Shown here in pieces: positions 1 to 64,000 of a stretch of DNA of 64,000 bases. The translations under genes were made by a program, and so were the position numbers. Origin of the DNA: an uncultured Acidimicrobiales bacterium (lineage in GTDB: Bacteria; Actinomycetota; Acidimicrobiia; Acidimicrobiales; SHLQ01); the NCBI GenBank assembly GCA_938038785.1, contig CALHTB010000061.1, forward strand, positions 1 to 64,000. Direction: 5' to 3'. The notes below the pieces were generated by a model. That model was not told the DNA's origin, ran no database searches, and saw nothing but the letters and a program-made list of their open reading frames with translations. The number at the start of each line of letters is the position of its first letter. The stretch's first letter is position 1.

Positions 1-1
1 C

Positions 2-514
2 CACGTGGTGTTCGCCGACCCGACGAACACCGCAGCTCGGCATCTGCAAGCCGACGCGCTCGAGCAGCTGGCGTATCAAGCACAAGCGGCGACATGGCGC
101 AACGCGTACCTGTTGGGGGCACGCGAACTTCGAGAAGGCACACCGTCGGGCGGTCAGATCACGTTCCAAGACATGTCGCACGCAATGCAGGTCAACCATC
201 TCATCGACATCCTCGGCGTTCTATTCGACCCCGACGCCTTCACCGACGGCCCACTCACGATCAACATGCACTTCACCGACCTCGACGAGGACCATGTGTT
301 GGGCGTGGGCAAGTCGGCCGTCCACCACAGCGCCAACACCATCGATGACCTCGCGATCGCGTCGATCCGATTCGACCGCAGCACGTTCTCGGCAGCGATG
401 AACGGTTTTGACGACGCCCTCGACCGCGCGGAGATCACGGGCGACCACGCGATGGTTCGTGAACTTTTCGCAAGCCTCACCATCTTTGGCACGGCAGCGA
501 TTATCGAGCCGTGA
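2..514 (+). CDS. Alkyl sulfatase, C-terminal part (cut by window edge)
   Basis: This is the C-terminal end of a linear primary alkylsulfatase of the SDS-hydrolase type, a metallo-beta-lactamase-fold enzyme that splits alkyl sulfate esters. The reading frame is open to the left edge, so the catalytic metal domain lies outside the window. What remains is the end of the dimerisation domain, with the family phrase LEQLAYQAQAATWRNAYLLG and then ARELREG, followed by an SCP2-like C-terminal domain (from about TFQDMSHAMQVN) that in this family binds the alkyl chain. Only 3 bases separate its stop from the next ATG, so the two genes are probably co-transcribed. Family assignment is confident; substrate is inferred from family. 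Confidence 0.85.
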   Translation, partial: HVVFADPTNTAARHLQADALEQLAYQAQAATWRNAYLLGARELREGTPSGGQITFQDMSHAMQVNHLIDILGVLFDPDAFTDGPLTINMHFTDLDEDHVLGVGKSAVHHSANTIDDLAIASIRFDRSTFSAAMNGFDDALDRAEITGDHAMVRELFASLTIFGTAAIIEP

Positions 515-517
515 ACC

Positions 518-985
518 ATGAGCAATGATGGGTCAATGAACGATCATGACCTTCTCGCTCTAGCGATCGAACAGGCCGAGCTCGGCCTTAGCGAAGGAGG
601 CATCCCCATCGGTGGGGTGCTCGCTGCAGATGGCGAAGTGCTCGGCGCTGGCCACAACCAACGTGTCCAACTCGGTAGCGCCATACGGCATGGCGAAACC
701 GACGCGCTCGAGAACGCTGGCCGCTTACCCGCTTCGACCTACGCCAAGGCAACGATGTATACGACGCTGTCGCCGTGCCACATGTGCACCGGAGCGATCC
801 TCCTCTACGGCATCAAGCGTGTCGTCATCGGCGAGAACGAGACGTTCATGGGCGCCGAGGACCTGCTGCGCGAGCACGGCGTGGAAGTCATCAATCTCAA
901 CTCGTCACGCTGCAAGGAGATGATGAACGACTTCATTGCCGCGCATCCGTCCCTTTGGAACGAAGACATCGGCGAAGAGGACTGA
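518..985 (+). CDS. Cytosine deaminase-like nucleoside/nucleobase deaminase
   Basis: A 155-residue zinc-dependent deaminase of the CDA fold that most resembles yeast-type (FCY1) cytosine deaminase, which converts cytosine to uracil in pyrimidine salvage. The zinc and proton-shuttle motif H58-G-E60 and the second motif P-C87-H-M-C90 are intact. The TLSPCHMCTGAILLYGI stretch and the C-terminal WNEDIGEED ending are close to the fungal enzyme as I remember it. It is unrelated to the amidohydrolase-type CodA. An in-frame ATG 18 bases downstream is an alternative start. Guanine or adenosine deaminases share the motifs, so substrate identity is probable rather than certain. Confidence 0.85.
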   Translation: MSNDGSMNDHDLLALAIEQAELGLSEGGIPIGGVLAADGEVLGAGHNQRVQLGSAIRHGETDALENAGRLPASTYAKATMYTTLSPCHMCTGAILLYGIKRVVIGENETFMGAEDLLREHGVEVINLNSSRCKEMMNDFIAAHPSLWNEDIGEED

Positions 986-999
986 CCGGAGCGGGTTGG

Positions 1000-1683
1000 C
1001 TAGAAGGTTACGCCGAAGTGCTCGGACAGCTTCTTCCGGCCGATCTCGGTCACGACGAGGACACGTTTCTCCTTGCGCCGCGCAAGCCAGCGATTATCGA
1101 GCATGTACGTCATCAATGCGGCTGGCATCGAGCCGGCGAGGTGGTCGCGTCGTTCGGTCCAGTCGAGGTCGATTCGCAACATTGGCCGGCGGAGGGTCCG
1201 TAGATGGCCGATATCGAGTCCGATGTCTTCGACCAGAAAGCGTTCTCCGGCATCTGTTAGTGAAGGCACGTTGTCGCGGACGACCACCCACTCCCGGTCG
1301 AGGAAGATGTTGTGGAGCTCGACACCAAGATGCCCGGCGATGTGGTCGTAGCAACTGCGGGCATAACTTATGCTCTCACCTGGCCGGGGCCGGTTCGGTT
1401 CATTGGTTTCGGGAAGCTCAATCGAGTCCATTCGTTCGATCAGGTCAGCGAGCTCTCTCGATGCAATGCGATAGTGCCGATGGCGGCCCGCCGCTTCCAC
1501 TTCGACCAAACCAGCGTCGATCAGCTTGCTGAGATGGCCGCTCATCGTCGATGGAGCAACGCCACAAGCTTTGGCTAGCTCGCCGCTGGTGTGAGCAGTG
1601 CCGGACAACAACGCGGCGATTGTTGCGGCGCGGGTCGGATCTGCGAGTGCAGTCCCGAGTGAACTAATGCGGCTGCCGTTCAT
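1000..1683 (-). CDS. ArsR-family winged-helix transcription regulator
   Basis: A 227-residue regulator. Residues about 5-80 form an ArsR-type winged helix: LADPTRAATIAALLSG, then the recognition helix region CGVAPSTMSGHLSKLIDAGL and a wing ending near RHRHYRIA. The remaining 140 residues are a long C-terminal extension, roughly twice the length of a minimal ArsR protein, with no obvious Cys metal site, so metal sensing is not supported. It diverges from the flavin-binding protein gene that starts at 1749, and a perfect inverted repeat lies in the 65-bp gap between them. Autoregulation plus control of the neighbour is a reasonable inference. Confidence 0.85.
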   Translation of the reverse strand: MNGSRISSLGTALADPTRAATIAALLSGTAHTSGELAKACGVAPSTMSGHLSKLIDAGLVEVEAAGRHRHYRIASRELADLIERMDSIELPETNEPNRPRPGESISYARSCYDHIAGHLGVELHNIFLDREWVVVRDNVPSLTDAGERFLVEDIGLDIGHLRTLRRPMLRIDLDWTERRDHLAGSMPAALMTYMLDNRWLARRKEKRVLVVTEIGRKKLSEHFGVTF

Positions 1684-1707
1684 AGGTGCGACTGTAGGCG
1701 CAGGATA

Positions 1708-1725
1708 TTTCGGCGCGTACCGAAA
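1708..1725. promoter_or_regulatory. Candidate ArsR operator (inverted repeat)
   Basis: TTTCGG and CCGAAA are perfect 6-bp arms separated by 6 bases, placed in the short divergent gap between the ArsR gene and the pyridoxamine-oxidase-like gene. The position 24 bases from both gene starts fits an operator that controls both directions. Binding is inferred from position and symmetry only. Confidence 0.5.
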
Positions 1726-1748
1726 CGTTGCGGGCGTACTGTCGTCCT

Positions 1749-2321
1749 ATGGACACAACGAAGTGGCAGCGCAAACCTCCGGCAGCGACCCTCAGCGACC
1801 ACCGCATCGAGTTCATCGAAGCCCAACCGATGTTCATGGTGGCGACGGCAACCGCCGAGGGCACGGTCAACATGTCGCCCAAGGGCATGGACACACTTCG
1901 CGTTCTCGGCGACGACCGAATCGTTTGGCTCAACCTCAGCGGCAGTGGCAATGAAACTGCCGCGCACGTAGCGGTCAACCCGCGCATGACGCTGATGTGG
2001 ATGTCGTTCGGAACCACGCCGATCATTCTTCGTGCGTACGGCACCGCCACTGTCGTCCACCCACGTGACGAAGCCTGGGCCGAGCTCGCACCGCTGTTCC
2101 CCGACTTCGGCGGGTCTCGTCAGGTATTCGACATGCACGTCGACCGTGTGGCCGACTCGTGTGGCACCGGCGTGCCGACCATGACCGTCGAGGCCGACCG
2201 TGGCCTGACCGAGCTAGAGCCGTTCTATAAGAAGATGTCCGACGAACAGATGCACGGCTTTTGGGAACGGAAGAACTCGACGAGCATCGACGGCCTCCCT
2301 ACCCACATCTTCGAGTCATGA
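1749..2321 (+). CDS. Pyridoxamine 5'-phosphate oxidase-like flavin-binding protein
   Basis: A 190-residue split-barrel protein of the PNPOx-like superfamily, which binds FMN, F420 or haem. The first strand region reads PMFMVATATAEGTVNMSPKG, followed by LRVLGDDRIVWLNLSGSGNET, the usual pattern of the flavin pocket. The start was placed at the ATG at 1749 rather than at an in-frame codon 21 bases upstream because the conserved domain begins only after MDTTKW and the upstream residues overlap the candidate operator. The partner gene is the divergent ArsR regulator. Whether it is an oxidase, a reductase or a binding protein cannot be told from sequence. Confidence 0.8.
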   Translation: MDTTKWQRKPPAATLSDHRIEFIEAQPMFMVATATAEGTVNMSPKGMDTLRVLGDDRIVWLNLSGSGNETAAHVAVNPRMTLMWMSFGTTPIILRAYGTATVVHPRDEAWAELAPLFPDFGGSRQVFDMHVDRVADSCGTGVPTMTVEADRGLTELEPFYKKMSDEQMHGFWERKNSTSIDGLPTHIFES

Positions 2322-2336
2322 ACATTGCTTCGGTGT

Positions 2337-2361
2337 CGCCAGGTGTCGTGCGCGCCTGGCG
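2337..2361. terminator. Hairpin after the flavin-binding protein gene
   Basis: CGCCAGG and CCTGGCG form a perfect 7-bp stem with an 11-base loop, beginning 16 bases after the stop codon at 2321 and ending 20 bases before the RidA start. No T-run follows, so it could be a weak terminator or an operator. Confidence 0.4.
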
Positions 2362-2380
2362 GTAGTGCAAAGATGGCCAG

Positions 2381-2779
2381 ATGCGCCTGAACATTTCTTC
2401 TGGAGATCCATTTGAGGAAACGTACGGCTATTCACGCGCCGTCCGAGTCGGTGATCACATTCACGTCTCGGGAACTACGGCACAGCCGCCGTTCGTTGAA
2501 GGCTGCGACACCTACACGCAGTTGACAAACGCACTCGAAACCATCGAGTCGGCGCTCGTCGAGGCCGGTTCTGGTTTCGCCGATGTGGTCCGCACGGTTA
2601 CCTATGTGACCAACATGGCTGATGCCGGCCAGGTAATGCGTGCGCACCACGAGGTGTTCGCCAACATTCGGCCCGCGTCCACGCTCGTAGAGGTGTCCGC
2701 ACTCGACCACCCGGCCCGCACGGTTGAGATCGAGGTCTACGCAATCTGTACTCCCATCGCTGAAGGAACCAATGACTGA
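2381..2779 (+). CDS. RidA family (YjgF/YER057c/UK114) protein
   Basis: A 132-residue RidA-type protein. Members form trimers that hydrolyse reactive enamine/imine intermediates. Family landmarks are GDHIHVSGTTA near the N-terminus and FANIRPASTLVEVSAL with the conserved Arg of the substrate site, then the ending VEIEVYAI. Its last 8 bases overlap the start of the downstream FAD oxidase gene, so the pair is translationally coupled. This pairing suggests RidA protects against or processes an imine linked to that oxidase, which is inference. Confidence 0.9.
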   Translation: MRLNISSGDPFEETYGYSRAVRVGDHIHVSGTTAQPPFVEGCDTYTQLTNALETIESALVEAGSGFADVVRTVTYVTNMADAGQVMRAHHEVFANIRPASTLVEVSALDHPARTVEIEVYAICTPIAEGTND

Positions 2780-4133
2780 CCTTGTGTCCGAGCTCCAAGC
2801 TCGGCTGCCCGAGCAACGCATCAAAACCGACGTCGATGTCGTGGCCGCATACGGCCAGGATCGTGCAGTGTTCGAAGCTGCGGGCACCGCGGCCGTGCTG
2901 GTCACTCCGCACAGCACCGAGGAAGTAGTGGCCGCAATGAAAGCGGCCGAAGCGGCGAACGCCATCGTCGTGCCACGTGGCGCAGGCACGGGGCTCACCG
3001 GAGCGGCCAACGCCATCGACGGGTGCATGGTTCTGTCGCTGCACAACATGAACGAGATCATCGAGATCGACACGACCAACCGGATGGCTCGAGTGCAGCC
3101 GGGCGTCATCAACGCCGACCTCAAGGCGGCATGCGCCGACCAAAACCTGTACTACCCGCCCGACCCAGCGTCGTTCGATATGTCGAGCATCGGTGGCAAC
3201 GTCAGCACCAACGCCGGAGGACTGTGCTGCGTCAAGTACGGCGTCACCCGTGACTACGTCATTGGACTCGAAGTGGTGCTGGTCGATGGCACGGTCATCA
3301 CGACCGGACGCAACACGTTGAAGAGCACGACAGCCCTCGACCTCACCGGCGTATTCGTCGGTTCGGAAGGCCTGCTCGGCATCATCACCGAGGTGACCGT
3401 AAAGCTCGAACCGGCTCCCGCACCGCCCGAGACAGCAGTTGCCTACTTCGCCGACCTGCCATCGGCGGGCCAAGCGATCCAAACGGTCTTCACCCGAGGC
3501 CTGCAACCAACCGTCATGGAAATCCTCGACCGCGCAAGCCTGCAAATCGTCGAGCAGTTCTACCCAATGGACCTCGACACCGAAGCGGCGTGCCTCATCT
3601 TGATGCAGTCGTCGCCCGACGATCAGCCAATCGCCGAGCTCGCCGCGGTGTGTGAAGAGTTCGGCGCCACGTTCGTGTACCACGCGTCCGACCCGCATGA
3701 GGGGGAGCAGCTGCTCGAGGTTCGACGACGTGTGTGGCCCGCCGCCGAGCAGTTGGGCAAAGCAATGTTGCCCGAGGATGTGGCCGTCACCCGGGACAAG
3801 CTTCCCGAGCTACTCGCCGGAATCGAAGAGATCGCGGCTCGCCACAAGTTGGTAATGCCCGTGGTTGGTCACGCGGGTGACGGCAATATGCACCCGATGT
3901 TGATCTTCGATGAGCACGACGCCGACGAGGTCGAACGGATCCACCAAGCCTTCGCCGAGATCGTCGCGGTGGCGCTAAGCCTTGGAGGCACGATCGCCGG
4001 AGAGCACGGCGTTGGGACCTTGAAGCGTCAGTTCCTCGAAGACGAGGTCGACCCGGTGAACCTGGCGGTGCAACGACGGGTCAAAGCAACCTTCGACCCA
4101 GACAACCGACTGAACCCAGGCAAGAAGCTGTAA
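2772..4133 (+). CDS. FAD-linked oxidase, GlcD type (glycolate/D-lactate dehydrogenase)
   Basis: A 453-residue flavoprotein of the VAO/PCMH fold. The FAD-binding part contains VPRGAGTGLTGAANAIDG (about residues 72-90) and SSIGGNVSTNAGGL; the C-terminal cap has GHAGDGNMHP and GEHGVGTLKRQFL, the usual signature of 2-hydroxyacid dehydrogenases such as GlcD and D-lactate dehydrogenase. The start ATG at 2772 is preceded by GAAGGA and lies inside the RidA gene; an upstream in-frame start would embed more of the RidA sequence. No GlcE or GlcF subunit gene is next to it, so it may act alone or with a distant partner. Confidence 0.9.
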   Translation: MTDLVSELQARLPEQRIKTDVDVVAAYGQDRAVFEAAGTAAVLVTPHSTEEVVAAMKAAEAANAIVVPRGAGTGLTGAANAIDGCMVLSLHNMNEIIEIDTTNRMARVQPGVINADLKAACADQNLYYPPDPASFDMSSIGGNVSTNAGGLCCVKYGVTRDYVIGLEVVLVDGTVITTGRNTLKSTTALDLTGVFVGSEGLLGIITEVTVKLEPAPAPPETAVAYFADLPSAGQAIQTVFTRGLQPTVMEILDRASLQIVEQFYPMDLDTEAACLILMQSSPDDQPIAELAAVCEEFGATFVYHASDPHEGEQLLEVRRRVWPAAEQLGKAMLPEDVAVTRDKLPELLAGIEEIAARHKLVMPVVGHAGDGNMHPMLIFDEHDADEVERIHQAFAEIVAVALSLGGTIAGEHGVGTLKRQFLEDEVDPVNLAVQRRVKATFDPDNRLNPGKKL

Positions 4134-4152
4134 CGCGACCGCCTTTGCATCG

Positions 4153-4440
4153 CTACGAACGGAATCGCTTCAGAACGAAGTGTTCCAACGGGATCGCAAG
4201 AACCACGAAGGCCACCACAGCCACAGGCCAACCTTGCTCGAACTTGACTGCCACGAGCGTGACCAACACCATCAAGAGCAGCCCGAACGCCATTTCGTAG
4301 TTGTACCGTTTGCTCCCAAGACGTTGCCGGAGCTCGGCACGAGCGTTCATTCGCTCCTTCTTCATGAAGAAGATCATCGGAAGCAGCCCAAACACCCCGA
4401 TGACGGTGATCGAAACGTCTCGAATCTCAATCCAGTCCAT
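4153..4440 (-). CDS. Small membrane protein of unknown function
   Basis: A 95-residue protein with about three hydrophobic helices: one around ITVIGVFGLLPMIFF near the N-terminus, one around FGLLLMVLVTLVAV and one around VAVVAFVVLAIPLEHF. Two charged loops (KKERMNARAELRQRLGSKRY and the C-terminal KRFRS) probably face the cytoplasm. It is convergent with the GlcD-type gene, 19 bases away. I do not recognise the family. The minus frame has clear third-position C/G bias, which supports it being a real gene. Confidence 0.6.
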   Translation of the reverse strand: MDWIEIRDVSITVIGVFGLLPMIFFMKKERMNARAELRQRLGSKRYNYEMAFGLLLMVLVTLVAVKFEQGWPVAVVAFVVLAIPLEHFVLKRFRS

Positions 4441-4685
4441 GGCCGTCTCCGCTAGTCCTGCCCTGTACTTCGACAGACTCTGGGTAGCCCCTTAGTCGGC
4501 TTGTATTCCCGAACTTGAACGCCGACCCACGGCTCGAAAATCTCCTCGCCGATAGCAAACGACGCGTGAACGAGGGCTAGCGGCTTCTTCCATCTTCGGA
4601 GCACAAGGCAACGACATCACTTGTTGTCCTGGCGACTCGTTCCGGTCTTTAGGGTGGTGTCAGCGCGCATGAGTACGTTCGTCTC

Positions 4686-4868
4686 ATGGAGATCAGCTTC
4701 AGCAGCATCGAACAAGCCAGCGCCGTTCGCGACGTGGTGGAGTTCCGAATTCTGAAGGTGCCAGTAGAGGTCGAATTGCTCCCCGATCTCGAACAGGAGG
4801 AGGTCCTGGACTTGGCTGTCTTTCTTCACCGTCTTCAAGTATTGATCACGAAACACACCGAGGAGTAG
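4686..4868 (+). CDS. Small hypothetical protein (60 aa)
   Basis: A 60-residue acidic protein (MEISFSSIEQ at the start, ITKHTEE at the end) with no recognised domain. The plus frame was chosen over the overlapping 79-codon minus frame because nearly all plus-strand third positions are C or G and first positions are purine-rich. No Shine-Dalgarno is evident, so it may be leaderless. It is followed after 3 bases by another small gene, suggesting a two-gene operon. The 245-bp stretch before it holds a possible hairpin (GTCGGC at 4495, GCCGAC at 4521) and no gene I can support. Confidence 0.45.
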   Translation: MEISFSSIEQASAVRDVVEFRILKVPVEVELLPDLEQEEVLDLAVFLHRLQVLITKHTEE

Positions 4869-4871
4869 CGT

Positions 4872-5147
4872 ATGTCTATGTCCGTTGACCCAGAGCTTCG
4901 CAAGCGCCTGATCGCAGGAGCTCTACAAAGCGTTGAAGTCGCGGCGAAGGTTCGAGGCTGGTACGAAAGGTTCGACGATGAGCACCGGCTCAAGACGGCC
5001 GAGTTTGACCAAACGTCGTCTGAGCTCCTCGAAAACTCCGTGCGCACTGCAATTGGCTACGGCTTTCCAGTCGAAGCAGTTGCCGTAGCTGCGTCGATGA
5101 GTGTCGAAGAGATTCACGCTGTCGCCGACGGACCAGCAGCTGCCTGA
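4872..5147 (+). CDS. Small hypothetical protein (91 aa)
   Basis: A 91-residue mostly helical protein starting MSMSVDPELRKRL, preceded by GAGGAG at the end of the upstream small gene. A second ATG 6 bases downstream is also possible. The middle (TAEFDQTSSELLENSVRTAI) and the Ala/Val-rich end look like a helical bundle; there is no membrane segment or catalytic motif I recognise. It sits in a run of very short genes between the small membrane protein and the thioesterase. Good coding bias makes it likely real. Confidence 0.5.
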   Translation: MSMSVDPELRKRLIAGALQSVEVAAKVRGWYERFDDEHRLKTAEFDQTSSELLENSVRTAIGYGFPVEAVAVAASMSVEEIHAVADGPAAA

Positions 5148-5185
5148 TTCTCAGGTCGAGGTCGAACCCGATCTTCTCGCTTGCC

Positions 5186-5281
5186 TTGGTCGATTCGGGC
5201 ACGTCGTGGTTGATCTATGACGACCTCGTCGATCACGAGTACTGGAATGTCATCGGTCAAGATCCGCTCGACGAGGACTAA
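5186..5281 (+). other. Possible short ORF or gene remnant (about 31 codons)
   Basis: Reading from TTG at 5186 to the TAA at 5279 gives a short peptide that includes SWLIYDDLVDHEYW and ends GQDPLDED. Third positions are almost all C or G and the residue mix is protein-like, unlike random shadow frames. There is no ATG or GTG start, so it may be the end of a decayed gene or a small protein with a TTG start. It ends 13 bases before the thioesterase start. Confidence 0.25.
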
Positions 5282-5294
5282 CCTCGCTCGCGTT

Positions 5295-5738
5295 ATGGCA
5301 CCTGCATCGTTTCCCATCAGAGTTCGCTTCTACGAGCTCGACCCCTACGGCCACGTCAACCATGCGACGTACTTGCAGTACTTCGAGGCCGCCCGCGTCG
5401 CGTGGCTGAGCGAGGTCGGTCAGGGGCTCGACGAACTGAAAGCCAACGACGTGCAGCTGGTGGTCACCGGAGTCGCCACACGGTTCCTCCAATCAGCGGT
5501 GCTCGATGACGAGCTCGTCATCGAAACCGCCTTGGTTGCCACCAAGCGGGTTCGGTCGCAGTGGGCCCAGAACATCTACCTCGACGGCGAGCTACTCGTG
5601 TGTCAACGCATCAACTTCGCGACCGTAAACACGTCGGGCCGACCAACCCGAATGCCAGAAGGTCTCGGCGCTGCAATGAACCAGATCGAAGCACCCGATG
5701 ACTGGTTCTCGAAACACCTGCCCGACCTCGCGCTCTAA
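5295..5738 (+). CDS. Acyl-CoA thioesterase, hotdog fold (YbgC/4HBT type)
   Basis: A 147-residue hotdog-fold thioesterase. The family signature is FYELDPYGHVNHATYLQYFEAAR (residues about 12-34; catalytic Asp in ELDPYGHVNH), as in YbgC and 4-hydroxybenzoyl-CoA thioesterases, which hydrolyse acyl-CoA to free acid. The ATG at 5295 was chosen; an in-frame ATG at 5217 would add 26 residues of low-complexity Ser/Thr/Arg sequence that overlaps a better-looking frame. It is convergent with the LigB-type dioxygenase gene across a 233-bp structured gap. Substrate is unknown. Confidence 0.85.
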   Translation: MAPASFPIRVRFYELDPYGHVNHATYLQYFEAARVAWLSEVGQGLDELKANDVQLVVTGVATRFLQSAVLDDELVIETALVATKRVRSQWAQNIYLDGELLVCQRINFATVNTSGRPTRMPEGLGAAMNQIEAPDDWFSKHLPDLAL

Positions 5739-5815
5739 GAACGCAAAGGCGTTCTCACGCCAAAAAGTGAGAAGACCAAGGCAGTCACCAATGAGGGTGA
5801 CAGATCCTTGGCCTT
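5739..5815. terminator. Cluster of hairpins in convergent gap, possible bidirectional terminator or RNA
   Basis: Three stems follow directly after the thioesterase stop: GAACGC/GCGTTC (5739-5754), TTCTCAC/GTGAGAA (5752-5773, sharing bases with the first so both cannot form at once) and a long hairpin at 5773-5814 with CCAAGG/CCTTGG outside and GTCACC/GGTGAC inside. On the minus strand these lie downstream of the LigB gene. Further stems continue to about 5903 (ACCGC-TGT with ACA-G-GCGGT). Confidence 0.45.
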
Positions 5816-5971
5816 CAGTAGTCGTCGACGGGCTATAGGAGACTGTGCGGTAGAAGCCCACACGGCCCACCCGTTATCAGACCGCTGTCAGAGTACAGGC
5901 GGTAGCGAAAGAAGAGGCATGCACGGCGACACCATTCGTCTCATCGGGCAGCCCCGCAGGTCATCGATCGC

Positions 5972-6751
5972 TCATTCCCAGGAGTACGCGGCGACCCGCG
6001 AACCGACCGCCATGCCGTCGAACGTTCGTGTGGCTGCTCCTCCCCCAATGCCGTAGCAGACGTGTAGGGGTACCAGATGTTCCTCGCGAGGGTGGTTGTA
6101 GCGAGCAGCTGGTGCTGATTCCCAACCGACCAGTGCAGAACGCCGGGACGCTTCGTCCATCTCGGCGGTACAAGTTGCCTCAAGCCATTCATCGAATAGC
6201 CGGTTGCCTTCGTCTTCACCGGCGCCAAAGGCGCCCATATTGTGGAAGCTCATTCCCGATCCCAACACCAACATGTCATTGGAGATCGCAGGGCGAAGCG
6301 CCTCACCGAGCTCGACATGAGCAGAAGCGTCGAGGCCGTCGATTAGCGACACCTGGACGACCGGGATCGATGCGTCCGGGTACATCAACATCAGGGGAAC
6401 AAACATCCCATGGTCGAACCCACGGCTGGCGTCGAGCCGCGGCTCCAAACCCGCTTCACCAAGGCTTGTAGCCAACCGATCGACCAAATCAGCCGAACCA
6501 GGTGCAGGGTAGGAATACTCGTAGGTCTCGGGCGGGAAACCGTAGTAGTCGAAATAGAGCTCGGGGTGAGGGTTTGCGGTAATCGTTGGGGTTGACTCCT
6601 CCCAATGGGCGCTCACCACCACGATGGCTGACGGTCGGCCGATCTCAGCTTCAAGGCCCCGTAGATACGTGACCAGGTCAGCATGACCGGGTTCGCCGAG
6701 CAACGGCATTGGCCCGCCACCATGTGGGATATACAGCGCTTTGATCGACAT
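5972..6751 (-). CDS. LigB-type extradiol ring-cleavage dioxygenase (YgiD/DODA-like)
   Basis: A 259-residue class III extradiol dioxygenase. Expected metal ligands are visible: H10 in YIPHGGGPMP, H49 in VVVSAHWE and H114 in GFDHGMFVPL; a further His-rich end (REEHLVPLHVCYG) is typical. The closest named relatives are bacterial DOPA dioxygenase-like YgiD and the plant betalain enzyme DODA, which open catechol rings. Four bases separate it from the SDR gene upstream, so the two are probably one operon and may act on the same aromatic compound, though nothing here names it. Confidence 0.85.
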   Translation of the reverse strand: MSIKALYIPHGGGPMPLLGEPGHADLVTYLRGLEAEIGRPSAIVVVSAHWEESTPTITANPHPELYFDYYGFPPETYEYSYPAPGSADLVDRLATSLGEAGLEPRLDASRGFDHGMFVPLMLMYPDASIPVVQVSLIDGLDASAHVELGEALRPAISNDMLVLGSGMSFHNMGAFGAGEDEGNRLFDEWLEATCTAEMDEASRRSALVGWESAPAARYNHPREEHLVPLHVCYGIGGGAATRTFDGMAVGSRVAAYSWE

Positions 6752-6755
6752 GGGC

Positions 6756-7589
6756 TCAGTTGACCCACGCGGCAGTTGCGCCGGTGACTTTGCTTCCGTC
6801 GAGGTCGCCGAGGCTCATGCCCGAGAACATCTTCGACCGCTCGGACGTTTGGTAGCGGAAGGCCGGCTCGGGGTCGGCCACGACACCTGCGATGACCTCG
6901 GCCACCTCTTGAGGAGTTTGGGCGTCGGCGAAGGCACCGGCCGTTCGTTCGACGTAATTCTGTACCTGCGGCGAGTACGCGTCCGTGGTGTTCATCCGCT
7001 CCCCCACTGACTCGCCCGCGTTGTTGATGAACTCGGTTGCCACAGCGCCCGGCTGCACCACCGACACTTTGACGCCGTGGGCGGCAGCTACCGGGTGCAG
7101 ACTCTGCATCATTCCTTCGACCGCGAACTTCGCTGCGCAGTAGGCGTCGTTGAACGGTTGCCCGACGGCACCGCCGACACTGGTGACTGAAACAATCCGG
7201 CCACTGCCTTGAGCTCGCATGTGGGGCAGCACCTCGCGGCTCAGCCGAGCAACGCCCGTGAAATTCACATCCATGGTCCACGCAAGGTTCTCGTCGCTGA
7301 TCTGTTCGAGGGTGCCAACGTACGCGGCGCCCGCATTGTTGATGAGGACATCGATCGCCCCGTGTTCGGCAACGACATCAGCGACGGTCTGCTTGATGGC
7401 AGCAGCGTCGGTGACATCGAGCGCCGACACCGACACGCTGACTCCGGCAGCCTCGGCCGCGGCGTGAAGCGCGTCGGCCTTGTCGGTGTTTCGCATGGTG
7501 GCGACGACGGTGTGCCCGGCCTTGGCGAGCTCGACCGAGGTTGCGAGGCCGATTCCTGAACTTGTTCCGGTGATGAGTGCGATCATCAT
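6756..7589 (-). CDS. Short-chain dehydrogenase/reductase (classical SDR)
   Basis: A 277-residue classical SDR. The cofactor motif TGTSSGIG occupies residues 7-14, with an Arg (R33) after the second strand suggesting NADP preference; NNAG is at 84-87, and the catalytic Ser137, Tyr150 and Lys154 (YCAAK) are present. It is likely the first gene of a two-gene unit with the LigB-type dioxygenase. A second start codon option is the immediate next Met. The substrate cannot be read from the sequence. Confidence 0.9.
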   Translation of the reverse strand: MMIALITGTSSGIGLATSVELAKAGHTVVATMRNTDKADALHAAAEAAGVSVSVSALDVTDAAAIKQTVADVVAEHGAIDVLINNAGAAYVGTLEQISDENLAWTMDVNFTGVARLSREVLPHMRAQGSGRIVSVTSVGGAVGQPFNDAYCAAKFAVEGMMQSLHPVAAAHGVKVSVVQPGAVATEFINNAGESVGERMNTTDAYSPQVQNYVERTAGAFADAQTPQEVAEVIAGVVADPEPAFRYQTSERSKMFSGMSLGDLDGSKVTGATAAWVN

Positions 7590-7655
7590 CGAACCTTAGC
7601 TTCGCCCACTTTCGAACGACCGATCGACATAGCTGTTGGCGACTAGCGTCGACCC

Positions 7656-8474
7656 ATGGACGAGTACCGCACAACCAACTTGGCGAACTGGGATGAACGG
7701 GTCGCCGGCCACATGGCACCCGACGGGTATGGCGTTGACCGCTTGGTCGACGACCCCGAACACATCACGTCGGTCGTTCGCCACGACGCGGCAAAGCTTG
7801 GCAGCGTCGAAGGCCTCACGGTGCTGCACTCCCAATGCCACATCGGTACCGACACGTTGTCTTGGGCCAAGCTCGGGGCCACGGTAACCGGCCTCGACTT
7901 CTCGCCAAAGGCCATCGCGGCTGCCCGCAGCCTCGCCGAACGGATGGGCATCGACGCCGCCTTTGTCGAGACCGAGTTGTACGACGCACCGAGCCACATC
8001 GAGGGAACCTTCGACCTGGTGTACACCAGCGTCGGAGCGATCTGTTGGCTACCCGACATCACCAAGTGGGCCGAGATCATGGCCGGGTTCGTGAAACCCG
8101 GCGGCCGGTTCTGGATTCGTGATTCGCACCCTGCGCTGATGGCGCTCGATGACGGACGTGACGACACCCAGCTCATCGTCCGCTACCCGTACTTTCATCA
8201 GCCCAAGCCGATCAACTTCTCCGATACCGAGAGCTATTTGGGAACCGCAACACTCGTGAACCCCGATTCGTACTCGTGGGCGCACTCGATCGCCGACGTA
8301 ATGAACGCGCTGATCGACGCTGGGCTCGTTCTCGAACGGTTCGACGAGTACCAACACCTCGATTGGCAGTTCTTCACATTCATGGAAGAGATCGAGGACG
8401 GAGTCTGGGCCCTACCCGAGAACGTGCGGGACAACGTCCCAACCCAATTCTCGATTCTGGCCAGCAAGCCCTAA
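7656..8474 (+). CDS. Class I SAM-dependent methyltransferase
   Basis: A 272-residue methyltransferase. Motif I is present in the variant form HSQCHIGTDTLSWAKLGA, characteristic of a bacterial family where the usual D-x-G-C-G is replaced by Q-C-H-x-G; the acidic residue that binds the ribose hydroxyls is in VTGLDFSPKA. Motif post-II reads FDLVYTSVGAICWL. Its last four bases overlap the end of the convergent carotenoid oxygenase gene. The acceptor is unknown. Confidence 0.85.
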   Translation: MDEYRTTNLANWDERVAGHMAPDGYGVDRLVDDPEHITSVVRHDAAKLGSVEGLTVLHSQCHIGTDTLSWAKLGATVTGLDFSPKAIAAARSLAERMGIDAAFVETELYDAPSHIEGTFDLVYTSVGAICWLPDITKWAEIMAGFVKPGGRFWIRDSHPALMALDDGRDDTQLIVRYPYFHQPKPINFSDTESYLGTATLVNPDSYSWAHSIADVMNALIDAGLVLERFDEYQHLDWQFFTFMEEIEDGVWALPENVRDNVPTQFSILASKP

Positions 8475-9775
8475 CGGTCGGCGACCCAGTTGCCGTGGAA
8501 GCCATGCGGCACCCGTTGCGGCAGCTCGATGGTCGCTACCCGGTCACCGGTGATGTCGGTGGCGTCGAGAATGACTAGGTCCGATGTGTCACGGGCGGCG
8601 TCGTACAGCAGCACCATGATCCATCCGTCGTCCTCAGCCGTAGCACCCTCTCGGGCAACAAAGATCGGCTCGCCCACCTCAACGCCGGTTCCCCATGTGC
8701 GGGTCTCGGTCGAACCGGTCGTCATGTCACGCTTGACCGTTGTGAAGAACCAATCAGCTGTTTCCGGGTTGCCGCCCGCGGTGTAGCCATAGCGGTACGG
8801 AAGGGTGTTCACCGCGTCGTTGACCCGAGGGAATTCGTGCACGGCATCGTCAAGCGTTTCGCGTTGAACCTTGGCCGTAGTTGGGTCGATTGTCCACCGA
8901 GCGAGCCGGGGCTTTGAGTCGCGGAACGGACCATTTCGATCACGGTCGAACATCGAGTCGTACTCGCAGATATCGATGACGACCGTGCCATCGTCTGCGT
9001 CATAGCTGTTCATTGGGTGGTACGCAAAGCACGGGTCGATCTCGCACCAGATGACCTCGTCTTCGGTTGTCGCCGCCCGTGGCACCAACCCAATTCGGGC
9101 GTTGTAGTCATGGAACCAACGAAGCGGAAACGGTGAGCCGCCCATGGCCATCTCAAAGTCGACCGCGACCGGCAGGTCAAACACGGCGCCGTAGGTTTGG
9201 GTCAAGCCCATGTCATGAATCATCGGCATGGTGGGCGTGGTGATCGGAACGCTCTTGGTCACGACGCCTTCGGGTGACACGACGACGTAGTGCACCTTGT
9301 CGACCTGATCGGGCCAGTGATAGCAAACCGCGTGCAGCTCCCCGGTCACCGGGTCGAGCTTTGGGTGCGCGGTGAAGCCCGAGGGCAGGCCACCCAGGTC
9401 GCTACGACCAACAATGTTGAGCTCGTCATCGAGCTCCATGGGCTTCGCGCCAGCTTCGACAATGGCGAGCGTCTTGCCCGCATGGCCGATGATGCTGGTA
9501 TTTGGGCCACCTGCGTCGACGGTTCCCGAGTAGCGATTGCGGTACCAGCGTGCCTTTCCATCACCGAGGCGGATGCCGTGCACCATGCCCTCACCAAAGA
9601 ACCAGTGATGGGTGGCAAGGTCATCAACAGACCGCGGGTTTGGGCCGTTGCGAAGGAACCGGCCACTGAGCTCGGGAGGGATCGAGCCCGTGACCGGCAG
9701 GTCGATGGCAGTAACTTCCTCGGCAACAGGTGCAAAGTTGCCAGCGAGATAGGGCGAAGCGTCGTACGTGGTCAT
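8471..9775 (-). CDS. Carotenoid cleavage oxygenase family protein
   Basis: A 434-residue member of the RPE65/carotenoid oxygenase family, seven-bladed propellers with an iron held by four His. Candidate ligands lie in FTAHPKLDPVTG, MIHDMGLTQ, RWFHDYNAR and the final PHGFHGNW; the N-terminal GRFLRNGPNP is highly conserved in the family. I start it at the ATG at 9775; the frame also allows a TTG two codons earlier. Such enzymes cleave carotenoids, apocarotenoids or lignostilbenes. No carotenoid biosynthesis gene is in the window, so substrate is open. Confidence 0.9.
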   Translation of the reverse strand: MTTYDASPYLAGNFAPVAEEVTAIDLPVTGSIPPELSGRFLRNGPNPRSVDDLATHHWFFGEGMVHGIRLGDGKARWYRNRYSGTVDAGGPNTSIIGHAGKTLAIVEAGAKPMELDDELNIVGRSDLGGLPSGFTAHPKLDPVTGELHAVCYHWPDQVDKVHYVVVSPEGVVTKSVPITTPTMPMIHDMGLTQTYGAVFDLPVAVDFEMAMGGSPFPLRWFHDYNARIGLVPRAATTEDEVIWCEIDPCFAYHPMNSYDADDGTVVIDICEYDSMFDRDRNGPFRDSKPRLARWTIDPTTAKVQRETLDDAVHEFPRVNDAVNTLPYRYGYTAGGNPETADWFFTTVKRDMTTGSTETRTWGTGVEVGEPIFVAREGATAEDDGWIMVLLYDAARDTSDLVILDATDITGDRVATIELPQRVPHGFHGNWVADR

Positions 9776-9883
9776 GACCAAACACTACGCAACGCTCGGC
9801 CTGTCGTAGTCAGTCACAGGAACGAAACGCCGTCCTCCTTTCGGATGATCGCCGCAACGAGCTCCTCTGACCGATACGGAGAG

Positions 9884-10237
9884 CTAGTAGGTCTCGAAGC
9901 GGGCGCTCAGTGTGGCCATGTCGTCGGGATCGCCTGTGAGGACAAACGTGCCGAGCATCTGGGCCGTGACCACAAGATGCGCATCGACCACGTCAGACGT
10001 GTCGGACTCGGCGAGTTTGAGACCCACTGCGACGGCATCGTCGAGTGCATGAATCTCGAAGTTGCGGAGCGCACGGGCAAGGTTGGCTTGGCGCCCGGGT
10101 TGACGCCACACCTGAGCAAGCACCGGATGTGTGGTGTGCAGTTCGCCGCCGCGCTCGAGGTTTCGCTTGACCAGTGCCCACAGCCGCGAATTGACCCGTT
10201 CGCCGTCGACGATGAAGGGGGTGGCGTCGACGATCAA
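9884..10237 (-). CDS. vapC: VapC-type toxin, PIN-domain ribonuclease
   Basis: A 117-residue PIN-domain protein. The acidic pocket is seen at D4 (MIVDATPF), in SDVVDAHLVV and in LTGDPDDM; the middle segment PVLAQVWRQPGRQ is typical of an actinobacterial VapC subgroup. VapC proteins cleave RNA and are held inactive by the upstream antitoxin. Its start overlaps the antitoxin stop by 4 bases (ATGA), the usual toxin-antitoxin arrangement. Confidence 0.85.
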   Translation of the reverse strand: MIVDATPFIVDGERVNSRLWALVKRNLERGGELHTTHPVLAQVWRQPGRQANLARALRNFEIHALDDAVAVGLKLAESDTSDVVDAHLVVTAQMLGTFVLTGDPDDMATLSARFETY

Positions 10238-10479
10238 CGATCAACACCCTGACGGTCGAGCACCTGGTCGGCCCAATCGAGGTGCTTCTGGTCGATCGGG
10301 CCTTGTTCGTCTTCCCAAGCCGCAATGAGCCCGAGCATGGCTTGGCGGCGACGGCGACGCTGTACCTCCCCAAGAAGTGAGCGTTTGATGGCCAGTGTTT
10401 TTGTGCCGTCAAGTTCGACGAGCTCGGCGAGAGCAGCTTCCATTTCGTCGTCGAAGTTGATCGTAGTCTTCGTTGCCAT
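10234..10479 (-). CDS. vapB: VapB-type antitoxin, ribbon-helix-helix
   Basis: An 81-residue protein whose N-terminus (MATKTTINFDDEMEAAL) reads as a ribbon-helix-helix DNA-binding strand and helix, followed by a basic patch (EVQRRRRRQAM) and an acidic tail that would wrap around the toxin. It is directly upstream of and overlaps the PIN toxin gene. The start lies about 10 bases after a possible -10 element, so translation may be leaderless. Confidence 0.8.
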   Translation of the reverse strand: MATKTTINFDDEMEAALAELVELDGTKTLAIKRSLLGEVQRRRRRQAMLGLIAAWEDEQGPIDQKHLDWADQVLDRQGVDR

Positions 10480-10490
10480 ATAGGTAGGGT

Positions 10491-10509
10491 AGATAGTATT
10501 GCATTATCT
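10491..10509. promoter_or_regulatory. Candidate VapBC operator/promoter
   Basis: An inverted repeat, AGATA at 10491 and TATCT at 10505, lies 12 bases upstream of the antitoxin start. On the minus strand a possible -35 (TTGCCA) and -10 (TACCCT) are spaced 17 bases apart around it, so bound VapB-VapC would cover the promoter. Inference from symmetry and position. Confidence 0.4.
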
Positions 10510-10600
10510 GGCAAGAGTCGATCCTCGCCCACGTCAGACGCGACTGTGCATCGGCAACACGAATCACGGATACTCGGGTATTGGCATATAGGAGTGAAGC

Positions 10601-12646
10601 GTGAGGATAGGCGGCTTTGAAGGTCTTGAGCTTGTTGGCTCTGGAGGCAACGCTCACGTCTATCGCGCCACCAATACCTCCTCTGGCCACCTTGTCGCCA
10701 TCAAGGTTCTTCGAGGTGGCGGCGACGAGGCCGTCAACCGTCGTTTTGAGCGCGAGCGCACGCTCATGGCCGAGCTCGAGACCATTGCCAACGTTGTGCC
10801 GATTTACGAATCGGGGTTCGACGACGACGGAGACCCGTATCTCGTCATGCCGCTGTATATGGGCGGCTCGCTACAAGACCAGGTTGATCGTGGGCCCATG
10901 CCCTGGCGTGACGCGTTCGAGATCGTCAAGGTGATGACCGAGTCGATTGCCTTGGCACACGCAAAACGCATTCTGCATCTCGACATCAAGCCGGCCAATG
11001 TGCTCCTCGATAACGACGGAAGCCCCTGGCTGGCCGACTTCGGCATCGCCGAAATGATGGGCCACACCGCGTCCATGTCAGCCAAGATGATGACGCCCGC
11101 CTTCACCCCGCCCGAGCGGCTCGATGGAAAGAAGCCATCGGAACAGACCGACCTGTACGGACTCGTCGCAACCCTCTATGCGCTACTCACGGGCGGGCCG
11201 CCGTACGTGAACCCAGAATCGACCGGGCCGATGAGCGTCATGATGGCCATCATCCGCGAGCCCCTCAATCTCGACCGACTCGCCGAGCACACACCTCAAA
11301 GCGTTCGCAACCTCCTCCTTCGAGGTATGGCCAAGAACCCCGACGATCGCCCCCGGAGCGCCATCGAGCTCGTAGGGCTGCTTCAAGATGTGCTCGACGG
11401 GCGCGACGTCACCGCACCCGTCATCGTTCCAGCACCAGTAACTGAACGTGCCGAAGTTCTTCCCGCAGTCCCCGAAGTTAGCGATGCGACCATCATGCGA
11501 GCTACCGCCGAACCGGTACCCGCCGCTGCACCAGCCGACGACGGATCACGCGCTCGGGTTCTCGTCTTGTCAGTACTGACCTTGTTCTTAGTGCTCAGTG
11601 GTGGCGTGGCCGCAGCGCTTGCCTTGTCGGGCGACGAGCAACCGGAATCGACTGCCAGTGAAATCGGTCAGAGCGGTTCCGGCGATGCGGGCGACCTTGA
11701 CGAAAGCACTCTCGACGCTAGTGATATCGACGACGGCGAAACCGTTCAGGTCTTGGCTGCGACGGCGAAGCCAGAACCGGACGATTCTGGCTCGGGGGAT
11801 GTGGTGGTCGTCGAAGCAACAACCACCACGGAGGTGCCGGACGACGAAGAGATCTCTCTAGCAACGACCGCTGCACCGGCCACCACCGAAACCACAGCCG
11901 AGACCACATCTACCCAGGCGCCTGGCACCACGACAACCACCCGCGCCCCCACCACCACACGAGCGCCCACAACGACCCAAGCAACAACCACCACCGTCCG
12001 GCCAACAACGACCGAAGCAACCACCACCACTCGGCCAACAACCACAAGTAAACCAACCACCACAACGACGACTTCGACGACAACCACCACTACGACAACG
12101 ACCACTTCAACCACGGAAGCGCCCAAGCCAGTGTTGGAAGCGGGTTTCGTTGCCCAAGGCGGTCCTGAGGGCTCCGAACAAACGGTGTCGTTTCGCAACA
12201 TCACCCAAGGCGATGCTTCGTCGTTCCGCTGGGAGTTTGGTGACGGTTCGACAAGCACACAGCGCGAGCCAAGCCATGCCTACGCAGATCCGGGCCGATA
12301 CAGCGTGACGGTTACCGCCACCGGTCCAACCGGCAACACCGACTCGGCCACCCACTCGGTTCGCGTCGACGAAAACACGGTCACGGAACCTCCGGTTCAA
12401 TTCGAGGCCGGGTGGACGGCTTCCGCATCACCATCGCCAAATCAGCAGACGCTGAACTTCCGATCGATAACGATCGGCCCAGTCGACACCCTGACCTGGG
12501 ACTTCGGCGATGGCACCACTGGTTCGGGCGCCACGGTGTCCCACACGTACGCCTCGCCCGGCACCTACACCGTGACGATCACCGCGACAGGATCAGAAGG
12601 AACCGACACCGCAACCCACAACGTGCGGGTCGACGAGAACGGATAA
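10601..12646 (+). CDS. Membrane Ser/Thr protein kinase with extracellular Thr-rich stalk and two PKD domains
   Basis: A 681-residue fusion. Residues 8-265 are a Hanks-type kinase: glycine loop VGSGGNAHVY, Lys35 in VAIKVL, catalytic loop H126-L-D128-IKPAN, D146-F-G, and PPE at 170-172. The Arg of the usual HRD is Leu, which marks a non-RD kinase. One transmembrane helix lies at about 320-342, then a mucin-like Thr/Pro stretch (about 405-507) and two PKD domains (about 511-595 and 603-681), each with the WxFGDG core (RWEFGDGS, TWDFGDGT). The kinase would be inside and the PKD sensors outside. GTG start with AGGAG upstream. Actinobacterial PknB-type kinases usually carry PASTA domains instead, so the PKD sensor is unusual. 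Confidence 0.9.
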   Translation: MRIGGFEGLELVGSGGNAHVYRATNTSSGHLVAIKVLRGGGDEAVNRRFERERTLMAELETIANVVPIYESGFDDDGDPYLVMPLYMGGSLQDQVDRGPMPWRDAFEIVKVMTESIALAHAKRILHLDIKPANVLLDNDGSPWLADFGIAEMMGHTASMSAKMMTPAFTPPERLDGKKPSEQTDLYGLVATLYALLTGGPPYVNPESTGPMSVMMAIIREPLNLDRLAEHTPQSVRNLLLRGMAKNPDDRPRSAIELVGLLQDVLDGRDVTAPVIVPAPVTERAEVLPAVPEVSDATIMRATAEPVPAAAPADDGSRARVLVLSVLTLFLVLSGGVAAALALSGDEQPESTASEIGQSGSGDAGDLDESTLDASDIDDGETVQVLAATAKPEPDDSGSGDVVVVEATTTTEVPDDEEISLATTAAPATTETTAETTSTQAPGTTTTTRAPTTTRAPTTTQATTTTVRPTTTEATTTTRPTTTSKPTTTTTTSTTTTTTTTTTSTTEAPKPVLEAGFVAQGGPEGSEQTVSFRNITQGDASSFRWEFGDGSTSTQREPSHAYADPGRYSVTVTATGPTGNTDSATHSVRVDENTVTEPPVQFEAGWTASASPSPNQQTLNFRSITIGPVDTLTWDFGDGTTGSGATVSHTYASPGTYTVTITATGSEGTDTATHNVRVDENG

Positions 12647-12657
12647 CTTCTGCGCAT

Positions 12658-13008
12658 TCAGAACGCGTCGCCGACGATTTGAAGTAACTGTTTCTTTTCA
12701 ATGCCGACACTGCGAGCTTGGTCGATGAGCTGCCGGACCTCAGCTTCGATGCTGAAGCTCGTCGTGTCGACGTCGCTTGCGATACGAGTGCCACGCCCGA
12801 CCCGCGAGGTGGCAATACCGTGCTCGGCTAACTGGCGATAGGCGCGCTGGACGGTTTCCAAGCTCACATCGAGCGAGGCAGCCAACTCGCGTCCGGCAGG
12901 CAACGGATCGCCCGGTCCGATTTCGCCGCGTAGCAGCGACTGCTTGATGGCATCGCCAACTTGCAAGAAGAGCGGTCGGTCCGAGTCGAGATCGAGTGTG
13001 AGGATCAT
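12658..13008 (-). CDS. GntR-family regulator, YtrA-like
   Basis: A 116-residue regulator. The GntR winged helix spans residues about 10-80, with LFLQVGDAIKQSLLRGEI, the turn GDPLPAGRELAASLDVSLETVQRAYRQL and the wing VGRGTRIAS. Only a short helical tail follows, as in the YtrA subfamily, whose members often regulate adjacent membrane or ABC proteins. Its start overlaps the stop of the DUF1648 gene upstream by 4 bases. It is convergent with the kinase gene. Confidence 0.88.
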   Translation of the reverse strand: MILTLDLDSDRPLFLQVGDAIKQSLLRGEIGPGDPLPAGRELAASLDVSLETVQRAYRQLAEHGIATSRVGRGTRIASDVDTTSFSIEAEVRQLIDQARSVGIEKKQLLQIVGDAF

Positions 13009-13964
13009 GCGCGTCGATCCAACAAGCTGGCCATGATCGACGCAGGCTTTGCCGGATCGTCGATGGTGATATACAACCGAGCGCCATCGGTTCGCGTCAC
13101 GACGAGCGCTGGGCCTGAGCGGGTGAGAACAGCATCGTCACCCGAGAACCCTTTACGGAGGCCCCAACCGCCGAACGACCTGGCCTTCACGCTTCCCGCT
13201 TCGACGGACTCGATCTGTTCGAGCGGGACGGTGACAGTAGGGAACCCGACAACGCCAGCGACGCGAACCCCACCCGGACCTGCCGACACCGAAAAGTGGC
13301 TGCTCGTCAGAATGATCGTGGCGAGCAAGGTGGCAGGGATCAGCATCCACCAGCTCGTGAGCAGCGCACTGATTCCAAATCCGATGAACGTGATGGCCGC
13401 GAGGGCGTACAGGGTGCGACCCGCGGCTGTTTGGCCAGTCCAGCTTGCGACCTGGTTTCCCTCGAGGGGGTACCGGCGAGCTTCAGGCGTGGCCGGGGCG
13501 TCAGTTGACGGCGGTGTTTCTGGCCTCCCGGCAATGAGGGTTGCGAGTCCGGCACCAACTACGCCGGCGACAAGCGCTGCGGGCATGACCCACCACCCCG
13601 TGGAAAACGTGCGCACTCCCTGCTCGTCGAGATCAATCTGTGGAACGACGCTCGACAAGACAAGCACCCCAATGAACATCGCCATCGCTGCGGGTAGAGC
13701 GGTCAGCCCACGAGGCGCAATGATTGATCGTTTGGATCTGGCGATCAGCACGCCAAGAGGCATGACAACCAAAGCAGTGAAGCCCGCGGCCAACCATGGC
13801 AGTCCGCGGGTCGAGATGAAGCCATCGGGCTCGCCGTCGAGATTCCAGTGCGTGGCGACTTCTGGCCCAAGGCTTCCAGACAGGACGAGCAGGGTCACCA
13901 GGAGGCCAAGGATTAGCGCCAACGGAAGGATGAACGTAGCAAGAGTTGTTCTGGACATGCCCAC
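13005..13964 (-). CDS. DUF1648-domain membrane protein
   Basis: A 319-residue multi-pass membrane protein. The first helix and following loop (LALILGLLVTLLVLSG, then GPEVATHWNLDGEPDGF) match DUF1648, found in SdpI-like immunity proteins and in membrane proteins paired with YtrA-type regulators. About five more helices follow up to residue 225; the C-terminal 90 residues are a soluble domain with PLEQIESVEAG and RLYITIDDP that resembles a bacterial PH-like fold. It is the first gene of an operon with the GntR regulator. A second Met two codons in is an alternative start. Confidence 0.8.
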   Translation of the reverse strand: MGMSRTTLATFILPLALILGLLVTLLVLSGSLGPEVATHWNLDGEPDGFISTRGLPWLAAGFTALVVMPLGVLIARSKRSIIAPRGLTALPAAMAMFIGVLVLSSVVPQIDLDEQGVRTFSTGWWVMPAALVAGVVGAGLATLIAGRPETPPSTDAPATPEARRYPLEGNQVASWTGQTAAGRTLYALAAITFIGFGISALLTSWWMLIPATLLATIILTSSHFSVSAGPGGVRVAGVVGFPTVTVPLEQIESVEAGSVKARSFGGWGLRKGFSGDDAVLTRSGPALVVTRTDGARLYITIDDPAKPASIMASLLDRRA

Positions 13965-13970
13965 ATCTTA

Positions 13971-13993
13971 TTGACTTGGTTAGAGCATGTCAA
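13971..13993. promoter_or_regulatory. Candidate operator for the GntR/DUF1648 operon
   Basis: TTGAC at 13971-13975 and GTCAA at 13989-13993 form an inverted repeat with a 13-base spacer, only 7 bases upstream of the DUF1648 start. The position suits autorepression by the GntR protein. Weak arms; inference. Confidence 0.35.
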
Positions 13994-14023
13994 TCGGTCG
14001 TTCACTGAATCACGTAACGAGGT

Positions 14024-14053
14024 TTGCCCCCGCCTCGAATGAGGCGGGGGCAA
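14024..14053 (-). terminator. Strong hairpin terminator of the spondin-domain gene
   Basis: A perfect 13-bp GC-rich stem (TTGCCCCCGCCTC with GAGGCGGGGGCAA) and a 4-base loop lie 66 bases downstream of the stop of the large secreted protein read on the minus strand. There is no long T-run, as is common in high-GC genomes. Confidence 0.65.
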
Positions 14054-14118
14054 CTCGACTTGCATGCCATCAATGTCGTTTGTGACAAGAGGGCGGATCA
14101 AACGGGTGGATCGTTAGA

Positions 14119-16611
14119 TCAGCCGCCAATGCTGATGATGCCCTGGGTGTCGATCTCGGGCAGACCATCGCTGATCTCTTGAATCAGGTTCAGGCTTCCG
14201 TCACCGGCGACGTCGTAGACGCCAACGGTTCCGCTGAGACCCGCAAGCTGGTACAGGTACTCACCGTCGGGGCTGACATCGAGGTCGATAAAGCCGTCAG
14301 TGTTGCCAAAGGTGGTTGGGCCGTCGAGCACTTCACCGGGGTTGGTGAACGGGGTTGTGCCCGCAGCGGCAACGGTGTCGATGACCTCGACGGTGCCATC
14401 AGCTTGAAGCCGGAAGCTCGAGATGGTGGCGTTGATGGCGTTCGAGACGTAGAACGTCTCGCCATCGTGACCGAAGTCGATCCAGCATGCGGTGAGCTGC
14501 TGCCCGTCTGCGCCGAAGAGGTTCGGTGCCGTCGGGTCGCCAATGGCGAGGTCTCCTTCGGTGATGGTCAGGCTAGAGTCGCTGCCCAATTCGTAGACAG
14601 TGACCGAGCCAGCCTGGAGTGCAGGCAGGGCAGGCGGTGCGCCTTCGGAGTTGAACTCACGAGCCTCGGTCACCACGACGAACTCGCGTCCACCAATGAC
14701 AGTGATGTCGAAGTCGATCGCTGACGGAAGGTTCCGACCCTCGGCGTTGCCGCGAAGGGTTGGGGTGCCGGTGTCAGCGAGCTGGAGCCGACCGGAGCGC
14801 AAGATGTCGAAGCTGTAGAGCGATGCTTCGGCGTTTGCTCCGGGAAGAGCGGCCGAGCCCGAGGTGATCGAGCTCACGATGAGACGGTCACCGTCGGTCG
14901 AGAAGTCAACATCTGCAGGACGATTGTCCAGGTCAGCCGATTGGCCGGTGGCGACGAGTGCTCCTGCGTCATTGAGGTAGAAGCCGACGATGTTGCCTTC
15001 GTCGTTGGGCTCGCCACGGGTCGAGCCAGCCTCGCCCAATGCCAGTCCGTCACGGTCGATGTTGGTCACGAAGACCAGGCCATCATTTACTGCGATCGAG
15101 TTCGGGCCGACGCCACCGGAGTCCACTTCGGAGAGAAGCGTGAGGGTGAAGTCGTCGTTGATTGCGAACGAGCTGATGGAGTTCGAGCCCGCGTTCACAG
15201 CGAGCAGGATGGATTCGTCTTCGGTGACGACTAGCGAGTCAGCCGAGATCAATGGATCGAGGCCTTCACCACCATCGAAGTCGGTGGAGCCAGTGCCTCC
15301 GGTAGCGAAGTTTCCGATGTGGCTGAGCGAACCATCGGCGTTGCGGCCGAATGCGGCGATCTCGTTGGCGTCAAGGCCGTTGGTACCAACGAACACGGCG
15401 CCTTCGAATGCTGCAGCGTCACCGTCGACAGCAATGAGCTCCCATGTGGTGCTGGCGCCAGGCTCGGTGGATGTGTCGGCATTGAAACCAGGGCGGCTGG
15501 CGTTGAGCAGGCGCTCGGTGCCGACGTTGCGCAGGTAGTAGCCGCCATCAGCGTCGACGATCTGCCAGTACGCCGATTCATCGACCGGTCCCGTCAAGTC
15601 GACGTTGTATCCAGCATCGGCTCCATCTGCATCCAAGTAGAGGCCAGTGGAGACCGACTCGATCAGATAGTTGCCATCGCCAGCGTCACGAACAATCCAC
15701 TCGGCTGCGGTGTTGGTCTGGTTCGAGGTGTACACGTTGACGTTTGGTTGTGCTTCAAGGTAACGGCCGAACTCACCATCGCGAATGAAGAACGAGCTGC
15801 CATCGATTCCCGCAGCAGCGGCGTCGTCTGCGTCGCCCGTGTCAGCGTCAGCAGCGCTGACCACGTCGACGGTGATTCGAGCGACAGTTTCGTCGGATTC
15901 GATTGCGCCACTGCCATCGGAACCAATCGTGGTTCCCGCAGCGGTCTGGAGTCCGACGAGGTTCGAGAAGAGGTCAGGGTGAATAGCAACGGTGCCGGTT
16001 GGATCGTCGGTCGACTCACCTGAGCCCTGTCCGTCGAAGCCGAGAGAGAACCCAGCAGCGCCAGATCCAGTGTTGACCTCGGTGCCAGAGTCGTAGATTC
16101 GCGATCCGTCGATCACAAAGCTCACCGGACCAGTGAAGTTCCCGCTCTCATCGAACAGTTCGTATGCGGTCGGTGTTCCGTTGCCGAAGAACCCGTCATT
16201 GGACGGAATGATCATCGACGCGAACGAGAAGTACCGGTATGCAGCTGGGTTGATGATGTCGATCGACCCCTCAACTACGGCACCCGGCCCGATCGGACCG
16301 TTGTGCACGGTCGTCTGCAAACGACCAGGCGCTTCGAACTCAGCGCTCAGGGGAGCAGTGTCGCCCGTCTCGGCGAGGATCTCCAGACCCTCTGAGGCGC
16401 GCTCGCCACCGTTGAAGAGGTCAAAACTGCCGTTGTGCAGGCCGGTCCATACCGGCGTGAAGAAGAAGCCATCAGATGGCTGGAGATTCTCAACCGTGAT
16501 ACGAACCTGTTGGGGACCTGAATCGCCTTGCGCAGACACCGTAGGTGCGGTGGCAAGAGTGGTCGCGACCACTATCACCGCAATGAGCGCAGAGTGGGTT
16601 TCGAGCGACAA
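14119..16611 (-). CDS. Secreted spondin_N / beta-trefoil / beta-propeller protein
   Basis: An 830-residue exported protein. Residues 1-28 are a signal peptide ending TVSAQG. About 35-230 is a spondin_N domain (VRITVENLQP, FFFTPVWTGLHNGSFDLFN, PGRLQTTVHNGPI, YFSFASMIIPSNDGFF). About 270-395 reads as a beta-trefoil (ricin/fascin-like) with repeats such as EFGRYLEAQP and STGLYLDADG. From about 400 to the end is a lactonase-like seven-bladed propeller (SISSFAINDD, GFYLNDAGAL, YSFDILRSGRL, SSFRLQADGT, GVYDVAGDGSL). The composition is acidic. It is monocistronic with a strong hairpin downstream. Surface binding or matrix function is inferred; no catalytic residues are evident. Confidence 0.8.
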   Translation of the reverse strand: MSLETHSALIAVIVVATTLATAPTVSAQGDSGPQQVRITVENLQPSDGFFFTPVWTGLHNGSFDLFNGGERASEGLEILAETGDTAPLSAEFEAPGRLQTTVHNGPIGPGAVVEGSIDIINPAAYRYFSFASMIIPSNDGFFGNGTPTAYELFDESGNFTGPVSFVIDGSRIYDSGTEVNTGSGAAGFSLGFDGQGSGESTDDPTGTVAIHPDLFSNLVGLQTAAGTTIGSDGSGAIESDETVARITVDVVSAADADTGDADDAAAAGIDGSSFFIRDGEFGRYLEAQPNVNVYTSNQTNTAAEWIVRDAGDGNYLIESVSTGLYLDADGADAGYNVDLTGPVDESAYWQIVDADGGYYLRNVGTERLLNASRPGFNADTSTEPGASTTWELIAVDGDAAAFEGAVFVGTNGLDANEIAAFGRNADGSLSHIGNFATGGTGSTDFDGGEGLDPLISADSLVVTEDESILLAVNAGSNSISSFAINDDFTLTLLSEVDSGGVGPNSIAVNDGLVFVTNIDRDGLALGEAGSTRGEPNDEGNIVGFYLNDAGALVATGQSADLDNRPADVDFSTDGDRLIVSSITSGSAALPGANAEASLYSFDILRSGRLQLADTGTPTLRGNAEGRNLPSAIDFDITVIGGREFVVVTEAREFNSEGAPPALPALQAGSVTVYELGSDSSLTITEGDLAIGDPTAPNLFGADGQQLTACWIDFGHDGETFYVSNAINATISSFRLQADGTVEVIDTVAAAGTTPFTNPGEVLDGPTTFGNTDGFIDLDVSPDGEYLYQLAGLSGTVGVYDVAGDGSLNLIQEISDGLPEIDTQGIISIGG

Positions 16612-16731
16612 TTCTTACGGAAAATGGTTCCCCTTCTCAGGCCATTCCTTTATGTTCAAGGGATGGCCCGAGATTTGGCCGATCACGAGGAATAACGTAC
16701 GGCTCCTGCCAAGCTGGCGCGTTGGCTTACC

Positions 16732-19263
16732 TTATTGGCTGCTGATTGCAGCCAGAACGTTCATTGCTCCGGCCCGGCGGGCGGGAAGCAATGCGGCGAT
16801 CAGACCAGCGCCGGCAGCCACGGCCACCAATACCAGAATCTGGCCGACAGGAATCGAAATCGAACCTGCAAACGTATCGGGCAACGCTTCGACCGTGAGC
16901 CAGCCGAGGCCAATGCCCATGGCCACACCAAGAACCGCACCAAAGCCAGCAATGACAGCCGACTCGTAGCGGATCATACGGCGAACTCCTCGACCGCTCA
17001 TGCCAACCGCTCGCAGCAGTCCAATCTCTCGAGTCCGTTCGCTCACCGAAAGAGCCAGGGTGTTGGCGATGCCGATGAGGGCAATGATTACGGCGAGGGC
17101 GACGAGGGCGTTCATGACCGACAAGATCTGATCGACCAAGCCTTCGACACGTTCTTGGAACTGTGCCGACGTTTCGAGCTCGCCCTGCGGGTAGCGCTCG
17201 GCAAGTGCCTCGACTGCCGTAGTGGCGGTCGCCGAGTCGACACCGTTGGCCACGCTGAACGCCAGCCACAAATCGCTGGCCGTGACTCCAGCTCGATCAA
17301 ACACGTCGACATCGACGACCCAGTCCTGGGTGACGACGGCGTCGTTGTCGAAGATGGCCGACACGTTGAGCGTGGTGGCAACACCCGTCTCCAAGGTGAC
17401 ATCGATGGCATCCCCAACGGCGATCGCATCGAGGTCAGCTCGAGCTCGACTCACGAGCACCGAGTCGTCTGCGCCATCGATGGCTCCCTCGGTTACGTCG
17501 AGGTCGAACAGGGTGGGGAGATGCCCGAAGCGAGCAGCGATGACATCGACGATCTCGTCGTCGACCTGCATCTCGGCTACCCGGAAACCGGTGACAGCGT
17601 CGAACGTAGGGTCGGCGTCGATCTCTTCGACGATGGCGGTTGGGAACCCGGCCTCGGCTGCCTGGTCGGTCAGCAGATAGTCGGCGAGCATCGCTGTTTC
17701 GAGGTTCGAACCGATCTGCGACTTGATGGACTGGCCGACGACCAGCGCCATCGATACAACAGCCAATCCGATCATCAGCGCAGTGGCCGTCGTTGCGGTG
17801 CGGCCAGCCTGACGACGGGCGTTTCGAACGGCCAGGCTTCCGGGCATCCCGAGGCGCTCGAGCACCAACCCGAAACTGCTAGCAACGGGAGCCACCAGCC
17901 GAGGGCTAATCGTCGTGACCGCAACGAAGATCATGAGTGCACCAACACCCATCATGGTGAGCATGGCCGACGTCGAACCGTTGCCAGCCACACCGAGCCC
18001 GGCAATGACCATCCCGACAACGCCGAGGCACAGACCAGCAACAAGGCGAAGCGGGCCCGATTCAGTGCGGCCAGATTCTCCTGAGCGCAGGGCGGCGATA
18101 GCAGGAACCTGGGTGGCCTTGCGGGTGGGCCACCACGCTGCGATCAGCGTGACACCCAATCCAACGAGCAATGCAACGCCTATGGTTCGAGGAGCAACGG
18201 TCAGGTCATACTCAGGAAGCGTGACGCCGATAGCGGTGAACAACGCGGTGAGCCCAGTAGCGACGCCGATACCACCGGGGATACCGATCGCCGAGGCGAG
18301 TAGGCCAATTACGCCTGCTTCACCGAGTGCGCCCCTACGGAGTTGCTTTGCGTCGGCGCCAACCAGTCGGAGCAAACCCATCTCTCGGGTGCGCTGCTGC
18401 AAGACGATGGCGAAGGTGTTGCCGATGATGAAGATCGACACCAGCAAAGAAATGCCAGCGAATCCGAGCAACACGTACTGGATGATGTCGATCTGCGTGT
18501 TGAATTCGGCCGCAGTCTCATCGGCCAGCGATGCCTGCGTGAGCACGTCGAGCTCGGGAACTGCTGCCCGAATCGCAGCTTCTGCCCCAGCGAGATCAGC
18601 ACGTCCGCTGTTCGTCATAGCAATGGCGATGCTGTCGAAACCGACCGTGCCAAACAGCTGGTCGGTCTGGTCGGCGTTCATCGACATCAACGTCGCGCCG
18701 ACCGTGGCGTTGTCTTCGCCAAACTTCGTCAGCCCCGACAGCGTCAGCTCATGTCGGCCGGTTGACGATACGACCGTGTACGTGTCTCCAATAACGAAGC
18801 CATGCTTCGCGGCCGAGTCAAGGTCGATGACAAACTCATCGACCCCTGGCGGCGAGCCGTCGACCATGCTCAAGGGTGATAGGCCCGGAGCGTCCACCCA
18901 GCTGAAGGCCAGCTGCGGCGGTCCGTTGCTAGGAATCTCCTCGCCAGCAGCGGTGATGGGGCGAACCGAATTCTCCGGTGCCGAGGTCGACCCGATGGCC
19001 ATCGCTACACCGTCGACTGCTTGCAGTGTGGCGACGTCGTCATCGTCAAGAAACTCGGTCGAGCCAAACGTCTCGACCGGGCGGATCTCGAAGTCCGTTG
19101 AGGCAACGATGTCGGTGCTGAGATCGTTGAAGGTCTTGCGGAGTCCGTCACTGAGCACAAAGGCCGAGACGACGAAACTGACGGCGATGACCACGCCAAA
19201 CGTGGTCATGGCGAAGCGGCCCATGTTGGCCCGCAGGTTTCGGATGGTGAGTGTGCTGATCAT
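16732..19263 (-). CDS. ABC transporter permease, FtsX/MacB-like
   Basis: An 843-residue permease with two FtsX-type halves. An N-terminal helix (FGVVIAVSFVVSAFVLSDGL) precedes a MacB-like periplasmic domain, then helix clusters around residues 265-450; a second extracytoplasmic domain follows helix ATALMIGLAVVSMALVVG, and three helices end the protein (ALVALAVIIALIGIANTLALS, GFGAVLGVAMGIGLGW, ILVLVAVAAGAGLIAALLP). Each half carries the FtsX coupling phrase (RTREMGLLRLVGA, RTREIGLLRAVGM). It follows the ATPase gene by 33 bases. Such systems export lipids, peptides or antibiotics or act in envelope stress. No adaptor protein is adjacent. Confidence 0.9.
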   Translation of the reverse strand: MISTLTIRNLRANMGRFAMTTFGVVIAVSFVVSAFVLSDGLRKTFNDLSTDIVASTDFEIRPVETFGSTEFLDDDDVATLQAVDGVAMAIGSTSAPENSVRPITAAGEEIPSNGPPQLAFSWVDAPGLSPLSMVDGSPPGVDEFVIDLDSAAKHGFVIGDTYTVVSSTGRHELTLSGLTKFGEDNATVGATLMSMNADQTDQLFGTVGFDSIAIAMTNSGRADLAGAEAAIRAAVPELDVLTQASLADETAAEFNTQIDIIQYVLLGFAGISLLVSIFIIGNTFAIVLQQRTREMGLLRLVGADAKQLRRGALGEAGVIGLLASAIGIPGGIGVATGLTALFTAIGVTLPEYDLTVAPRTIGVALLVGLGVTLIAAWWPTRKATQVPAIAALRSGESGRTESGPLRLVAGLCLGVVGMVIAGLGVAGNGSTSAMLTMMGVGALMIFVAVTTISPRLVAPVASSFGLVLERLGMPGSLAVRNARRQAGRTATTATALMIGLAVVSMALVVGQSIKSQIGSNLETAMLADYLLTDQAAEAGFPTAIVEEIDADPTFDAVTGFRVAEMQVDDEIVDVIAARFGHLPTLFDLDVTEGAIDGADDSVLVSRARADLDAIAVGDAIDVTLETGVATTLNVSAIFDNDAVVTQDWVVDVDVFDRAGVTASDLWLAFSVANGVDSATATTAVEALAERYPQGELETSAQFQERVEGLVDQILSVMNALVALAVIIALIGIANTLALSVSERTREIGLLRAVGMSGRGVRRMIRYESAVIAGFGAVLGVAMGIGLGWLTVEALPDTFAGSISIPVGQILVLVAVAAGAGLIAALLPARRAGAMNVLAAISSQ

Positions 19264-19296
19264 GACGTTCTCCTGAGTGGTGGTGCGTGGTTGGGG

Positions 19297-20085
19297 TTAG
19301 TGACCGATGCGGCGCATGCGGTCGAGGACGAGGTCGGGCGTTGGTTCGAACAGCTCGTCAACGACACTTCCGTCGGCGAGAAAGAGGACTCGATCCGAGT
19401 AGCTGGCAGCGACCGGGTCGTGAGTCACCATGACGATCGTCTGGCCGAACTCGCGGACGGCCCGGCGCATGAATCCAAGGATCTCGGCACCTGTGCTGCT
19501 GTCGAGATTTCCGGTGGGCTCGTCGGCAAAGATGAGCTCTGGGCGGCCAGCAAGTGCCCGAGCCACCGCCACCCGTTGTTGTTGACCACCGGAAAGTTCG
19601 TTCGGTCGATGATCCATCCGGTCGGCGAGGCCGACGGCGCTCACCACTTCATCGAGCCATTCGGCATCGACTTTGCGACCAGCGAGAGCCCCGGGCAGCG
19701 TGATGTTCTCTTCGGCTGACAATGTCGGCACAAGGTTGAAGGCTTGAAAGATGAATCCGAGGCGATCACGACGAAGCTGAGTGAGTTGTTTCTCGCTCGC
19801 CTCGCTGATGTCGGAGTTGCCAACGACGACCCGACCATCGCTGAGACGGTCGAGCCCAGCCATACAGTGCATGAGGGTCGACTTGCCCGAGCCCGATGGG
19901 CCCATGATCGCCGTGAACTGACCGGCGGCAAAGTGCACGTCGACTGCGTTGAGTGCGACGACTCGCGTATCGCCCTCGCCGTAGATCTTCGTGGCGCCAT
20001 GTGCGGAAGCGGCGAAGTTCGACGCAGGTGCGGCGATGGTTTGAGGGGTGGACGTAGCTTTGGGGTTTCGGAGTGTGAGGTTCAT
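19297..20085 (-). CDS. ABC transporter ATP-binding protein, MacB/LolD type
   Basis: A 262-residue ATPase that would energise the FtsX-type permease downstream. Walker A is GPSGSGKST, the signature is LSGGQQQR, Walker B is LIFADEPTGNLDS, and the switch His is in VMVTHDP. The start at 20085 (MNLTLRNPK, preceded by GAAGG) is preferred over an in-frame start at 20148 because the extra residues are not family-like and would bring the start within 26 bp of the palindrome at 20174-20195. Confidence 0.9.
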   Translation of the reverse strand: MNLTLRNPKATSTPQTIAAPASNFAASAHGATKIYGEGDTRVVALNAVDVHFAAGQFTAIMGPSGSGKSTLMHCMAGLDRLSDGRVVVGNSDISEASEKQLTQLRRDRLGFIFQAFNLVPTLSAEENITLPGALAGRKVDAEWLDEVVSAVGLADRMDHRPNELSGGQQQRVAVARALAGRPELIFADEPTGNLDSSTGAEILGFMRRAVREFGQTIVMVTHDPVAASYSDRVLFLADGSVVDELFEPTPDLVLDRMRRIGH

Positions 20086-20173
20086 ACCTTCGACCGTACG
20101 GATCAGCCGATTTCGGGTCGTCAGGCCCAGTGATGATTGCGCCTCCACCGCAGGGAGGGCCTCTCGCAGCGCG

Positions 20174-20195
20174 GGGTCGTCCCAAGGGATGACCC
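20174..20195. promoter_or_regulatory. Palindromic operator shared with the two-component operon (site 1)
   Basis: GGGTCGTCCC and, two bases later, GGGATGACCC form a 22-bp palindrome with a single G-T type mismatch. It lies about 100 bp upstream of the ABC ATPase start and 57 bp upstream of the divergent PAS-kinase gene. A second copy of the same architecture lies upstream of the DesK/NarL operon (23317-23338). Confidence 0.6.
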
Positions 20196-20252
20196 GAGCA
20201 TCGAATCACGAGTGGTTGGTCGATCTCACAATCTGAGCATCATTCTGTAAGT

Positions 20253-21398
20253 ATGAATGTGAGCGATACACCAAGCCTTTGGGGAGATGTGGTGTTCGAA
20301 GACTCAACGAAGACGGCTGTGAACGACAGTGTCCTTGCGCGGGCATTTGATCGAGCGAAGATTGCGTTGTGCCTTATCGATAGCGACCTTTGCTACCTCT
20401 GGGTGAACGATGCGTTCGCCGAACTACTCCGCTATGAGCGGCGCGACTTGGTTGGACGTTCTCTCATCGAGATCACACACCCAGACGACGTCGACCTCGA
20501 TATCGACCTCTCCCAAAGAGTTTTTGACGGCACAATTCCCTACTTTTCAGCGCGCAAGCGATACCTCGGTGGCGATGGGTCGATCGTCGTCAGTGACCTG
20601 CTCGCAACAGTCGTACATACAGAAGACGGCACCGCTTTGGGTTTGGGCATTCAAACGGACGCAGCAAAGCTTGATCCAACGACACAACGCATCGAGACGT
20701 TGCAACGCTCGGCGGCCATTGGCCAGCTGACCGCCTCGGCGGTCCATGACATTCGCAACAGCCTTTCAGCCATTTCGCTTATCGGGGAGACCTTGCACAA
20801 CACCATCGGCTCGAGCGATGCGGTCGCTCTCCTACGCCACGAAGTTGAAGCATCCCAGGCGCTGCTCAGCTCGATCGCCACCTTCGCCCGACCACCTCAA
20901 CCCGAGCCTCCAACCGAAGCGCCGCTGCTGAGCGTCGGGGCGCTCGTCGACCAGACTCGGGCCCTGCTCAAGCTCATCGTGCCGTCGGGTACCCGACTGG
21001 ACATCGACCTTGAAGACGCGGCCCTGTTTCCCCACATCGAACCTCGAGAGTTTCAACAAGTTGTGATCAACCTTGTCCTCAACGCTCGTGATGCGATCGT
21101 TGGCGAGGGCGGCAGGATCCTTATCACCGCGGAACGCACCAAGGGCGACGAGAATTGCACTGACATTTGCGTTGCCGACAACGGAACTGGCATGTCTGCC
21201 GACGATCTCGAACGAGCCTTCGAGCCGTACTTCACCACCAAGGGGGAATCGGGCACTGGCCTCGGCCTGTCGATCTGCCGGGACATCGTCGAGCGTCACG
21301 GCGGTTCGCTATTCGTCGAGTCAACCCTGGGTCAGGGCACCAGCTTTAGAGTGAGACTGCCGGTCGCCTTCTTGCAACTGCCCGAGGCCAAGAGCTAG
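20253..21398 (+). CDS. PAS-domain sensor histidine kinase, NtrB-like, soluble
   Basis: A 381-residue cytoplasmic kinase with no membrane segment. A PAS domain covers about 28-135 (ALCLIDSDLCYLWVNDAFAELL, then GRSLIEITHPDD). The phosphoacceptor is H165 in AVHDIRNSLSA. The ATPase domain has the N-box (VVINLVLNARDAI), G1 (CVADNGTGM), F-box (FEPYFTTK) and G2 (GTGLGLSI). No response regulator is co-oriented with it; the neighbouring regulator at 21395 is convergent and has its own kinase. Its partner is therefore unknown. Confidence 0.88.
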   Translation: MNVSDTPSLWGDVVFEDSTKTAVNDSVLARAFDRAKIALCLIDSDLCYLWVNDAFAELLRYERRDLVGRSLIEITHPDDVDLDIDLSQRVFDGTIPYFSARKRYLGGDGSIVVSDLLATVVHTEDGTALGLGIQTDAAKLDPTTQRIETLQRSAAIGQLTASAVHDIRNSLSAISLIGETLHNTIGSSDAVALLRHEVEASQALLSSIATFARPPQPEPPTEAPLLSVGALVDQTRALLKLIVPSGTRLDIDLEDAALFPHIEPREFQQVVINLVLNARDAIVGEGGRILITAERTKGDENCTDICVADNGTGMSADDLERAFEPYFTTKGESGTGLGLSICRDIVERHGGSLFVESTLGQGTSFRVRLPVAFLQLPEAKS

Positions 21399-22063
21399 CG
21401 GAGCTCGCCCGGGCGGACCACGCCAGTCTCGTAGGCAGCCACGACCGCTTGCACCCGGTCGCGAACGCCGAGCTTCATCAGCACTCGACTGACGTGGGTC
21501 TTTACCGTGGTCTCGCCCAATATCAGCGACTCCGCGATCTCCTGGTTAGACAGCCCCTGGGCCATCAGTGCCCACACTTCAGATTCGCGGTTGGTCAATG
21601 AGTCCACCGCTTGGGTTGCGACAACGGGGTCGTCGGGAGTGTGTCGGGCAAACTCCTCGATCAGCGTCCGGGTGACCGACGGTGCGAGCAACGCCTCGCC
21701 ACCGGCGATGAGTCGAATCGCGCGGACCAACTCCTCGGTCGGGCTGTCCTTCAGCAAGAACCCGCTCGCTCCGGCTCGAATGGCGCCGTAGACGTAGTCG
21801 TCGAGGTCAAACGTGGTGAGCACCAGCACCTTGGTGTCGAGGTCGTCGTCCTCGGCAATGAGCCGTGTTGCTTCTAGCCCATCCATTTCTGGCATACGAA
21901 TATCCATCAGCACCACGTCCGGGCGAGCTCGCCGAACCTGTTCGACACCCTCACGTCCGTCCGAACCAATGCCGACAACTTCCATGTCGTCTTGGGCATC
22001 GAGAATCATCTCAAAGCCCGTGCGCATGAGTTGCTGGTCATCGACGATGCTTACACGAATCAT
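21395..22063 (-). CDS. NarL/LuxR-family response regulator
   Basis: A 222-residue response regulator. The receiver domain has the acidic pair in VDDQQ, the phosphorylation site D54 in VLMDIRMPEMDG, Thr in VLVLTTFD and Lys in GFLLKDSP. The LuxR-type helix-turn-helix is at about 155-215 (LTNRESEVWALMAQGLSNQE, then TTVKTHVSRVLMKL). It overlaps the kinase gene upstream by 4 bases. It is the best candidate to bind the shared palindrome at 20174 and 23317. Confidence 0.92.
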   Translation of the reverse strand: MIRVSIVDDQQLMRTGFEMILDAQDDMEVVGIGSDGREGVEQVRRARPDVVLMDIRMPEMDGLEATRLIAEDDDLDTKVLVLTTFDLDDYVYGAIRAGASGFLLKDSPTEELVRAIRLIAGGEALLAPSVTRTLIEEFARHTPDDPVVATQAVDSLTNRESEVWALMAQGLSNQEIAESLILGETTVKTHVSRVLMKLGVRDRVQAVVAAYETGVVRPGELR

Positions 22064-23262
22064 GTGGTCACCCTCGCAGCGAGCGGAAGTGTGGCATACA
22101 CGCCGTAGCCGCCGCCTGGCGTTGGACCGGAGCTAAAGGTGCCGTTGTAGATTTCGACCCGCTCACGCATTCCCCGCAAGCCATGCCCAGATCCCGCAGT
22201 CGACATTGATGCCGCAGCACCAAGTCCGTCATCGGTGACACTGATCGCAAGCTCGTCGCCCGTGCAATCGATAGTGGCCACGACCTTGACGGGTCGGCCA
22301 GCGTGTCGGAGCACGTTTGTCAGCGCTTCCTGCACGATGCGATAGCCGGTGAGCTCGACGCTCGGTGGCAGATCCGCGTGCTCGCCGGTAACCGAAAGCT
22401 CGAGTTCGACGCCCGCAACTTCGACCTGCTTGCGCAGTTCCTCGATATTGCCCAAGCCGGGCTGCGGTTCGAGTTCAAGATCGCTGTGTTCGTTGCGGAG
22501 CACTCCGAGCATGCGCCGCATGTCGTCGACCGAGGTGCGGCCGATGTTCTCAATTGTTTCAAGCACGTCGCGAGCCTTTGTCGGGTTCGTGTCGACCACA
22601 CTTTGTGCGGCCTGTGCCTGTACCACGACGGTGCTCATGCCGTGGGCGATAATGTCGTGCATCTCGCGCGCGATGCGGGTGCGTTCCTCGACCGCTGCGA
22701 GCGCAGCCTTGTTTTCCATGTCAGCTTCGAGCGCAGCAGCACGCTGCTCAAGTTGCTCCACATAGCGGCTTCGCTGGTACAACGCCTCGCCGATGGCGGC
22801 GAAGGTGCCATGGATAATGAAGATTCCCACGATGGCGATTGCGGGAAGGTCCTCGGTTGGTACGACAACGCCAAGAATCGCAATCGCGACGATGACGGTA
22901 AGACACGATGCGACCACTCGCCAGACTCGCTGGCGATCGTCGCCCCCGTGGCGAGTCGCAGCATAGAACAACAGCCACATCGCGGGCTCGGCGGTTCCCG
23001 GATAGTCGAGCACCCAGTAGGTGACCGTAAAGGCGACGCACGCCATGAGGGCCGGAAGAGGCTTGGTCCGGTACCAGAACACGCAGATCGCAGCGCCCCA
23101 CACGAGGAGATAGGCAAACCAGTCGGCGGCCCGCTCGCTCCCACCAAGGGGAACGCTTGCGGTGGCGATCGACCCGCCGATGCCCATGAACAGCACCCAA
23201 ACAATGCTCACAGCGCGCGAATGCGCATCTATCCAATCGCCGAGTCGCTGCTGTAAGTCCAT
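22060..23262 (-). CDS. DesK-type sensor histidine kinase (HisKA_3)
   Basis: A 400-residue membrane kinase. Roughly five hydrophobic helices fill residues 15-165 with little extracellular loop, as in intramembrane-sensing kinases. A coiled linker (VEQLEQRAAALEADMENKAA) leads to the HisKA_3 site H202 in AREMHDIIAHGMS. The HATPase domain has YRIVQEALTNVLRHA, VTDDGLG and GHGLRGMRERV. Together with the overlapping response regulator it forms a complete two-component system, of the type that often regulates ABC exporters in actinobacteria. Confidence 0.92.
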   Translation of the reverse strand: MDLQQRLGDWIDAHSRAVSIVWVLFMGIGGSIATASVPLGGSERAADWFAYLLVWGAAICVFWYRTKPLPALMACVAFTVTYWVLDYPGTAEPAMWLLFYAATRHGGDDRQRVWRVVASCLTVIVAIAILGVVVPTEDLPAIAIVGIFIIHGTFAAIGEALYQRSRYVEQLEQRAAALEADMENKAALAAVEERTRIAREMHDIIAHGMSTVVVQAQAAQSVVDTNPTKARDVLETIENIGRTSVDDMRRMLGVLRNEHSDLELEPQPGLGNIEELRKQVEVAGVELELSVTGEHADLPPSVELTGYRIVQEALTNVLRHAGRPVKVVATIDCTGDELAISVTDDGLGAAASMSTAGSGHGLRGMRERVEIYNGTFSSGPTPGGGYGVYATLPLAARVTT

Positions 23263-23316
23263 ACGTCGACCGTACCGCAGATCATCGATCTGGGAATCCG
23301 CCCTGTGAACGAACGA

Positions 23317-23338
23317 GGGTCATCCCTGCGGAGGACCC
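23317..23338. promoter_or_regulatory. Palindromic operator upstream of the two-component operon (site 2)
   Basis: GGGTCATCCC and, two bases later, CGGAGGACCC repeat the 10-2-10 layout of site 1; the left arm equals the reverse complement of the right arm of site 1. The centre is 65 bp upstream of the kinase start, which fits autoregulation. Confidence 0.55.
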
Positions 23339-23377
23339 AAGCGCTCTATCAGACCCTGCTCCATGGTTGACCCGGCG

Positions 23378-23620
23378 CTACGGCGTGGCCAACGAGGCGT
23401 CACCAAATTCGGCTTCGACCTCTGCTGGAATTTCGGCGAGGTCCACTTCGAGAAGGTCGTGAAGGTCGTCTTCGCCGGTGAGATCACGCTCGGCGGCGAG
23501 GGCGGTTTGCGCGGCGGCGCCTATCCATTCCGACACCGAGACTTCGCCCAATTTCGCAGCCTCGGCGACGCCTTCTGCGGTTTCAGGGTCGAGCTCGATG
23601 GTTAGTTCGGTATTCGCCAT
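23378..23620 (-). CDS. Small antitoxin-like protein, possibly ribbon-helix-helix
   Basis: An 80-residue acidic protein. The N-terminus (MANTELTIELDPETAEGV followed by SVSEWIGAAAQTAL) resembles a ribbon-helix-helix strand-helix-helix unit, and the acidic remainder (DDLHDLLEVDLAEIPAEVEAEF) resembles the toxin-binding tail of an antitoxin. No toxin gene is adjacent on either side. The ATG at 23620 was chosen because 35 upstream in-frame residues are Arg/Pro-rich and unlike the rest. It could be an orphan antitoxin or a simple regulator. Confidence 0.5.
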   Translation of the reverse strand: MANTELTIELDPETAEGVAEAAKLGEVSVSEWIGAAAQTALAAERDLTGEDDLHDLLEVDLAEIPAEVEAEFGDASLATP

Positions 23621-23733
23621 ACACCTCAGCATAGGTTCTAGGCGACGTTGACTTGGCCAGCCCCTTGGTGATTGACGACACTTGCGCCTGCCGTTGACCG
23701 GCGAGAGGCAACGGGCGGTTGTCAAAACGGCAA

Positions 23734-23761
23734 CTGCCGGTCGACCGAAGTCGACCGGCAG
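23734..23761 (-). terminator. Terminator of the pot operon
   Basis: A perfect 12-bp stem, CTGCCGGTCGAC with GTCGACCGGCAG, closes a tetraloop that reads TTCG on the minus strand, followed by TTGCCGTTTTG. A second hairpin (23763-23785, ACACGC-CCC with GGGCGTGT) sits between it and the potD stop codon. Confidence 0.75.
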
Positions 23762-23785
23762 TACACGCTCCCAATGAGGGCGTGT

Positions 23786-24979
23786 TTAGCCCTTTGCTTC
23801 GATAAAGGCGTCGCTGAAGTTGATCTCGAAATCTCCGGTGTCGGAAATGAACTCAAGCTTCGACGTATCGGTTGGGTACACGATTGGATCCTCAAGCACC
23901 TCAGGGTCGATGAACTCTTCGGATGCCGCGTTCGGGCTGGCGTAGAAGTTCCAGTTCGTCAACTGTGCTCCACGCTCGGCGTCGAGCAGGAAGTTGATGA
24001 ACGTGTGAGCGGTGCACGGATGCGGCGCATCCTTCGGGATCGCCATGTTGTCGACCCAACGGGTGCCGCCTTCGTCGGGAACGAAGTAGGAGTAGTTGCC
24101 TTCGGCCCCGTCGAACTGCACGATGAAGTTACCGCTGTAGCCGTGAGCCACCTGTGAATCACCAGTAACGAGCAGCTCGTCGTACTGATCGGAGTCGTAG
24201 GCAGCAACACGATCGGCCGCATCCTGAACAAGCTTCTTCGCTTCGTCGAGCTCGGCATCGCTCGTGGTGTTCAACGAGTATCCGAGGTACTTGAGCGCGG
24301 CGCCCATGGTCTCTCGCGGGTCGTTCAACAACGTGGCGTACGACCCAGCAAGGTTGTACTCGGCTGCGAGATCCGGATCGAAGATCAGGCCCCACGACTG
24401 TGGAACGTCTTCGCCGGTGACGTCAAGGTCGACACCGAGGCCGGTGGTTCCCCACTGGTACGGAGCGGTATAGGTCGCCGTTGGGTCGAACGGAAGACCC
24501 GAAGCGAACTCTGGCAACAGGTTGCCAATGTTCGGAATCGCGTCCTTGTTCAACGGCTGAAGATCGCCACTGTCGATCATGATCGACACCATGTAGTCCG
24601 ACGGCACGATGAAGTCGAAGCCCGACCCACCGGCCGACACGATTGGCTGCATGGCCTCGTTCGAGTCGTAGTTGTCCTCGGTGACCTCGACGCCGAACTC
24701 GGAGGCGAACGCGTCTTTCAAATCGGGATCCATGTACTCGGTCCAGTTGTAGATAGCGAGCGGACCATCGGTCTCGCCAGCTTCGCAATCAGCGGCAGAC
24801 CCCGCATCGCCACCGTCGGAGCCAGCGTCATCGGACCCAGCATCCTCGCTACCTCCGTCGTTGCTTGCATTTGTGGTCTCTGTGCTAGTTGATCCCCCGC
24901 ATGCAGCGGCGAACATCGCCAATGCAGCGAGTAGCGCCAGAAGACGCCTCTTTCTCAATTTCACTGTTTTCCCCTTCAC
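23786..24979 (-). CDS. potD: Polyamine ABC transporter substrate-binding lipoprotein (PotD/PotF type)
   Basis: A 397-residue exported lipoprotein. The signal ends AALAMFAAACGGS with the lipobox Cys, followed by an acidic Gly/Asp/Ser linker. The mature part begins LAIYNWTEYMDPDL, the classic PotD/PotF opening, and has FDFIVPSDYMVS. This protein would capture spermidine, putrescine or a related cation for the permeases encoded just upstream. It is the last gene of a potABCD string, 17 bases after potC, and is followed by a strong terminator. Confidence 0.92.
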   Translation of the reverse strand: MKGKTVKLRKRRLLALLAALAMFAAACGGSTSTETTNASNDGGSEDAGSDDAGSDGGDAGSAADCEAGETDGPLAIYNWTEYMDPDLKDAFASEFGVEVTEDNYDSNEAMQPIVSAGGSGFDFIVPSDYMVSIMIDSGDLQPLNKDAIPNIGNLLPEFASGLPFDPTATYTAPYQWGTTGLGVDLDVTGEDVPQSWGLIFDPDLAAEYNLAGSYATLLNDPRETMGAALKYLGYSLNTTSDAELDEAKKLVQDAADRVAAYDSDQYDELLVTGDSQVAHGYSGNFIVQFDGAEGNYSYFVPDEGGTRWVDNMAIPKDAPHPCTAHTFINFLLDAERGAQLTNWNFYASPNAASEEFIDPEVLEDPIVYPTDTSKLEFISDTGDFEINFSDAFIEAKG

Positions 24980-24996
24980 ATATTTCTTTCAGCGAT

Positions 24997-25836
24997 TTAT
25001 GTCGCCTGCCCACCCCTGGCGCGTTGGGCCAGCGATGACAACAGTACGAGCAGAATGGACGCAGCTAGCATCACCACCGAAACGGCGTTGATAAGCGGCG
25101 AGACGCCACGGCGGATAAGGCCGAAGACGTAGACCGGCAACGTGGTTGACCCCGGACCAGCCACAAACTGGGTGATGACGACGTCATCGAGCGACAGCGT
25201 AAGTGCGAGCAACCCGCCGCCGATCACGCCGGGGGCGATCAGTGGAAGCGTGATATGGCGGAAGGTTTGCCACTTCGAGGCATACAGATCTTGTGCGGCC
25301 TCTTCGAGTTTCTCGTTCATTCCCGAAAGGCGAGCTCGAACGACGATCGAAACAAAGCTGATGCTGAATGCGATGTGGCTGAGCGCAACGGTCGCGATGC
25401 CCTTCGACAGCTGAATGCCAAAGATCGAGTCGAGCAGACTGATGCCTTGGGTGAAGAAGAGCAGCATCATCACCGCCATGGTCACATCGGGCACAATCAC
25501 CGGCAGGTACAGCAGAGCGTCGAACACCCTCTGGCCGCGGAACCGAAACCGCTCGAGTGCCAGAGCTGCCATCGTGCCGAGAACTACCGAGATGAGCGTC
25601 GAGATGATAGCCACCCGGACCGACACGCCGAGCGCGTTTTGCACCTCGTCGTTCTGCCCGAACGCCCGATACCAGTCGAGCGTAAACCCACCCCAACGGC
25701 CAACGAGATCGTCATCACTGAACGAGTACAGCACCAGCAACGCAATTGGAGCGTAGAAGAAGGCGTAGACGAGCACGGCGTTAAGGCTCAGCGCCCAACG
25801 CGATGCGCCCCGGAGTTCTTTTTGGGTAGTACTCAT
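24997..25836 (-). CDS. potC: Polyamine ABC transporter permease (PotC type)
   Basis: A 279-residue permease with six predicted helices beginning VLVYAFFYAPIALLVLYSF. The EAA-type coupling loop reads LEEAAQDLYASKWQTFRHIT followed by LPLIAPGV. The ATG at 25836 overlaps the potB stop as TAATG, so an in-frame extension to 26529 is only read-through of potB sequence. It forms the channel with PotB. Confidence 0.93.
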   Translation of the reverse strand: MSTTQKELRGASRWALSLNAVLVYAFFYAPIALLVLYSFSDDDLVGRWGGFTLDWYRAFGQNDEVQNALGVSVRVAIISTLISVVLGTMAALALERFRFRGQRVFDALLYLPVIVPDVTMAVMMLLFFTQGISLLDSIFGIQLSKGIATVALSHIAFSISFVSIVVRARLSGMNEKLEEAAQDLYASKWQTFRHITLPLIAPGVIGGGLLALTLSLDDVVITQFVAGPGSTTLPVYVFGLIRRGVSPLINAVSVVMLAASILLVLLSSLAQRARGGQAT

Positions 25837-26714
25837 TAGAGCGTGCGGCCTCCCTTGCGGAAGTAGATGAGCGTCGCCATCAACATCACGAACATCAACA
25901 CGGTCGAGACCGCCGCACCAACCGGCCAATTTCGAGCAGTCAGGAACTGGGTGACGATGTAGCTGCCGAGCATTGTCTTCTTGCCACCGCCCAAAATCTG
26001 GGGAGTCACATAAGCCCCGAGGCTTGGGATGAACACCAGGATCGACCCGGCAATAACGCCCGGCAAGCTCAATGGGAATGTGACCTTGCGGAACGTTTGA
26101 AAGCCACTGGCCCCGAGGTCGCGGCTGGCCTCGAGCAGGCTCCAATCCATTCGTTCGATCGCGGCGTACATGGGCAGGATCATGAACGGCAAGAAGCCGT
26201 ACACCAACCCCAACACAATGGCCGTGGGCGTAAACAGAATCGTGGTCTCGCCAAGCCCGATCCCTTCGGTGAGCTGCGAGACCGGCCCGTCGTTTCCGAG
26301 CAGAACGCGCCACGCGTAGTTGCGGACCAAAAAGTTCGACCAGAACGGGATCATCACAAACACCAACATGATGTTGCGAGTGAGCTCTCTTCGCGTCGCC
26401 AGAAAGTACGAGAACGGATACGCAAGAACCAAACAAATGACCGTGGTAATGATTGCCAGTGTCAGTGATCGAAGCAGGATGTCGGTGACGATTGGTTCGC
26501 CGAGTTTGCGGTAACTCTCGAGGTTCCATTCCTCCAGGGCAGTGCCGCCAGAGCGAGTACGGGTGGCAAAGGAGTACACCACCACGATGAGCAGAGGCAG
26601 CGCGAAAAACAGCGACAGATAGATGTACGCCGGTAGCGCGAGGAAGAAGCCGCGTCGGCGCTTCTGCCGTTCGTTGGTCGCCTCAAGCTCGGGCGTAGCG
26701 AGCACGGTCGTCAT
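25836..26714 (-). CDS. potB: Polyamine ABC transporter permease (PotB type)
   Basis: A 292-residue permease with six predicted helices, starting MTTVLATPELEATNERQKRR then AYIYLSLFFALPLLIVVVYS. The coupling loop reads LEASRDLGASGFQTFRKVT. The ATG at 26714 gives the usual ATGA overlap with potA; 16 further in-frame residues upstream lie inside potA and are not family-like. Confidence 0.93.
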   Translation of the reverse strand: MTTVLATPELEATNERQKRRRGFFLALPAYIYLSLFFALPLLIVVVYSFATRTRSGGTALEEWNLESYRKLGEPIVTDILLRSLTLAIITTVICLVLAYPFSYFLATRRELTRNIMLVFVMIPFWSNFLVRNYAWRVLLGNDGPVSQLTEGIGLGETTILFTPTAIVLGLVYGFLPFMILPMYAAIERMDWSLLEASRDLGASGFQTFRKVTFPLSLPGVIAGSILVFIPSLGAYVTPQILGGGKKTMLGSYIVTQFLTARNWPVGAAVSTVLMFVMLMATLIYFRKGGRTL

Positions 26715-27832
26715 GAGCTGAAGCCCTCGTCGGGTACAACCCAATCGCTGCGACGATCCCACCAGATGGCCACCTGCGAACCTGGCTTATAAACCTGCGA
26801 GGTCGGCGTTGCGTTGGTGCGGACCTCAAGGGGCATCCAGTCGACCTCGACCGTGTATACATGCGAGTGGCCGAGGTAGACGACATTGCTTACTTCACCC
26901 TGCAGGCTCGTCGCTTGGAACTCTTCTGGAATGTCGTCCGATGCGCCGATCGAAATCGACTCGGGCCGTAAGCTCATCGCCACTTTGGTGCCCGCCAGGT
27001 GTGGATTCGGCGCCATGATCTTCGTGCCATTGGCAAGGACGATCATGTCGGCGTCGGCGACCGTGGCATCGATCAGGTTCGTTTGCCCGATGAAGTCGGC
27101 GACGAACCGGTTGACCGGCCGGTCGTACAGTTCCTCAGCTGACCCGACCTGCAACAGCTTGCCCTCGTGCATCACCGCGATCCGGTCGCTCATTGTGAGC
27201 GCTTCTTCTTGGTCATGGGTGACGAACACGAAGCTCACCCCGAGCTCGCGCTGCAACGACTTGAGCTCGGTCTGCATCTCTTGGCGTAACTTGAGGTCGA
27301 GCGCACCGAGTGGTTCATCGAGTAGCAGCACCTTGGGCTTGTTGACGAGCGCACGGGCCAGCGCGACTCGTTGCTGCTGGCCACCGGAGAGCTGGCTCGG
27401 CTTGCGCTTCTCCATACCTCCAAGCTGCACCAGGCTGATCATCTCGCTGGCCGCCGAAGCCGCTTCGCTCTTTGATGCACCCTGCATCTTCAAACCGAAC
27501 GCCACGTTGTCGAGCACGTTCATGTGCGGAAACAGGGCGTAGTTCTGGAACACCGTGTTCACCGGCCGCTTGTTCGGTGGGAGCGTGCCCACTTCATCGC
27601 CAAAGATCTTGAGGCTGCCCTCGGTTGGAAACTCAAGACCGGCGATCATACGAAGCGTCGTCGTCTTGCCGCAACCCGACGGGCCAAGCATCGCAAAGAA
27701 CTCGCCGTCGGCAATCTCTAGGTTGACATTGTCAACCGCAACGACATCTCCGAAACGCTTCGTTACCCCTGTGATGGTGACCGCGGCATCAGCGCTACTC
27801 GCCACATCACCAGCTTCGTTCTCTTCCCCCAT
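26711..27832 (-). CDS. potA: Polyamine ABC transporter ATP-binding protein (PotA type)
   Basis: A 373-residue ATPase. Walker A is LGPSGCGKTT, signature LSGGQQQRVALARAL, Walker B VLLLDEPLGALD, switch VFVTHDQEEALT. Residues after about 250 form the TOBE domain typical of PotA/MalK-like subunits. It begins 10 bases after the agmatinase-like gene and heads the transporter genes, tying uptake to that enzyme. Confidence 0.93.
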   Translation of the reverse strand: MGEENEAGDVASSADAAVTITGVTKRFGDVVAVDNVNLEIADGEFFAMLGPSGCGKTTTLRMIAGLEFPTEGSLKIFGDEVGTLPPNKRPVNTVFQNYALFPHMNVLDNVAFGLKMQGASKSEAASAASEMISLVQLGGMEKRKPSQLSGGQQQRVALARALVNKPKVLLLDEPLGALDLKLRQEMQTELKSLQRELGVSFVFVTHDQEEALTMSDRIAVMHEGKLLQVGSAEELYDRPVNRFVADFIGQTNLIDATVADADMIVLANGTKIMAPNPHLAGTKVAMSLRPESISIGASDDIPEEFQATSLQGEVSNVVYLGHSHVYTVEVDWMPLEVRTNATPTSQVYKPGSQVAIWWDRRSDWVVPDEGFSS

Positions 27833-27842
27833 GTAGTCGCTT

Positions 27843-28826
27843 CTACTCTCTGCCGTACGGTTGCTTGACTGCGCCGGCCTTCATGGCCTGCACACAGATG
27901 AAATCATGAGCAATGGTGGCCGCGGCAAGTGCGGTGACTTCGCTCATGTCATACGCGGGTGCAACTTCGACCACATCCATGCCCACGATGTTGAACTCGG
28001 CCATCCCCCGGATGGCCTCCAATGCCTGCGCCGTGCTGAGTCCGCCGCTCACCGGTGTGCCCGTACCCGGAGCAAAACTCGGGTCGAGGCAGTCGATATC
28101 GAAGGTGAGGTACGCCTGGTTCTGCCCCACCACTTCGCGAATGACGTCGAGCACCGCCGGGATGCCCTCGCGATGCACCCACGGCGCGCCGAGAATCGTA
28201 AAGCCGTGCGTCTTGGAGTTGTGCGTGCGAATGCCAATCTGCACGGACGTCTCAGGGTCGATAATGCCCTCGCGGAGAGCCCGCAGGAACATCGACCCGT
28301 GGTCCATTCGGTTTGGCTCGTCGTCCCAGGTGTCGCTGTGGGCATCGAAGTGGATGAGCGACAGCTTGCCGAACTTCTTGTAGTGCGCTTTGAGGATCGG
28401 GTACGTGACGAAGTGATCGCCGCCGAGCGACACCATCATCGTGTCGCTCGCCACGATTTCGTCGGCATGCGCCTCGATGCGAGCGGGCATCTCGTCGGGC
28501 CGTCCGAAATCGAGGAAGCAGTCGCCATAGTCAGCAACGCGGAGGGTGTCGAAGGGGTCGAACCCAAACGGGTAGGCGTCGAGCTCGGCGAGGCCGGTCG
28601 AGGCCGCGCGAATCGCCCTTGGGCCAAAACGGGCACCAGGCCGGTTGCTCGTGGCCATGTCGAAGCAGATTCCAGTGACGACGATGTCTGCGTCGTCCAA
28701 GTCGCGGGTGTAGTTGCGCCGCAAGAACGACAGCGCGCCGCCCCATGTCATCTCGCGATCGCGGCCCTCGAGCTTGCTTGCGCGGAATGCCTGATCGCCA
28801 TCGAGACCTTCGCTGATGTTGCCCAC
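27843..28826 (-). CDS. speB: Agmatinase-like ureohydrolase
   Basis: A 327-residue arginase/agmatinase-fold enzyme. All six manganese ligands are present: H138 (GGDHF), D161, H163 and D165 (HFDAHSDTW), D243 and D245 (FDIDCLDPSF). Members hydrolyse guanidino compounds to urea; here agmatine to putrescine fits the downstream polyamine transporter and upstream aminotransferase, but guanidinobutyrate or guanidinopropionate would need only small pocket changes. GTG start shares one base with the AsnC stop. Confidence 0.88.
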   Translation of the reverse strand: MGNISEGLDGDQAFRASKLEGRDREMTWGGALSFLRRNYTRDLDDADIVVTGICFDMATSNRPGARFGPRAIRAASTGLAELDAYPFGFDPFDTLRVADYGDCFLDFGRPDEMPARIEAHADEIVASDTMMVSLGGDHFVTYPILKAHYKKFGKLSLIHFDAHSDTWDDEPNRMDHGSMFLRALREGIIDPETSVQIGIRTHNSKTHGFTILGAPWVHREGIPAVLDVIREVVGQNQAYLTFDIDCLDPSFAPGTGTPVSGGLSTAQALEAIRGMAEFNIVGMDVVEVAPAYDMSEVTALAAATIAHDFICVQAMKAGAVKQPYGRE

Positions 28827-29278
28827 TATCCCACTCCCCAGTCGTAGGTCTGCTTCGTGATGCCGAGATACGACATCACCTCAACGCTGTTCACACCGTC
28901 CATCGTGCGGATGGCGTTCGAGACCTCGAGGAAGCCATCGCTGTCTCGGCACACCACTTCCACGAGCAGATCGAACCGGCCGGTGGCCATCACGACATAC
29001 ACCGCGTCATCGAGAGCACCCACGTCGATTGCGACCTTGCGGGAGTCGCCGGTCGTCGTGACGCCGAGCATGGCTTGGTAGCCAAGGCCCAGCTTCACCG
29101 GGTCGGTGACGGCCACAATGTCGATGACCCCGTCGTCGAGCAACCGCATTACCCGTTGTCGACACGCCGCGTCCGACAGCCCGACCTCTCGACCGAGCTG
29201 ACTGAACGACGTGCGTCCATCAGCCTGCAAGCTGCGAATGAGCTGGCGGTCCGTGTCATCGATAGGGATGATGCTCAT
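28826..29278 (-). CDS. Lrp/AsnC-family transcription regulator
   Basis: A 150-residue regulator: an N-terminal helix-turn-helix (DDTDRQLIRSLQADGRTSFS, then LSDAACRQRVMRLLDDGVI) and a RAM ligand domain (VVMATGRFDLLVEVVCRD). The start at 29278 overlaps the acetyltransferase stop by 4 bases; the longer frame upstream lies in that gene. As it is embedded in the polyamine operon, it likely senses a pathway amino acid or amine and controls the cluster, perhaps at the inverted repeat 32794-32829. Confidence 0.9.
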   Translation of the reverse strand: MSIIPIDDTDRQLIRSLQADGRTSFSQLGREVGLSDAACRQRVMRLLDDGVIDIVAVTDPVKLGLGYQAMLGVTTTGDSRKVAIDVGALDDAVYVVMATGRFDLLVEVVCRDSDGFLEVSNAIRTMDGVNSVEVMSYLGITKQTYDWGVG

Positions 29279-29982
29279 GTCATCGCCCCGTTCGCCTCGG
29301 GCACGGGTCCAATGACATCGGGGTTGTACTGCTCGTTGTGCCAAACAATCAGCGACGCAAAGTCGTCGACCTCGGGATCTTTGATGTAGTCGGCCAGCGC
29401 ACATGGTGCGTCGAACCCGTTCTCGAGCTGGAACGTGAGTGTTCGATCGTAGAGCTCGCCCGCCACCACCCTTGCAACGTACTCATCGGCGGTCATGTTG
29501 TGCTTGTGCTCGGCGAAGCCTGGGATCACTCCGCCAGCCACAATTCCTGCAAGGTTGAGATCGACACACATTTGCTTGCGTAGGTCATACAGCTCGCGCC
29601 CGATACCGCGACGGCGATAGTCAGGTCGCACGACGATGTCGGTGCCGTAGTACCACGGTGCCTCCGGGTCGTCTCCCGATTCGGTGGGCGCGTCGTCAAA
29701 GAAGGTCTTCAAGTTGTGTTGCGGATTCTCGAAGTCGAAGTGGGTTCGTACCCCAAGTCCAACAGCGACCGGATCGTCTCGATTGTCGCCGTCAAATCCG
29801 ATGACGCTTCCCTCAGGAAAGTCGCCAGCAAGAATGAGGAGTTCAGCCTCGTTGTACAGGTCGGCGGGATCAGCGGTGGGAAACGCTTCGAGCTCAAGAC
29901 GTTCGAGCGCCTTACACATGGACGTGGTTATGCGCACGTACTGCAAGCCCGACGCGGGCCCAACAGCCACGACATCAGTCAC
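29275..29982 (-). CDS. GNAT-family N-acetyltransferase
   Basis: A 235-residue acetyltransferase. The acetyl-CoA motif A is clear in GTDIVVRPDYRRRGIGRELY (R-R-x-x-G-x-G form). I start it at the GTG at 29982 (preceded by GGTGGAAG) because the longer frame to 30144 is translated repeat DNA. The position in the polyamine operon suggests an amine or amino-acid acceptor, perhaps N-acetylation of a polyamine; this is inference. Some PuuB-containing pathways use gamma-glutamylation instead. Confidence 0.82.
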   Translation of the reverse strand: MTDVVAVGPASGLQYVRITTSMCKALERLELEAFPTADPADLYNEAELLILAGDFPEGSVIGFDGDNRDDPVAVGLGVRTHFDFENPQHNLKTFFDDAPTESGDDPEAPWYYGTDIVVRPDYRRRGIGRELYDLRKQMCVDLNLAGIVAGGVIPGFAEHKHNMTADEYVARVVAGELYDRTLTFQLENGFDAPCALADYIKDPEVDDFASLIVWHNEQYNPDVIGPVPEANGAMT

Positions 29983-29994
29983 TTTCTTCCACCT

Positions 29995-30175
29995 CGCTCG
30001 GTCCGTCCAGGCCGGCGGACTTGATATGGGCGGCGTCGCAGCGTTTTCCACACCGCTCGATCTGGCCAGGCCGGTGGGCATGATATGGGCGGGCGGCGTC
30101 GCAGCGTTTTCCACACCGCTCGGTCCGTCCAGGCCGGCGGGCATGATATGGGCGGCCGGCGTCGCGGCGTCGCAC
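29995..30175. repeat. Three tandem copies of a roughly 60-bp GC-rich repeat
   Basis: Copies begin at about 29995, 30054 and 30117 (periods 59 and 63 bp). Each contains CGCTCGGTCC-like sequence, CCAGGCCGG, then GATATGGGCGG, GGCGTCGC, and copies 1 and 2 also GCGTTTTCCACA. The unequal periods are not codon multiples, so the repeat is not a conserved coding motif. It occupies most of the 329-bp gap between the C45 and acetyltransferase genes. Confidence 0.85.
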
Positions 30176-30248
30176 GACGGCGGGAGCGAATAACGCGGCC
30201 GCTACCACGGCCGACCAACCGGAGGGAAAGGGCGCCGCGGAAGACAGA

Positions 30249-30351
30249 GCACACATCATGACAACCCGCCCGGAGAGACCACGCGCGGCGGAGAACACCA
30301 ACCGGCACACATCATGACAACCCGCCCGGAGAGACCACGCGCGGCGGAGAA
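30249..30351. repeat. Two perfect copies of a 47-bp repeat, second copy enters a gene
   Basis: Identical 47-base units lie at 30249-30295 and 30305-30351, separated by 9 bases; each contains CACATCATGACAACCCGCCC and CCACGCGCGGCGGAG. The second copy supplies the last 12 codons and the stop of the C45 hydrolase gene. It is distinct in sequence from the 60-bp repeat next to it. Confidence 0.9.
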
Positions 30352-31442
30352 AGAGGCTCGAAGGAAACGTGTAGATAGTCGTTGTGACGAGGCTGTCCCC
30401 AGCAGGCCCAGAAGTCGCCCGTCGATGGCCGCATGACCGCGGCTCCGCTCGATTCGATGTGGTAAGGCTCGGCAGGGACTTGGCAAATGGCTTCGGGGTC
30501 TCGGGTGACGTCGAAGACCCGCTCGACATCGATGTCGCCTTCGGCCAACAACTTGGTGGCGGTTTCTAGGCGGGCGGCCGAGCTGTCCATCAGGCCCGGA
30601 GCCTTTGGCGCCTGCATCTTTTGGGCTTCGGGGTACAGCGTGTGGTTCGTGTGCACGATCGGGTAGGCGTCGAGCGCCTCGAGTGGCCGTGCCGACGGCA
30701 TGGCCTCGACATTGAACCCGTCGCCATGTCGATCAAAGATCAGAAAGTTGTGAGCTCCGGCGAGGTCGGCTCCGAGGAGCACGTCACGGGCCTCGGCGGC
30801 CGTTGTTGTCTTCAGCATTCCGCGGACGACCGAGGTCCAGTTCACGCCACGAGTGCCATCGATGCCAACGAGGTTGTTGATGCCAACACACACGCCCTCA
30901 CTGTTCATGCCGATCTGGCCGACACATCCGGTGGTGGTGAAGACGAGCGCGGCGGGTGCATCGTCGGGATGTACCCGAAGCAGCAACACGTGGTCGGTGG
31001 CGTCGTCGTGCATATCCCACGTCTGCCCATAGATGCCGCCATCCGCGGTGCGCCCATCGGGAATGATCATTGCGGTGCAGTCGTCTTCGATGACCGACTC
31101 GGGCATCGGCCCGCCAACCACGGCGCGTACGGTATCGACGAAGTCGGTGAATCCGCCAACGACCACCGCTTCAGCAGGCGTGATTCCCGCGGCTGCCGCC
31201 ATCGACAGCATCTCTTCATGAACGCCCACGTCGAACAATTCGTGCGCCGGAAGCATCGACTCAGCAATGTCGAGCACGTCACCTCGACTGAGCGGCCCGC
31301 CGCTCCACAGACCCGACATGACTAGCCCTACTCGCGCGTTCATGTAGGTCTGAATCTCGTCGGCATAGGCAGCCCCGTGGGCCGCGCCGATTTCGCTCGG
31401 CGTGCCACCGACGTCGAGAATTCGGATCGGCGGACGCTTCAT
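30312..31442 (-). CDS. C45-type amide hydrolase / acyltransferase (Ntn fold)
   Basis: A 376-residue protein of the peptidase C45 (acyl-CoA:6-aminopenicillanate acyltransferase-like) family, Ntn hydrolases that self-cleave before a nucleophilic Cys. The expected site is D121-C122-TAM; conserved neighbours include YGQTWDMHDD, TTTGCVGQIGMNSEGV and NFLIFDRHGDGFNVE. The last 12 residues (PPRVVSPGGLS region) come from repeat DNA, so the original C-terminus may have been replaced. It overlaps gabT by 4 bases. In this cluster it could deacylate an N-acyl or gamma-glutamyl amine intermediate; that role is inference. Confidence 0.8.
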   Translation of the reverse strand: MKRPPIRILDVGGTPSEIGAAHGAAYADEIQTYMNARVGLVMSGLWSGGPLSRGDVLDIAESMLPAHELFDVGVHEEMLSMAAAAGITPAEAVVVGGFTDFVDTVRAVVGGPMPESVIEDDCTAMIIPDGRTADGGIYGQTWDMHDDATDHVLLLRVHPDDAPAALVFTTTGCVGQIGMNSEGVCVGINNLVGIDGTRGVNWTSVVRGMLKTTTAAEARDVLLGADLAGAHNFLIFDRHGDGFNVEAMPSARPLEALDAYPIVHTNHTLYPEAQKMQAPKAPGLMDSSAARLETATKLLAEGDIDVERVFDVTRDPEAICQVPAEPYHIESSGAAVMRPSTGDFWACWGQPRHNDYLHVSFEPLSPPRVVSPGGLS

Positions 31443-32779
31443 GCCGCACCCCCTGCCTCTTCGGCGAACGCTGCACCCAACACTTCCAGCGCCTCGTCGA
31501 TCTGTTCGTCGGTGATGGTGAGTGGTGGCAGGAACCGAACGCAGTTGCTGTACAACCCCGCCCGGATCGTGATCAGACCTTTCGCAAGCGTGCTCTTCGT
31601 GATGGCCAAGGTGAGGTCGGGATTTGGTGTGAGGTGCTCATCGGTGACGAGCTCCATGACCAGCATCGGCCCGAGACCACGGACGTCGGCGATCTCGGAG
31701 TGCTTAGCCTTCAGCGCCTCGAGCCCGGCACGGAGGCGTTCACCAACGGCTGTTGCCCGATCGAGGAACTCGGGAGTGTTGATGAGCTTGATCGTTTCGA
31801 GCGCAGCCACGCACGCAACCGGGTTGCCGCTGTACGTGCCGCCCATTCCTCCCGGGTGTGGAGCGTCGAGCAGTTCAGCCCGGCCAACGACGCCACTGAT
31901 GGGCATTCCCGAGCCCATCGATTTCGCGATGGTGATGAGGTCGGGAACAACACCGCTGTGCTCGATCGAGAACAGCTTGCCCGTGCGGCCAAATCCGGCT
32001 TGCACTTCGTCGGCCACCATGATGATGCCGTGCTCGTCGCAGATCTTGCGAATGGCTTGAAGGTAGGGCTTTGGTGCGGGGATAAAGCCGCCTTCGCCCT
32101 GCACCGGTTCGATGACGATGGCCGCCAACGCCGATGGGTCGACTTGGCTCACCAGCGCATCGTGAAGCCGTTCGATCGACCAGCCAACGAACTGTTCGGG
32201 GTCGGTGCCAGGGGGACGCCGTAGAACGTTTGGGAACGGAATGCGATAGATCTCCGAAGCAAACGGGCCAAAGCCCTTCTTGAAGAGCCCGTACTTCGAC
32301 GTCATCGACATCGTCATGTTGGTGCGACCGTGATAGCCGCCTTCAAATACGAGGATGCCTTGTCGGCCGGTGGCTACCCGGGCGATCTTGACCGCGCTCT
32401 CCACAGCTTCAGCGCCAGAGTTCATCAACAGGGTCTTCTTTGGGAAGTCGCCCGGTGCAGCGTCGTTGAGCGCCTCGCTCAGCTGCACCATCGAATCGTG
32501 CGTGGCAACGATGCCGCAGATATGCAGCAGGTCGGCCGCCTGCGTCTGAATTGCGTCCACAACCGTTGGTGGGCAGTGGCCTGCCGCAAGCACACCGATG
32601 CCGCCAGCAAAGTCCAGCAATCGGTTCCCGTCGACGTCGGTGACGACAGCTCCTTCGGCTGACGCAACACCGAGCTCGGTGAGGAAGGCGGCACCCGAAC
32701 TCATTGCGGCGCGGCGACGCTCGACAATCTCGACACTCTTGGGACCGGGGATGGTCGTTTCCAGATGAATTGAAGCCAT
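31439..32779 (-). CDS. gabT: Class III aminotransferase, 4-aminobutyrate aminotransferase type
   Basis: A 446-residue PLP enzyme. Landmarks: NSGAEAVESAVKIAR, the GGYHGRT PLP-phosphate region, VADEVQAGFGRTGK and the Schiff-base Lys in TIAKSMGSGMP (about residue 285). The set of residues fits GABA/putrescine-type omega-aminotransferases. It is the first gene of the minus-strand polyamine operon and diverges from the FAD oxidase gene. It would move the terminal amino group of GABA or a related amine to 2-oxoglutarate. Confidence 0.88.
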   Translation of the reverse strand: MASIHLETTIPGPKSVEIVERRRAAMSSGAAFLTELGVASAEGAVVTDVDGNRLLDFAGGIGVLAAGHCPPTVVDAIQTQAADLLHICGIVATHDSMVQLSEALNDAAPGDFPKKTLLMNSGAEAVESAVKIARVATGRQGILVFEGGYHGRTNMTMSMTSKYGLFKKGFGPFASEIYRIPFPNVLRRPPGTDPEQFVGWSIERLHDALVSQVDPSALAAIVIEPVQGEGGFIPAPKPYLQAIRKICDEHGIIMVADEVQAGFGRTGKLFSIEHSGVVPDLITIAKSMGSGMPISGVVGRAELLDAPHPGGMGGTYSGNPVACVAALETIKLINTPEFLDRATAVGERLRAGLEALKAKHSEIADVRGLGPMLVMELVTDEHLTPNPDLTLAITKSTLAKGLITIRAGLYSNCVRFLPPLTITDEQIDEALEVLGAAFAEEAGGAA

Positions 32780-32793
32780 CGGGAGATAGTAAC

Positions 32794-32829
32794 GATTCCG
32801 AGGTGCTTGTGCGAGTGTTCAACGGAATC
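32794..32829. promoter_or_regulatory. Candidate operator between gabT and the FAD oxidase gene
   Basis: GATTCCG at 32794-32800 and CGGAATC at 32823-32829 are perfect 7-bp inverted arms in the 108-bp divergent gap. The wide spacing (22 bases) allows looping by an octameric AsnC-type regulator such as the one encoded at 28826. Inference. Confidence 0.4.
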
Positions 32830-32887
32830 CGAGTCTCCATCACGTCTTTCTCGCCAGATGGTCGGCCGTCAGGTACGTTGACGACCA

Positions 32888-34297
32888 ATGTCAAACCACC
32901 GAGATGCCGCCAGCCAAAACTTCCTCGATACCGCGACAACGACCGCATTGTGGCTCGACCAGCTGGGCGAGATCCAGCAACGACCAGCACTCGACGGCAA
33001 TGTCGATGTTGACGTTGCCATCGTTGGTGGTGGCTTTAGCGGGCTCTGGACTGCCTACTACCTTCGCCAGCTCGATCCGACCGTACGCATCGCGATTATC
33101 GAAAAACACTTCTGCGGCTACGGCGCGTCTGGGCGAAACGGAGGTTGGGCAGAGGGTGGACTTGCCGTCGGGCCCGAGAAGTACTCGCAATGGTCATCGA
33201 TGGACGCGGCGATGCGCCTGGTGCACGCCATGTATGACTCGGTGGACGAGATCGGGCGGGTGGTTCGAGCAGAAGACATCTACTGTGGGTATGCCAAGGG
33301 TGGGTGGATTCGACTTGCCCGAAACGGCCCGCAGGATCGTCGGCTTCGCGACGAGATGGCCGAGCCCGACGCGCACGGCACGCTCCTTAGCGCAGAGCAA
33401 GCTCGCGGTTACCTCAACGCCACCGACGTACGGTCGGGCGCGTACACGCCGCACTGCGCGGCGATCGATCCGGCTCGCCTGGTGCGGGGGCTCGCGGACG
33501 CGGTCGAACGCGAAGGCGTCACGATTTACGAAGACACGTCCGTGGCCAGCATCGATGAACGAGAGACCGAGGCGAACATCATCCGCACCAACAAGGGGAC
33601 CGTCCGCGCCGACGTCGTGGTGCGAGCCACCGAGGCATACACCCGCGACCTGATCGGCGAACGCCGGGCTCTGCTTCCCGTCTACTCCCTCATGGTCGCG
33701 ACCGAACCATTGCCTGACGCCATGTTCGACGAGATCGGGCTGGCCGATCGACCAACGTTCAGCGACGATCGTTTTATGGTGATTTACGGCCAGCGCACCG
33801 AGGACAACCGCTTAGCCTTTGGTGGCCGCGGTGTGCCGTATCTTTTTGGCTCGGCCATCAGTGAGCAGGCCGAAACTCATGACGACTCCCACGCGCTGAT
33901 TCGCGAGACCCTCATTGAAATGCTGCCGGTGATCAAGGACGTGCAGTTCACCCACCGTTGGGGTGGTGTGTTGGGCATCCCACGCGACTGGGTCCCCGGC
34001 CTTCGGTTCGACAGCGCATCTGGCTTGGGTGTTCTCGGTGGATACGTCGGCGAGGGTGTCGCTGCGGCAAACCTGGCCGGCCGAACCATGGCCGAGCTCA
34101 TCCACGGCGAGCCGACTGAGCGAACCGATCTCCCCTGGGTTGGGCACACCGTTCGGAACTGGGAACCCGAGCCGTTCCGCTGGCTCGGAGTGCGAAGCAG
34201 CCGTCGCATCCTGGCCGCCGCCGACGACCGGGAGTACGCCAGCGACCGGGACGCAAAGCTGGCTTACCGCATTTCAAAATTCCTCAAAGGTGCCTAA
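32888..34297 (+). CDS. DAO-type FAD oxidoreductase, gamma-glutamylputrescine oxidase-like
   Basis: A 469-residue flavoprotein. The dinucleotide motif VAIVGGGFSGLWTAYYL is at about 43-59; CGYGASGRNGGWAEGG follows, the phrase common to PuuB and related amine oxidases; the end has GGYVGEGVAAANLAGRTM. PuuB oxidises glutamylated putrescine to an aldehyde. Divergence from gabT and the presence of agmatinase and potABCD point to oxidation of a (possibly acylated) polyamine. No gamma-glutamylputrescine synthetase (PuuA) gene is in the window. Confidence 0.85.
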   Translation: MSNHRDAASQNFLDTATTTALWLDQLGEIQQRPALDGNVDVDVAIVGGGFSGLWTAYYLRQLDPTVRIAIIEKHFCGYGASGRNGGWAEGGLAVGPEKYSQWSSMDAAMRLVHAMYDSVDEIGRVVRAEDIYCGYAKGGWIRLARNGPQDRRLRDEMAEPDAHGTLLSAEQARGYLNATDVRSGAYTPHCAAIDPARLVRGLADAVEREGVTIYEDTSVASIDERETEANIIRTNKGTVRADVVVRATEAYTRDLIGERRALLPVYSLMVATEPLPDAMFDEIGLADRPTFSDDRFMVIYGQRTEDNRLAFGGRGVPYLFGSAISEQAETHDDSHALIRETLIEMLPVIKDVQFTHRWGGVLGIPRDWVPGLRFDSASGLGVLGGYVGEGVAAANLAGRTMAELIHGEPTERTDLPWVGHTVRNWEPEPFRWLGVRSSRRILAAADDREYASDRDAKLAYRISKFLKGA

Positions 34298-34357
34298 GAA
34301 GAGCGCGCACAAAGGGGTTGTAGTTGCCTGAGATCGAACCATTCAGACATCGTCCTC

Positions 34358-34386
34358 TTGTAAGTCTACCTACTAGTAGATAGAGT
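34358..34386 (+). promoter_or_regulatory. Promoter with palindromic operator in the spacer
   Basis: A -35-like TTGTAA (34358-34363) and -10-like TAGAGT (34381-34386) are 17 bases apart, and the palindrome TCTACCTACTAGTAGATAGA (34365-34384, one mismatched pair) fills the spacer and overlaps the -10. A repressor bound here would block RNA polymerase. The TetR protein encoded at 36275 is the obvious candidate. Confidence 0.6.
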
Positions 34387-34412
34387 AACTTATCTTCAAC
34401 AAAAGGAACGCA

Positions 34413-35108
34413 ATGTCTGATTCAAAGCGAATTCTCATTCTGATGTCATCACACGACGAACTTGGCCTGTCTGGCAAGAAGACCGGTACCTGGTTCGAAG
34501 AGGTGGCAACGCCCTACTACGTGCTGCGAGAGGCTGGTCACGAAGTGGTGCTGGCGTCGCTCGACGGTGGCCATGCACCAATCGACCTGCTGAGCATGCA
34601 GGCACCGTTCACCACCCCCAACACCGATCGCTTCCTTGACGATCCGGTGGCCATGTTTGCGCTGCAGAACACCAACAGCCTTCGCACGATGAACACCAAC
34701 GACTTCGATGCGTTGTTCGTGCCCGGCGGCTACGGATTGCTCTGGGACCTCGCTGGAGACGCGCAGACAATCGCCATGCTCGAGCAGTTCTACGCTGACG
34801 AGAAGCCCATGGCGATGGTCTGCCACGGGCCGGCGGTTCTACGCGACGCGAAGAAGCCCGATGGAACCCCGTTGGTGAAAGGCGTGAATCTCACCGGCTT
34901 CAAGAACGATGAGGACATCGAACTTGACCTGCTCCGCCATCTTCTCTTCTCGCTTGAGGATGACCTTCAGATGCGGGGTGCGAACTACTCATCTTCGGAG
35001 AACAACTGGGATGTCAACATCGTCGTCGACGGCAACCTGCTCACCGGCCAGAACCCGGCCAGTGCGCCAGGCTTGGCCAAGCAGTTGGCTGAAGCCGTAG
35101 TTGGTTAG
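34413..35108 (+). CDS. DJ-1/PfpI superfamily protein, Hsp31-like
   Basis: A 231-residue class I glutamine amidotransferase-like protein. The nucleophile elbow reads AMVCHGPAVL with Cys before His-Gly-Pro, and the Glu/Gly region is FVPGGYGLLWDL. The start MSDSKRILILMSSHDELG and the inserted segment GKKTGTWFEEVATPYYVL match Hsp31/YhbO-type proteins, several of which act as glutathione-independent glyoxalases or chaperones against reactive carbonyls. It has a clear AAAGGAA ribosome site and a palindromic operator in its promoter. Confidence 0.88.
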   Translation: MSDSKRILILMSSHDELGLSGKKTGTWFEEVATPYYVLREAGHEVVLASLDGGHAPIDLLSMQAPFTTPNTDRFLDDPVAMFALQNTNSLRTMNTNDFDALFVPGGYGLLWDLAGDAQTIAMLEQFYADEKPMAMVCHGPAVLRDAKKPDGTPLVKGVNLTGFKNDEDIELDLLRHLLFSLEDDLQMRGANYSSSENNWDVNIVVDGNLLTGQNPASAPGLAKQLAEAVVG

Positions 35109-35231
35109 ACCGTGTAGATCCTCGCGATCAGAAAATTGAGATCTGGCGGGGTCGACTTCGCCCGCGGCCTCGCCACTCTCATCTCGCCCACGGTGTGCAC
35201 CGTCGCACACCTCACGAAAGCGGTTCAAAAC

Positions 35232-36218
35232 ATGAAACAACTCGCCCCTGTTGACAGCCTGACTATCGATGTGCTCGTCGACAATCACTCCGACGCCCTG
35301 TCGAGCGTTGCTCCGGGCATTACAAGCGAGTGGCAGCGAGCCCGCAACGCTGGTCACGCTGAACTCAGCGGCGATGGACACTGTTGTGCCAACCACGGAT
35401 TGTCACTGGTCGTAACTGCCCGCCGCGGCGCGACGACGCGCCGAGTCCTATTCGATGCTGGACCAGCGGCCGCATCCATCGACTACAACTCCGATCGGCT
35501 CGATCTCGACCTGCCACAGACCGATGCGGTTGTGCTCTCGCACGGCCACTGGGACCACGCTGGCGGCCTTCCCGCGGCGCTTCGACAGATTCGAGGGACG
35601 AGCGACAAGCGCGTACCCGTCTACTGCCACCCAGAGATGTGGCATCAACGGGCGCTACCACTTCCCGACGGAAGCCTGTTCCCCATAAAGCCGATCCCGA
35701 CTCGCGAAGAGTTAACCGAGGCAGGCGGCGACGTCGTAGTAACAACCGAGGAGCAGCTGATACTGGACGACATGTTCTACGTCAGCGACGAGATTGCTCG
35801 CCGGACCGACTACGAGCTCGGATTTCCCGGACACATGCGACGCCTTGGCGACGACCAACCCTGGGAGCCAGATCCGCAGCTCCTCGACGAGCGTTACCTG
35901 GCCGTCGATGTAGCGGGTCTAGGTCCAGTGGTGTTCTCGGCGTGCTCCCACGCCGGAATCGTCAACGTCCAACGCGACGCAGCCGACCGATTCGGTCAGC
36001 CGATCTACGCCCTGTGCGGAGGATTTCACTTGTCGGGTGGAAACGAGAAGATCATTGGGGCCACTGTCGATGACCTCGCGAACGCCGACGTTGCTGTGCT
36101 GCTCCCCGGTCATTGCACTGGGTGGCGTGCAGTAGCTGCACTCGATGCAGCGATGCCCGACGGCCGGGTCACCCCACTCGCCGTCGGGATGCGAATCGAG
36201 CTCCCATCCTCGACATGA
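35232..36218 (+). CDS. Metallo-beta-lactamase-fold hydrolase
   Basis: A 328-residue protein. The first strand and CANHGLSLVV lead to LFDAGP, then the metal motif S-H-G-H-W-D-H-A-G-G, a later H in YCHPEMW, and the C-terminal FSACSHAGIVN and LCGGFHLSGG. This is the MBL subgroup related to archaeal-type dihydropterin synthase-like (MptA-neighbour) and tmRNA-type hydrolases rather than classic glyoxalase II. The ATG at 35232 is favoured; 32 upstream in-frame residues are not conserved in type. It lies between the DJ-1-like and TetR genes in the same direction. Confidence 0.82.
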   Translation: MKQLAPVDSLTIDVLVDNHSDALSSVAPGITSEWQRARNAGHAELSGDGHCCANHGLSLVVTARRGATTRRVLFDAGPAAASIDYNSDRLDLDLPQTDAVVLSHGHWDHAGGLPAALRQIRGTSDKRVPVYCHPEMWHQRALPLPDGSLFPIKPIPTREELTEAGGDVVVTTEEQLILDDMFYVSDEIARRTDYELGFPGHMRRLGDDQPWEPDPQLLDERYLAVDVAGLGPVVFSACSHAGIVNVQRDAADRFGQPIYALCGGFHLSGGNEKIIGATVDDLANADVAVLLPGHCTGWRAVAALDAAMPDGRVTPLAVGMRIELPSST

Positions 36219-36274
36219 CGTAGGAATCCTGCGGCACCGGCTTAGTAGACTTGAACGTTCGAGGAGCCTCACAC

Positions 36275-36853
36275 ATGGCACAACCATCTGGACGTCCGAT
36301 CAAGGAAGAGCTGATTGTGGCGGCCCAACATCTCATCCAAGACGTCGGCGTTAGCGACTTTAGCTACGCCGACCTTGCAGAAACTGTCGAGGTGACCAAG
36401 GCGTCGATCCATTACCATTTCGCTCGCAAAGACGACCTCGTCGCAGCGGTGTTGACCGATTATTGCGAGCGGTTCGACGACCAGGTGGAGGCGATTCCAC
36501 CGGGGAGTGTGGCCGACCGAATCGGGGCCTACGCGAAGTTGTTCGACGTCAGCGCGAACGACGGTCTCATGTGCCCATGCGGAACAATCGCGATGGAATG
36601 GGGAGCGGTTGGCGAGGTCTCGCAACAGTGTGTCGAACGCTTCTTCGCTACGCAGTCCGCGTGGTTAACCGCCGAGGTACAGGCTGGACTTGATGCTGGA
36701 GAGTTGACCGGTGAAATAGATCCAGCGTTAGTCGGGGTCGGGATTCTCTCAGCCCTAGAAGGTGCCGTGCTCATCAATCGAGCAGGTACGTCTGTCGAGC
36801 CTTCGGCCATCGTCAAGGGCCTCATGGCAGCGTTGGTCAAAGCACCTGCGTAG
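36275..36853 (+). CDS. TetR-family regulator with conserved-position cysteines
   Basis: A 192-residue regulator with AGGAG upstream. The helix-turn-helix is at about 12-58 (DFSYADLAETVEVTKASIHY followed by HFARKDDL). In the ligand domain, C100-P-C102-G-T-I-A-M-E occupies the place where NemR-like relatives carry a Cys used for electrophile sensing. TTAGTAGACTT just upstream of the gene resembles a half-site of the palindrome at 34365-34384. Regulation of the DJ-1/MBL genes is inferred. Confidence 0.85.
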   Translation: MAQPSGRPIKEELIVAAQHLIQDVGVSDFSYADLAETVEVTKASIHYHFARKDDLVAAVLTDYCERFDDQVEAIPPGSVADRIGAYAKLFDVSANDGLMCPCGTIAMEWGAVGEVSQQCVERFFATQSAWLTAEVQAGLDAGELTGEIDPALVGVGILSALEGAVLINRAGTSVEPSAIVKGLMAALVKAPA

Positions 36854-36870
36854 ACGCCTGAGCTGTAGAA

Positions 36871-37341
36871 CTACTCCTCGGCGCTCCCGAGGAAAGAGCC
36901 TGCCGCCATATCGGAAGCCGACGCCCAGATGGGATGCACCCGAATCAAAACCTGAGCGGCGTCACCCAGCTCCTCGCACCATGTCTGTCCCAGAGTCGGA
37001 CCGAGGTAGCGAGTGGCACAACGGCGATACGAGTCGGTGAGGCCATCGGTCCGTTCGAGGTTGACCGTTCCTCTAATGCGGACACTTCGGTAGGGAAAGG
37101 TCTCGGTGTCGATCGTGACCATCACCGAAGTACCCGTTTCCAAATCAGCCACCTTCTTGGCCTGAGCGAAGGTCGAGAGAAGAAGTTCGTTCTCGCTCCA
37201 CTCGAACCACATCGGCGCGACGTAGGGTTCGCCGGTTGTGCCAACCCAACTCAGGCGAGCCGGAATCCGCGACTCCAACAGGAGCAGCGTCGAGCGAGAC
37301 GGCGCTGCAAGGGCCGCTGGGATGTCCAAAGGTGTTGTCAT
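36871..37341 (-). CDS. Pyridoxamine 5'-phosphate oxidase-like protein
   Basis: A 156-residue split-barrel flavin/F420-binding protein. Typical strands are RIPARLSWVGTTGEPYVAPM, NELLLSTFAQAKKVADL and VMVTIDTETFPYRSVRIRG. It is convergent with the TetR gene, 17 bases away. The ATG at 37341 is preferred to an upstream in-frame start whose extra residues are Pro/Arg-rich. The 230 bases upstream hold no gene I can support; a GACCC/GGGTC hairpin lies at 37501-37518. Confidence 0.8.
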   Translation of the reverse strand: MTTPLDIPAALAAPSRSTLLLLESRIPARLSWVGTTGEPYVAPMWFEWSENELLLSTFAQAKKVADLETGTSVMVTIDTETFPYRSVRIRGTVNLERTDGLTDSYRRCATRYLGPTLGQTWCEELGDAAQVLIRVHPIWASASDMAAGSFLGSAEE

Positions 37342-37571
37342 GTTCTGGGTCCGCTCTTCTGAAGGTGGCCTGTGTGGCCTGGCCGAGAGGCCCACCCTAG
37401 GGCTTCGCCCAAAAGCGTGTGTCTAGGGGCTAGATCCGAGATAGATCGTGATTCGTAGGCACCACCGCAATTTTGAGAGGTCGCATCTATAGCGATTAAG
37501 GACCCTAATATTGGGGTCGATAGGTTCGTTCCGGCAGTGACGGGACTGGCGGAATTTGTCCGGCGAGGATC

Positions 37572-39905
37572 ATGACCACACTACGAGCGGGATCGAGGGC
37601 GTTACCTCTAGCTGCAGCCGCAGCCTTAGCCGTCGCGATGCTGTTGATAGCGGGCTTGGTCGCCATGGCCACCGGCCTGCGAGATAGCGCAGACGAGCGG
37701 GCGGAGGTGTCTGACGTGGTCGAAGCCATCGCTGCCGAATCGGCGGCGGTCACCAACGGTTACTTCGCCGGGCCCGAGTCGGTGGCTCACGTCGTGGCCG
37801 GCTCGCTCGAACGTGAGCTGTCCGAAGATGCCATCATCGATCTTCTGCGGAACCTCACCGAATCGCAGCCAAACGTCGACGGCACTTTCGTTGGGTATCC
37901 CGATGGCAGTTTCATCGACGTCAGGCGAGAGATAGAGATCGGCTCGGATGGGTTTCGGGTCAAGACCATCGAGGTCACCAACCGGCAGAGATCGGTCAAC
38001 GTGGAGATCATCAAGCCTGGGGGCGGAACCGTTGATTCGTTCGCGCTTGCGAACGACACTTTTGACCCGCGAAGCCGCCCCTGGTACTCGGGCGTTCAAC
38101 GCGCTGACGAGCACTGGACCGAACCCTATGTCTTCTTCACGAGCAACGAACCTGGTATCACCTACAGCGTCCCAGTTCGTGACGAAACGGGCTCGAGCGT
38201 GGCAGTTGTTGGTGTCGACATTCGCTTGACAGATCTGCAGGAGTTCCTCACACAACGCCAGCCGAGTGTCAACGGCGGCGCCGCGGTCATCAACGCCGAT
38301 GGCGAACTCGTGGCAGGAACAACTCAGCTGCTCGACGACGGCAGGGGTGACCTTGCGATCGACCGACTTCTGGCCAATGCAAGCGAACCCGGTGCCGGCG
38401 AACTTGCGCCCGTTCGGGTCGAAGGCGAAGTGTCACGCGTAGTTGTCGGCAGACGCGTCGGCGCTGGTGGAGGTCAGCTGCTGGTTGTCGACGCTCCCGA
38501 AGACGATTTCCTTCAAGGCATCAGATCGAGCAGGCGCGGCTACGCATTGCTCGCCACCACCTTGGGTCTCGTTGGCATTTTGCTACTTGGCCTCGGCGCC
38601 GGGTTGATCGGCCGATACCTCAGCGCGCTGGGGAAGCTCGCACGCACCGATCCGTTAACCGGACTCCTGAACCGAGCTGCGCTGTCTGAGGACATGTCGA
38701 CTGCACTCGACGACGCACGAGACCTCGCGGTGATGGCCGTCGACCTCGATGACTTCAAGCTCGTCAACGATCAGTTCGGACATGAGGGCGGCGATCGAGC
38801 TCTCACTCGTGTGGCCCACCAGCTGGTTTCTGCCGCGCCCGCCGACGCACTCATCGGCCGGCTAGGTGGTGACGAATTTTGCATCGTTCTCATCGACAGT
38901 GCCCGACCCACTGAAGTCCTTCATTCCGTGATCCACGCTGCGGCTGGCCAGGTGGAGGCCGACGGGTACACCTTCGATCTCGAACTGAGTGCGGGATTTA
39001 CCGTGTCGACCCCCGCCAACCCCCGGACTGCCCCCGAACTGTTCCGCCTCGCCGACACGGCGATGTACGAAGCAAAGGCAAGAAAGGGTACGACCATCAT
39101 TCAGTTCGACGAAGCAATGCACTTGCAATGGCATCGTGATGACGAGCGCAGAACTGCGCTCGAGGCTGCGATCGCCAACGGCGAACTAGAGGTCCACTTC
39201 CAACCCGAGTTCGACCTGCTCCACAACGTAGTTGTCGGTGCCGAAGCACTGCTCCGATGGAACCACCCGAACCGCGGATTGATCGCGGCCTCCGAATTCA
39301 TCGAGGATCTAGAACGATTTGGGTTGCTTCCCGAACTGCTGAACACCGTCTTCTCAGCCGCTGAGCAACTCGCTGTATGCATCCCGAGGGAGCGGCCCTT
39401 CGTCATTCGGCTGAACATGTCGGACGCTCAATTGCTAGACCCAAGCCTCATCACGCATCTCGAGCATCTGGACGAGTTGACGCACGTAAGGGTGACGTTG
39501 GAGGTCAACGAACAGACGATGATCGGTGCAAACCCGAAGATGCAATCGGTCTTCGAGAAGATCCGACGAACCGGCACACAGATCGGCCTCGACAACTTCG
39601 GTATGGGGTCGATATCGCTAGCTGAGCTACAAACGCTTCCCGTGGACCTCTTTAAGATTGATCGGCTCTTCCTCGACGAACTCGGCCAGGGCGACCCGGC
39701 CAAGAGCATCGCCGCAGTTCTATCGAACCTGGCTGATGTGCTCAACATCGAAATCGTCGCCGAAGGCATCGAAACGACCGAACAACAGCAAGCACTGCTG
39801 GCCGTTGGCTGCAATCGGGGCCAGGGCTATCTCCTCGGTCGCCCAGTTCACATCGATGCGTTCGTCGACCAGTGGTCATCTAAGCGATCTCAACCCGCGG
39901 CGTAG
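37572..39905 (+). CDS. Membrane dCache-GGDEF-EAL signalling protein, EAL probably degenerate
   Basis: A 777-residue protein. An N-terminal helix (LPLAAAAALAVAMLLIAGLVAMA) and a second at about 320-345 bracket an extracytoplasmic dCache sensor that contains the RPWYSG phrase. The GGDEF domain has the intact motif RLGGDEF (about 430-436), so c-di-GMP synthesis is likely. The EAL domain keeps EALLRW, the metal Asn in RLNMSD, KIDRL, EGIE and GCNRGQG, but the DDFGTG loop is changed to LDNFGMG, which may reduce hydrolysis. GAGGATC precedes the ATG. Confidence 0.88.
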   Translation: MTTLRAGSRALPLAAAAALAVAMLLIAGLVAMATGLRDSADERAEVSDVVEAIAAESAAVTNGYFAGPESVAHVVAGSLERELSEDAIIDLLRNLTESQPNVDGTFVGYPDGSFIDVRREIEIGSDGFRVKTIEVTNRQRSVNVEIIKPGGGTVDSFALANDTFDPRSRPWYSGVQRADEHWTEPYVFFTSNEPGITYSVPVRDETGSSVAVVGVDIRLTDLQEFLTQRQPSVNGGAAVINADGELVAGTTQLLDDGRGDLAIDRLLANASEPGAGELAPVRVEGEVSRVVVGRRVGAGGGQLLVVDAPEDDFLQGIRSSRRGYALLATTLGLVGILLLGLGAGLIGRYLSALGKLARTDPLTGLLNRAALSEDMSTALDDARDLAVMAVDLDDFKLVNDQFGHEGGDRALTRVAHQLVSAAPADALIGRLGGDEFCIVLIDSARPTEVLHSVIHAAAGQVEADGYTFDLELSAGFTVSTPANPRTAPELFRLADTAMYEAKARKGTTIIQFDEAMHLQWHRDDERRTALEAAIANGELEVHFQPEFDLLHNVVVGAEALLRWNHPNRGLIAASEFIEDLERFGLLPELLNTVFSAAEQLAVCIPRERPFVIRLNMSDAQLLDPSLITHLEHLDELTHVRVTLEVNEQTMIGANPKMQSVFEKIRRTGTQIGLDNFGMGSISLAELQTLPVDLFKIDRLFLDELGQGDPAKSIAAVLSNLADVLNIEIVAEGIETTEQQQALLAVGCNRGQGYLLGRPVHIDAFVDQWSSKRSQPAA

Positions 39906-39947
39906 ATCACGTTCGCCGAGCATGACAATGCCACCCGCTAAATACCG

Positions 39948-41270
39948 GTGGGTGGCAGACTGCGTAACGTGACTCTGCACATACGCGCCTCCGTATTCCA
40001 GACGCCCAACCGTCACGAATTCGAATACCTCGACGACGTGGTAATTGCAGTTGACGCTGGAGAGATCAGCTCGATCACGCCCGCAGCCCACTTCGAAGGC
40101 CGCATCGATGTCACACTCGAAGCAAACACGGTGCTCATTCCGGGCTTAATCGACCTGCACATTCACGCACCGCAGTGGCCCCAGCTCGGCACCGGGTACG
40201 ACGTTCCGCTCGACGAGTGGCTCTTCGAGTACACGTTCCCAATCGAAGCGAAGTGTGCCGACACCGCCTATGCCCAGGAGGTGTGGGGTGACATGGTTCC
40301 GGCTCTTCTCGCCAACGGCACGACCACCGCGGTCTACTACGGCAGCGTGCATGTCGCCGCCACAACTGCGCTGGCCGAGACATGCATCCGCCACGGTCAA
40401 CGGGCCTGGGTGGGCCGGACCGCCATGGATCACCCGGAAGGCACGCCCGACTACTACCGCGATGAATCTGCCGAGGTCGGGCTCGCGGCCAGCCGAGAGT
40501 CGATCGACGCCATCACCGCGCTCGACGACCCGCACTCGCTCGTCGCTCCGATCATCACCCCGCGCTTCATCCCAGCTTGTACCGACGAACTGCTCGAGGG
40601 GCTGGCCAAGCTCGCGGCCGAAACCGGCTACCTCATCCAGACTCACTGCTCGGAGAATGACTGGGAGCACGGCTATGTGCTCGACCGGCACGGGGTGAGC
40701 GACACGACATCGCTCGATCGCATTGGGTTGCTTCGCGAGTCGACGGTGCTTGCCCATGGATGTCTGCTCGGAGATGACGACCTTGCCCTCATCGCTGAAC
40801 GTGGTGCTGGAGTTGCGCACTGTCCGTTGAGCAACGTGTACTTCGGCGACGCCGTGTTCCCCACCCGCCGAGCGCTCGATGCCGGAGTGCGCGTTGGCCT
40901 CGGCACCGACATCGCCGGGGGTCCAAGCGCGTCGCTGATTGCGCAGGCCGCCCGAGCGGTCGACGTATCGCGTCATCTCGAAAACGGAGTCGATCAGCGC
41001 TTGCCTGCCAGCGAGCGCGGTGTCGACAACAGCCGCATCGACGCAACAACTGCGTTCTACCTCGCAACCCTTGGTGGCGCGGAAGTACTCGACGCACCAC
41101 TTGGACTGCTCGCACCCGGACGACAATTTGATGCTGTGGCTGTATCGATGGCAGGCATCGACACCCTGCCTGGCCACGACACCACAAGCCGGCGATTTGA
41201 AAGGCTCGTCCGCCTGGGAGGTCGACGAGACATCGGCGCAGTCTGGGTCGCTGGCCGACAAGTGCGTTGA
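39948..41270 (+). CDS. guaD: Guanine deaminase-like amidohydrolase
   Basis: A 440-residue TIM-barrel amidohydrolase. Zinc-site motifs: H-I-H in LIPGLIDLHIHAPQW, the family phrase QTHCSENDWEHGY, VLAHGCLL, and D in GLGTDIAGGPS. AHCPLSNVYFG is typical of guanine deaminases, which turn guanine into xanthine. It is 42 bases after one GGDEF-EAL gene and 44 bases before another, in the same direction. GTG start; a second GTG seven codons later is possible. Confidence 0.85.
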   Translation: MGGRLRNVTLHIRASVFQTPNRHEFEYLDDVVIAVDAGEISSITPAAHFEGRIDVTLEANTVLIPGLIDLHIHAPQWPQLGTGYDVPLDEWLFEYTFPIEAKCADTAYAQEVWGDMVPALLANGTTTAVYYGSVHVAATTALAETCIRHGQRAWVGRTAMDHPEGTPDYYRDESAEVGLAASRESIDAITALDDPHSLVAPIITPRFIPACTDELLEGLAKLAAETGYLIQTHCSENDWEHGYVLDRHGVSDTTSLDRIGLLRESTVLAHGCLLGDDDLALIAERGAGVAHCPLSNVYFGDAVFPTRRALDAGVRVGLGTDIAGGPSASLIAQAARAVDVSRHLENGVDQRLPASERGVDNSRIDATTAFYLATLGGAEVLDAPLGLLAPGRQFDAVAVSMAGIDTLPGHDTTSRRFERLVRLGGRRDIGAVWVAGRQVR

Positions 41271-41314
41271 CAATCGCATCTCAATTTCGACAGCCACTTA
41301 GCCGATAGAGGGAT

Positions 41315-43774
41315 GTGGCGACCGAAACACTCATGCGGCGCGAGGCGGCCCGTTCAGCGCTATCTCGAAACCCAATCGTTCAAGAGGCTGTTCGCGCAGC
41401 TTCTGCGATCGCCGTCGGAGGCGCGGAGGTCGTGATCTTCAATGACGGTCACGTGTACGTTGCCGCAACCAGCTCGACCGTAGGCGTGTTGATGCCACGA
41501 GAATTGACAGCGGCCGAAGTCGGCTTGCTTGCGTTGGCGGACTCGGGTCAACGCCTCACGAGCATCCATGACACACACTCGTTTGCTACACCGATCACCG
41601 ATGGCGACGGTGAGCTCGTTGCATCGCTCACCGCCTTTTGCGACGCCGAGCCCCTTCCAGACGTCATGCATGCACTAGCGCGAATTGTTGCGAGTGAGCT
41701 AACCGCAAGTGCCACGGATGCGGACTTCTATGAGTCGGTCCTTCAGGGCCTCCGCGATCCGGTATTCGTGCTGCGGTCAGACCTGAGCATCAGGTGGGTA
41801 AGCATCGGAGTGACCTCTCTGCTGAACCTGACTCCCTCAGAACTCGTGGGCGAATCAGCGGCAGACCTTGTCCATCCCGACGATCTCGCGAAGGCGCTCG
41901 ACTCGGTCGTGCGAATTTCGCAGGGACTTGCAATCACCCGCATCGTTGTGCGCATCAGATCCGGCGCCGGGTCCTATGTTCCTGTCGAGATCACGGGCGT
42001 CGATCACTCCTCGAATTCGACGATCGACGGCATCGTCCTGAGCCTTCGAGACGCGCAATATGACGGTGAGCTGGCCGCCCAAGTTGACACTGCCCGCCGC
42101 TTCTCCCGCGCCATCATCGATAGCTTGCGCGATGGGATCGTTGCCACCGACCGCTTCGGCACCGTGATCGTGGCAAACGAGATCGCCCGGGCAATGTTCA
42201 GCATCGACCTCGACACACCGCCAGCTCAGCTCTCGGCGAGTGACTTCACGCTTCTCACCTCACAAGGCCAGAGCTACACGCCACTGGAGGAACGCCATGA
42301 AGATGAGATCGTGTGTCCGGTTGTCACCAATACGGGTGAGCTCCTTCACGTCACCGCCACCCAGCACGCCGTCAACGCCGACGGTGAGGACGCTATGGGC
42401 AAGGTGTTTGTCTTCCATGACGTCACCACCGAACAGCTCGCTGCCGAAGAACTCCGAACCCAAGCACTTCACGACCAGCTAACGGGTCTCGCGAACCGTC
42501 GCCAACTCGAACAGCGACTGACAGAGCTCGCCAGCAGTTCTGAACAGGTGCCTGTGGCAGCGTGCTTTATCGACCTCGACAACTTCAAGCTCGTCAATGA
42601 CAACTATGGCCACCGGGCAGGCGATCAACTCGTCCGCGTGGCCGCCGAACGACTTCGACACGAGCTTGGCAACGACGATCTTCTGGTTCGCCAGGGCGGC
42701 GATGAATTCGTCGCTCTGCTCGTTGGCATCGAAGATCTCGTCGAAGCTCGAGCAATCGCCGAGCGTTGTCGTATCGCACTTGCTCATGCGTACGAATTTG
42801 GCGACGATCGCTTCGACGTGACCACCTCCATTGGTGTGGCCTTAGCCCAAGCTGGTGAGCTCGACGCCGATGAGCTCTTACAGCAGGCAGACATTGCCCT
42901 GTACTCCGCGAAGAACCGCGGTCGAAACCGTGTCGAGCTCTTCGACGCGGCACTCGCTGAGGTCGTGAGCACCGAAGATCGACAACGACGGATCCTTCGC
43001 GATGCCCTCAACGAGGGTCGGCTGATCATGCATTTTCAGCCGTTGGTGATGGCGCACACCGGGAAAACGACGGGCTATGAAGCGTTGGCCCGAATTCGGA
43101 CGCGAGAAGGGGACCTCATTGGTCCGGGTCAATTCATTGACGCCATCTCGAACACCGGCCTCATGTGGGACCTCGATCGCGCCGCGTTCGTCCTCTCGTG
43201 CCAAGCCGCGGAAATGCTTGCCCGAATCAACCCCGACCGCCCACCGTATGTCGCATGCAATTTCTCGTCGGTCAGCCTCACCCACCCTGAGTTCGTCGGC
43301 TTCATCTCCGAAGCGGTCGAGAACGCGGGCATAACACCGGCTCTGATCACTATCGAAATCACCGAGAGCGCCGCCTTTGATGTAGGTATCGACAGTCTGA
43401 AGACGTTGGTCGAACTCAACGAGCTCGGCTTCCGGCTCTCGCTAGACGACTTTGGCACCGGCTACTCGTCGCTTGCCCACCTGCGTGACCTGCCCATCTC
43501 CACGGTGAAAGTGGATCGAAGCTTCATCACCAAGCTCGGCAACAACGCTAGTGAACGAGCGATCGCAGAAGCGGTCGTCTCGTTAGCTAACGACCTGGAT
43601 CTCTCGGTTGTCGCTGAAGGCGTCGAGAACGAAGAGCACTTGTCGCACGTTCGAACCCTTGGCTTCCGTGTGGTGCAGGGTTGGCATTATGCACCAGCGT
43701 TAAGCCTCTCTGATTGTCTTCAAGACTGGACCGACACGATCAGCGAAGCACCATCTCGGCCGACACGTCGGTGA
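41315..43774 (+). CDS. PAS-GGDEF-EAL cyclic-di-GMP signalling protein, cytoplasmic
   Basis: An 819-residue protein without membrane segments. Residues about 25-130 read as a GAF-like region, about 145-250 and 270-380 as two PAS domains (SVLQGLRDPVFVLRSDLSI; IIDSLRDGIVATDRFGTVIV). The GGDEF domain has LDNFKLVNDNYGH and the intact RQGGDEF; the EAL domain has YEALARI, CNFSSVSL, EITES, DDFGTGYSS, KVDRSF and EGVEN, so both activities appear possible. The start is a GTG; ATG at 41333 is an alternative. Part of a three-gene set with guanine deaminase. Confidence 0.9.
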   Translation: MATETLMRREAARSALSRNPIVQEAVRAASAIAVGGAEVVIFNDGHVYVAATSSTVGVLMPRELTAAEVGLLALADSGQRLTSIHDTHSFATPITDGDGELVASLTAFCDAEPLPDVMHALARIVASELTASATDADFYESVLQGLRDPVFVLRSDLSIRWVSIGVTSLLNLTPSELVGESAADLVHPDDLAKALDSVVRISQGLAITRIVVRIRSGAGSYVPVEITGVDHSSNSTIDGIVLSLRDAQYDGELAAQVDTARRFSRAIIDSLRDGIVATDRFGTVIVANEIARAMFSIDLDTPPAQLSASDFTLLTSQGQSYTPLEERHEDEIVCPVVTNTGELLHVTATQHAVNADGEDAMGKVFVFHDVTTEQLAAEELRTQALHDQLTGLANRRQLEQRLTELASSSEQVPVAACFIDLDNFKLVNDNYGHRAGDQLVRVAAERLRHELGNDDLLVRQGGDEFVALLVGIEDLVEARAIAERCRIALAHAYEFGDDRFDVTTSIGVALAQAGELDADELLQQADIALYSAKNRGRNRVELFDAALAEVVSTEDRQRRILRDALNEGRLIMHFQPLVMAHTGKTTGYEALARIRTREGDLIGPGQFIDAISNTGLMWDLDRAAFVLSCQAAEMLARINPDRPPYVACNFSSVSLTHPEFVGFISEAVENAGITPALITIEITESAAFDVGIDSLKTLVELNELGFRLSLDDFGTGYSSLAHLRDLPISTVKVDRSFITKLGNNASERAIAEAVVSLANDLDLSVVAEGVENEEHLSHVRTLGFRVVQGWHYAPALSLSDCLQDWTDTISEAPSRPTRR

Positions 43775-43833
43775 ATCGGCTGCATGGAGTGAGTTCGACG
43801 GCGTTCTCGGGCTAACGTCGCCAGGACGCTGCT

Positions 43834-45033
43834 ATGACAACTCCTTCTCCTCATTGGGCTGATCAGCCAGTCCCAGCTCCAACGCCCCCGCCGCCGGTCT
43901 CCCAACCTGCGGGCTGGTATGGCGACCCGTGGTCCCAGGCCGTCTGGCGTTGGTACGACGGACGAGCCTGGACCGCCCACATCAGTCCGGCGAACGCCCA
44001 GGTGCAGGTCGCAGAGAAGAAACCACGGCTGCCGTCGTTCTTGAGCATCCCGGTGATCCTCGCAGCAGTACCAAGCCTTGCGCTGCTCGCAATCGCACTG
44101 TTCACAAACCCAAAGACGGTTGCCCTCGGCCTCGTACCCATGCTCATTGTGGGTCCGGTGCTGATCTGGATGGATCGACTCGAGCCAGAACCATGGAGCT
44201 CGCGTCTACACACCTTTCTCTGGGGAGCGTTTGTGGCTGGCATAATCTCGCTCGTCGTGAACACCATCTTCGCCACCATCACCGGCTCTGAGGTTCTCGC
44301 TGCTGTCGTATCAGCTCCGCTCATCGAGGAGATCACCAAGGCCGGAGCCATCGTGTGGATGGTTCGTCGCAAAGAAGTCGACGGCATCATGGATGGCCTG
44401 GTGTATGCCGGTTGGGCTGGCCTTGGGTTCGCCGTCATCGAGGACGTGAGCTACTTCTACCTGGCTGACGAACAAGAGCTGTTGTTGGAAACGTTCATCG
44501 GTCGTGCGATCTTTACGCCGTTTGCCCATCCCCTGTTCACGGCATGGACCGGTCTGGCAATCGGCATGGCTGTGCGAGCGCGCAAGTCGCTATGGACGGC
44601 TCTGTGGGGTCTGGGCTTGGCCATTGCGAGCCACGCGGCCTGGAACGGCTCCCTCAGCCTCGCCGAAACCGAAGGTGGAGCAATCGTGACCGGTGTGGTC
44701 ATCGTTGGCTTCATTCTCCTGTTCATTGCAACCATCATCGGGGTGGTCTTGCTGCAACGCCGCGACCAGAAGCGCTACGCGACGTTGCTTCCCCACGTCG
44801 CGGCCCGCTACAACCTTTCTCCGGAACGTGCCGCCATGTTGGTGACCAGGACGAAACGCCGGACGGTGCGCAAGAGCCTTCCCACTAAAGAGGCAAAGCG
44901 TCGGTTCGACGATGAGGCGAGCGCCATTGCGAGGCTTGCCGCGATGCTCGACCATGACGGCACCGCCGACCCCGAACACGAAGCTCGACTCGTCAGCCAG
45001 CTCGAAGCCGCACGAAACGGAACCCCCACCTAA
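43834..45033 (+). CDS. PrsW-family intramembrane metalloprotease with DUF2510 N-terminus
   Basis: A 399-residue membrane protein. A Pro-rich start leads to a DUF2510 segment (GWYGDPW, WRWYDGRAWTAH; residues 27-50), a short tryptophan motif common in actinobacterial membrane proteins. About eight helices follow with the PrsW site: E165-E166-x-x-K169, E203 in FAVIEDVSYF, H232 in AHPLFTAWTG and H267 in ASHAAWN. PrsW proteases cleave membrane proteins such as anti-sigma factors. The last 70 residues are soluble and helical. One base overlaps the next gene (TAATG). Confidence 0.88.
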   Translation: MTTPSPHWADQPVPAPTPPPPVSQPAGWYGDPWSQAVWRWYDGRAWTAHISPANAQVQVAEKKPRLPSFLSIPVILAAVPSLALLAIALFTNPKTVALGLVPMLIVGPVLIWMDRLEPEPWSSRLHTFLWGAFVAGIISLVVNTIFATITGSEVLAAVVSAPLIEEITKAGAIVWMVRRKEVDGIMDGLVYAGWAGLGFAVIEDVSYFYLADEQELLLETFIGRAIFTPFAHPLFTAWTGLAIGMAVRARKSLWTALWGLGLAIASHAAWNGSLSLAETEGGAIVTGVVIVGFILLFIATIIGVVLLQRRDQKRYATLLPHVAARYNLSPERAAMLVTRTKRRTVRKSLPTKEAKRRFDDEASAIARLAAMLDHDGTADPEHEARLVSQLEAARNGTPT

Positions 45034-45836
45034 TGGCCACACTTGTTTGCTTCCACGCGCACCCCGACGACGAGGCCATCAGCACCGGTGGTCTCATGGC
45101 AACTGCAGCTGCCGCTGGCCATCGCGTCGTTCTCGTGTGTGCCACCCGCGGCGAAGAAGGTGAGCCGCAAGAGGGCGTGCTAGACGAGGGCGAACCGCTG
45201 TGGGAGCGCCGAGTAGTCGAGCTGGCTACCTCGTGTGCCGTGCTAGGTGCCGAGGCTCCTCGGTTCCTCGGCTACGAGGACTCGGGGATGATGGGTGAAC
45301 CCGCCAACGACAACCCGGCGTGCTTCTGGCAGGCCGACCACGACGAGGCGGTTGGACGCATGGTCGCCATCTTGGAAGATGTGAACGCTGATGTGTTGAC
45401 GATCTACGACGACCATGGCGGATACGGACACCCAGACCATCTTCGGGTGCACTCGGTTGGCCTGGAGGCGGCCAAGGTTCTCGGCATCGAGAACGTGTAT
45501 GAAGCGACGATCAATCGTGACCGGGTGAAAGCCATGATGGAGATGGCCGCCGACCCGAACTCTGATGTCGACATCGACGAACCCGAGGTCGATACCGAGA
45601 CCTTCGGGACTGCCGCGGAGGACATCTCCTACGAGATGGACGTGCGGGCGGTCATCGACAAGAAGCGCGAATCGATCATGACCCATCGCAGCCAGGTCGG
45701 ACCCGACAGCTTCTTCCTCAAGTTGCCCGAAAACGTCTTCGCTGAAGCGTTTGGCTACGAGTGGTTCAACGTGCCCGAAAGAACCGGCACTGGTGGCCCG
45801 ACTTGGGTTGCGATGTTGCCCGGCCTAGACGACTAG
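45033..45836 (+). CDS. PIG-L family deacetylase (MshB/Mca-like)
   Basis: A 267-residue zinc amidohydrolase of the PIG-L/LmbE family. The metal motif is H8-A-H-P-D-D-E14; the later GGYGHPDH supplies the third ligand; CATRGEEGE follows the first strand pair. Relatives in actinobacteria remove acetyl groups from glucosamine derivatives in mycothiol synthesis or cleave mycothiol S-conjugates. Which one applies is not decided by sequence alone, but the mycothiol-linked DsbA protein nearby fits. Translationally coupled to the PrsW gene. Confidence 0.88.
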   Translation: MATLVCFHAHPDDEAISTGGLMATAAAAGHRVVLVCATRGEEGEPQEGVLDEGEPLWERRVVELATSCAVLGAEAPRFLGYEDSGMMGEPANDNPACFWQADHDEAVGRMVAILEDVNADVLTIYDDHGGYGHPDHLRVHSVGLEAAKVLGIENVYEATINRDRVKAMMEMAADPNSDVDIDEPEVDTETFGTAAEDISYEMDVRAVIDKKRESIMTHRSQVGPDSFFLKLPENVFAEAFGYEWFNVPERTGTGGPTWVAMLPGLDD

Positions 45837-46120
45837 CCCTCGGGATCTACAGCTTTCGTTGCGTCGAAGGTTGACTCGTCGGTGAAGGCAATGCCCGACG
45901 GCGCCTTGTCCGACGCGCGAGCAAACTCTTCGCGTTCAACCGAGTCATCGAACAAGTCGGTCTCGTCACCCTCGACTTCGACGGTGTTGAAGTAGCTCTG
46001 CGCCTTGACTACCGCCTCGTCGGTCAACTCGACAACATCAACCACCTCGGTACCGGTAGCAGCCGCGAAGATGATCACCATTGCGACGATAATTTTTACG
46101 AAGCCTGATAGCCCGTTCAT
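45833..46120 (-). CDS. Small membrane-anchored acidic protein
   Basis: A 95-residue protein with one N-terminal hydrophobic helix (GFVKIIVAMVIIFAAATG) and a very acidic exposed tail (VEVEGDETDLFDDSVEREEF). No family recognised. Its end overlaps the convergent PIG-L gene by 4 bases. The helix could be an uncleaved signal anchor. Confidence 0.55.
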   Translation of the reverse strand: MNGLSGFVKIIVAMVIIFAAATGTEVVDVVELTDEAVVKAQSYFNTVEVEGDETDLFDDSVEREEFARASDKAPSGIAFTDESTFDATKAVDPEG

Positions 46121-46240
46121 AGAAATTGACCCTTGTTGAGTTCGCCGATGCCTACACCGAAGTAACGGCTCAATCCAGGCGGTGCTTTACCCCCTGTCTT
46201 CGCGCCGTCGTTCTTCCAGGGCGTGCGATAGACAGAGACC

Positions 46241-46966
46241 ATGGCCTTTGACATCGAGTTCTTCTTCGACCCGGTTTGCCCATTCGCGTGGATCACCTCG
46301 CGTTGGATCGTGAAAGTGCAAGAGCAAACCGACTACTCGGTCGACTGGCGGTTCATCTCGCTACGAATTCTCAACAAGGACAAGGACTACGCCACCGAGT
46401 TTCCGCCCGAGTACGAACACGGCCACACAGCGGGCCTTCGCATGCTTCGCGTCTGTGCTGCTGTTCGTAAAGACCTTGGCAACGATCCGATTGGGGCGCT
46501 GTATGCCGAGCTGAGCGGTTCGACATTTGATGCTGAGCCAAACGAGGCGTATCGGCTGGCCCTCGGATCGGTCGAGATGATCGAAGGAGCGCTCGAGCGA
46601 GCGGGGCTGCCAACCTCCTACGCCACAGCCGCCGATGACGAGTCGTGGGACGCGGTTGTCAACGAGGAAACCGAGCTTGCCCTGTCTCGAACCGGGCGCG
46701 ATGTGGGCACACCCATAATCACGTTCCGGCCCCCAGACGGTCTGTCGTTCTTCGGGCCGGTAATCAGCCGCGTTCCCGATGATGCCGATGCCGTACCACT
46801 GTGGAACGCGGTCACGATGCTGGCCGCGTATCCCGGCTTCGCCGAGATGAAACGGTCGCTGCGAGAGACACCTCAGCTCCGAGTCTTTGGTGAGCTCACC
46901 GACGACCCGGCCTTCGAAGACTGGCAAGGCGGAGCGCGAAAGGCCCATCTCCCCGAGAACAACTAG
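46241..46966 (+). CDS. DsbA-family oxidoreductase, mycothiol-dependent nitroreductase-like
   Basis: A 241-residue thioredoxin-fold protein. The active-site segment is FFFDPVC13PFAWITSRW, the pattern of the Rv2466c-like family, which uses mycothiol as reductant; here the second Cys of a CxxC pair is Ala (C-P-F-A), so chemistry would rely on one Cys plus mycothiol. Downstream VGTPIITFRPPDG carries the cis-Pro loop. It is followed by an 8-bp-armed inverted repeat. Cytoplasmic, as no signal peptide is present. Confidence 0.85.
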   Translation: MAFDIEFFFDPVCPFAWITSRWIVKVQEQTDYSVDWRFISLRILNKDKDYATEFPPEYEHGHTAGLRMLRVCAAVRKDLGNDPIGALYAELSGSTFDAEPNEAYRLALGSVEMIEGALERAGLPTSYATAADDESWDAVVNEETELALSRTGRDVGTPIITFRPPDGLSFFGPVISRVPDDADAVPLWNAVTMLAAYPGFAEMKRSLRETPQLRVFGELTDDPAFEDWQGGARKAHLPENN

Positions 46967-46981
46967 CCCCCTTTCGAATCA

Positions 46982-47022
46982 TTTGTGCACTTCACCACCT
47001 CGCGTGTGGACAACTGCACAAA
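46982..47022 (+). terminator. Hairpin after the DsbA-family gene
   Basis: TTTGTGCA and TGCACAAA are perfect 8-bp arms, with an inner CCAC/GTGG stem, starting 16 bases after the stop. The A/T-rich end (AAAATTTG) suits a terminator, though it could also be an operator for the lipoprotein gene that starts at 47076. Confidence 0.5.
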
Positions 47023-47075
47023 ATTTGCCGGAGCGGCTGCATTTAGCTCCGTGTTGCTTTGGCCGACATATCTCT

Positions 47076-47456
47076 ATGCGTCGTTTTGCTCTAACAATGC
47101 TGTTCGTCCTCCTGCTGTCTGCGTGTGGAGATCCAGCCCCTCCGCCCGAGCTCCCTTTTGCTGACTCGCCAACGACGACAGCGACAACAGAGGCGGTCGC
47201 AGAGACTACCGAGCCTCCTTCCGACCCAATCGTCGCGGAGAACGGAGATCTCGTTGCCTTTCAAGCCCGCTGGGTTTGCGAATTACAACGGCGCACCTTC
47301 TCAGATCTCAGCGACCTGGACATTGCCCTCGATGAGGCCCTGACCGAGACCGGCCTAAGCCGACCTGCCTACGACGAGTTCACGGCCACGATGGCTGATT
47401 CCCAGGCGTTGAGGGACGAGGTGCTCAAGTTGTACGGCGAACGTTGCAGGGCCTAA
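47076..47456 (+). CDS. Small putative lipoprotein
   Basis: A 126-residue protein beginning MRRFALTMLFVLLLSACGD, a lipoprotein signal with lipobox Cys at position 18, followed by a Pro/Thr/Glu linker and a roughly 65-residue helical domain (VCELQRRTFSDLSDLDIALD region). The start is internal to a longer frame whose upstream 63 codons overlap the preceding gene and are not protein-like. Function unknown; the domain has two Cys (in WVCELQ and GERCRA) that may pair. Confidence 0.65.
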   Translation: MRRFALTMLFVLLLSACGDPAPPPELPFADSPTTTATTEAVAETTEPPSDPIVAENGDLVAFQARWVCELQRRTFSDLSDLDIALDEALTETGLSRPAYDEFTATMADSQALRDEVLKLYGERCRA

Positions 47457-47499
47457 TGGCCTAATCAAGTTTTTTGGGGTTCTCGCCGTAGTTGGTTTC

Positions 47500-48741
47500 A
47501 TGAAGAAACCGCTTACCTCCGCCCTTCTTGGCGGAACCCTGATTGCATCGGTCCTGGCGTCTCCCGCCGCAGCACAAGAAAGTACGGACCTGTGTAACGG
47601 TCTTGAGCCAACCATTATTGGCACCGAGGGTGACGACGTCATCTACGGCACATGGCAGGCCGACGTGATTCTTGGCTTGGGCGGCAACGACACCATCGTT
47701 GGCGGATCTGGTGCCGATGTCATTTGCGGTGGTGCCGGCAACGACACGATTTCGGGCAACTCGCAGAACGACACGATCTTTGGAGGCTCGGGCAACGACA
47801 CCATCCGCGGTGGTTCCGACATGGACACCATCGACGGCGGTGCCGGCGACGACACGATCTTCGGCAATTCACAGAACGACACGATCTTCGGCGGTGCGGG
47901 CAACGACATCATCAACGGTGGGCCCGATGAGGACACTCTCGATGGAGGACCTGGGGTCGACACCGTCGACGGCTCATGGCAGGACGACACCTGCTCGAAC
48001 GCAGAAAACGCGATCAGCTGCGAGATCGAAGGCCCGAGCGCCGATGCAGTTGTCGTACCGGTGCTGCTTTCCGAACAAGAGATGAACTGGTCACAGGGTT
48101 CCTCGGAGTGGGTCAACCTCATGTGGACTGCGGACGGCCACCTTGCGAACGTGTCGGTGCAACTCTCGGACCTTTCCGAAGGCCTTGAAGTGACATACCC
48201 AAGCAACACCAACTCATCGCGTCTCGGCGTTGACTCTGACCTGTCGAAAAGCGAGATCGACTTCACTGCCGTGAAGCTGACCACCACATCGGCAGGCGCC
48301 AAGTACGCCGTTGTCAACATCTCGTGGGACAACGAGGCTGGCGAACGTCAGAGCTCACCGTTCAAGCTCGTGCTCACCAACAAGCAATACGAAGGTGAGG
48401 ACTTCGCCATTCTGACCGAGGCGGTCAGCGTTGGAACCGACGTCGATGCACCGGCAAAGAACTGGATCGACCTCGACTACAAGGGCCTCGCCCCCACCAA
48501 CACCGACATGCAGATGAGCGTGAGCTCCGATGACATGCCCGTCTACCACCCACAAGAGACGTTCACCAGCCTCCACCACGATCAGGTACTGCACGCAGGT
48601 GAAGCTGACGTGGCCCGGGTTTGGTTCGACCCCGAGCTGATCACTGCTGGTGACTACACCGTGGTCGTCAATATCGACTACGTCGATACCAACGGCGAGG
48701 CGAAGTCCGTGGCCCACAAGGTCTTAGTAACCGTCGCATAG
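47500..48741 (+). CDS. Secreted RTX-type (hemolysin calcium-binding repeat) protein
   Basis: A 413-residue exported protein. A signal peptide ends ASPAAAQES. Residues about 45-165 hold about nine calcium-binding nonapeptide repeats (GGNDTIVGG, GGAGNDTISG, GGSGNDTIRG, GGAGDDTIFG, GGPGVDTVDG). The remaining 240 residues are two or three beta-sandwich-like stretches with no recognised enzyme motif. RTX repeats usually fold on export when calcium is met; here a Sec-type signal replaces the usual type I route. A hairpin lies downstream. Confidence 0.82.
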   Translation: MKKPLTSALLGGTLIASVLASPAAAQESTDLCNGLEPTIIGTEGDDVIYGTWQADVILGLGGNDTIVGGSGADVICGGAGNDTISGNSQNDTIFGGSGNDTIRGGSDMDTIDGGAGDDTIFGNSQNDTIFGGAGNDIINGGPDEDTLDGGPGVDTVDGSWQDDTCSNAENAISCEIEGPSADAVVVPVLLSEQEMNWSQGSSEWVNLMWTADGHLANVSVQLSDLSEGLEVTYPSNTNSSRLGVDSDLSKSEIDFTAVKLTTTSAGAKYAVVNISWDNEAGERQSSPFKLVLTNKQYEGEDFAILTEAVSVGTDVDAPAKNWIDLDYKGLAPTNTDMQMSVSSDDMPVYHPQETFTSLHHDQVLHAGEADVARVWFDPELITAGDYTVVVNIDYVDTNGEAKSVAHKVLVTVA

Positions 48742-48803
48742 CGAGCGCTCTCGCAAGTCCGAGGGCGAATACACACCAGAACAACGACGTTCATGCACCG
48801 GGT

Positions 48804-48838
48804 CTGCATGCCTTGAGAGTTTCTCTCAGGGTACGCAG
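48804..48838 (+). terminator. Hairpin after the RTX gene
   Basis: TGAGAG-TTT-CTCTCA forms a perfect inner stem (48814-48828), extended imperfectly by CTGCATGCC and GGTACGCAG. It lies between the RTX gene and the small His/Asp-rich gene. No T-run follows. Confidence 0.45.
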
Positions 48839-48885
48839 GCCCTGGTAGCGTTTATGGGTAGATCGTTTCTTACAGGAGTAGCCCA

Positions 48886-49128
48886 ATGGCTGGAACCCCA
48901 CCCCCCGCTGAACCAGGCCCAAAGCTTGGTTTGAAGGCCACGATTGCTGGCCTCGTGTTCGCCCTGACCATCCTCGCCGGATTTGGTGCAGCCACCGCAG
49001 CGTCCTACGACGCTGATGCTGGCAAGGATAAGCACGGCGATGATCATGGTGAGGACAAGGGCCATGATGACGACAAGGGCGATGACCATGGCGACGATCA
49101 CGGTGATGATGACCACGGTGACGAGTAG
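48886..49128 (+). CDS. Small membrane protein with His/Asp-rich tail
   Basis: An 80-residue protein: a Pro-rich start, one transmembrane helix (ATIAGLVFALTILAGFGAAT) and a 40-residue tail made almost only of H, D, G, K and E (KDKHGDDHGEDKGHDDDK and so on). AGGAG precedes the ATG. The tail would bind divalent metal ions and probably faces outward. No family name can be given. It lies 144 bases after the RTX gene in the same direction. Confidence 0.6.
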   Translation: MAGTPPPAEPGPKLGLKATIAGLVFALTILAGFGAATAASYDADAGKDKHGDDHGEDKGHDDDKGDDHGDDHGDDDHGDE

Positions 49129-49143
49129 CTACATCGGGTTCGG

Positions 49144-49890
49144 TTAGCGATACTCCGGGTTCGGGAAGTCAAACCGGCAGCCAGCGTCCCAGCTGGACCG
49201 TTGGTTGCCATGTACGGGGACGCCGCCCGCGTCTTTCAGCATGCGCGCTGCGTGGAGCAAGTTCCAGGTCATGAACGTCGTGTTGCGATTCGTGAAGTCG
49301 TTCGCTGGTCCGCCCGAACCCTCGTCGAGGTAGGACGGGCCAGGGCCAGCTTCGCCGAGCCACGCGGCGTCTGCCTGCGGTGGAATCGTGTAGCCAAGAT
49401 GTTGCAGGGAGTAGAGGATGTTCATAGCAGCGTGCTTCGCACCATCCTCGTTGCCGGTGATTAGGCAGCCACCAACCCGTCCGTAGTAGGCGTACTGCCC
49501 GGCATCGTTGAGTTGTGATGAGTTGCCGTAGAGACGCTCGATCACCTGGGTGCAGATAGACGTCTTCTCACCCAACCAAATCGCCGAGCCGAGCACCAAA
49601 ATCTCGGCGGCCATGACCTTGTCGAAGAGCGCGGGCCAATCGTCGTTGTCCCAACCGTGTTCGGCCATGTCGGGCCATACGCCTGTGGCGATGTCGAGAT
49701 CGATGGGGCGAACAACCTCGGTCGAGACGCCGTTGGCTTCCATAATCGCGGCCGAGATATCGATGAGGCCGCGTGTGTGCGACAGCTCCGGTGATCGCTT
49801 CAGGGTGCAATTTAGAAACAGCGCAGACAGATCGGAGAAATCTGTTTCGTTCGTGTCGCACAGCTCTTGTTGCTTCGCTGTCAATGTCAT
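49144..49890 (-). CDS. Flavodoxin-like NAD(P)H-dependent oxidoreductase
   Basis: A 248-residue flavodoxin-fold protein. The N-terminal strand-loop is LSALFLNCTLKRSPELSHTR, where the FMN phosphate loop is expected, and the second flavin loop includes LGSAIWLGEKTS; VGGCLITGNEDGAKHA follows. This resembles NADPH-dependent FMN reductases and Iron-sulfur flavoprotein-like proteins. The ATG at 49890 (MTLTAKQQ) is preferred to an upstream start with Cys/Ser-rich residues. Convergent with the small His/Asp-rich gene. Confidence 0.78.
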   Translation of the reverse strand: MTLTAKQQELCDTNETDFSDLSALFLNCTLKRSPELSHTRGLIDISAAIMEANGVSTEVVRPIDLDIATGVWPDMAEHGWDNDDWPALFDKVMAAEILVLGSAIWLGEKTSICTQVIERLYGNSSQLNDAGQYAYYGRVGGCLITGNEDGAKHAAMNILYSLQHLGYTIPPQADAAWLGEAGPGPSYLDEGSGGPANDFTNRNTTFMTWNLLHAARMLKDAGGVPVHGNQRSSWDAGCRFDFPNPEYR

Positions 49891-49960
49891 GGTGCCCCTG
49901 TCCCGCGATTCACTCACCTTATTGCTCAGTGATTGTTTGTGAACAACCGAAGAGAAGCAT

Positions 49961-51316
49961 GTGCAATCTCGCCGCCAGACCGTCACAACCTGTGCCGTCG
50001 TCTTCGCCCTGGCCGTGCTCGTCGGCGCCTGCTCGTCGGCGGATCCAACCCCTGACGCTTCTCCATCGCGGACCGAGTTGAGCCCACCACCTGTCGTCGA
50101 TGCTCCAGTGCTTTCTGAAGTGACAGTTCCCGAAGCGACAGTTCCTGAAGCGATTGCCCGTGTCGAAGCGCCAACTCTCGACCCGTACGGGCCACAAGGG
50201 CACCGGCTCGAATGGCTTTCTGATCAAGCAGCACTCGCTGTTGTCGATGTTCAAGATCTTCGTGGCCCTGATCGAGAGCTCGACCTTTCAGGTCTTCCAA
50301 ACCTGGCCGATCGTGTTGCGTTGGGACTCGAAGAACTGGGCTTGTCGTTTACACGATCCGACACGCCTGACTCGCTAGGCGAGTACGGCACGATCATCAC
50401 GGTGCATGACGATCCAACCGCAGCCATGCAGCGGCGGCCCCTATTCGACACGAGCGCTGTTCATGGTTCGGCTGCGGTGCGCCAGCAGACAATGGAGGCA
50501 CTCGAAACTCGTTCGGATGTACCGCACCTTCCAGACATCGTCGATCTGGTCGACGAGGCGAATTGGTTGGTGGCCCAAACCGCCGATCCGTCATTACTGG
50601 CAACCGAACTAGTCGACCGGCCAGCGGGGCTTGTCGCGTGGGGTAATCGAGAAGCGCAGCAGTATGTTCCCGATGCTGTCATCTTCACTTCCGGCATCTC
50701 CATTTCGACGACGTCGCGTTCGACGCCTGCAAGTGTGACCGAGTTGCCGTACAACTCGGGCATGGTCATCAGCCGCGACAGCTTCGAGTGGGGAACGTTC
50801 TCGGCAACGGTGACCCTCCCCGATGGCGACGGATTGTGGCCCGCGATTTGGTTGCTCGACGACGAAGCATGTGAGGCGCCGGGACGATGCGCTGGTTACG
50901 AGAGCTCGGCGTTTCACGAGATCGACATGCTCGAGACTCGTACCCAGCAACCCGACGAGCTTCACTTATCGGTGCATTGGTGGGATGAACGCATCCGGTC
51001 TGCGAGCAGCACCGCGACCGCCGCTGGTGACGGTTTGAGCATCACCGTTGAGAGGCGACCGGGGCTACTCATCTGGCGACTCGACGGCGAAGCCGTCAGC
51101 GTCCGAACCGGCCGGGTCGACAGCTTCGGCCAGGGTATGCATCGAAGCGCTCCCATGAAGCTGATCATCAACACTGCCGTTGGCGGCTCGTTCGCCGGCA
51201 CAAACGAAGTTGGCCGAGATGGCCACTGGCTAGGCGAAGCGCTAGTCCCAGCCAATTACCCAACGCCGATCAACGCCACCTTCTCAATCACCGAGATACG
51301 GGTGCAAAGCCACTAG
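49961..51316 (+). CDS. GH16-type glycoside hydrolase lipoprotein
   Basis: A 451-residue lipoprotein. The signal ends VLVGACSSA (lipobox), then a Pro/Val-rich linker with a short internal repeat (TVPEATVPEA). The C-terminal half (about 245-450) is a GH16 domain: SGMVISRDSFEWGTFSATVT, DGLWPAIWLL, catalytic motif H-E-I-D-M-L-E near 320, and WDERI/WRLDG later. GH16 enzymes cut beta-glucans, agarose, carrageenan or related polymers. The N-terminal 150 residues after the linker are unassigned. GTG start. Confidence 0.82.
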   Translation: MQSRRQTVTTCAVVFALAVLVGACSSADPTPDASPSRTELSPPPVVDAPVLSEVTVPEATVPEAIARVEAPTLDPYGPQGHRLEWLSDQAALAVVDVQDLRGPDRELDLSGLPNLADRVALGLEELGLSFTRSDTPDSLGEYGTIITVHDDPTAAMQRRPLFDTSAVHGSAAVRQQTMEALETRSDVPHLPDIVDLVDEANWLVAQTADPSLLATELVDRPAGLVAWGNREAQQYVPDAVIFTSGISISTTSRSTPASVTELPYNSGMVISRDSFEWGTFSATVTLPDGDGLWPAIWLLDDEACEAPGRCAGYESSAFHEIDMLETRTQQPDELHLSVHWWDERIRSASSTATAAGDGLSITVERRPGLLIWRLDGEAVSVRTGRVDSFGQGMHRSAPMKLIINTAVGGSFAGTNEVGRDGHWLGEALVPANYPTPINATFSITEIRVQSH

Positions 51317-51343
51317 TCAGCAACGAGAACCGAACGTGGTTGT

Positions 51344-51482
51344 GGGGACAGGCCCCATTAACAAACGTTCACGGGGACAGGCCCCATTAACAAGGAAGTG
51401 CCGAGAAGTTACCGGGGAGCGGAGCTCGCGTAGCGACCATGTCGGCTTCCGCGGATCTCGGCCGGAAGTGCCGAGAAGTTAC
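51344..51482. repeat. REP-like repeats, two families of two copies
   Basis: GGGGACAGGCCCCATTAACA occurs at 51344 and 51373; GGAAGTGCCGAGAAGTTAC occurs at 51394 and 51464. Each GGGG...CCCC unit can fold into a small hairpin. They fill the 195-bp gap between the GH16 gene and the small gene at 51512. Their look is that of repetitive extragenic elements; no transposase is in the window. Confidence 0.8.
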
Positions 51483-51511
51483 TGTCACACCCCATCTCTA
51501 CTGTGTTCTGC

Positions 51512-51682
51512 ATGGACATTTCCCTTGCACGAGTAGACGCCATGCACACCGCAATCGAGCTGGGTGTCGACGACAGCGACTTTCGGTTCGAGTCGTTCGC
51601 CGAGCGCGAGTTGTGGGTTGAGTTGTGTGTCGAACACGAGGCTCGTGTCGACAAAGACGACTCGATTTGGCTAGCTGCGTAA
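51512..51682 (+). CDS. Small hypothetical protein (56 aa)
   Basis: An ATG-to-TAA frame of 56 residues, acidic, starting MDISLARVDAMHTAIELGVD and ending DDSIWLAA. Third positions are mostly C/G and the sequence is well mixed, so it looks coding. A second in-frame ATG lies 30 bases downstream. It directly follows the REP-like block and precedes the MFS gene. No family recognised. Confidence 0.45.
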   Translation: MDISLARVDAMHTAIELGVDDSDFRFESFAERELWVELCVEHEARVDKDDSIWLAA

Positions 51683-51706
51683 CCCATCTGCATAACCCAT
51701 CTGGCA

Positions 51707-52964
51707 GTGGCGCCAGTAGCGTCGAGCGATCGAAAGCTATTCACCTCCTTCGACGAGAGCAGCCCACGGCCTTAGCCGTGGCGAGTTCATCGCATTGGCC
51801 TCGTTCATTACCGCAACGATCGCTATCAGTATCGACACGGTGCTGCCAGCGTTCGATGAGATCGAAGACGCCTATGGCCTGACCGCCGACGGGTTGCCGG
51901 TGTCGCTGACTATCACCGTGTTCTTTGCCGCCTTGGGCATTGGCACGCTTATCTGGGGTCCGTTTGCCGACCGGTTCGGACGCAAGCCAGTCATGTATGT
52001 GTCGCTCATTGCAGTAATCATCGGCGCGGTGCTGAGCTCGTTTGCTCCTACTTTTGAGATCTTCCTTATCGGTCGGGTGCTTTGGGGGATTGCAGCAGCG
52101 GGTCCTCGAACCGTGGTCTTGGCGATGACTCGGGATTCCTATGACGGCGATGACATGGCCCGAATCATGTCGCTGTCGTTGGCGGTGTTTCTCATCGTCC
52201 CAATCCTGGCCCCAGGGCTTGGCGAGATCCTCTTGCAGGTGGGTTCGTGGCGTACGACGACTCTGGCGGCAGCGGTTCTCGCAACCATTGGCTCGGTGTG
52301 GTTCCTCCGAGTGGACGAAACTCTCGCGCCGTCGAACGTGCTGCCGTTGGAGTTCGGTCGGATCGCGCAAGCCGCCAGGGTCGTCGTAACAACAAGACAC
52401 ACGGTGCTTTTCACCATCGCAGCAGTAATGACCTATGGCTCGTTCTTTCCGTGGCTGGGTAGTTCACCAACCCTGATTGGCGATATCTACGATCGCGACG
52501 CGCAATTTGCGTTGATCTTTGGAGCCAACGCGGTGTTCATGGCACTGACAATCCTTGTCGTCGAACGTCTCGTTCGGCGATTCTCGACCTTCCCAGTGGT
52601 CTTGACCCAGACCGCCGTCCTTATCGCGGTGGCGGCCGTCTACGTATTCTGGTCGATCAGCGCCGAGGGTGTACCACAGTTCTGGGGTTGGTTTGCAATG
52701 GTGACCATGCTTACGGCACTCAATGCCAGCAGCTCTCCGCTGTTGCAAAGTATGGCAATGCAACCAATGGGCGAACAGGCCGGGACTGCCGCCTCGGTCA
52801 TTGGTGCCGCAGTGTTTCTGCTCGGTGCCGTGCTGGGCTCGATCATCGATCGGAACATCGAAACGACTGTTACTGCCTTCGGTGTTGGCTTCTTCGTGTA
52901 CGGGCTTGTGCTGCTCTCCATGTTGCTCGCCGCCCGCCGCGATCTCACCGAGTCCTCGCTGTGA
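51707..52964 (+). CDS. MFS transporter, Bcr/CflA type, apparent frameshift near the N-terminus
   Basis: A 12-helix drug/proton antiporter of the major facilitator family; motif A is GPFADRFGRKPVMY, and RVLWGIAAAGPRTVVLAMTRD follows helix 4. The main frame runs from a TTG at 51795, but in-frame codons just upstream encode LSRGEF without a usable start after the TAG at 51717. A GTG at 51707 opens a second frame (MAPVASSDRKLFTSFDESSP) that stops at 51775; skipping one base near 51770 joins the two into a normal MFS N-terminus. Either the TTG is used, or the gene has a one-base insertion or sequencing error. Confidence 0.75.
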
Positions 52965-53635
52965 ACACTCTGCTCGTCGACGCTGACGACACGCTGTGGG
53001 AGAACATTGTTGTCTTCAACGACATCAACCGTCGATACGTCAGTTGGCTGCTGCCTGACCGAAGCGTCACCGACCTGCAGCCCGAACTCGACGCACTTCA
53101 GGTCGAGTGCATCGAGCGATGGGGCTATGGGCGCGAGACGTTCGAGAAGAGTTTGGTTGAGGGAGTTGGTCGCTTCACCGGCAGGACTGCAACCGATACT
53201 GACAGAGCATTTGTCGCCGAGCTCGTTCGTCCGCTGCAGTGGGACAGTCTCGACGTGCTCGATGGTGTCGTGGAAGTACTCGACGCACTTTCCGAACGGG
53301 CGCGGCTCATCATGGTCACCAAGGGCAACCTTGATGAACAACGGCACAAGGTTGATCGATCGGGCTTAGCCGGCTTCTTCAGTGCGATCGAGATTCTCGA
53401 AACGAAGTCACCGATCGAGTATCAACGGATCATCACCGATCACGGCCTCGAGATAGCGACGACGTGGATGGTCGGCAATTCGCCACGATCCGACATTGCG
53501 CCAGCGTTAGAGGTCGGGCTGGGTGCAGTCTTTATTCCTCACGCCCATACGTGGAGCCACGAACAGGTCACTGTCGACCCGCATCCGCGGCTCATCGAGC
53601 TGACGAGCTTTCGCGAGCTGACCGACCGGTTCTAA
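52961..53635 (+). CDS. HAD-superfamily hydrolase
   Basis: A 224-residue phosphatase-like protein. Motif I is LLVDADDTLW, motif II IMVTKG, the Lys is in ETKSPIEYQRI and motif III is GNSPRSDIAPA. A helical cap lies between motifs I and II. The GTG at 52961 overlaps the MFS stop as GTGA, so the two are translationally coupled. Substrate is unknown; many such HADs are broad phosphatases. Confidence 0.85.
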   Translation: MNTLLVDADDTLWENIVVFNDINRRYVSWLLPDRSVTDLQPELDALQVECIERWGYGRETFEKSLVEGVGRFTGRTATDTDRAFVAELVRPLQWDSLDVLDGVVEVLDALSERARLIMVTKGNLDEQRHKVDRSGLAGFFSAIEILETKSPIEYQRIITDHGLEIATTWMVGNSPRSDIAPALEVGLGAVFIPHAHTWSHEQVTVDPHPRLIELTSFRELTDRF

Positions 53636-53638
53636 CGA

Positions 53639-54106
53639 TCAGGTCGCGGCAACAAACGCGACAGCCAGAGCGATCACCGACAAGACTTTTACGCCGAACA
53701 GCATCCACTTCTCGGCACCAACAAGATTTCGGAACGGGCGTTCAGCAATGCTGTGGAAGTAACGGTTGTAGAGCAGTGAGATGCTCAGCGACCAGGCGAA
53801 GAGGCCAACGGTCAGCGCAATGACGAATAGCCCGGTATGGGTGTCGTTTGGTCCGCATGCAGCTGCGATCTGGCAATTGACAGTCGGAATGGCAACCAAC
53901 GCCAACAAGAGAAACGCCATCGGCAACGAGGCAAAGAGGAACCGATAGCGGCGAAGGTACGAAACGCCGTCGACAATGTTGACGGCTGCGAGCGCGGCCT
54001 TACCCTCACGGTCCTCTTGGAACTTGATCGCCATGACCATCGTGAGCGTTGGAAGTATCGCCACGAGGCATGCGAGCCAGGAGATGGTTGTCAGGGCCGC
54101 CGCCAT
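53639..54106 (-). CDS. Membrane protein of unknown function
   Basis: A 155-residue protein with four predicted helices (MAAALTTISWLACLVAILPT; FLFASLPMAFLLLALVAI; LFVIALTVGLFAWSLSISLL; VLSVIALAVAFVAAT). The loop between helices 2 and 3 has two Cys (VNCQIAAACG). The ATG at 54106 is preferred because a promoter-like TTGATT/TAAAAC lies just upstream; a GTG at 54178 would add 24 polar residues. Convergent with the HAD gene, 3 bases away. Confidence 0.6.
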   Translation of the reverse strand: MAAALTTISWLACLVAILPTLTMVMAIKFQEDREGKAALAAVNIVDGVSYLRRYRFLFASLPMAFLLLALVAIPTVNCQIAAACGPNDTHTGLFVIALTVGLFAWSLSISLLYNRYFHSIAERPFRNLVGAEKWMLFGVKVLSVIALAVAFVAAT

Positions 54107-54275
54107 ACCTAACAGTTTTACCAACGCAACCAATCGGCAATCAACTTCAAGCGCCTTTGCGTGGTTGACATGTGTCACCCCAAAAGGGGTGCGCGATCAA
54201 ACTGCTGTGGTCTGGTTGATCGAAGCTCGCCGGTAACCAAGTTCGTTGTCAGGGGCTGCGTCTACAGTTCGATTC

Positions 54276-54713
54276 ATGGACTCTCAACCGCTCGACCAAC
54301 GCCTCTCCATCCTCACCATTGCAGTGAATGACCTCGATGAATCGCGGCAGTTCTACAACACCGCCTTTGGGTGGACGCCCGACGATGCGTCCGACGAAGA
54401 GGCCGCGAACATCGCCTTCTACTCGTTGAACGGGTTCAAGATGGCCCTGTACCCATTAGCCAAGTTCGCCGAAGAACACGGCGCTGCCGTGGCCCCGCCA
54501 GCTGGTTTCACAATGGCGTACAACGTGAACACCGAGGCCGAGGTCGACCAGCTGTTCGCGCGGTTCGCCGAGCACGGCGTGACCATTTTGAAGGCACCCG
54601 AAAAAGTGTTCTGGGGTGGCTACTCCGGCTACATCGCCGGGCCAAGCGGCGAGCAGTGGGAGATTTCGTTCAACCCGTTCACCATGGTCAACAGCGACGG
54701 TACGTTCGGCTAG
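54276..54713 (+). CDS. VOC (glyoxalase/bleomycin-resistance) family protein
   Basis: A 145-residue protein of one VOC fold: ILTIAVNDLDESRQFYNTAFGW opens the first module and WGGYSGYIAGPSGEQWEISF closes the second, with Glu as probable metal ligand. Substrate unknown. The ATG at 54276 was chosen over one 30 bases upstream, as the domain starts right after it. Confidence 0.85.
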   Translation: MDSQPLDQRLSILTIAVNDLDESRQFYNTAFGWTPDDASDEEAANIAFYSLNGFKMALYPLAKFAEEHGAAVAPPAGFTMAYNVNTEAEVDQLFARFAEHGVTILKAPEKVFWGGYSGYIAGPSGEQWEISFNPFTMVNSDGTFG

Positions 54714-54787
54714 TCAGTCGCCGGTCAGGGCGCATTGTTGTGGCAGCATCGCGGTGTGCCTAGAAACGGTGTGCTTGGAACGATTCG

Positions 54788-55540
54788 ATGACCGCCCCAG
54801 TTCGGCCTGAAGAGCTCGCCGAATGGCTGAGTGAAAAGCCGTCATCGATTGGTGATGGGCTGCTGATGCTCAGCAGCGTGCTGCTGGGTCGTGCTGGCGT
54901 GGTCGAGAACGGCCGCTTTGCGCTCGACGAACTGGCCGACACGGTGGCCGAGCCAACAACAAGCAGCATCATCGACGCGCTCTTCAGTAGCGGCGGGTTC
55001 CAGGGCGATGTCGAGAACTACCACGCCGAAGACAACTCGTTTCTCGATCGGGTGATCGAACGCCGACTCGGTATGCCCATCACGCTGTCCGCAGTCGTCG
55101 TGGAAGTTGGCGCCCGAGTCGGTGTGCCGCTGTCACTGGTTGGAATTCCCGGTCATGTGATCGTCGGAACCGAGACGGCCAACCACTTCATCGATGCGTT
55201 TGGTGGCATAGAGGTGAACTCGAGGTGGGTGCAGAAGCGGTTCGAGTCGATCTATGGGCCCCAAGCGATGATCCCGTCGTCGGCCATGCAGAAGATGGAC
55301 GTGGAGGCAACGGTCAACCGCGTCTGCAACAACCTCATGCGATCATGGGCTGACGATCGAAGCGACAAGATGGGCCGGCTGCTCGACCTCCGAAGCCTGT
55401 TACCCGCCAGCCCAGCCGAGCGGTCGCTGCTGATCGAAGTCGCTACGGGCCGAGGACGGTTCGATATTGCGGCCCGGCTCCGTGAAGCGAACAACCCCGA
55501 TGACCCTGAAATCGATGCACTGTGGTCTCGCCTGAACTAG
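54788..55540 (+). CDS. SirB1-family transglutaminase-like/TPR protein
   Basis: A 250-residue protein. The central part, NSFLDRVIERRLGMPITLSA followed by GVPLSLVGIPGHVIVG, is the SirB1 (transglutaminase-like core) signature, but the catalytic Cys of true transglutaminases is Ser/Thr here (ITLS). The C-terminus is helical (RLLDLRSLLPASPAERSLL) like the tail of SirB1 proteins. Function in this family is poorly known. Confidence 0.75.
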   Translation: MTAPVRPEELAEWLSEKPSSIGDGLLMLSSVLLGRAGVVENGRFALDELADTVAEPTTSSIIDALFSSGGFQGDVENYHAEDNSFLDRVIERRLGMPITLSAVVVEVGARVGVPLSLVGIPGHVIVGTETANHFIDAFGGIEVNSRWVQKRFESIYGPQAMIPSSAMQKMDVEATVNRVCNNLMRSWADDRSDKMGRLLDLRSLLPASPAERSLLIEVATGRGRFDIAARLREANNPDDPEIDALWSRLN

Positions 55541-55595
55541 GCGTATCGACTCAAATCACTAGTAGTCAGCGGACGGGTCCCATACTCTTCATTAC

Positions 55596-57236
55596 GTGAT
55601 CGCATCTCTCAAAACTGGGCCTGGTGCTCGACCGACGACGGCGGTCGTGTTGACGCTGGCTCTTGTGTGCAGTCTGATCGTCGCTCAACCAGGCATCGCA
55701 AGTGCGGCAGCAGGTGACGTTTCTGGCTGGGGTGTGAACACGTTCGGTCAGCTCGGCGACGGCACCACGGCCTACCGTTCCGACTCTGTACAGACCCAGA
55801 CCAACTCAACCGTCGATATCGCTGGCGGACGCCATCATGTCCTCGCTGCACGAAGCAACGGCACGGTTACGGCCTGGGGTTGGAACGTTTCGGGTCAGAT
55901 TGGTGACGGAACCACAACGCAGCGACCAACGCCGGTAGCCGTCAACAGCCTCACAAACGTGACCGCGGTTGGCGCTGGCCACTACCACTCGCTCGCAGTG
56001 AGCAATGGCAATGTTTGGGCGTGGGGCCGCAACGCATTTGGTCAGCTCGGCGACGGCACAACAACCAACCGCTCGATACCTGTCGCAGTTACTGGTGCAA
56101 ACAACGTTGCCATGGTGGCTGGCGGGCGTGAACACTCGATTGCCTTGCGCACGAACGGCACGATGCTCGCCTGGGGCAATAACTCGAATGGCCAGCTCGG
56201 CGACGGAACCAACACGCCCACCGCCGCACCGGTCGCCGTCAACATCAACAATGTTTCGGTTATCACTGCAGGCCGTATTCATAGCGCCGCACTTCGCAAC
56301 GACGGAACGGTTTGGACGTGGGGTGACAACACCTACGGTCAGCTCGGCGACGGGACCTTTACCTCGCGCACCAGCCCTGTACAGGTAGCAGGCCTTACCG
56401 GCATCGTCGATGTCGAGGCCTTCGGGTTCCACACCATTGCTCTCGACAACGCCGGACGAGTTTGGGCGTGGGGCCGCAACAACCTTGGTCAGATTGGCGA
56501 CTTGACCGACATCGAGCGGTCGACACCCGTTCGCGTTGGTGTCCTCACTGCGGTGGCCATCGGATCTGGCCGTGACTACGGCATGGCCGCTCAAGCCGAC
56601 GGCACCATCTACGCATGGGGCCGTAACGATGGCGGCGAACTTGGCGATGGCACAACAACAATTCGAACCACTCCTGTAGTGGTCGACGACGTAGACAACA
56701 CGGTCGAGCTCGTCGGCGGACGCGACTACATCGTTGTGCGAGCCGGTGGCAATACGCCGCCACCACCACCGCCTCCTCCGCCACCGAACGAAGACGAGTG
56801 CACGGCAACCGTTGTAGGCAACGACCTCCGCCTCGATTGGAGTGATGGACTCGGCCGGGCGGTCATTCGTCGAGGAGCAAGCTGGCACTCCACCCCAGGT
56901 CGCGTGACTACAACAACGATCGCCGGCGCAGCGAACGACCAGGTGCAGTACTTCGTTCGTGTGCGCATCGACGGCGTTCGAACCGACATCCCGTGCGAAA
57001 CCCTTGACACTCCTCCTCCCCCACCGCCTGCTGGTCCGTGTGCGCTCTCCACCCAAGGAGCGGACGCCGTCCTGACCTGGGACGCCGCACTTGGCACGGT
57101 TAACGTCCGGCGCAATGGCGGGTGGTTACGAACTGTCCAGAACGCAACGACCACCACCATTACCGGTGGCGCTGGCGACAGCTACCAGATCATCGTGCGA
57201 CCTAACGGAGTGAAGACCACCTACGCGTGCGAGTAG
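55596..57236 (+). CDS. Secreted RCC1-repeat propeller with two C-terminal Cys-bounded modules
   Basis: A 546-residue exported protein. After a signal peptide (to about 38) come seven RCC1 blades, each with WGxNxxGQLGDGT (for example WGVNTFGQLGDGT, WGRNAFGQLGDGT, WGDNTYGQLGDGT). A proline run then leads to two copies of a 60-65-residue module, one from ECTATVV to DIPCE, one from PCALSTQ to TYACE, each beginning and ending with Cys and containing V-I/N-V-RR. The modules are separated by a second Pro run. GTG start. Likely an extracellular binding protein; no catalytic motif seen. Confidence 0.85.
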   Translation: MIASLKTGPGARPTTAVVLTLALVCSLIVAQPGIASAAAGDVSGWGVNTFGQLGDGTTAYRSDSVQTQTNSTVDIAGGRHHVLAARSNGTVTAWGWNVSGQIGDGTTTQRPTPVAVNSLTNVTAVGAGHYHSLAVSNGNVWAWGRNAFGQLGDGTTTNRSIPVAVTGANNVAMVAGGREHSIALRTNGTMLAWGNNSNGQLGDGTNTPTAAPVAVNINNVSVITAGRIHSAALRNDGTVWTWGDNTYGQLGDGTFTSRTSPVQVAGLTGIVDVEAFGFHTIALDNAGRVWAWGRNNLGQIGDLTDIERSTPVRVGVLTAVAIGSGRDYGMAAQADGTIYAWGRNDGGELGDGTTTIRTTPVVVDDVDNTVELVGGRDYIVVRAGGNTPPPPPPPPPPNEDECTATVVGNDLRLDWSDGLGRAVIRRGASWHSTPGRVTTTTIAGAANDQVQYFVRVRIDGVRTDIPCETLDTPPPPPPAGPCALSTQGADAVLTWDAALGTVNVRRNGGWLRTVQNATTTTITGGAGDSYQIIVRPNGVKTTYACE

Positions 57237-57260
57237 GCGCGTAGTGAGGAGCGTCACAAC

Positions 57261-57662
57261 CTACTCGCGGGTTCCCGCCACCCAGGTTTCGTGAACCGTG
57301 AGCCAGCGGAGTCCGTTCGGACCAGCAGGGTCCTGCCGAAACACCGCAGTGGACCATCGATGATTCGACCCCGTGCTTAACTCGTGGTTCTCGATATAGC
57401 GCGCAGCGATGAGCTCGTCGGTTTCGCTCAAAAGACGTGCTTCGGTGATGGTGATCTTTAAGCTCTTCGTGTGATCGTGGCCTTGGCCAATAGCTGCCAG
57501 CGTGGCAGCTCGATCGGACTCGGAACCATCAGGGCCGAGAATCGTAAAGTCTCTATCGAGCGCGTCCTCCACTCGTGCAAGGTCATTCACCGGCAGCGTT
57601 CCGAGGAAGTACCCCTCAAAGAACTCATGCAGTTCGATCACTTCGCGATGCCAAGGTTCCAT
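57261..57662 (-). CDS. SnoaL/NTF2-like protein
   Basis: A 133-residue cone-fold protein typical of the NTF2/SnoaL/DUF4440 group: an N-terminal helix (IELHEFFEGYFLGTLPVND), then RVEDALDRDFTILGPDG and three later strands including ITEARLLSETDELIAARYIE and WSTAVFRQD. Such proteins bind small molecules or act as isomerases; no residue set decides here. Convergent with the RCC1 gene. Confidence 0.72.
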   Translation of the reverse strand: MEPWHREVIELHEFFEGYFLGTLPVNDLARVEDALDRDFTILGPDGSESDRAATLAAIGQGHDHTKSLKITITEARLLSETDELIAARYIENHELSTGSNHRWSTAVFRQDPAGPNGLRWLTVHETWVAGTRE

Positions 57663-57720
57663 ACCTGACTATTGCCCGCTCGATGCGAGACGACAAGTGA
57701 GTTGCTATGCCGCTGTGTTG

Positions 57721-58959
57721 CTATGCCACGGTCGAGTCCCGCAACATGTCGACCGGTTCGTCGTCGCGAAGAAATGAGACCGCACCATAGGAGAGCACAG
57801 CGATCGATGCCACCGCGCCCATAATCACCAGGGTCGGACGTAATCCGATCTGTTCGGCGAGCACTCCCAAAGGCAGTGCAGTCATGCCGAAGCCAGCGAA
57901 GCCCAGCTGCATGATCGATTGGACTCGGCCTTGAAACTCGGCATCTGCATCGCGAAGCACAAGTGTGTTCGACAGCGTCTGAAATGTCGTGGTGCCGGCG
58001 CCTGCAATGACCGCAACGATCACCGCCACAGTAAAGCCTGGTGCGACACCAAGTGCGATGACCATGACCCCGAACAGCACGCCGGCCAGCGTCATGATCA
58101 TCTGAGCTCGCGGGGAATCGGCCAGACCCGCGACCCAAAAGCCCGCAAGGAGTGCCCCCACCGAGCTAGCCGACGTGAACAAACCGACATGTTGTTCTTC
58201 GAGACCGAACTCTCCTTCGACAAGTGCGGGGATAAAGCTGACGTAGCTGAAGGCGAACATCAAGACCGCAAAGGCGGTCATCACGATGTTGCGAATTGAT
58301 GGGATCGACCTCACGTATCGAACGCCGTCGGCGATATCAGCGAAGGGGCGAGCGGCACCACTGAGCGCTGCAGGCGGGTTCGGTAGTTGTGCGGTGGTGA
58401 TCCAACTGAGGACCGCCAGGACAGCGGCGACAACGTAGGTGGGGCCAAGGCCAAACACCGACCATCCGACCAGCGCTCCAGCGAGGCTCGGCGCAAACAC
58501 TCGCGTCCCGTTCATGGCCAGCGACTGCAAGCTGATCGCATTGCCGACGTTCTCGCGCCCGACGAGGTCGCGTGCCATCGCGACTCGGGCCGGACCAAAG
58601 AACCCAAACGCTGTTCCCTGGAGCACAGATGCAACAAGCAACATCCAGAATTCGATGAGGTCGGTAAGCACAGCGGCACCCATGCCGATTGCAGATGCCA
58701 CGATTCCAAGTTGGCTGACCAACATGACTGCACGTTTTGGCAAACGGTCGCTTGCGACACCACCGAGCGGGGTGGCTATGAGCAGCGCTACACCAAACAC
58801 GAAGTACACCAGCCCGAGGGCGTCTTTGCGTTCGGTGAGGTCCCACGCCAGGATGCCACGCAGGAAGAACTGCATCTGGATGCCCATGAAACTGAACAGT
58901 CCACCAATCCAAAGCGTTCGAAAGTCTCGTTGTGCTAGCGCTGCGAATCGGCTTGACAT
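57721..58959 (-). CDS. MFS transporter, EntS-like
   Basis: A 412-residue carrier with 12 predicted helices. It starts MSSRFAALAQRDFRTLWIGG, typical of the EntS/MFS_3 group, and has GGVASDRLPKRAVMLVS (motif A) and LPLGVLAEQIGLRPTLVI in the second half. Members export siderophores or drugs. Two short direct repeats (GTTGCTATGCC) lie just past its stop. The 58-bp gap before the NTF2-like gene holds nothing else. Confidence 0.85.
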   Translation of the reverse strand: MSSRFAALAQRDFRTLWIGGLFSFMGIQMQFFLRGILAWDLTERKDALGLVYFVFGVALLIATPLGGVASDRLPKRAVMLVSQLGIVASAIGMGAAVLTDLIEFWMLLVASVLQGTAFGFFGPARVAMARDLVGRENVGNAISLQSLAMNGTRVFAPSLAGALVGWSVFGLGPTYVVAAVLAVLSWITTAQLPNPPAALSGAARPFADIADGVRYVRSIPSIRNIVMTAFAVLMFAFSYVSFIPALVEGEFGLEEQHVGLFTSASSVGALLAGFWVAGLADSPRAQMIMTLAGVLFGVMVIALGVAPGFTVAVIVAVIAGAGTTTFQTLSNTLVLRDADAEFQGRVQSIMQLGFAGFGMTALPLGVLAEQIGLRPTLVIMGAVASIAVLSYGAVSFLRDDEPVDMLRDSTVA

Positions 58960-59000
58960 CTCTTCTATCCAACAGAGTCAGCAGGGCTTTACCTCACGTG

Positions 59001-59444
59001 TCAGTCCTCAAGCCATCGGTTGAGCTCGGCGAGGACATGGGTGAAGCTGTCTTTGCGGGACAAGCGGCCATCAAGTCCAACGTTCTTCGTGGTGCCATCG
59101 ACCATCGTGACCTTGAGCTTGGGCGTCACACTCAGGCTCAGATGACCGCGTTCAAAAGAGTCGACATCGTCACGAGCAAACGTCCAATTGCGATGGCTAC
59201 TTCGAATGTTCACTCGATCGGCGTAGAACGTAACGCCCAAGCCTTTTGCGAACCGCACTGCGGCGTTGGCGCAAAAGAGCGCAAGAAGCACGAATATCGC
59301 AATGGGTAACGGTTCGACCGCATCTCCTCGACCGATCGACCCAATGAAGATCAGCGCCAGGAGTCCGAGGCAAAGTGCCCCAGTTACCCGAGCCCACATA
59401 GGCAGCCCGATCTGTCCGAGAAGTTCGCCCTCACTCGCGCTCAC
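59001..59444 (-). CDS. Membrane protein with PH-like domain
   Basis: A 147-residue protein with two helices (ARVTGALCLGLLALIFIGSI; LPIAIFVLLALFCANAAV) followed by a 75-residue soluble domain (VTFYADRVNIRSSHRNWTFA, then VDSFERGHLSLSVTPKLKVT) like a bacterial pleckstrin-homology fold. GTG start overlapping the upstream gene as GTGA, so it is expressed with the TauD/BBOX-like gene. Function unknown. Confidence 0.6.
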   Translation of the reverse strand: MSASEGELLGQIGLPMWARVTGALCLGLLALIFIGSIGRGDAVEPLPIAIFVLLALFCANAAVRFAKGLGVTFYADRVNIRSSHRNWTFARDDVDSFERGHLSLSVTPKLKVTMVDGTTKNVGLDGRLSRKDSFTHVLAELNRWLED

Positions 59445-60565
59445 GTGTAGAGGCCGCCTTCGTCTAAGTGCCGTTCGGCCTCGGCATCTCGTTGGGCCTT
59501 CGCCTCGAGCTCACGGAGCGTCCGGTGGAACCAATCTCGGTCGACGCTGCACATCTGCTCGTGCCGGCGGCGGCCAAACCCAACCGCGGCCCTTCCAATC
59601 AGCACTCGATGGTTATCGACAACGAGCGCTTGACCCGGTTGCAGGCCGATTTGGACAGTTCGGGCTGGACTGCTCACCTCCTTGGTGAAGCTGATGAGCG
59701 CTCGGTAGTACGGGTCGACAAGCCTCGGCTCGATGTCGAGGGGCGCGCGCGCCGCCTCATCAAATCGGATGCCCGACACGCGAAGCTGCCGATCCACCGA
59801 AACAACAGGTGCATGAGTAATGAAGTGCTCGTCGTAAGGTGAGCGAAACGCCACGTTGGTTTGGCTGAGCAAGTCGAAGGCATCGGGGTCATCGTCTTGG
59901 AGATCGCGTGCGAGCGCATAGCCGTCGATGAGGCTGAGGTCGCTTCCTGTTGGCGCAGCTTCGAGGCAATGGAGAATCATGATGCCATCGGGATCGGTGC
60001 GCCAGGCGCCGTGGGTGCGCGGTTCAACGATTCCATCGCTGCTCTCCAAGTCGGAGTCGACAATCAGGTCGTGGATAGCTCCGCTTTCATCTGCACGAAG
60101 CGGACCTATGAGCGTCGCCAACAATTCGATGCCGGAACCATCGAGGGGCACGTCGTCGACGACGGCAACGCCCCAACGCTGGATCGACTTGAGTAGTCGT
60201 AGGTGGTCGTCGCTGGCGTGCTCGGGAAGAGGCACGTGATCAAGCTCGTGACCGGCGCGGAAGTTCTCGACAACATCGGTTGCGACGAGTTCGTGTGGTT
60301 CGTGGGAGTGTGCCCGCAACCAGTCGAAGTCGAACGCTGACTCATGTCCGTCGCTGAATTCGACCCCTAAGTCACCGTCGTCGTTTCGGTCGGCGAACAT
60401 CACGAACACGTCGGGGTTGAGGTCGGCGAGCAGCGCTGCCTGATCGGCTGAACAGTTATCTCGGAGCCACAGCGAATGAAACCGACTCTTCGCACCATCA
60501 GACCAACGGATCAGTACCCCGGTGTCGGTCACCTCGATTGTCGAGGCCGCAGTCTCTAGCTCCAT
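59441..60565 (-). CDS. BBOX/TauD-family protein lacking the iron-binding histidines
   Basis: A 374-residue relative of gamma-butyrobetaine and trimethyllysine hydroxylases. The N-terminal DUF971-like part has FHSLWLRDNCSADQ; the C-terminal part aligns with the 2-oxoglutarate/Fe(II) domain (MILHCLEAAPTGSDLSLIDG, VDPYYRALISFTKE, QPGQALVVDNHRVL). The usual H-T-D of the metal triad is R189-T-D191, and the usual distal H-G-R is I323-G-R, so both His are gone while the 2-oxoglutarate Arg region remains. It is probably not an active iron oxygenase. I start at the ATG at 60565; a TTG at 60607 is less likely. Confidence 0.8.
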   Translation of the reverse strand: MELETAASTIEVTDTGVLIRWSDGAKSRFHSLWLRDNCSADQAALLADLNPDVFVMFADRNDDGDLGVEFSDGHESAFDFDWLRAHSHEPHELVATDVVENFRAGHELDHVPLPEHASDDHLRLLKSIQRWGVAVVDDVPLDGSGIELLATLIGPLRADESGAIHDLIVDSDLESSDGIVEPRTHGAWRTDPDGIMILHCLEAAPTGSDLSLIDGYALARDLQDDDPDAFDLLSQTNVAFRSPYDEHFITHAPVVSVDRQLRVSGIRFDEAARAPLDIEPRLVDPYYRALISFTKEVSSPARTVQIGLQPGQALVVDNHRVLIGRAAVGFGRRRHEQMCSVDRDWFHRTLRELEAKAQRDAEAERHLDEGGLYT

Positions 60566-60658
60566 CGCCAGAGCGTACGCCCGCAATTCCCTTAAGGCCT
60601 CGGCCAACTTCTAACAATTCACCCCTTCACACAGGGCACTAATCGGCGTAGCTTCATA

Positions 60659-60680
60659 CCAGTGACCGCTGTCACACTGG
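60659..60680. promoter_or_regulatory. Inverted repeat upstream of the LLM gene
   Basis: CCAGTG at 60659-60664 and CACTGG at 60675-60680, with GTGAC/GTCAC inside, lie in the divergent gap between the BBOX-like gene and the luciferase-like gene, 28 bp before the latter's ATG. Could be an operator. Weak evidence. Confidence 0.35.
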
Positions 60681-60707
60681 CGGTGGTCGATATCTGGGGG
60701 TACTGAT

Positions 60708-61874
60708 ATGCGATTGCGATTCGGAACATTCATGGCGCCGTTCCATCCACCCGAACACAACCCAACCTTGTCGCTCGAGAACGACTTGCAGCTGCTCGAA
60801 CACATGGACCGGCTTGGTTTTGACGAGGCCTGGGTTGGCGAACATCACTCGGCGGGCAGCGAGATCATCGCCTCTCCTGAGATCTTCATCGCGGCAGCAG
60901 CGGCGCGAACCAAAAACATCAAGCTCGGCACCGGCGTGGTATCGCTTCCCTACCACAACCCTCTCTGGACAGCCGAGCGAATGGTGTTGCTCGATCACCT
61001 CACCCGAGGACGCGTCATGTTTGGAGTGGGACCAGGTGCACTTCCCACCGATGCGGCGATGCTTGGCCTTGAACCATCGCAGATGCGTCCGCTGCTGGAG
61101 GAGTACCTGGCGATCATCATGCAATTGCTCACCACCGACGAGCCAGTCAACTATCAATCCGACCGACTCACGCTGAAAGACGCGCGACTGCACTTGCGCC
61201 CATACTCGGACCCATTGTTCGACATGGCGATCGCCGCGGTTGCGTCGCCATCGGGGGCCAAGCTCGCTGGCCAATACGGCCACGGCGTGTTGTCTCTCGG
61301 CGCAACCGTTGCCGTCGGCATGGACGTGCTCGCGCACCACTGGACCATCCAAGAAGAGACTGCGGCGCGTCACGACATGGTGGCTGATCGGTCGAAGTGG
61401 CGCCTCGTAGGTCTCATGCACCTGGCCGAGTCCGAGGAGGAAGCTCGCCGAGACGTGAAGTACGGAATGGAGCAATGGTTCCGGTACTTCCAGAACGTGG
61501 CGGCGTTCCCGCAGATGGCAGTTGATGGCGGCAACCTCGATGAGATGATCGACTTCGTCAACGGCGGTCTTGGTGTCGTTGGAACCCCCGACATGGCAAT
61601 CGCCCAAATCGAAGAGCTCATCGAGCAGTCAAACGGCGGCTTCGGGGCCTACATGACGTTGGCGCACAACTGGGCCAATCACGAGTCAACAATGAAGAGC
61701 TACGAGCTCTTCGCTCGCCACGTGATGCCGCGCTTCCAGGGTCAAGTCGATTCGCTCACCAACGCAGCTGACCGCGCCGAGAAGTCACGGCCGGCGCTCG
61801 CCGAGAAGCAGCTCATTGCGGTCGACGAGGCTACGAACAAGTACGAGGACGAAAAGGAGATCGTCCTCACATAG
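60708..61874 (+). CDS. Luciferase-like (LLM) flavin-dependent monooxygenase
   Basis: A 388-residue FMN or F420-using TIM-barrel oxidoreductase. It opens MRLRFGTFMAPFHPPEHNPT and has DEAWVGEHHSAG, KLGTGVVSLPYHNPLWTAER and LDHLTRGRVMFGVGPG, typical of limonene-1,2-monooxygenase-like and long-chain alkane-type LLM proteins. GGGGG precedes the ATG. Its stop lies in a perfect 14-bp tandem duplication (61862-61889). Confidence 0.88.
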   Translation: MRLRFGTFMAPFHPPEHNPTLSLENDLQLLEHMDRLGFDEAWVGEHHSAGSEIIASPEIFIAAAAARTKNIKLGTGVVSLPYHNPLWTAERMVLLDHLTRGRVMFGVGPGALPTDAAMLGLEPSQMRPLLEEYLAIIMQLLTTDEPVNYQSDRLTLKDARLHLRPYSDPLFDMAIAAVASPSGAKLAGQYGHGVLSLGATVAVGMDVLAHHWTIQEETAARHDMVADRSKWRLVGLMHLAESEEEARRDVKYGMEQWFRYFQNVAAFPQMAVDGGNLDEMIDFVNGGLGVVGTPDMAIAQIEELIEQSNGGFGAYMTLAHNWANHESTMKSYELFARHVMPRFQGQVDSLTNAADRAEKSRPALAEKQLIAVDEATNKYEDEKEIVLT

Positions 61875-61889
61875 ACGTCCTCACATAGA
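61862..61889. repeat. Perfect 14-bp tandem duplication over a stop codon
   Basis: CGTCCTCACATAGA is present twice without spacer, at 61862-61875 and 61876-61889. The first copy contains the stop of the LLM gene. Consistent with recent slippage. Confidence 0.9.
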
Positions 61890-61894
61890 CAAGG

Positions 61895-63469
61895 TCAGGC
61901 GGCGATAAAGTCGGCCGCTCGCTTGCCAACCACCATCGAAATCGCCTGCGTATTGGCATTCACAATGGACGGCAAGATCGAGGCGTCGGCTACTCGAAGG
62001 CCGTCAACGCCGTTCACCCGAAGCTCGGGGTCGACCACGGCGTCGGCGGCCGGACCCATCGCGCAGGTCCCGACCGGGTGGTACAGCGATTCGCTTGTGG
62101 CACGGACATGCTCGACCCACTGTTCGTCAGTTGTGCACTCGACACCGGGCAAGTATTCGGAGTTCACGTAGCTGGCGAGAGCGGGCTGGTGGGCAAACTC
62201 GCGAGCGAGTTTGCACCCCTCGACCAACAACCACAGATCGGTAGGGTCCGACAAGTAGCGCGGGTCGATGATGGGCTTTGCCAGCGGGTCCTTGCTGGCC
62301 AAACGGATCTCGCCTCGGCTCTTCACATCGACGAGCGTGGGCGCAATGCTGATGCCGTGGCCCTCAACGGGGTGGAAGCCGTGTTCGACGAAGAATGCCG
62401 GAGCGAAGTGAAACTGAATGTCGGGCATGGGGCCGTCGCCGAGGGTGACAAACCCACCAGCCTCACCGACATTCGAGCTGAGGTGTCCGGTTTTCTTCGT
62501 GGCGTATTCAAGGAGTGGCTTCAGCGGCGATTCCTCGGCCGCAGCAAGCGAGATCGGCTCGTTCACCGTGTATGCGTTGCCGCAGGCCAAGTGGTCGATG
62601 AGGTTCTGCCCAACGTTGGCCGAGTCGTGCACGACGTCGATTCCAAGTGATGACAAGTGGTCGGCTGGACCAATGCCCGACAGCATCAGGAGCTGTGGTG
62701 AGTTGATTGCCCCGCCAGCCAAGATCACTTCGGAGGTGGCAGTCGTGACGTGAGTGCCTTTCTTGTCGACCCACTCGACCCCACTTGCGCGGCCGTTGCT
62801 CATCACGACCTTAGTCGCCTGCGCTCCGGTGATGACCGTGAGGTTCGCTCGCTTCATCGCCGGCTTCAAGAACGCGGTTGCTGCGCTACACCGCACCCCA
62901 TTGCGTTGGGTGACCTGAAACTGTCCGAACCCCTCTTGGGTGTCGTCGTTGAAGTCAGGGTTGAGCGAGAAGCCGGCGGTCTTGGCCGACTCGATAAACG
63001 CCAGGGTTAGGGGGTTCACCGTTTGCAGGTCGGACACGGTGAGGCCACCGCCGACGCCGTGGTAGTCACTTGGGCCACGTTGTTGATCTTCGAGGTTCAT
63101 GAAGGCCGGCAGCAGGTCGCCGTAGCCCCAGCCAACGTTTCCGTCGGCAAGCCACTGGTCAAACGTATGACGATGGCCGCGCTGATAGATCATGGCGTTC
63201 ATCGACGTGGAACCGCCAAGCACCTTGCCTCGGGGCCAGTACATCTCGCGATTCTTCATTTCAGGCTGAGCAACCGTGGAGTAGTTCCAGTCGTGTTTGC
63301 TCTTAAACAGCTCGCTGAACGCAGCGGGGATCTTGGTGTTGAGATTTCGATCTCGCTGGCCAGCCTCGAGCAAAACCACGCTCGCTCCAGTAGCCGACAG
63401 CTGGTCGGCAAGCACACAGCCACCCGCTCCAGCTCCGACAATCACATAGTCCGCTGCCTGCATGGCCAT
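61895..63469 (-). CDS. GMC-family FAD oxidoreductase (choline dehydrogenase-like)
   Basis: A 524-residue flavoprotein. FAD motif YVIVGAGAGGCVLADQL near residue 8; GMC signatures are WPRGKVLGGSTSMNAMIY and GGAINSPQLLMLSGIGP; the catalytic His region is YHPVGTCAMG, with the second residue Asn/His in NANTQA. Such enzymes oxidise alcohols such as choline, long-chain or polyethylene-glycol alcohols. The start is ATG at 63469 or two codons later. Convergent with the LLM gene, 20 bases apart. Confidence 0.9.
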   Translation of the reverse strand: MAMQAADYVIVGAGAGGCVLADQLSATGASVVLLEAGQRDRNLNTKIPAAFSELFKSKHDWNYSTVAQPEMKNREMYWPRGKVLGGSTSMNAMIYQRGHRHTFDQWLADGNVGWGYGDLLPAFMNLEDQQRGPSDYHGVGGGLTVSDLQTVNPLTLAFIESAKTAGFSLNPDFNDDTQEGFGQFQVTQRNGVRCSAATAFLKPAMKRANLTVITGAQATKVVMSNGRASGVEWVDKKGTHVTTATSEVILAGGAINSPQLLMLSGIGPADHLSSLGIDVVHDSANVGQNLIDHLACGNAYTVNEPISLAAAEESPLKPLLEYATKKTGHLSSNVGEAGGFVTLGDGPMPDIQFHFAPAFFVEHGFHPVEGHGISIAPTLVDVKSRGEIRLASKDPLAKPIIDPRYLSDPTDLWLLVEGCKLAREFAHQPALASYVNSEYLPGVECTTDEQWVEHVRATSESLYHPVGTCAMGPAADAVVDPELRVNGVDGLRVADASILPSIVNANTQAISMVVGKRAADFIAA

Positions 63470-63544
63470 CCCCCGGGTCGCGTGCCCGCGAAGTTACGCC
63501 ATCAGCCAGATTTTCGACATTCGCGGATCGGGTAGACCGAAGCC

Positions 63545-64000
63545 TTACAGGAAGTCGTCCTCGGTTTCGGGGCCGGCGCTGCCGTACAAGCCGAATGCTT
63601 CAGCTTGGTCGTCTTTCAGGTGGTAGCTCTCTTCGTCGTTCGGGAACGCTCCGGAACGGACGTCGTTGGCATAGTTCGTCAACGCATCGATGGTGGCGGT
63701 CTTCATGTCGGCGTAGCGCCGAACAAACTTGGGGACGAACCGATCTTCGATGCCAAGAACGTCGTGGTACACGAGAACTTGGCCATCGCAATGTGGGCCA
63801 GCACCGATGCCAATGGTTGGGATGTCGATCGCAGCGGTGACCGCTTCGGCGACCTTCACCGGGATGCCCTCGAGCACGATGGCAAAGCAGCCAGCGTGTT
63901 GCAGGGCCTTCGCGTCGTCGATGAGCTCCATCGCCGCCTCGGCCTGACGGCCTTGCACCTTGAAGCCGCCCATGGCGTGAACCGACTGTGGGGTGAGGCC
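63545..64000 (-). CDS. panB: 3-methyl-2-oxobutanoate hydroxymethyltransferase, C-terminal part (cut by window edge)
   Basis: The C-terminal 151 residues of PanB, the first enzyme of pantothenate synthesis, which adds a hydroxymethyl group to 2-oxoisovalerate. The frame is open to the right edge. Visible family parts are LTPQSVHAMGGFKVQGR, FAIVLEGIPVKVAEAVTAAI, PTIGIGAGPHCDGQVLVYHD and the FVRRYADM region. The N-terminal metal-binding half lies outside. The C-terminal tail after the barrel is longer and more acidic than usual (ending PETEDDFL). Confidence 0.93.
   Translation of the reverse strand, partial: GLTPQSVHAMGGFKVQGRQAEAAMELIDDAKALQHAGCFAIVLEGIPVKVAEAVTAAIDIPTIGIGAGPHCDGQVLVYHDVLGIEDRFVPKFVRRYADMKTATIDALTNYANDVRSGAFPNDEESYHLKDDQAEAFGLYGSAGPETEDDFL

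Follow-up and report, generated by a model that had tools for sequence, protein, structure and literature searches.

Does the DesK/NarL-type two-component pair encoded by an uncultured Acidimicrobiales bacterium control both its own expression and the ABC/FtsX exporter encoded nearby? The question arises from two similar 22-bp palindromes in a 64,000-nucleotide stretch of its DNA (hereafter, the window), one upstream of the kinase gene and the other upstream of the exporter ATPase gene. To our knowledge, few NarL-type regulators of Actinobacteria have binding sites that are known. Judging from the comparison of promoter sequences presented here, we consider it highly likely that the regulator, which is LiaR/VraR-like, activates its own kinase–regulator operon and the exporter via tandem operators. 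The link of the pair to itself and to the exporter, as put forward in the original prediction, gains comparative support from recurrence in orthologues and from a fixed distance to the –10 element.

The module and its two palindromes

The genes and promoter elements considered here are listed in Table 1. The regulator and kinase genes share 4 bases, and kinase orthologues in Acidimicrobiales (71–51%) likewise adjoin a regulator. The best PDB relatives of the regulator are 5hev, 7ve6 and 4gvp, all titled VraR; the matches to 5hev (8e-52) and VraR (4e-40) rank ahead of those to DesR, NarL and DevR. The permease has YtrF/MacB/LolC relatives and about 10 hydrophobic segments. Just downstream of it, at 14119–16611 of the window, lies the gene of a large protein that combines Spondin_N and ricin-type lectin domains with a lactonase-like propeller.

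Table 1. Coordinates of the genes, candidate operator boxes and predicted –10 elements in the window
Feature	Position	Strand	Remarks
DesK-type sensor histidine kinase, 400 aa	22060..23262	-	Pfam HisKA_3 (3.7e-19) and HATPase_c
NarL/LuxR-type response regulator, LiaR/VraR-like	21395..22063	-	Response_reg and GerE
PAS-domain histidine kinase	20253..21398	+	Inserted between regulator and ATPase; target status not supported
ABC ATPase, MacB/LolD type	19297..20085	-	ABC_tran (4e-32); LolD/YbbA/MacB-type relatives; predicted leaderless start at 20085
Permease, 843 aa, two FtsX and MacB-type periplasmic domains	16732..19263	-	FtsX (2 stretches), MacB_PCD (2 stretches)
Carotenoid cleavage oxygenase family protein	8471..9775	-	NCBIfam NF052295 (1.4e-145, below its cut-off)
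Distal box, kinase promoter	23317..23338	.	Core 23320–23335, 10/10 consensus; ends 45 bp upstream of –10
Proximal box, kinase promoter, TCGTTCACAGGGCGGA	23297..23312	-	8/10; ends 22 bp upstream of –10
–10 TACGGT, kinase promoter	23269..23274	-	6 nt before ATG; predicted leaderless
Distal box, exporter promoter	20174..20195	.	Core 20177–20192, 10/10; ends 78 bp upstream of –10
Middle box, exporter promoter, CCCTCCCTGCGGTGGA	20144..20159	-	8/10; ends 45 bp upstream of –10
Proximal box, exporter promoter, TCATCACTGGGCCTGA	20121..20136	-	7/10; ends 22 bp upstream of –10
–10 TACGGT, exporter promoter	20093..20098	-	7 nt before ATG; predicted leaderless
Distal box, carotenoid oxygenase, TCATCCGAAAGGAGGA	9833..9848	-	10/10; ends 45 bp upstream of –10
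Proximal box, carotenoid oxygenase, TCGTTCCTGTGACTGA	9810..9825	-	7/10; ends 22 bp upstream of –10 TAGTGT (9782–9787)

Both palindromes lie exactly where they had been described, with the sequences GGGTCGTCCC-AA-GGGATGACCC (exporter) and GGGTCATCCC-TG-CGGAGGACCC (kinase), and the arm said to be shared is indeed identical, the reverse complement of GGGTCATCCC being GGGATGACCC. Since dyads of this shape number about 50 in the window even when 8 or more of the 10 pairs must match, palindromicity alone is not rare; the rarity resides in the sequence that the two palindromes have in common. A scan of the whole genome (3.67 Mb, about 73% complete, which limits genome-wide counts) with the pattern GGGTCNTCCNNNNGGANGACCC returned only the two palindromes at up to one mismatch and no further copy, and six places at up to two mismatches compared with one for a reversed control pattern.

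A conserved core that accompanies the regulator

Comparison of promoters trimmed the 22-mer to the core TCNTCC-N4-GGANGA, which is kept between genomes while the arms vary. A search for the 22-mer at one mismatch in 40 relatives recovered none of the orthologous sites that were found later, because the outer GGG/CCC is unconserved and only the 16-bp core is retained. Among the loci fetched at that stage, the form with a 4-base spacer was counted 51 times and the forms with spacers of 0–3 and 5–11 bases 0–11 times, these being occurrences rather than independent events, since certain loci overlap with others or appear more than once. The genome of the window contains six further exact matches to the 16-bp core; five fall within predicted ORFs and were set aside for that location, and the sixth is the intergenic site at 9833, in front of the carotenoid oxygenase gene. 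A combined core and half-site pattern run against 148 genomes was dropped, as its matches mostly resembled protein-coding sequence.

The core tracks the adjacent regulator. With up to one mismatch, it was observed upstream of 31 of the 39 ABC genes linked to such a regulator and of 5 of the 44 unlinked paralogues (Fisher p=1.7e-10); three of these five (L055, L066 and L121) are loci fetched for encoding a related kinase, and the true contrast between linked and unlinked genes is therefore probably larger. In this comparison the 4-base spacer was clearly the strongest, and the weaker enrichment at spacers 1 and 7 (p about 0.005) was taken as a product of the three-base periodicity of the half-site and of neighboring boxes. 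The core was not found at two exporter paralogues of the genome of the window that lack an adjacent pair, and regulators without the motif (L250, L251) differ in their recognition helix. Loci from Brevibacterium and Micrococcaceae also have cores in front of kinase or ABC genes. The motif thus recurs at both promoters in the orthologues and is nearly absent from unlinked paralogous exporters, in agreement with the proposed regulatory link, and our literature searches found no report of it.

As G+C-rich inverted repeats between genes, the palindromes could in principle be RNA elements (terminator or attenuator hairpins) or dispersed intergenic repeats rather than protein-binding sites. Such an origin appears highly improbable, as they stand upstream of predicted leaderless starts with boxes positioned relative to the –10 element (see below), the core stays constant where the arms vary, and close copies in the genome number only two.

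Tandem boxes at predicted leaderless promoters

A TANNNT hexamer is found 5–8 nt before the start codon of both window genes and of most orthologues, a spacing indicative of leaderless transcripts, which are predicted on this ground. The –10 element was picked by this rule, and promoters without one were left out. When 35 kinase and exporter promoters were aligned on the –10 element, a degenerate proximal dyad became apparent that ends 22–23 bp upstream, with a mean match of 7.46/10 at 21–23 bp compared with an average of 4.16 over windows 0–77; shuffles gave 3.79±0.20 and none of 3000 reached the observed value, a probability that overstates independence since the aligned promoters are related sequences. 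A second peak of dyad match was observed at 44–46 bp. Alignment on the distal box instead placed a second box 22–24 bp downstream (6.1/10, compared with 3.8±0.2 in shuffles), scored by simple match counts after a log-odds matrix with tiny pseudocounts had been dropped. A comparison set of 13 promoters likewise peaked at 22 bp because some of its members are kinase promoters or belong to ABC genes whose regulators lie further away, and it is not a clean negative.

In the window itself, the boxes with the highest scores sit precisely 45 and 22 bp upstream of the –10 element in the kinase promoter and 78, 45 and 22 bp upstream of it in the exporter promoter, the exporter distal box lying 33 bp further upstream than that of the kinase. 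In each tandem operator, the palindrome is the box with the best match and the greatest distance from the –10 element. The original view of the palindrome as a site for the regulator is thus supported comparatively, but the operator has several boxes, and the palindrome, which does not stand alone, supplies just the distal one.

The same layout bears on the PAS kinase gene, which had also been suggested as a possible target. Regulation of the divergent PAS kinase by the palindrome at 20174, in addition to the exporter, seems unlikely. The core is located about 60 bp upstream of the PAS kinase start, a distance like that at the DesK-type kinase gene; on the PAS kinase strand, however, there is neither a proximal box nor a TANNNT 5–8 nt before the start. 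In the relatives in Acidimicrobiales, the genes for kinase, regulator, ATPase and FtsX permease follow one another on the same strand, regulator and ATPase being separated by about 120–400 bp without a PAS kinase, and the exporter keeps its box; the PAS kinase of the window, which has no membrane segment, is therefore an insertion. In one relative (G153, L219:1111-1977), a luciferase-like oxidoreductase gene occupies the same gap. The ATPase has kept its own palindrome in both genomes despite the inserted gene, and the gap between regulator and ATPase seems prone to insertions. Control of the PAS kinase by the regulator is accordingly not supported, its promoter lacking the operator layout and the gene being missing there in relatives.

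The position of the proximal box also raises the direction of control. Ending 22 bp upstream of the –10 element, this box abuts the –35 position, and a regulator bound there might mainly repress by overlapping the –35 region and blocking polymerase. We regard this as quite unlikely, since the stretch covered by the proximal box shows no clear –35 hexamer and the arrangement, a dyad centered near –42.5 with tandem boxes upstream, is the usual activator layout. In addition, the primary footprint of LiaR on PliaI extends from –76 to –52, and a weaker secondary site is used upon phosphorylation (PMC7191749); the distal 22-mer of the kinase promoter matches this footprint, as it covers –76 to –55 when positions are counted from the A of ATG as +1.

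Activation through the tandem operators, the reading that we prefer, may proceed as follows. In response to a signal that would be of the envelope-stress type, the membrane kinase would phosphorylate the regulator, and the phosphorylated regulator, as a dimer, would occupy the distal 16-bp dyad, presumably with high affinity. Further dimers would then load onto the weaker downstream boxes, which follow at intervals of about 23 and 33 bp and thus roughly by helical turns, and the dimer on the last box, ending 22 bp upstream of the –10 element and thus centered near –42.5 of a leaderless promoter with the predicted start, would replace the missing –35 element and contact RNA polymerase, as in class II activation. 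The kinase–regulator operon would thereby be switched on in a positive feedback, together with the ABC ATPase and the FtsX/MacB-type permease and probably also the carotenoid oxygenase 10 kb away.

This oxygenase is probably a third target of the regulator, one that the original prediction missed. Both boxes were present at only 3 of the 68 leaderless-like sites in those stretches of the genome that were scanned, namely those of the kinase, the exporter ATPase and the carotenoid oxygenase, and the spacings at the last promoter (23, 22 and 6) are those of the kinase promoter. In the orthologue of one relative (G010, L182/L286), two 9/10 boxes are separated by 22 bp by computed offset, and the 22-bp and 6-nt spacings are kept; the layout was not found at the orthologues in three others (G004, G005 and G006). 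The oxygenase is thus a probable target, though a labile one across relatives.

Known systems and paralogous pairs

Among characterized systems, the operator most resembles that of LiaR (Bacillus subtilis) and VraR (Staphylococcus aureus), the regulators of the LiaFSR and VraTSR envelope-stress systems. The LiaR motif, T(X)4C(X)4G(X)4A (PMC7191749), is contained position for position in TCNTCC-N4-GGANGA, and the distal boxes match at 10/10. In common with these systems, the module has a NarL-type regulator, a HisKA_3 kinase, a 16-bp T-N4-C-N4-G-N4-A dyad, a strong primary and a weaker secondary site (here as sequence, across 35 promoters) and a kinase 22-mer positioned like the LiaR primary footprint. 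It differs in the half-site TCNTCC, in up to three phased boxes, in the predicted leaderless promoters and in being directly linked to an ABC/FtsX exporter. Inspection of the ORFs around the pair brought no LiaF-like gene to notice, and the kinase scores 61 bits against the streptococcal LiaS equivalog model, the cut-off of which is 450.

The BceRS-BceAB peptide-detoxification modules, too, have the genes of a two-component system next to those of an ABC ATPase and a permease with FtsX domains. In Bce modules the regulator is OmpR-type and the permease, BceB, carries a large loop, whereas the regulator here is NarL-type with a GerE/LuxR output domain and the permease, in which two stretches each of FtsX and MacB_PCD were recognized, is not of the BceB type (weak local match, E 0.025). 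The MacB/LolCDE/YtrF exporters share the FtsX and MacB_PCD domains and a separate LolD/MacB-type ATPase, but the duplicated 843-aa permease falls far below the curated MacB, LolCE and ADOP cut-offs (87 bits compared with 622 for the ADOP duplicated permease). AbrA1/A2 of Streptomyces coelicolor is likewise an autoactivated actinobacterial pair whose operon includes an ABC transporter, but that transporter is BcrAB-type and the genes form one four-gene operon, unlike here (PMC4193843); the words palindrome, inverted repeat, binding site and motif are all missing from the main text of that report. Because the system did not pass the LiaS and Bce tests, we describe it, on the sequence evidence, as one with a LiaR/VraR-like operator that would work like the LiaFSR and Bce types without being a member of either. 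By analogy with LiaR/VraR-type and FtsX/MacB-type relatives, an envelope-stress or peptide-defense role, as originally suggested, may be envisaged.

A similar promoter was observed at a paralogous DesK-type kinase gene of the same genome (L259/L301, G000:C21:37552), which reads TCATACTTTCGGCCGA-22-TACTGT-6-ATG, and TCATACTTTCGGCCGA stands at the same 22-bp distance in the orthologue of a relative (L285/L302, G006:C108:2567). As related operators thus exist for other pairs, the boxes of the window might be bound by another NarL-type regulator of the genome, such as this paralogue, and their linkage might reflect cross-regulation. We consider this very unlikely, since the TCNTCC/GGANGA form tracks the adjacent regulator across genomes in the proportions given above, whereas the paralogous pair has boxes of the form TCATAC/GGCCGA and a regulator that differs in the recognition helix. 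Tandem TCATAC-type boxes precede, in both genomes, the gene of a 147-aa deazaflavin/nitroreductase-like protein (L266, G000:C107:1091; L293, G006:C12:105402), named by eye, and it is likely that the paralogous pair controls this gene. Predicted lipoproteins of another genus in the family (L291, L296, L297 and L298) show tandem boxes too, equally far from the –10 element. By eye, the tandem layout was also seen in relatives before other kinases, ABC ATPases and lipoproteins.

There is, in our estimation, an even chance that phased tandem boxes, at about 22 and 45 bp from a leaderless –10 element, are an operator format common to several paralogous NarL-type pairs of the order, each with its own half-site (TCNTCC/GGANGA for the pair of the window, TCATAC/GGCCGA for the paralogue). 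If so, the wiring between regulators and targets would be readable from sequence, including that of the carotenoid oxygenase, the deazaflavin-type enzyme, lipoproteins and other ABC genes. The putative site of the window, which has strong comparative support, together with the spacing rule at predicted leaderless promoters, already makes the targets of two-component systems in the uncultured Acidimicrobiales predictable.
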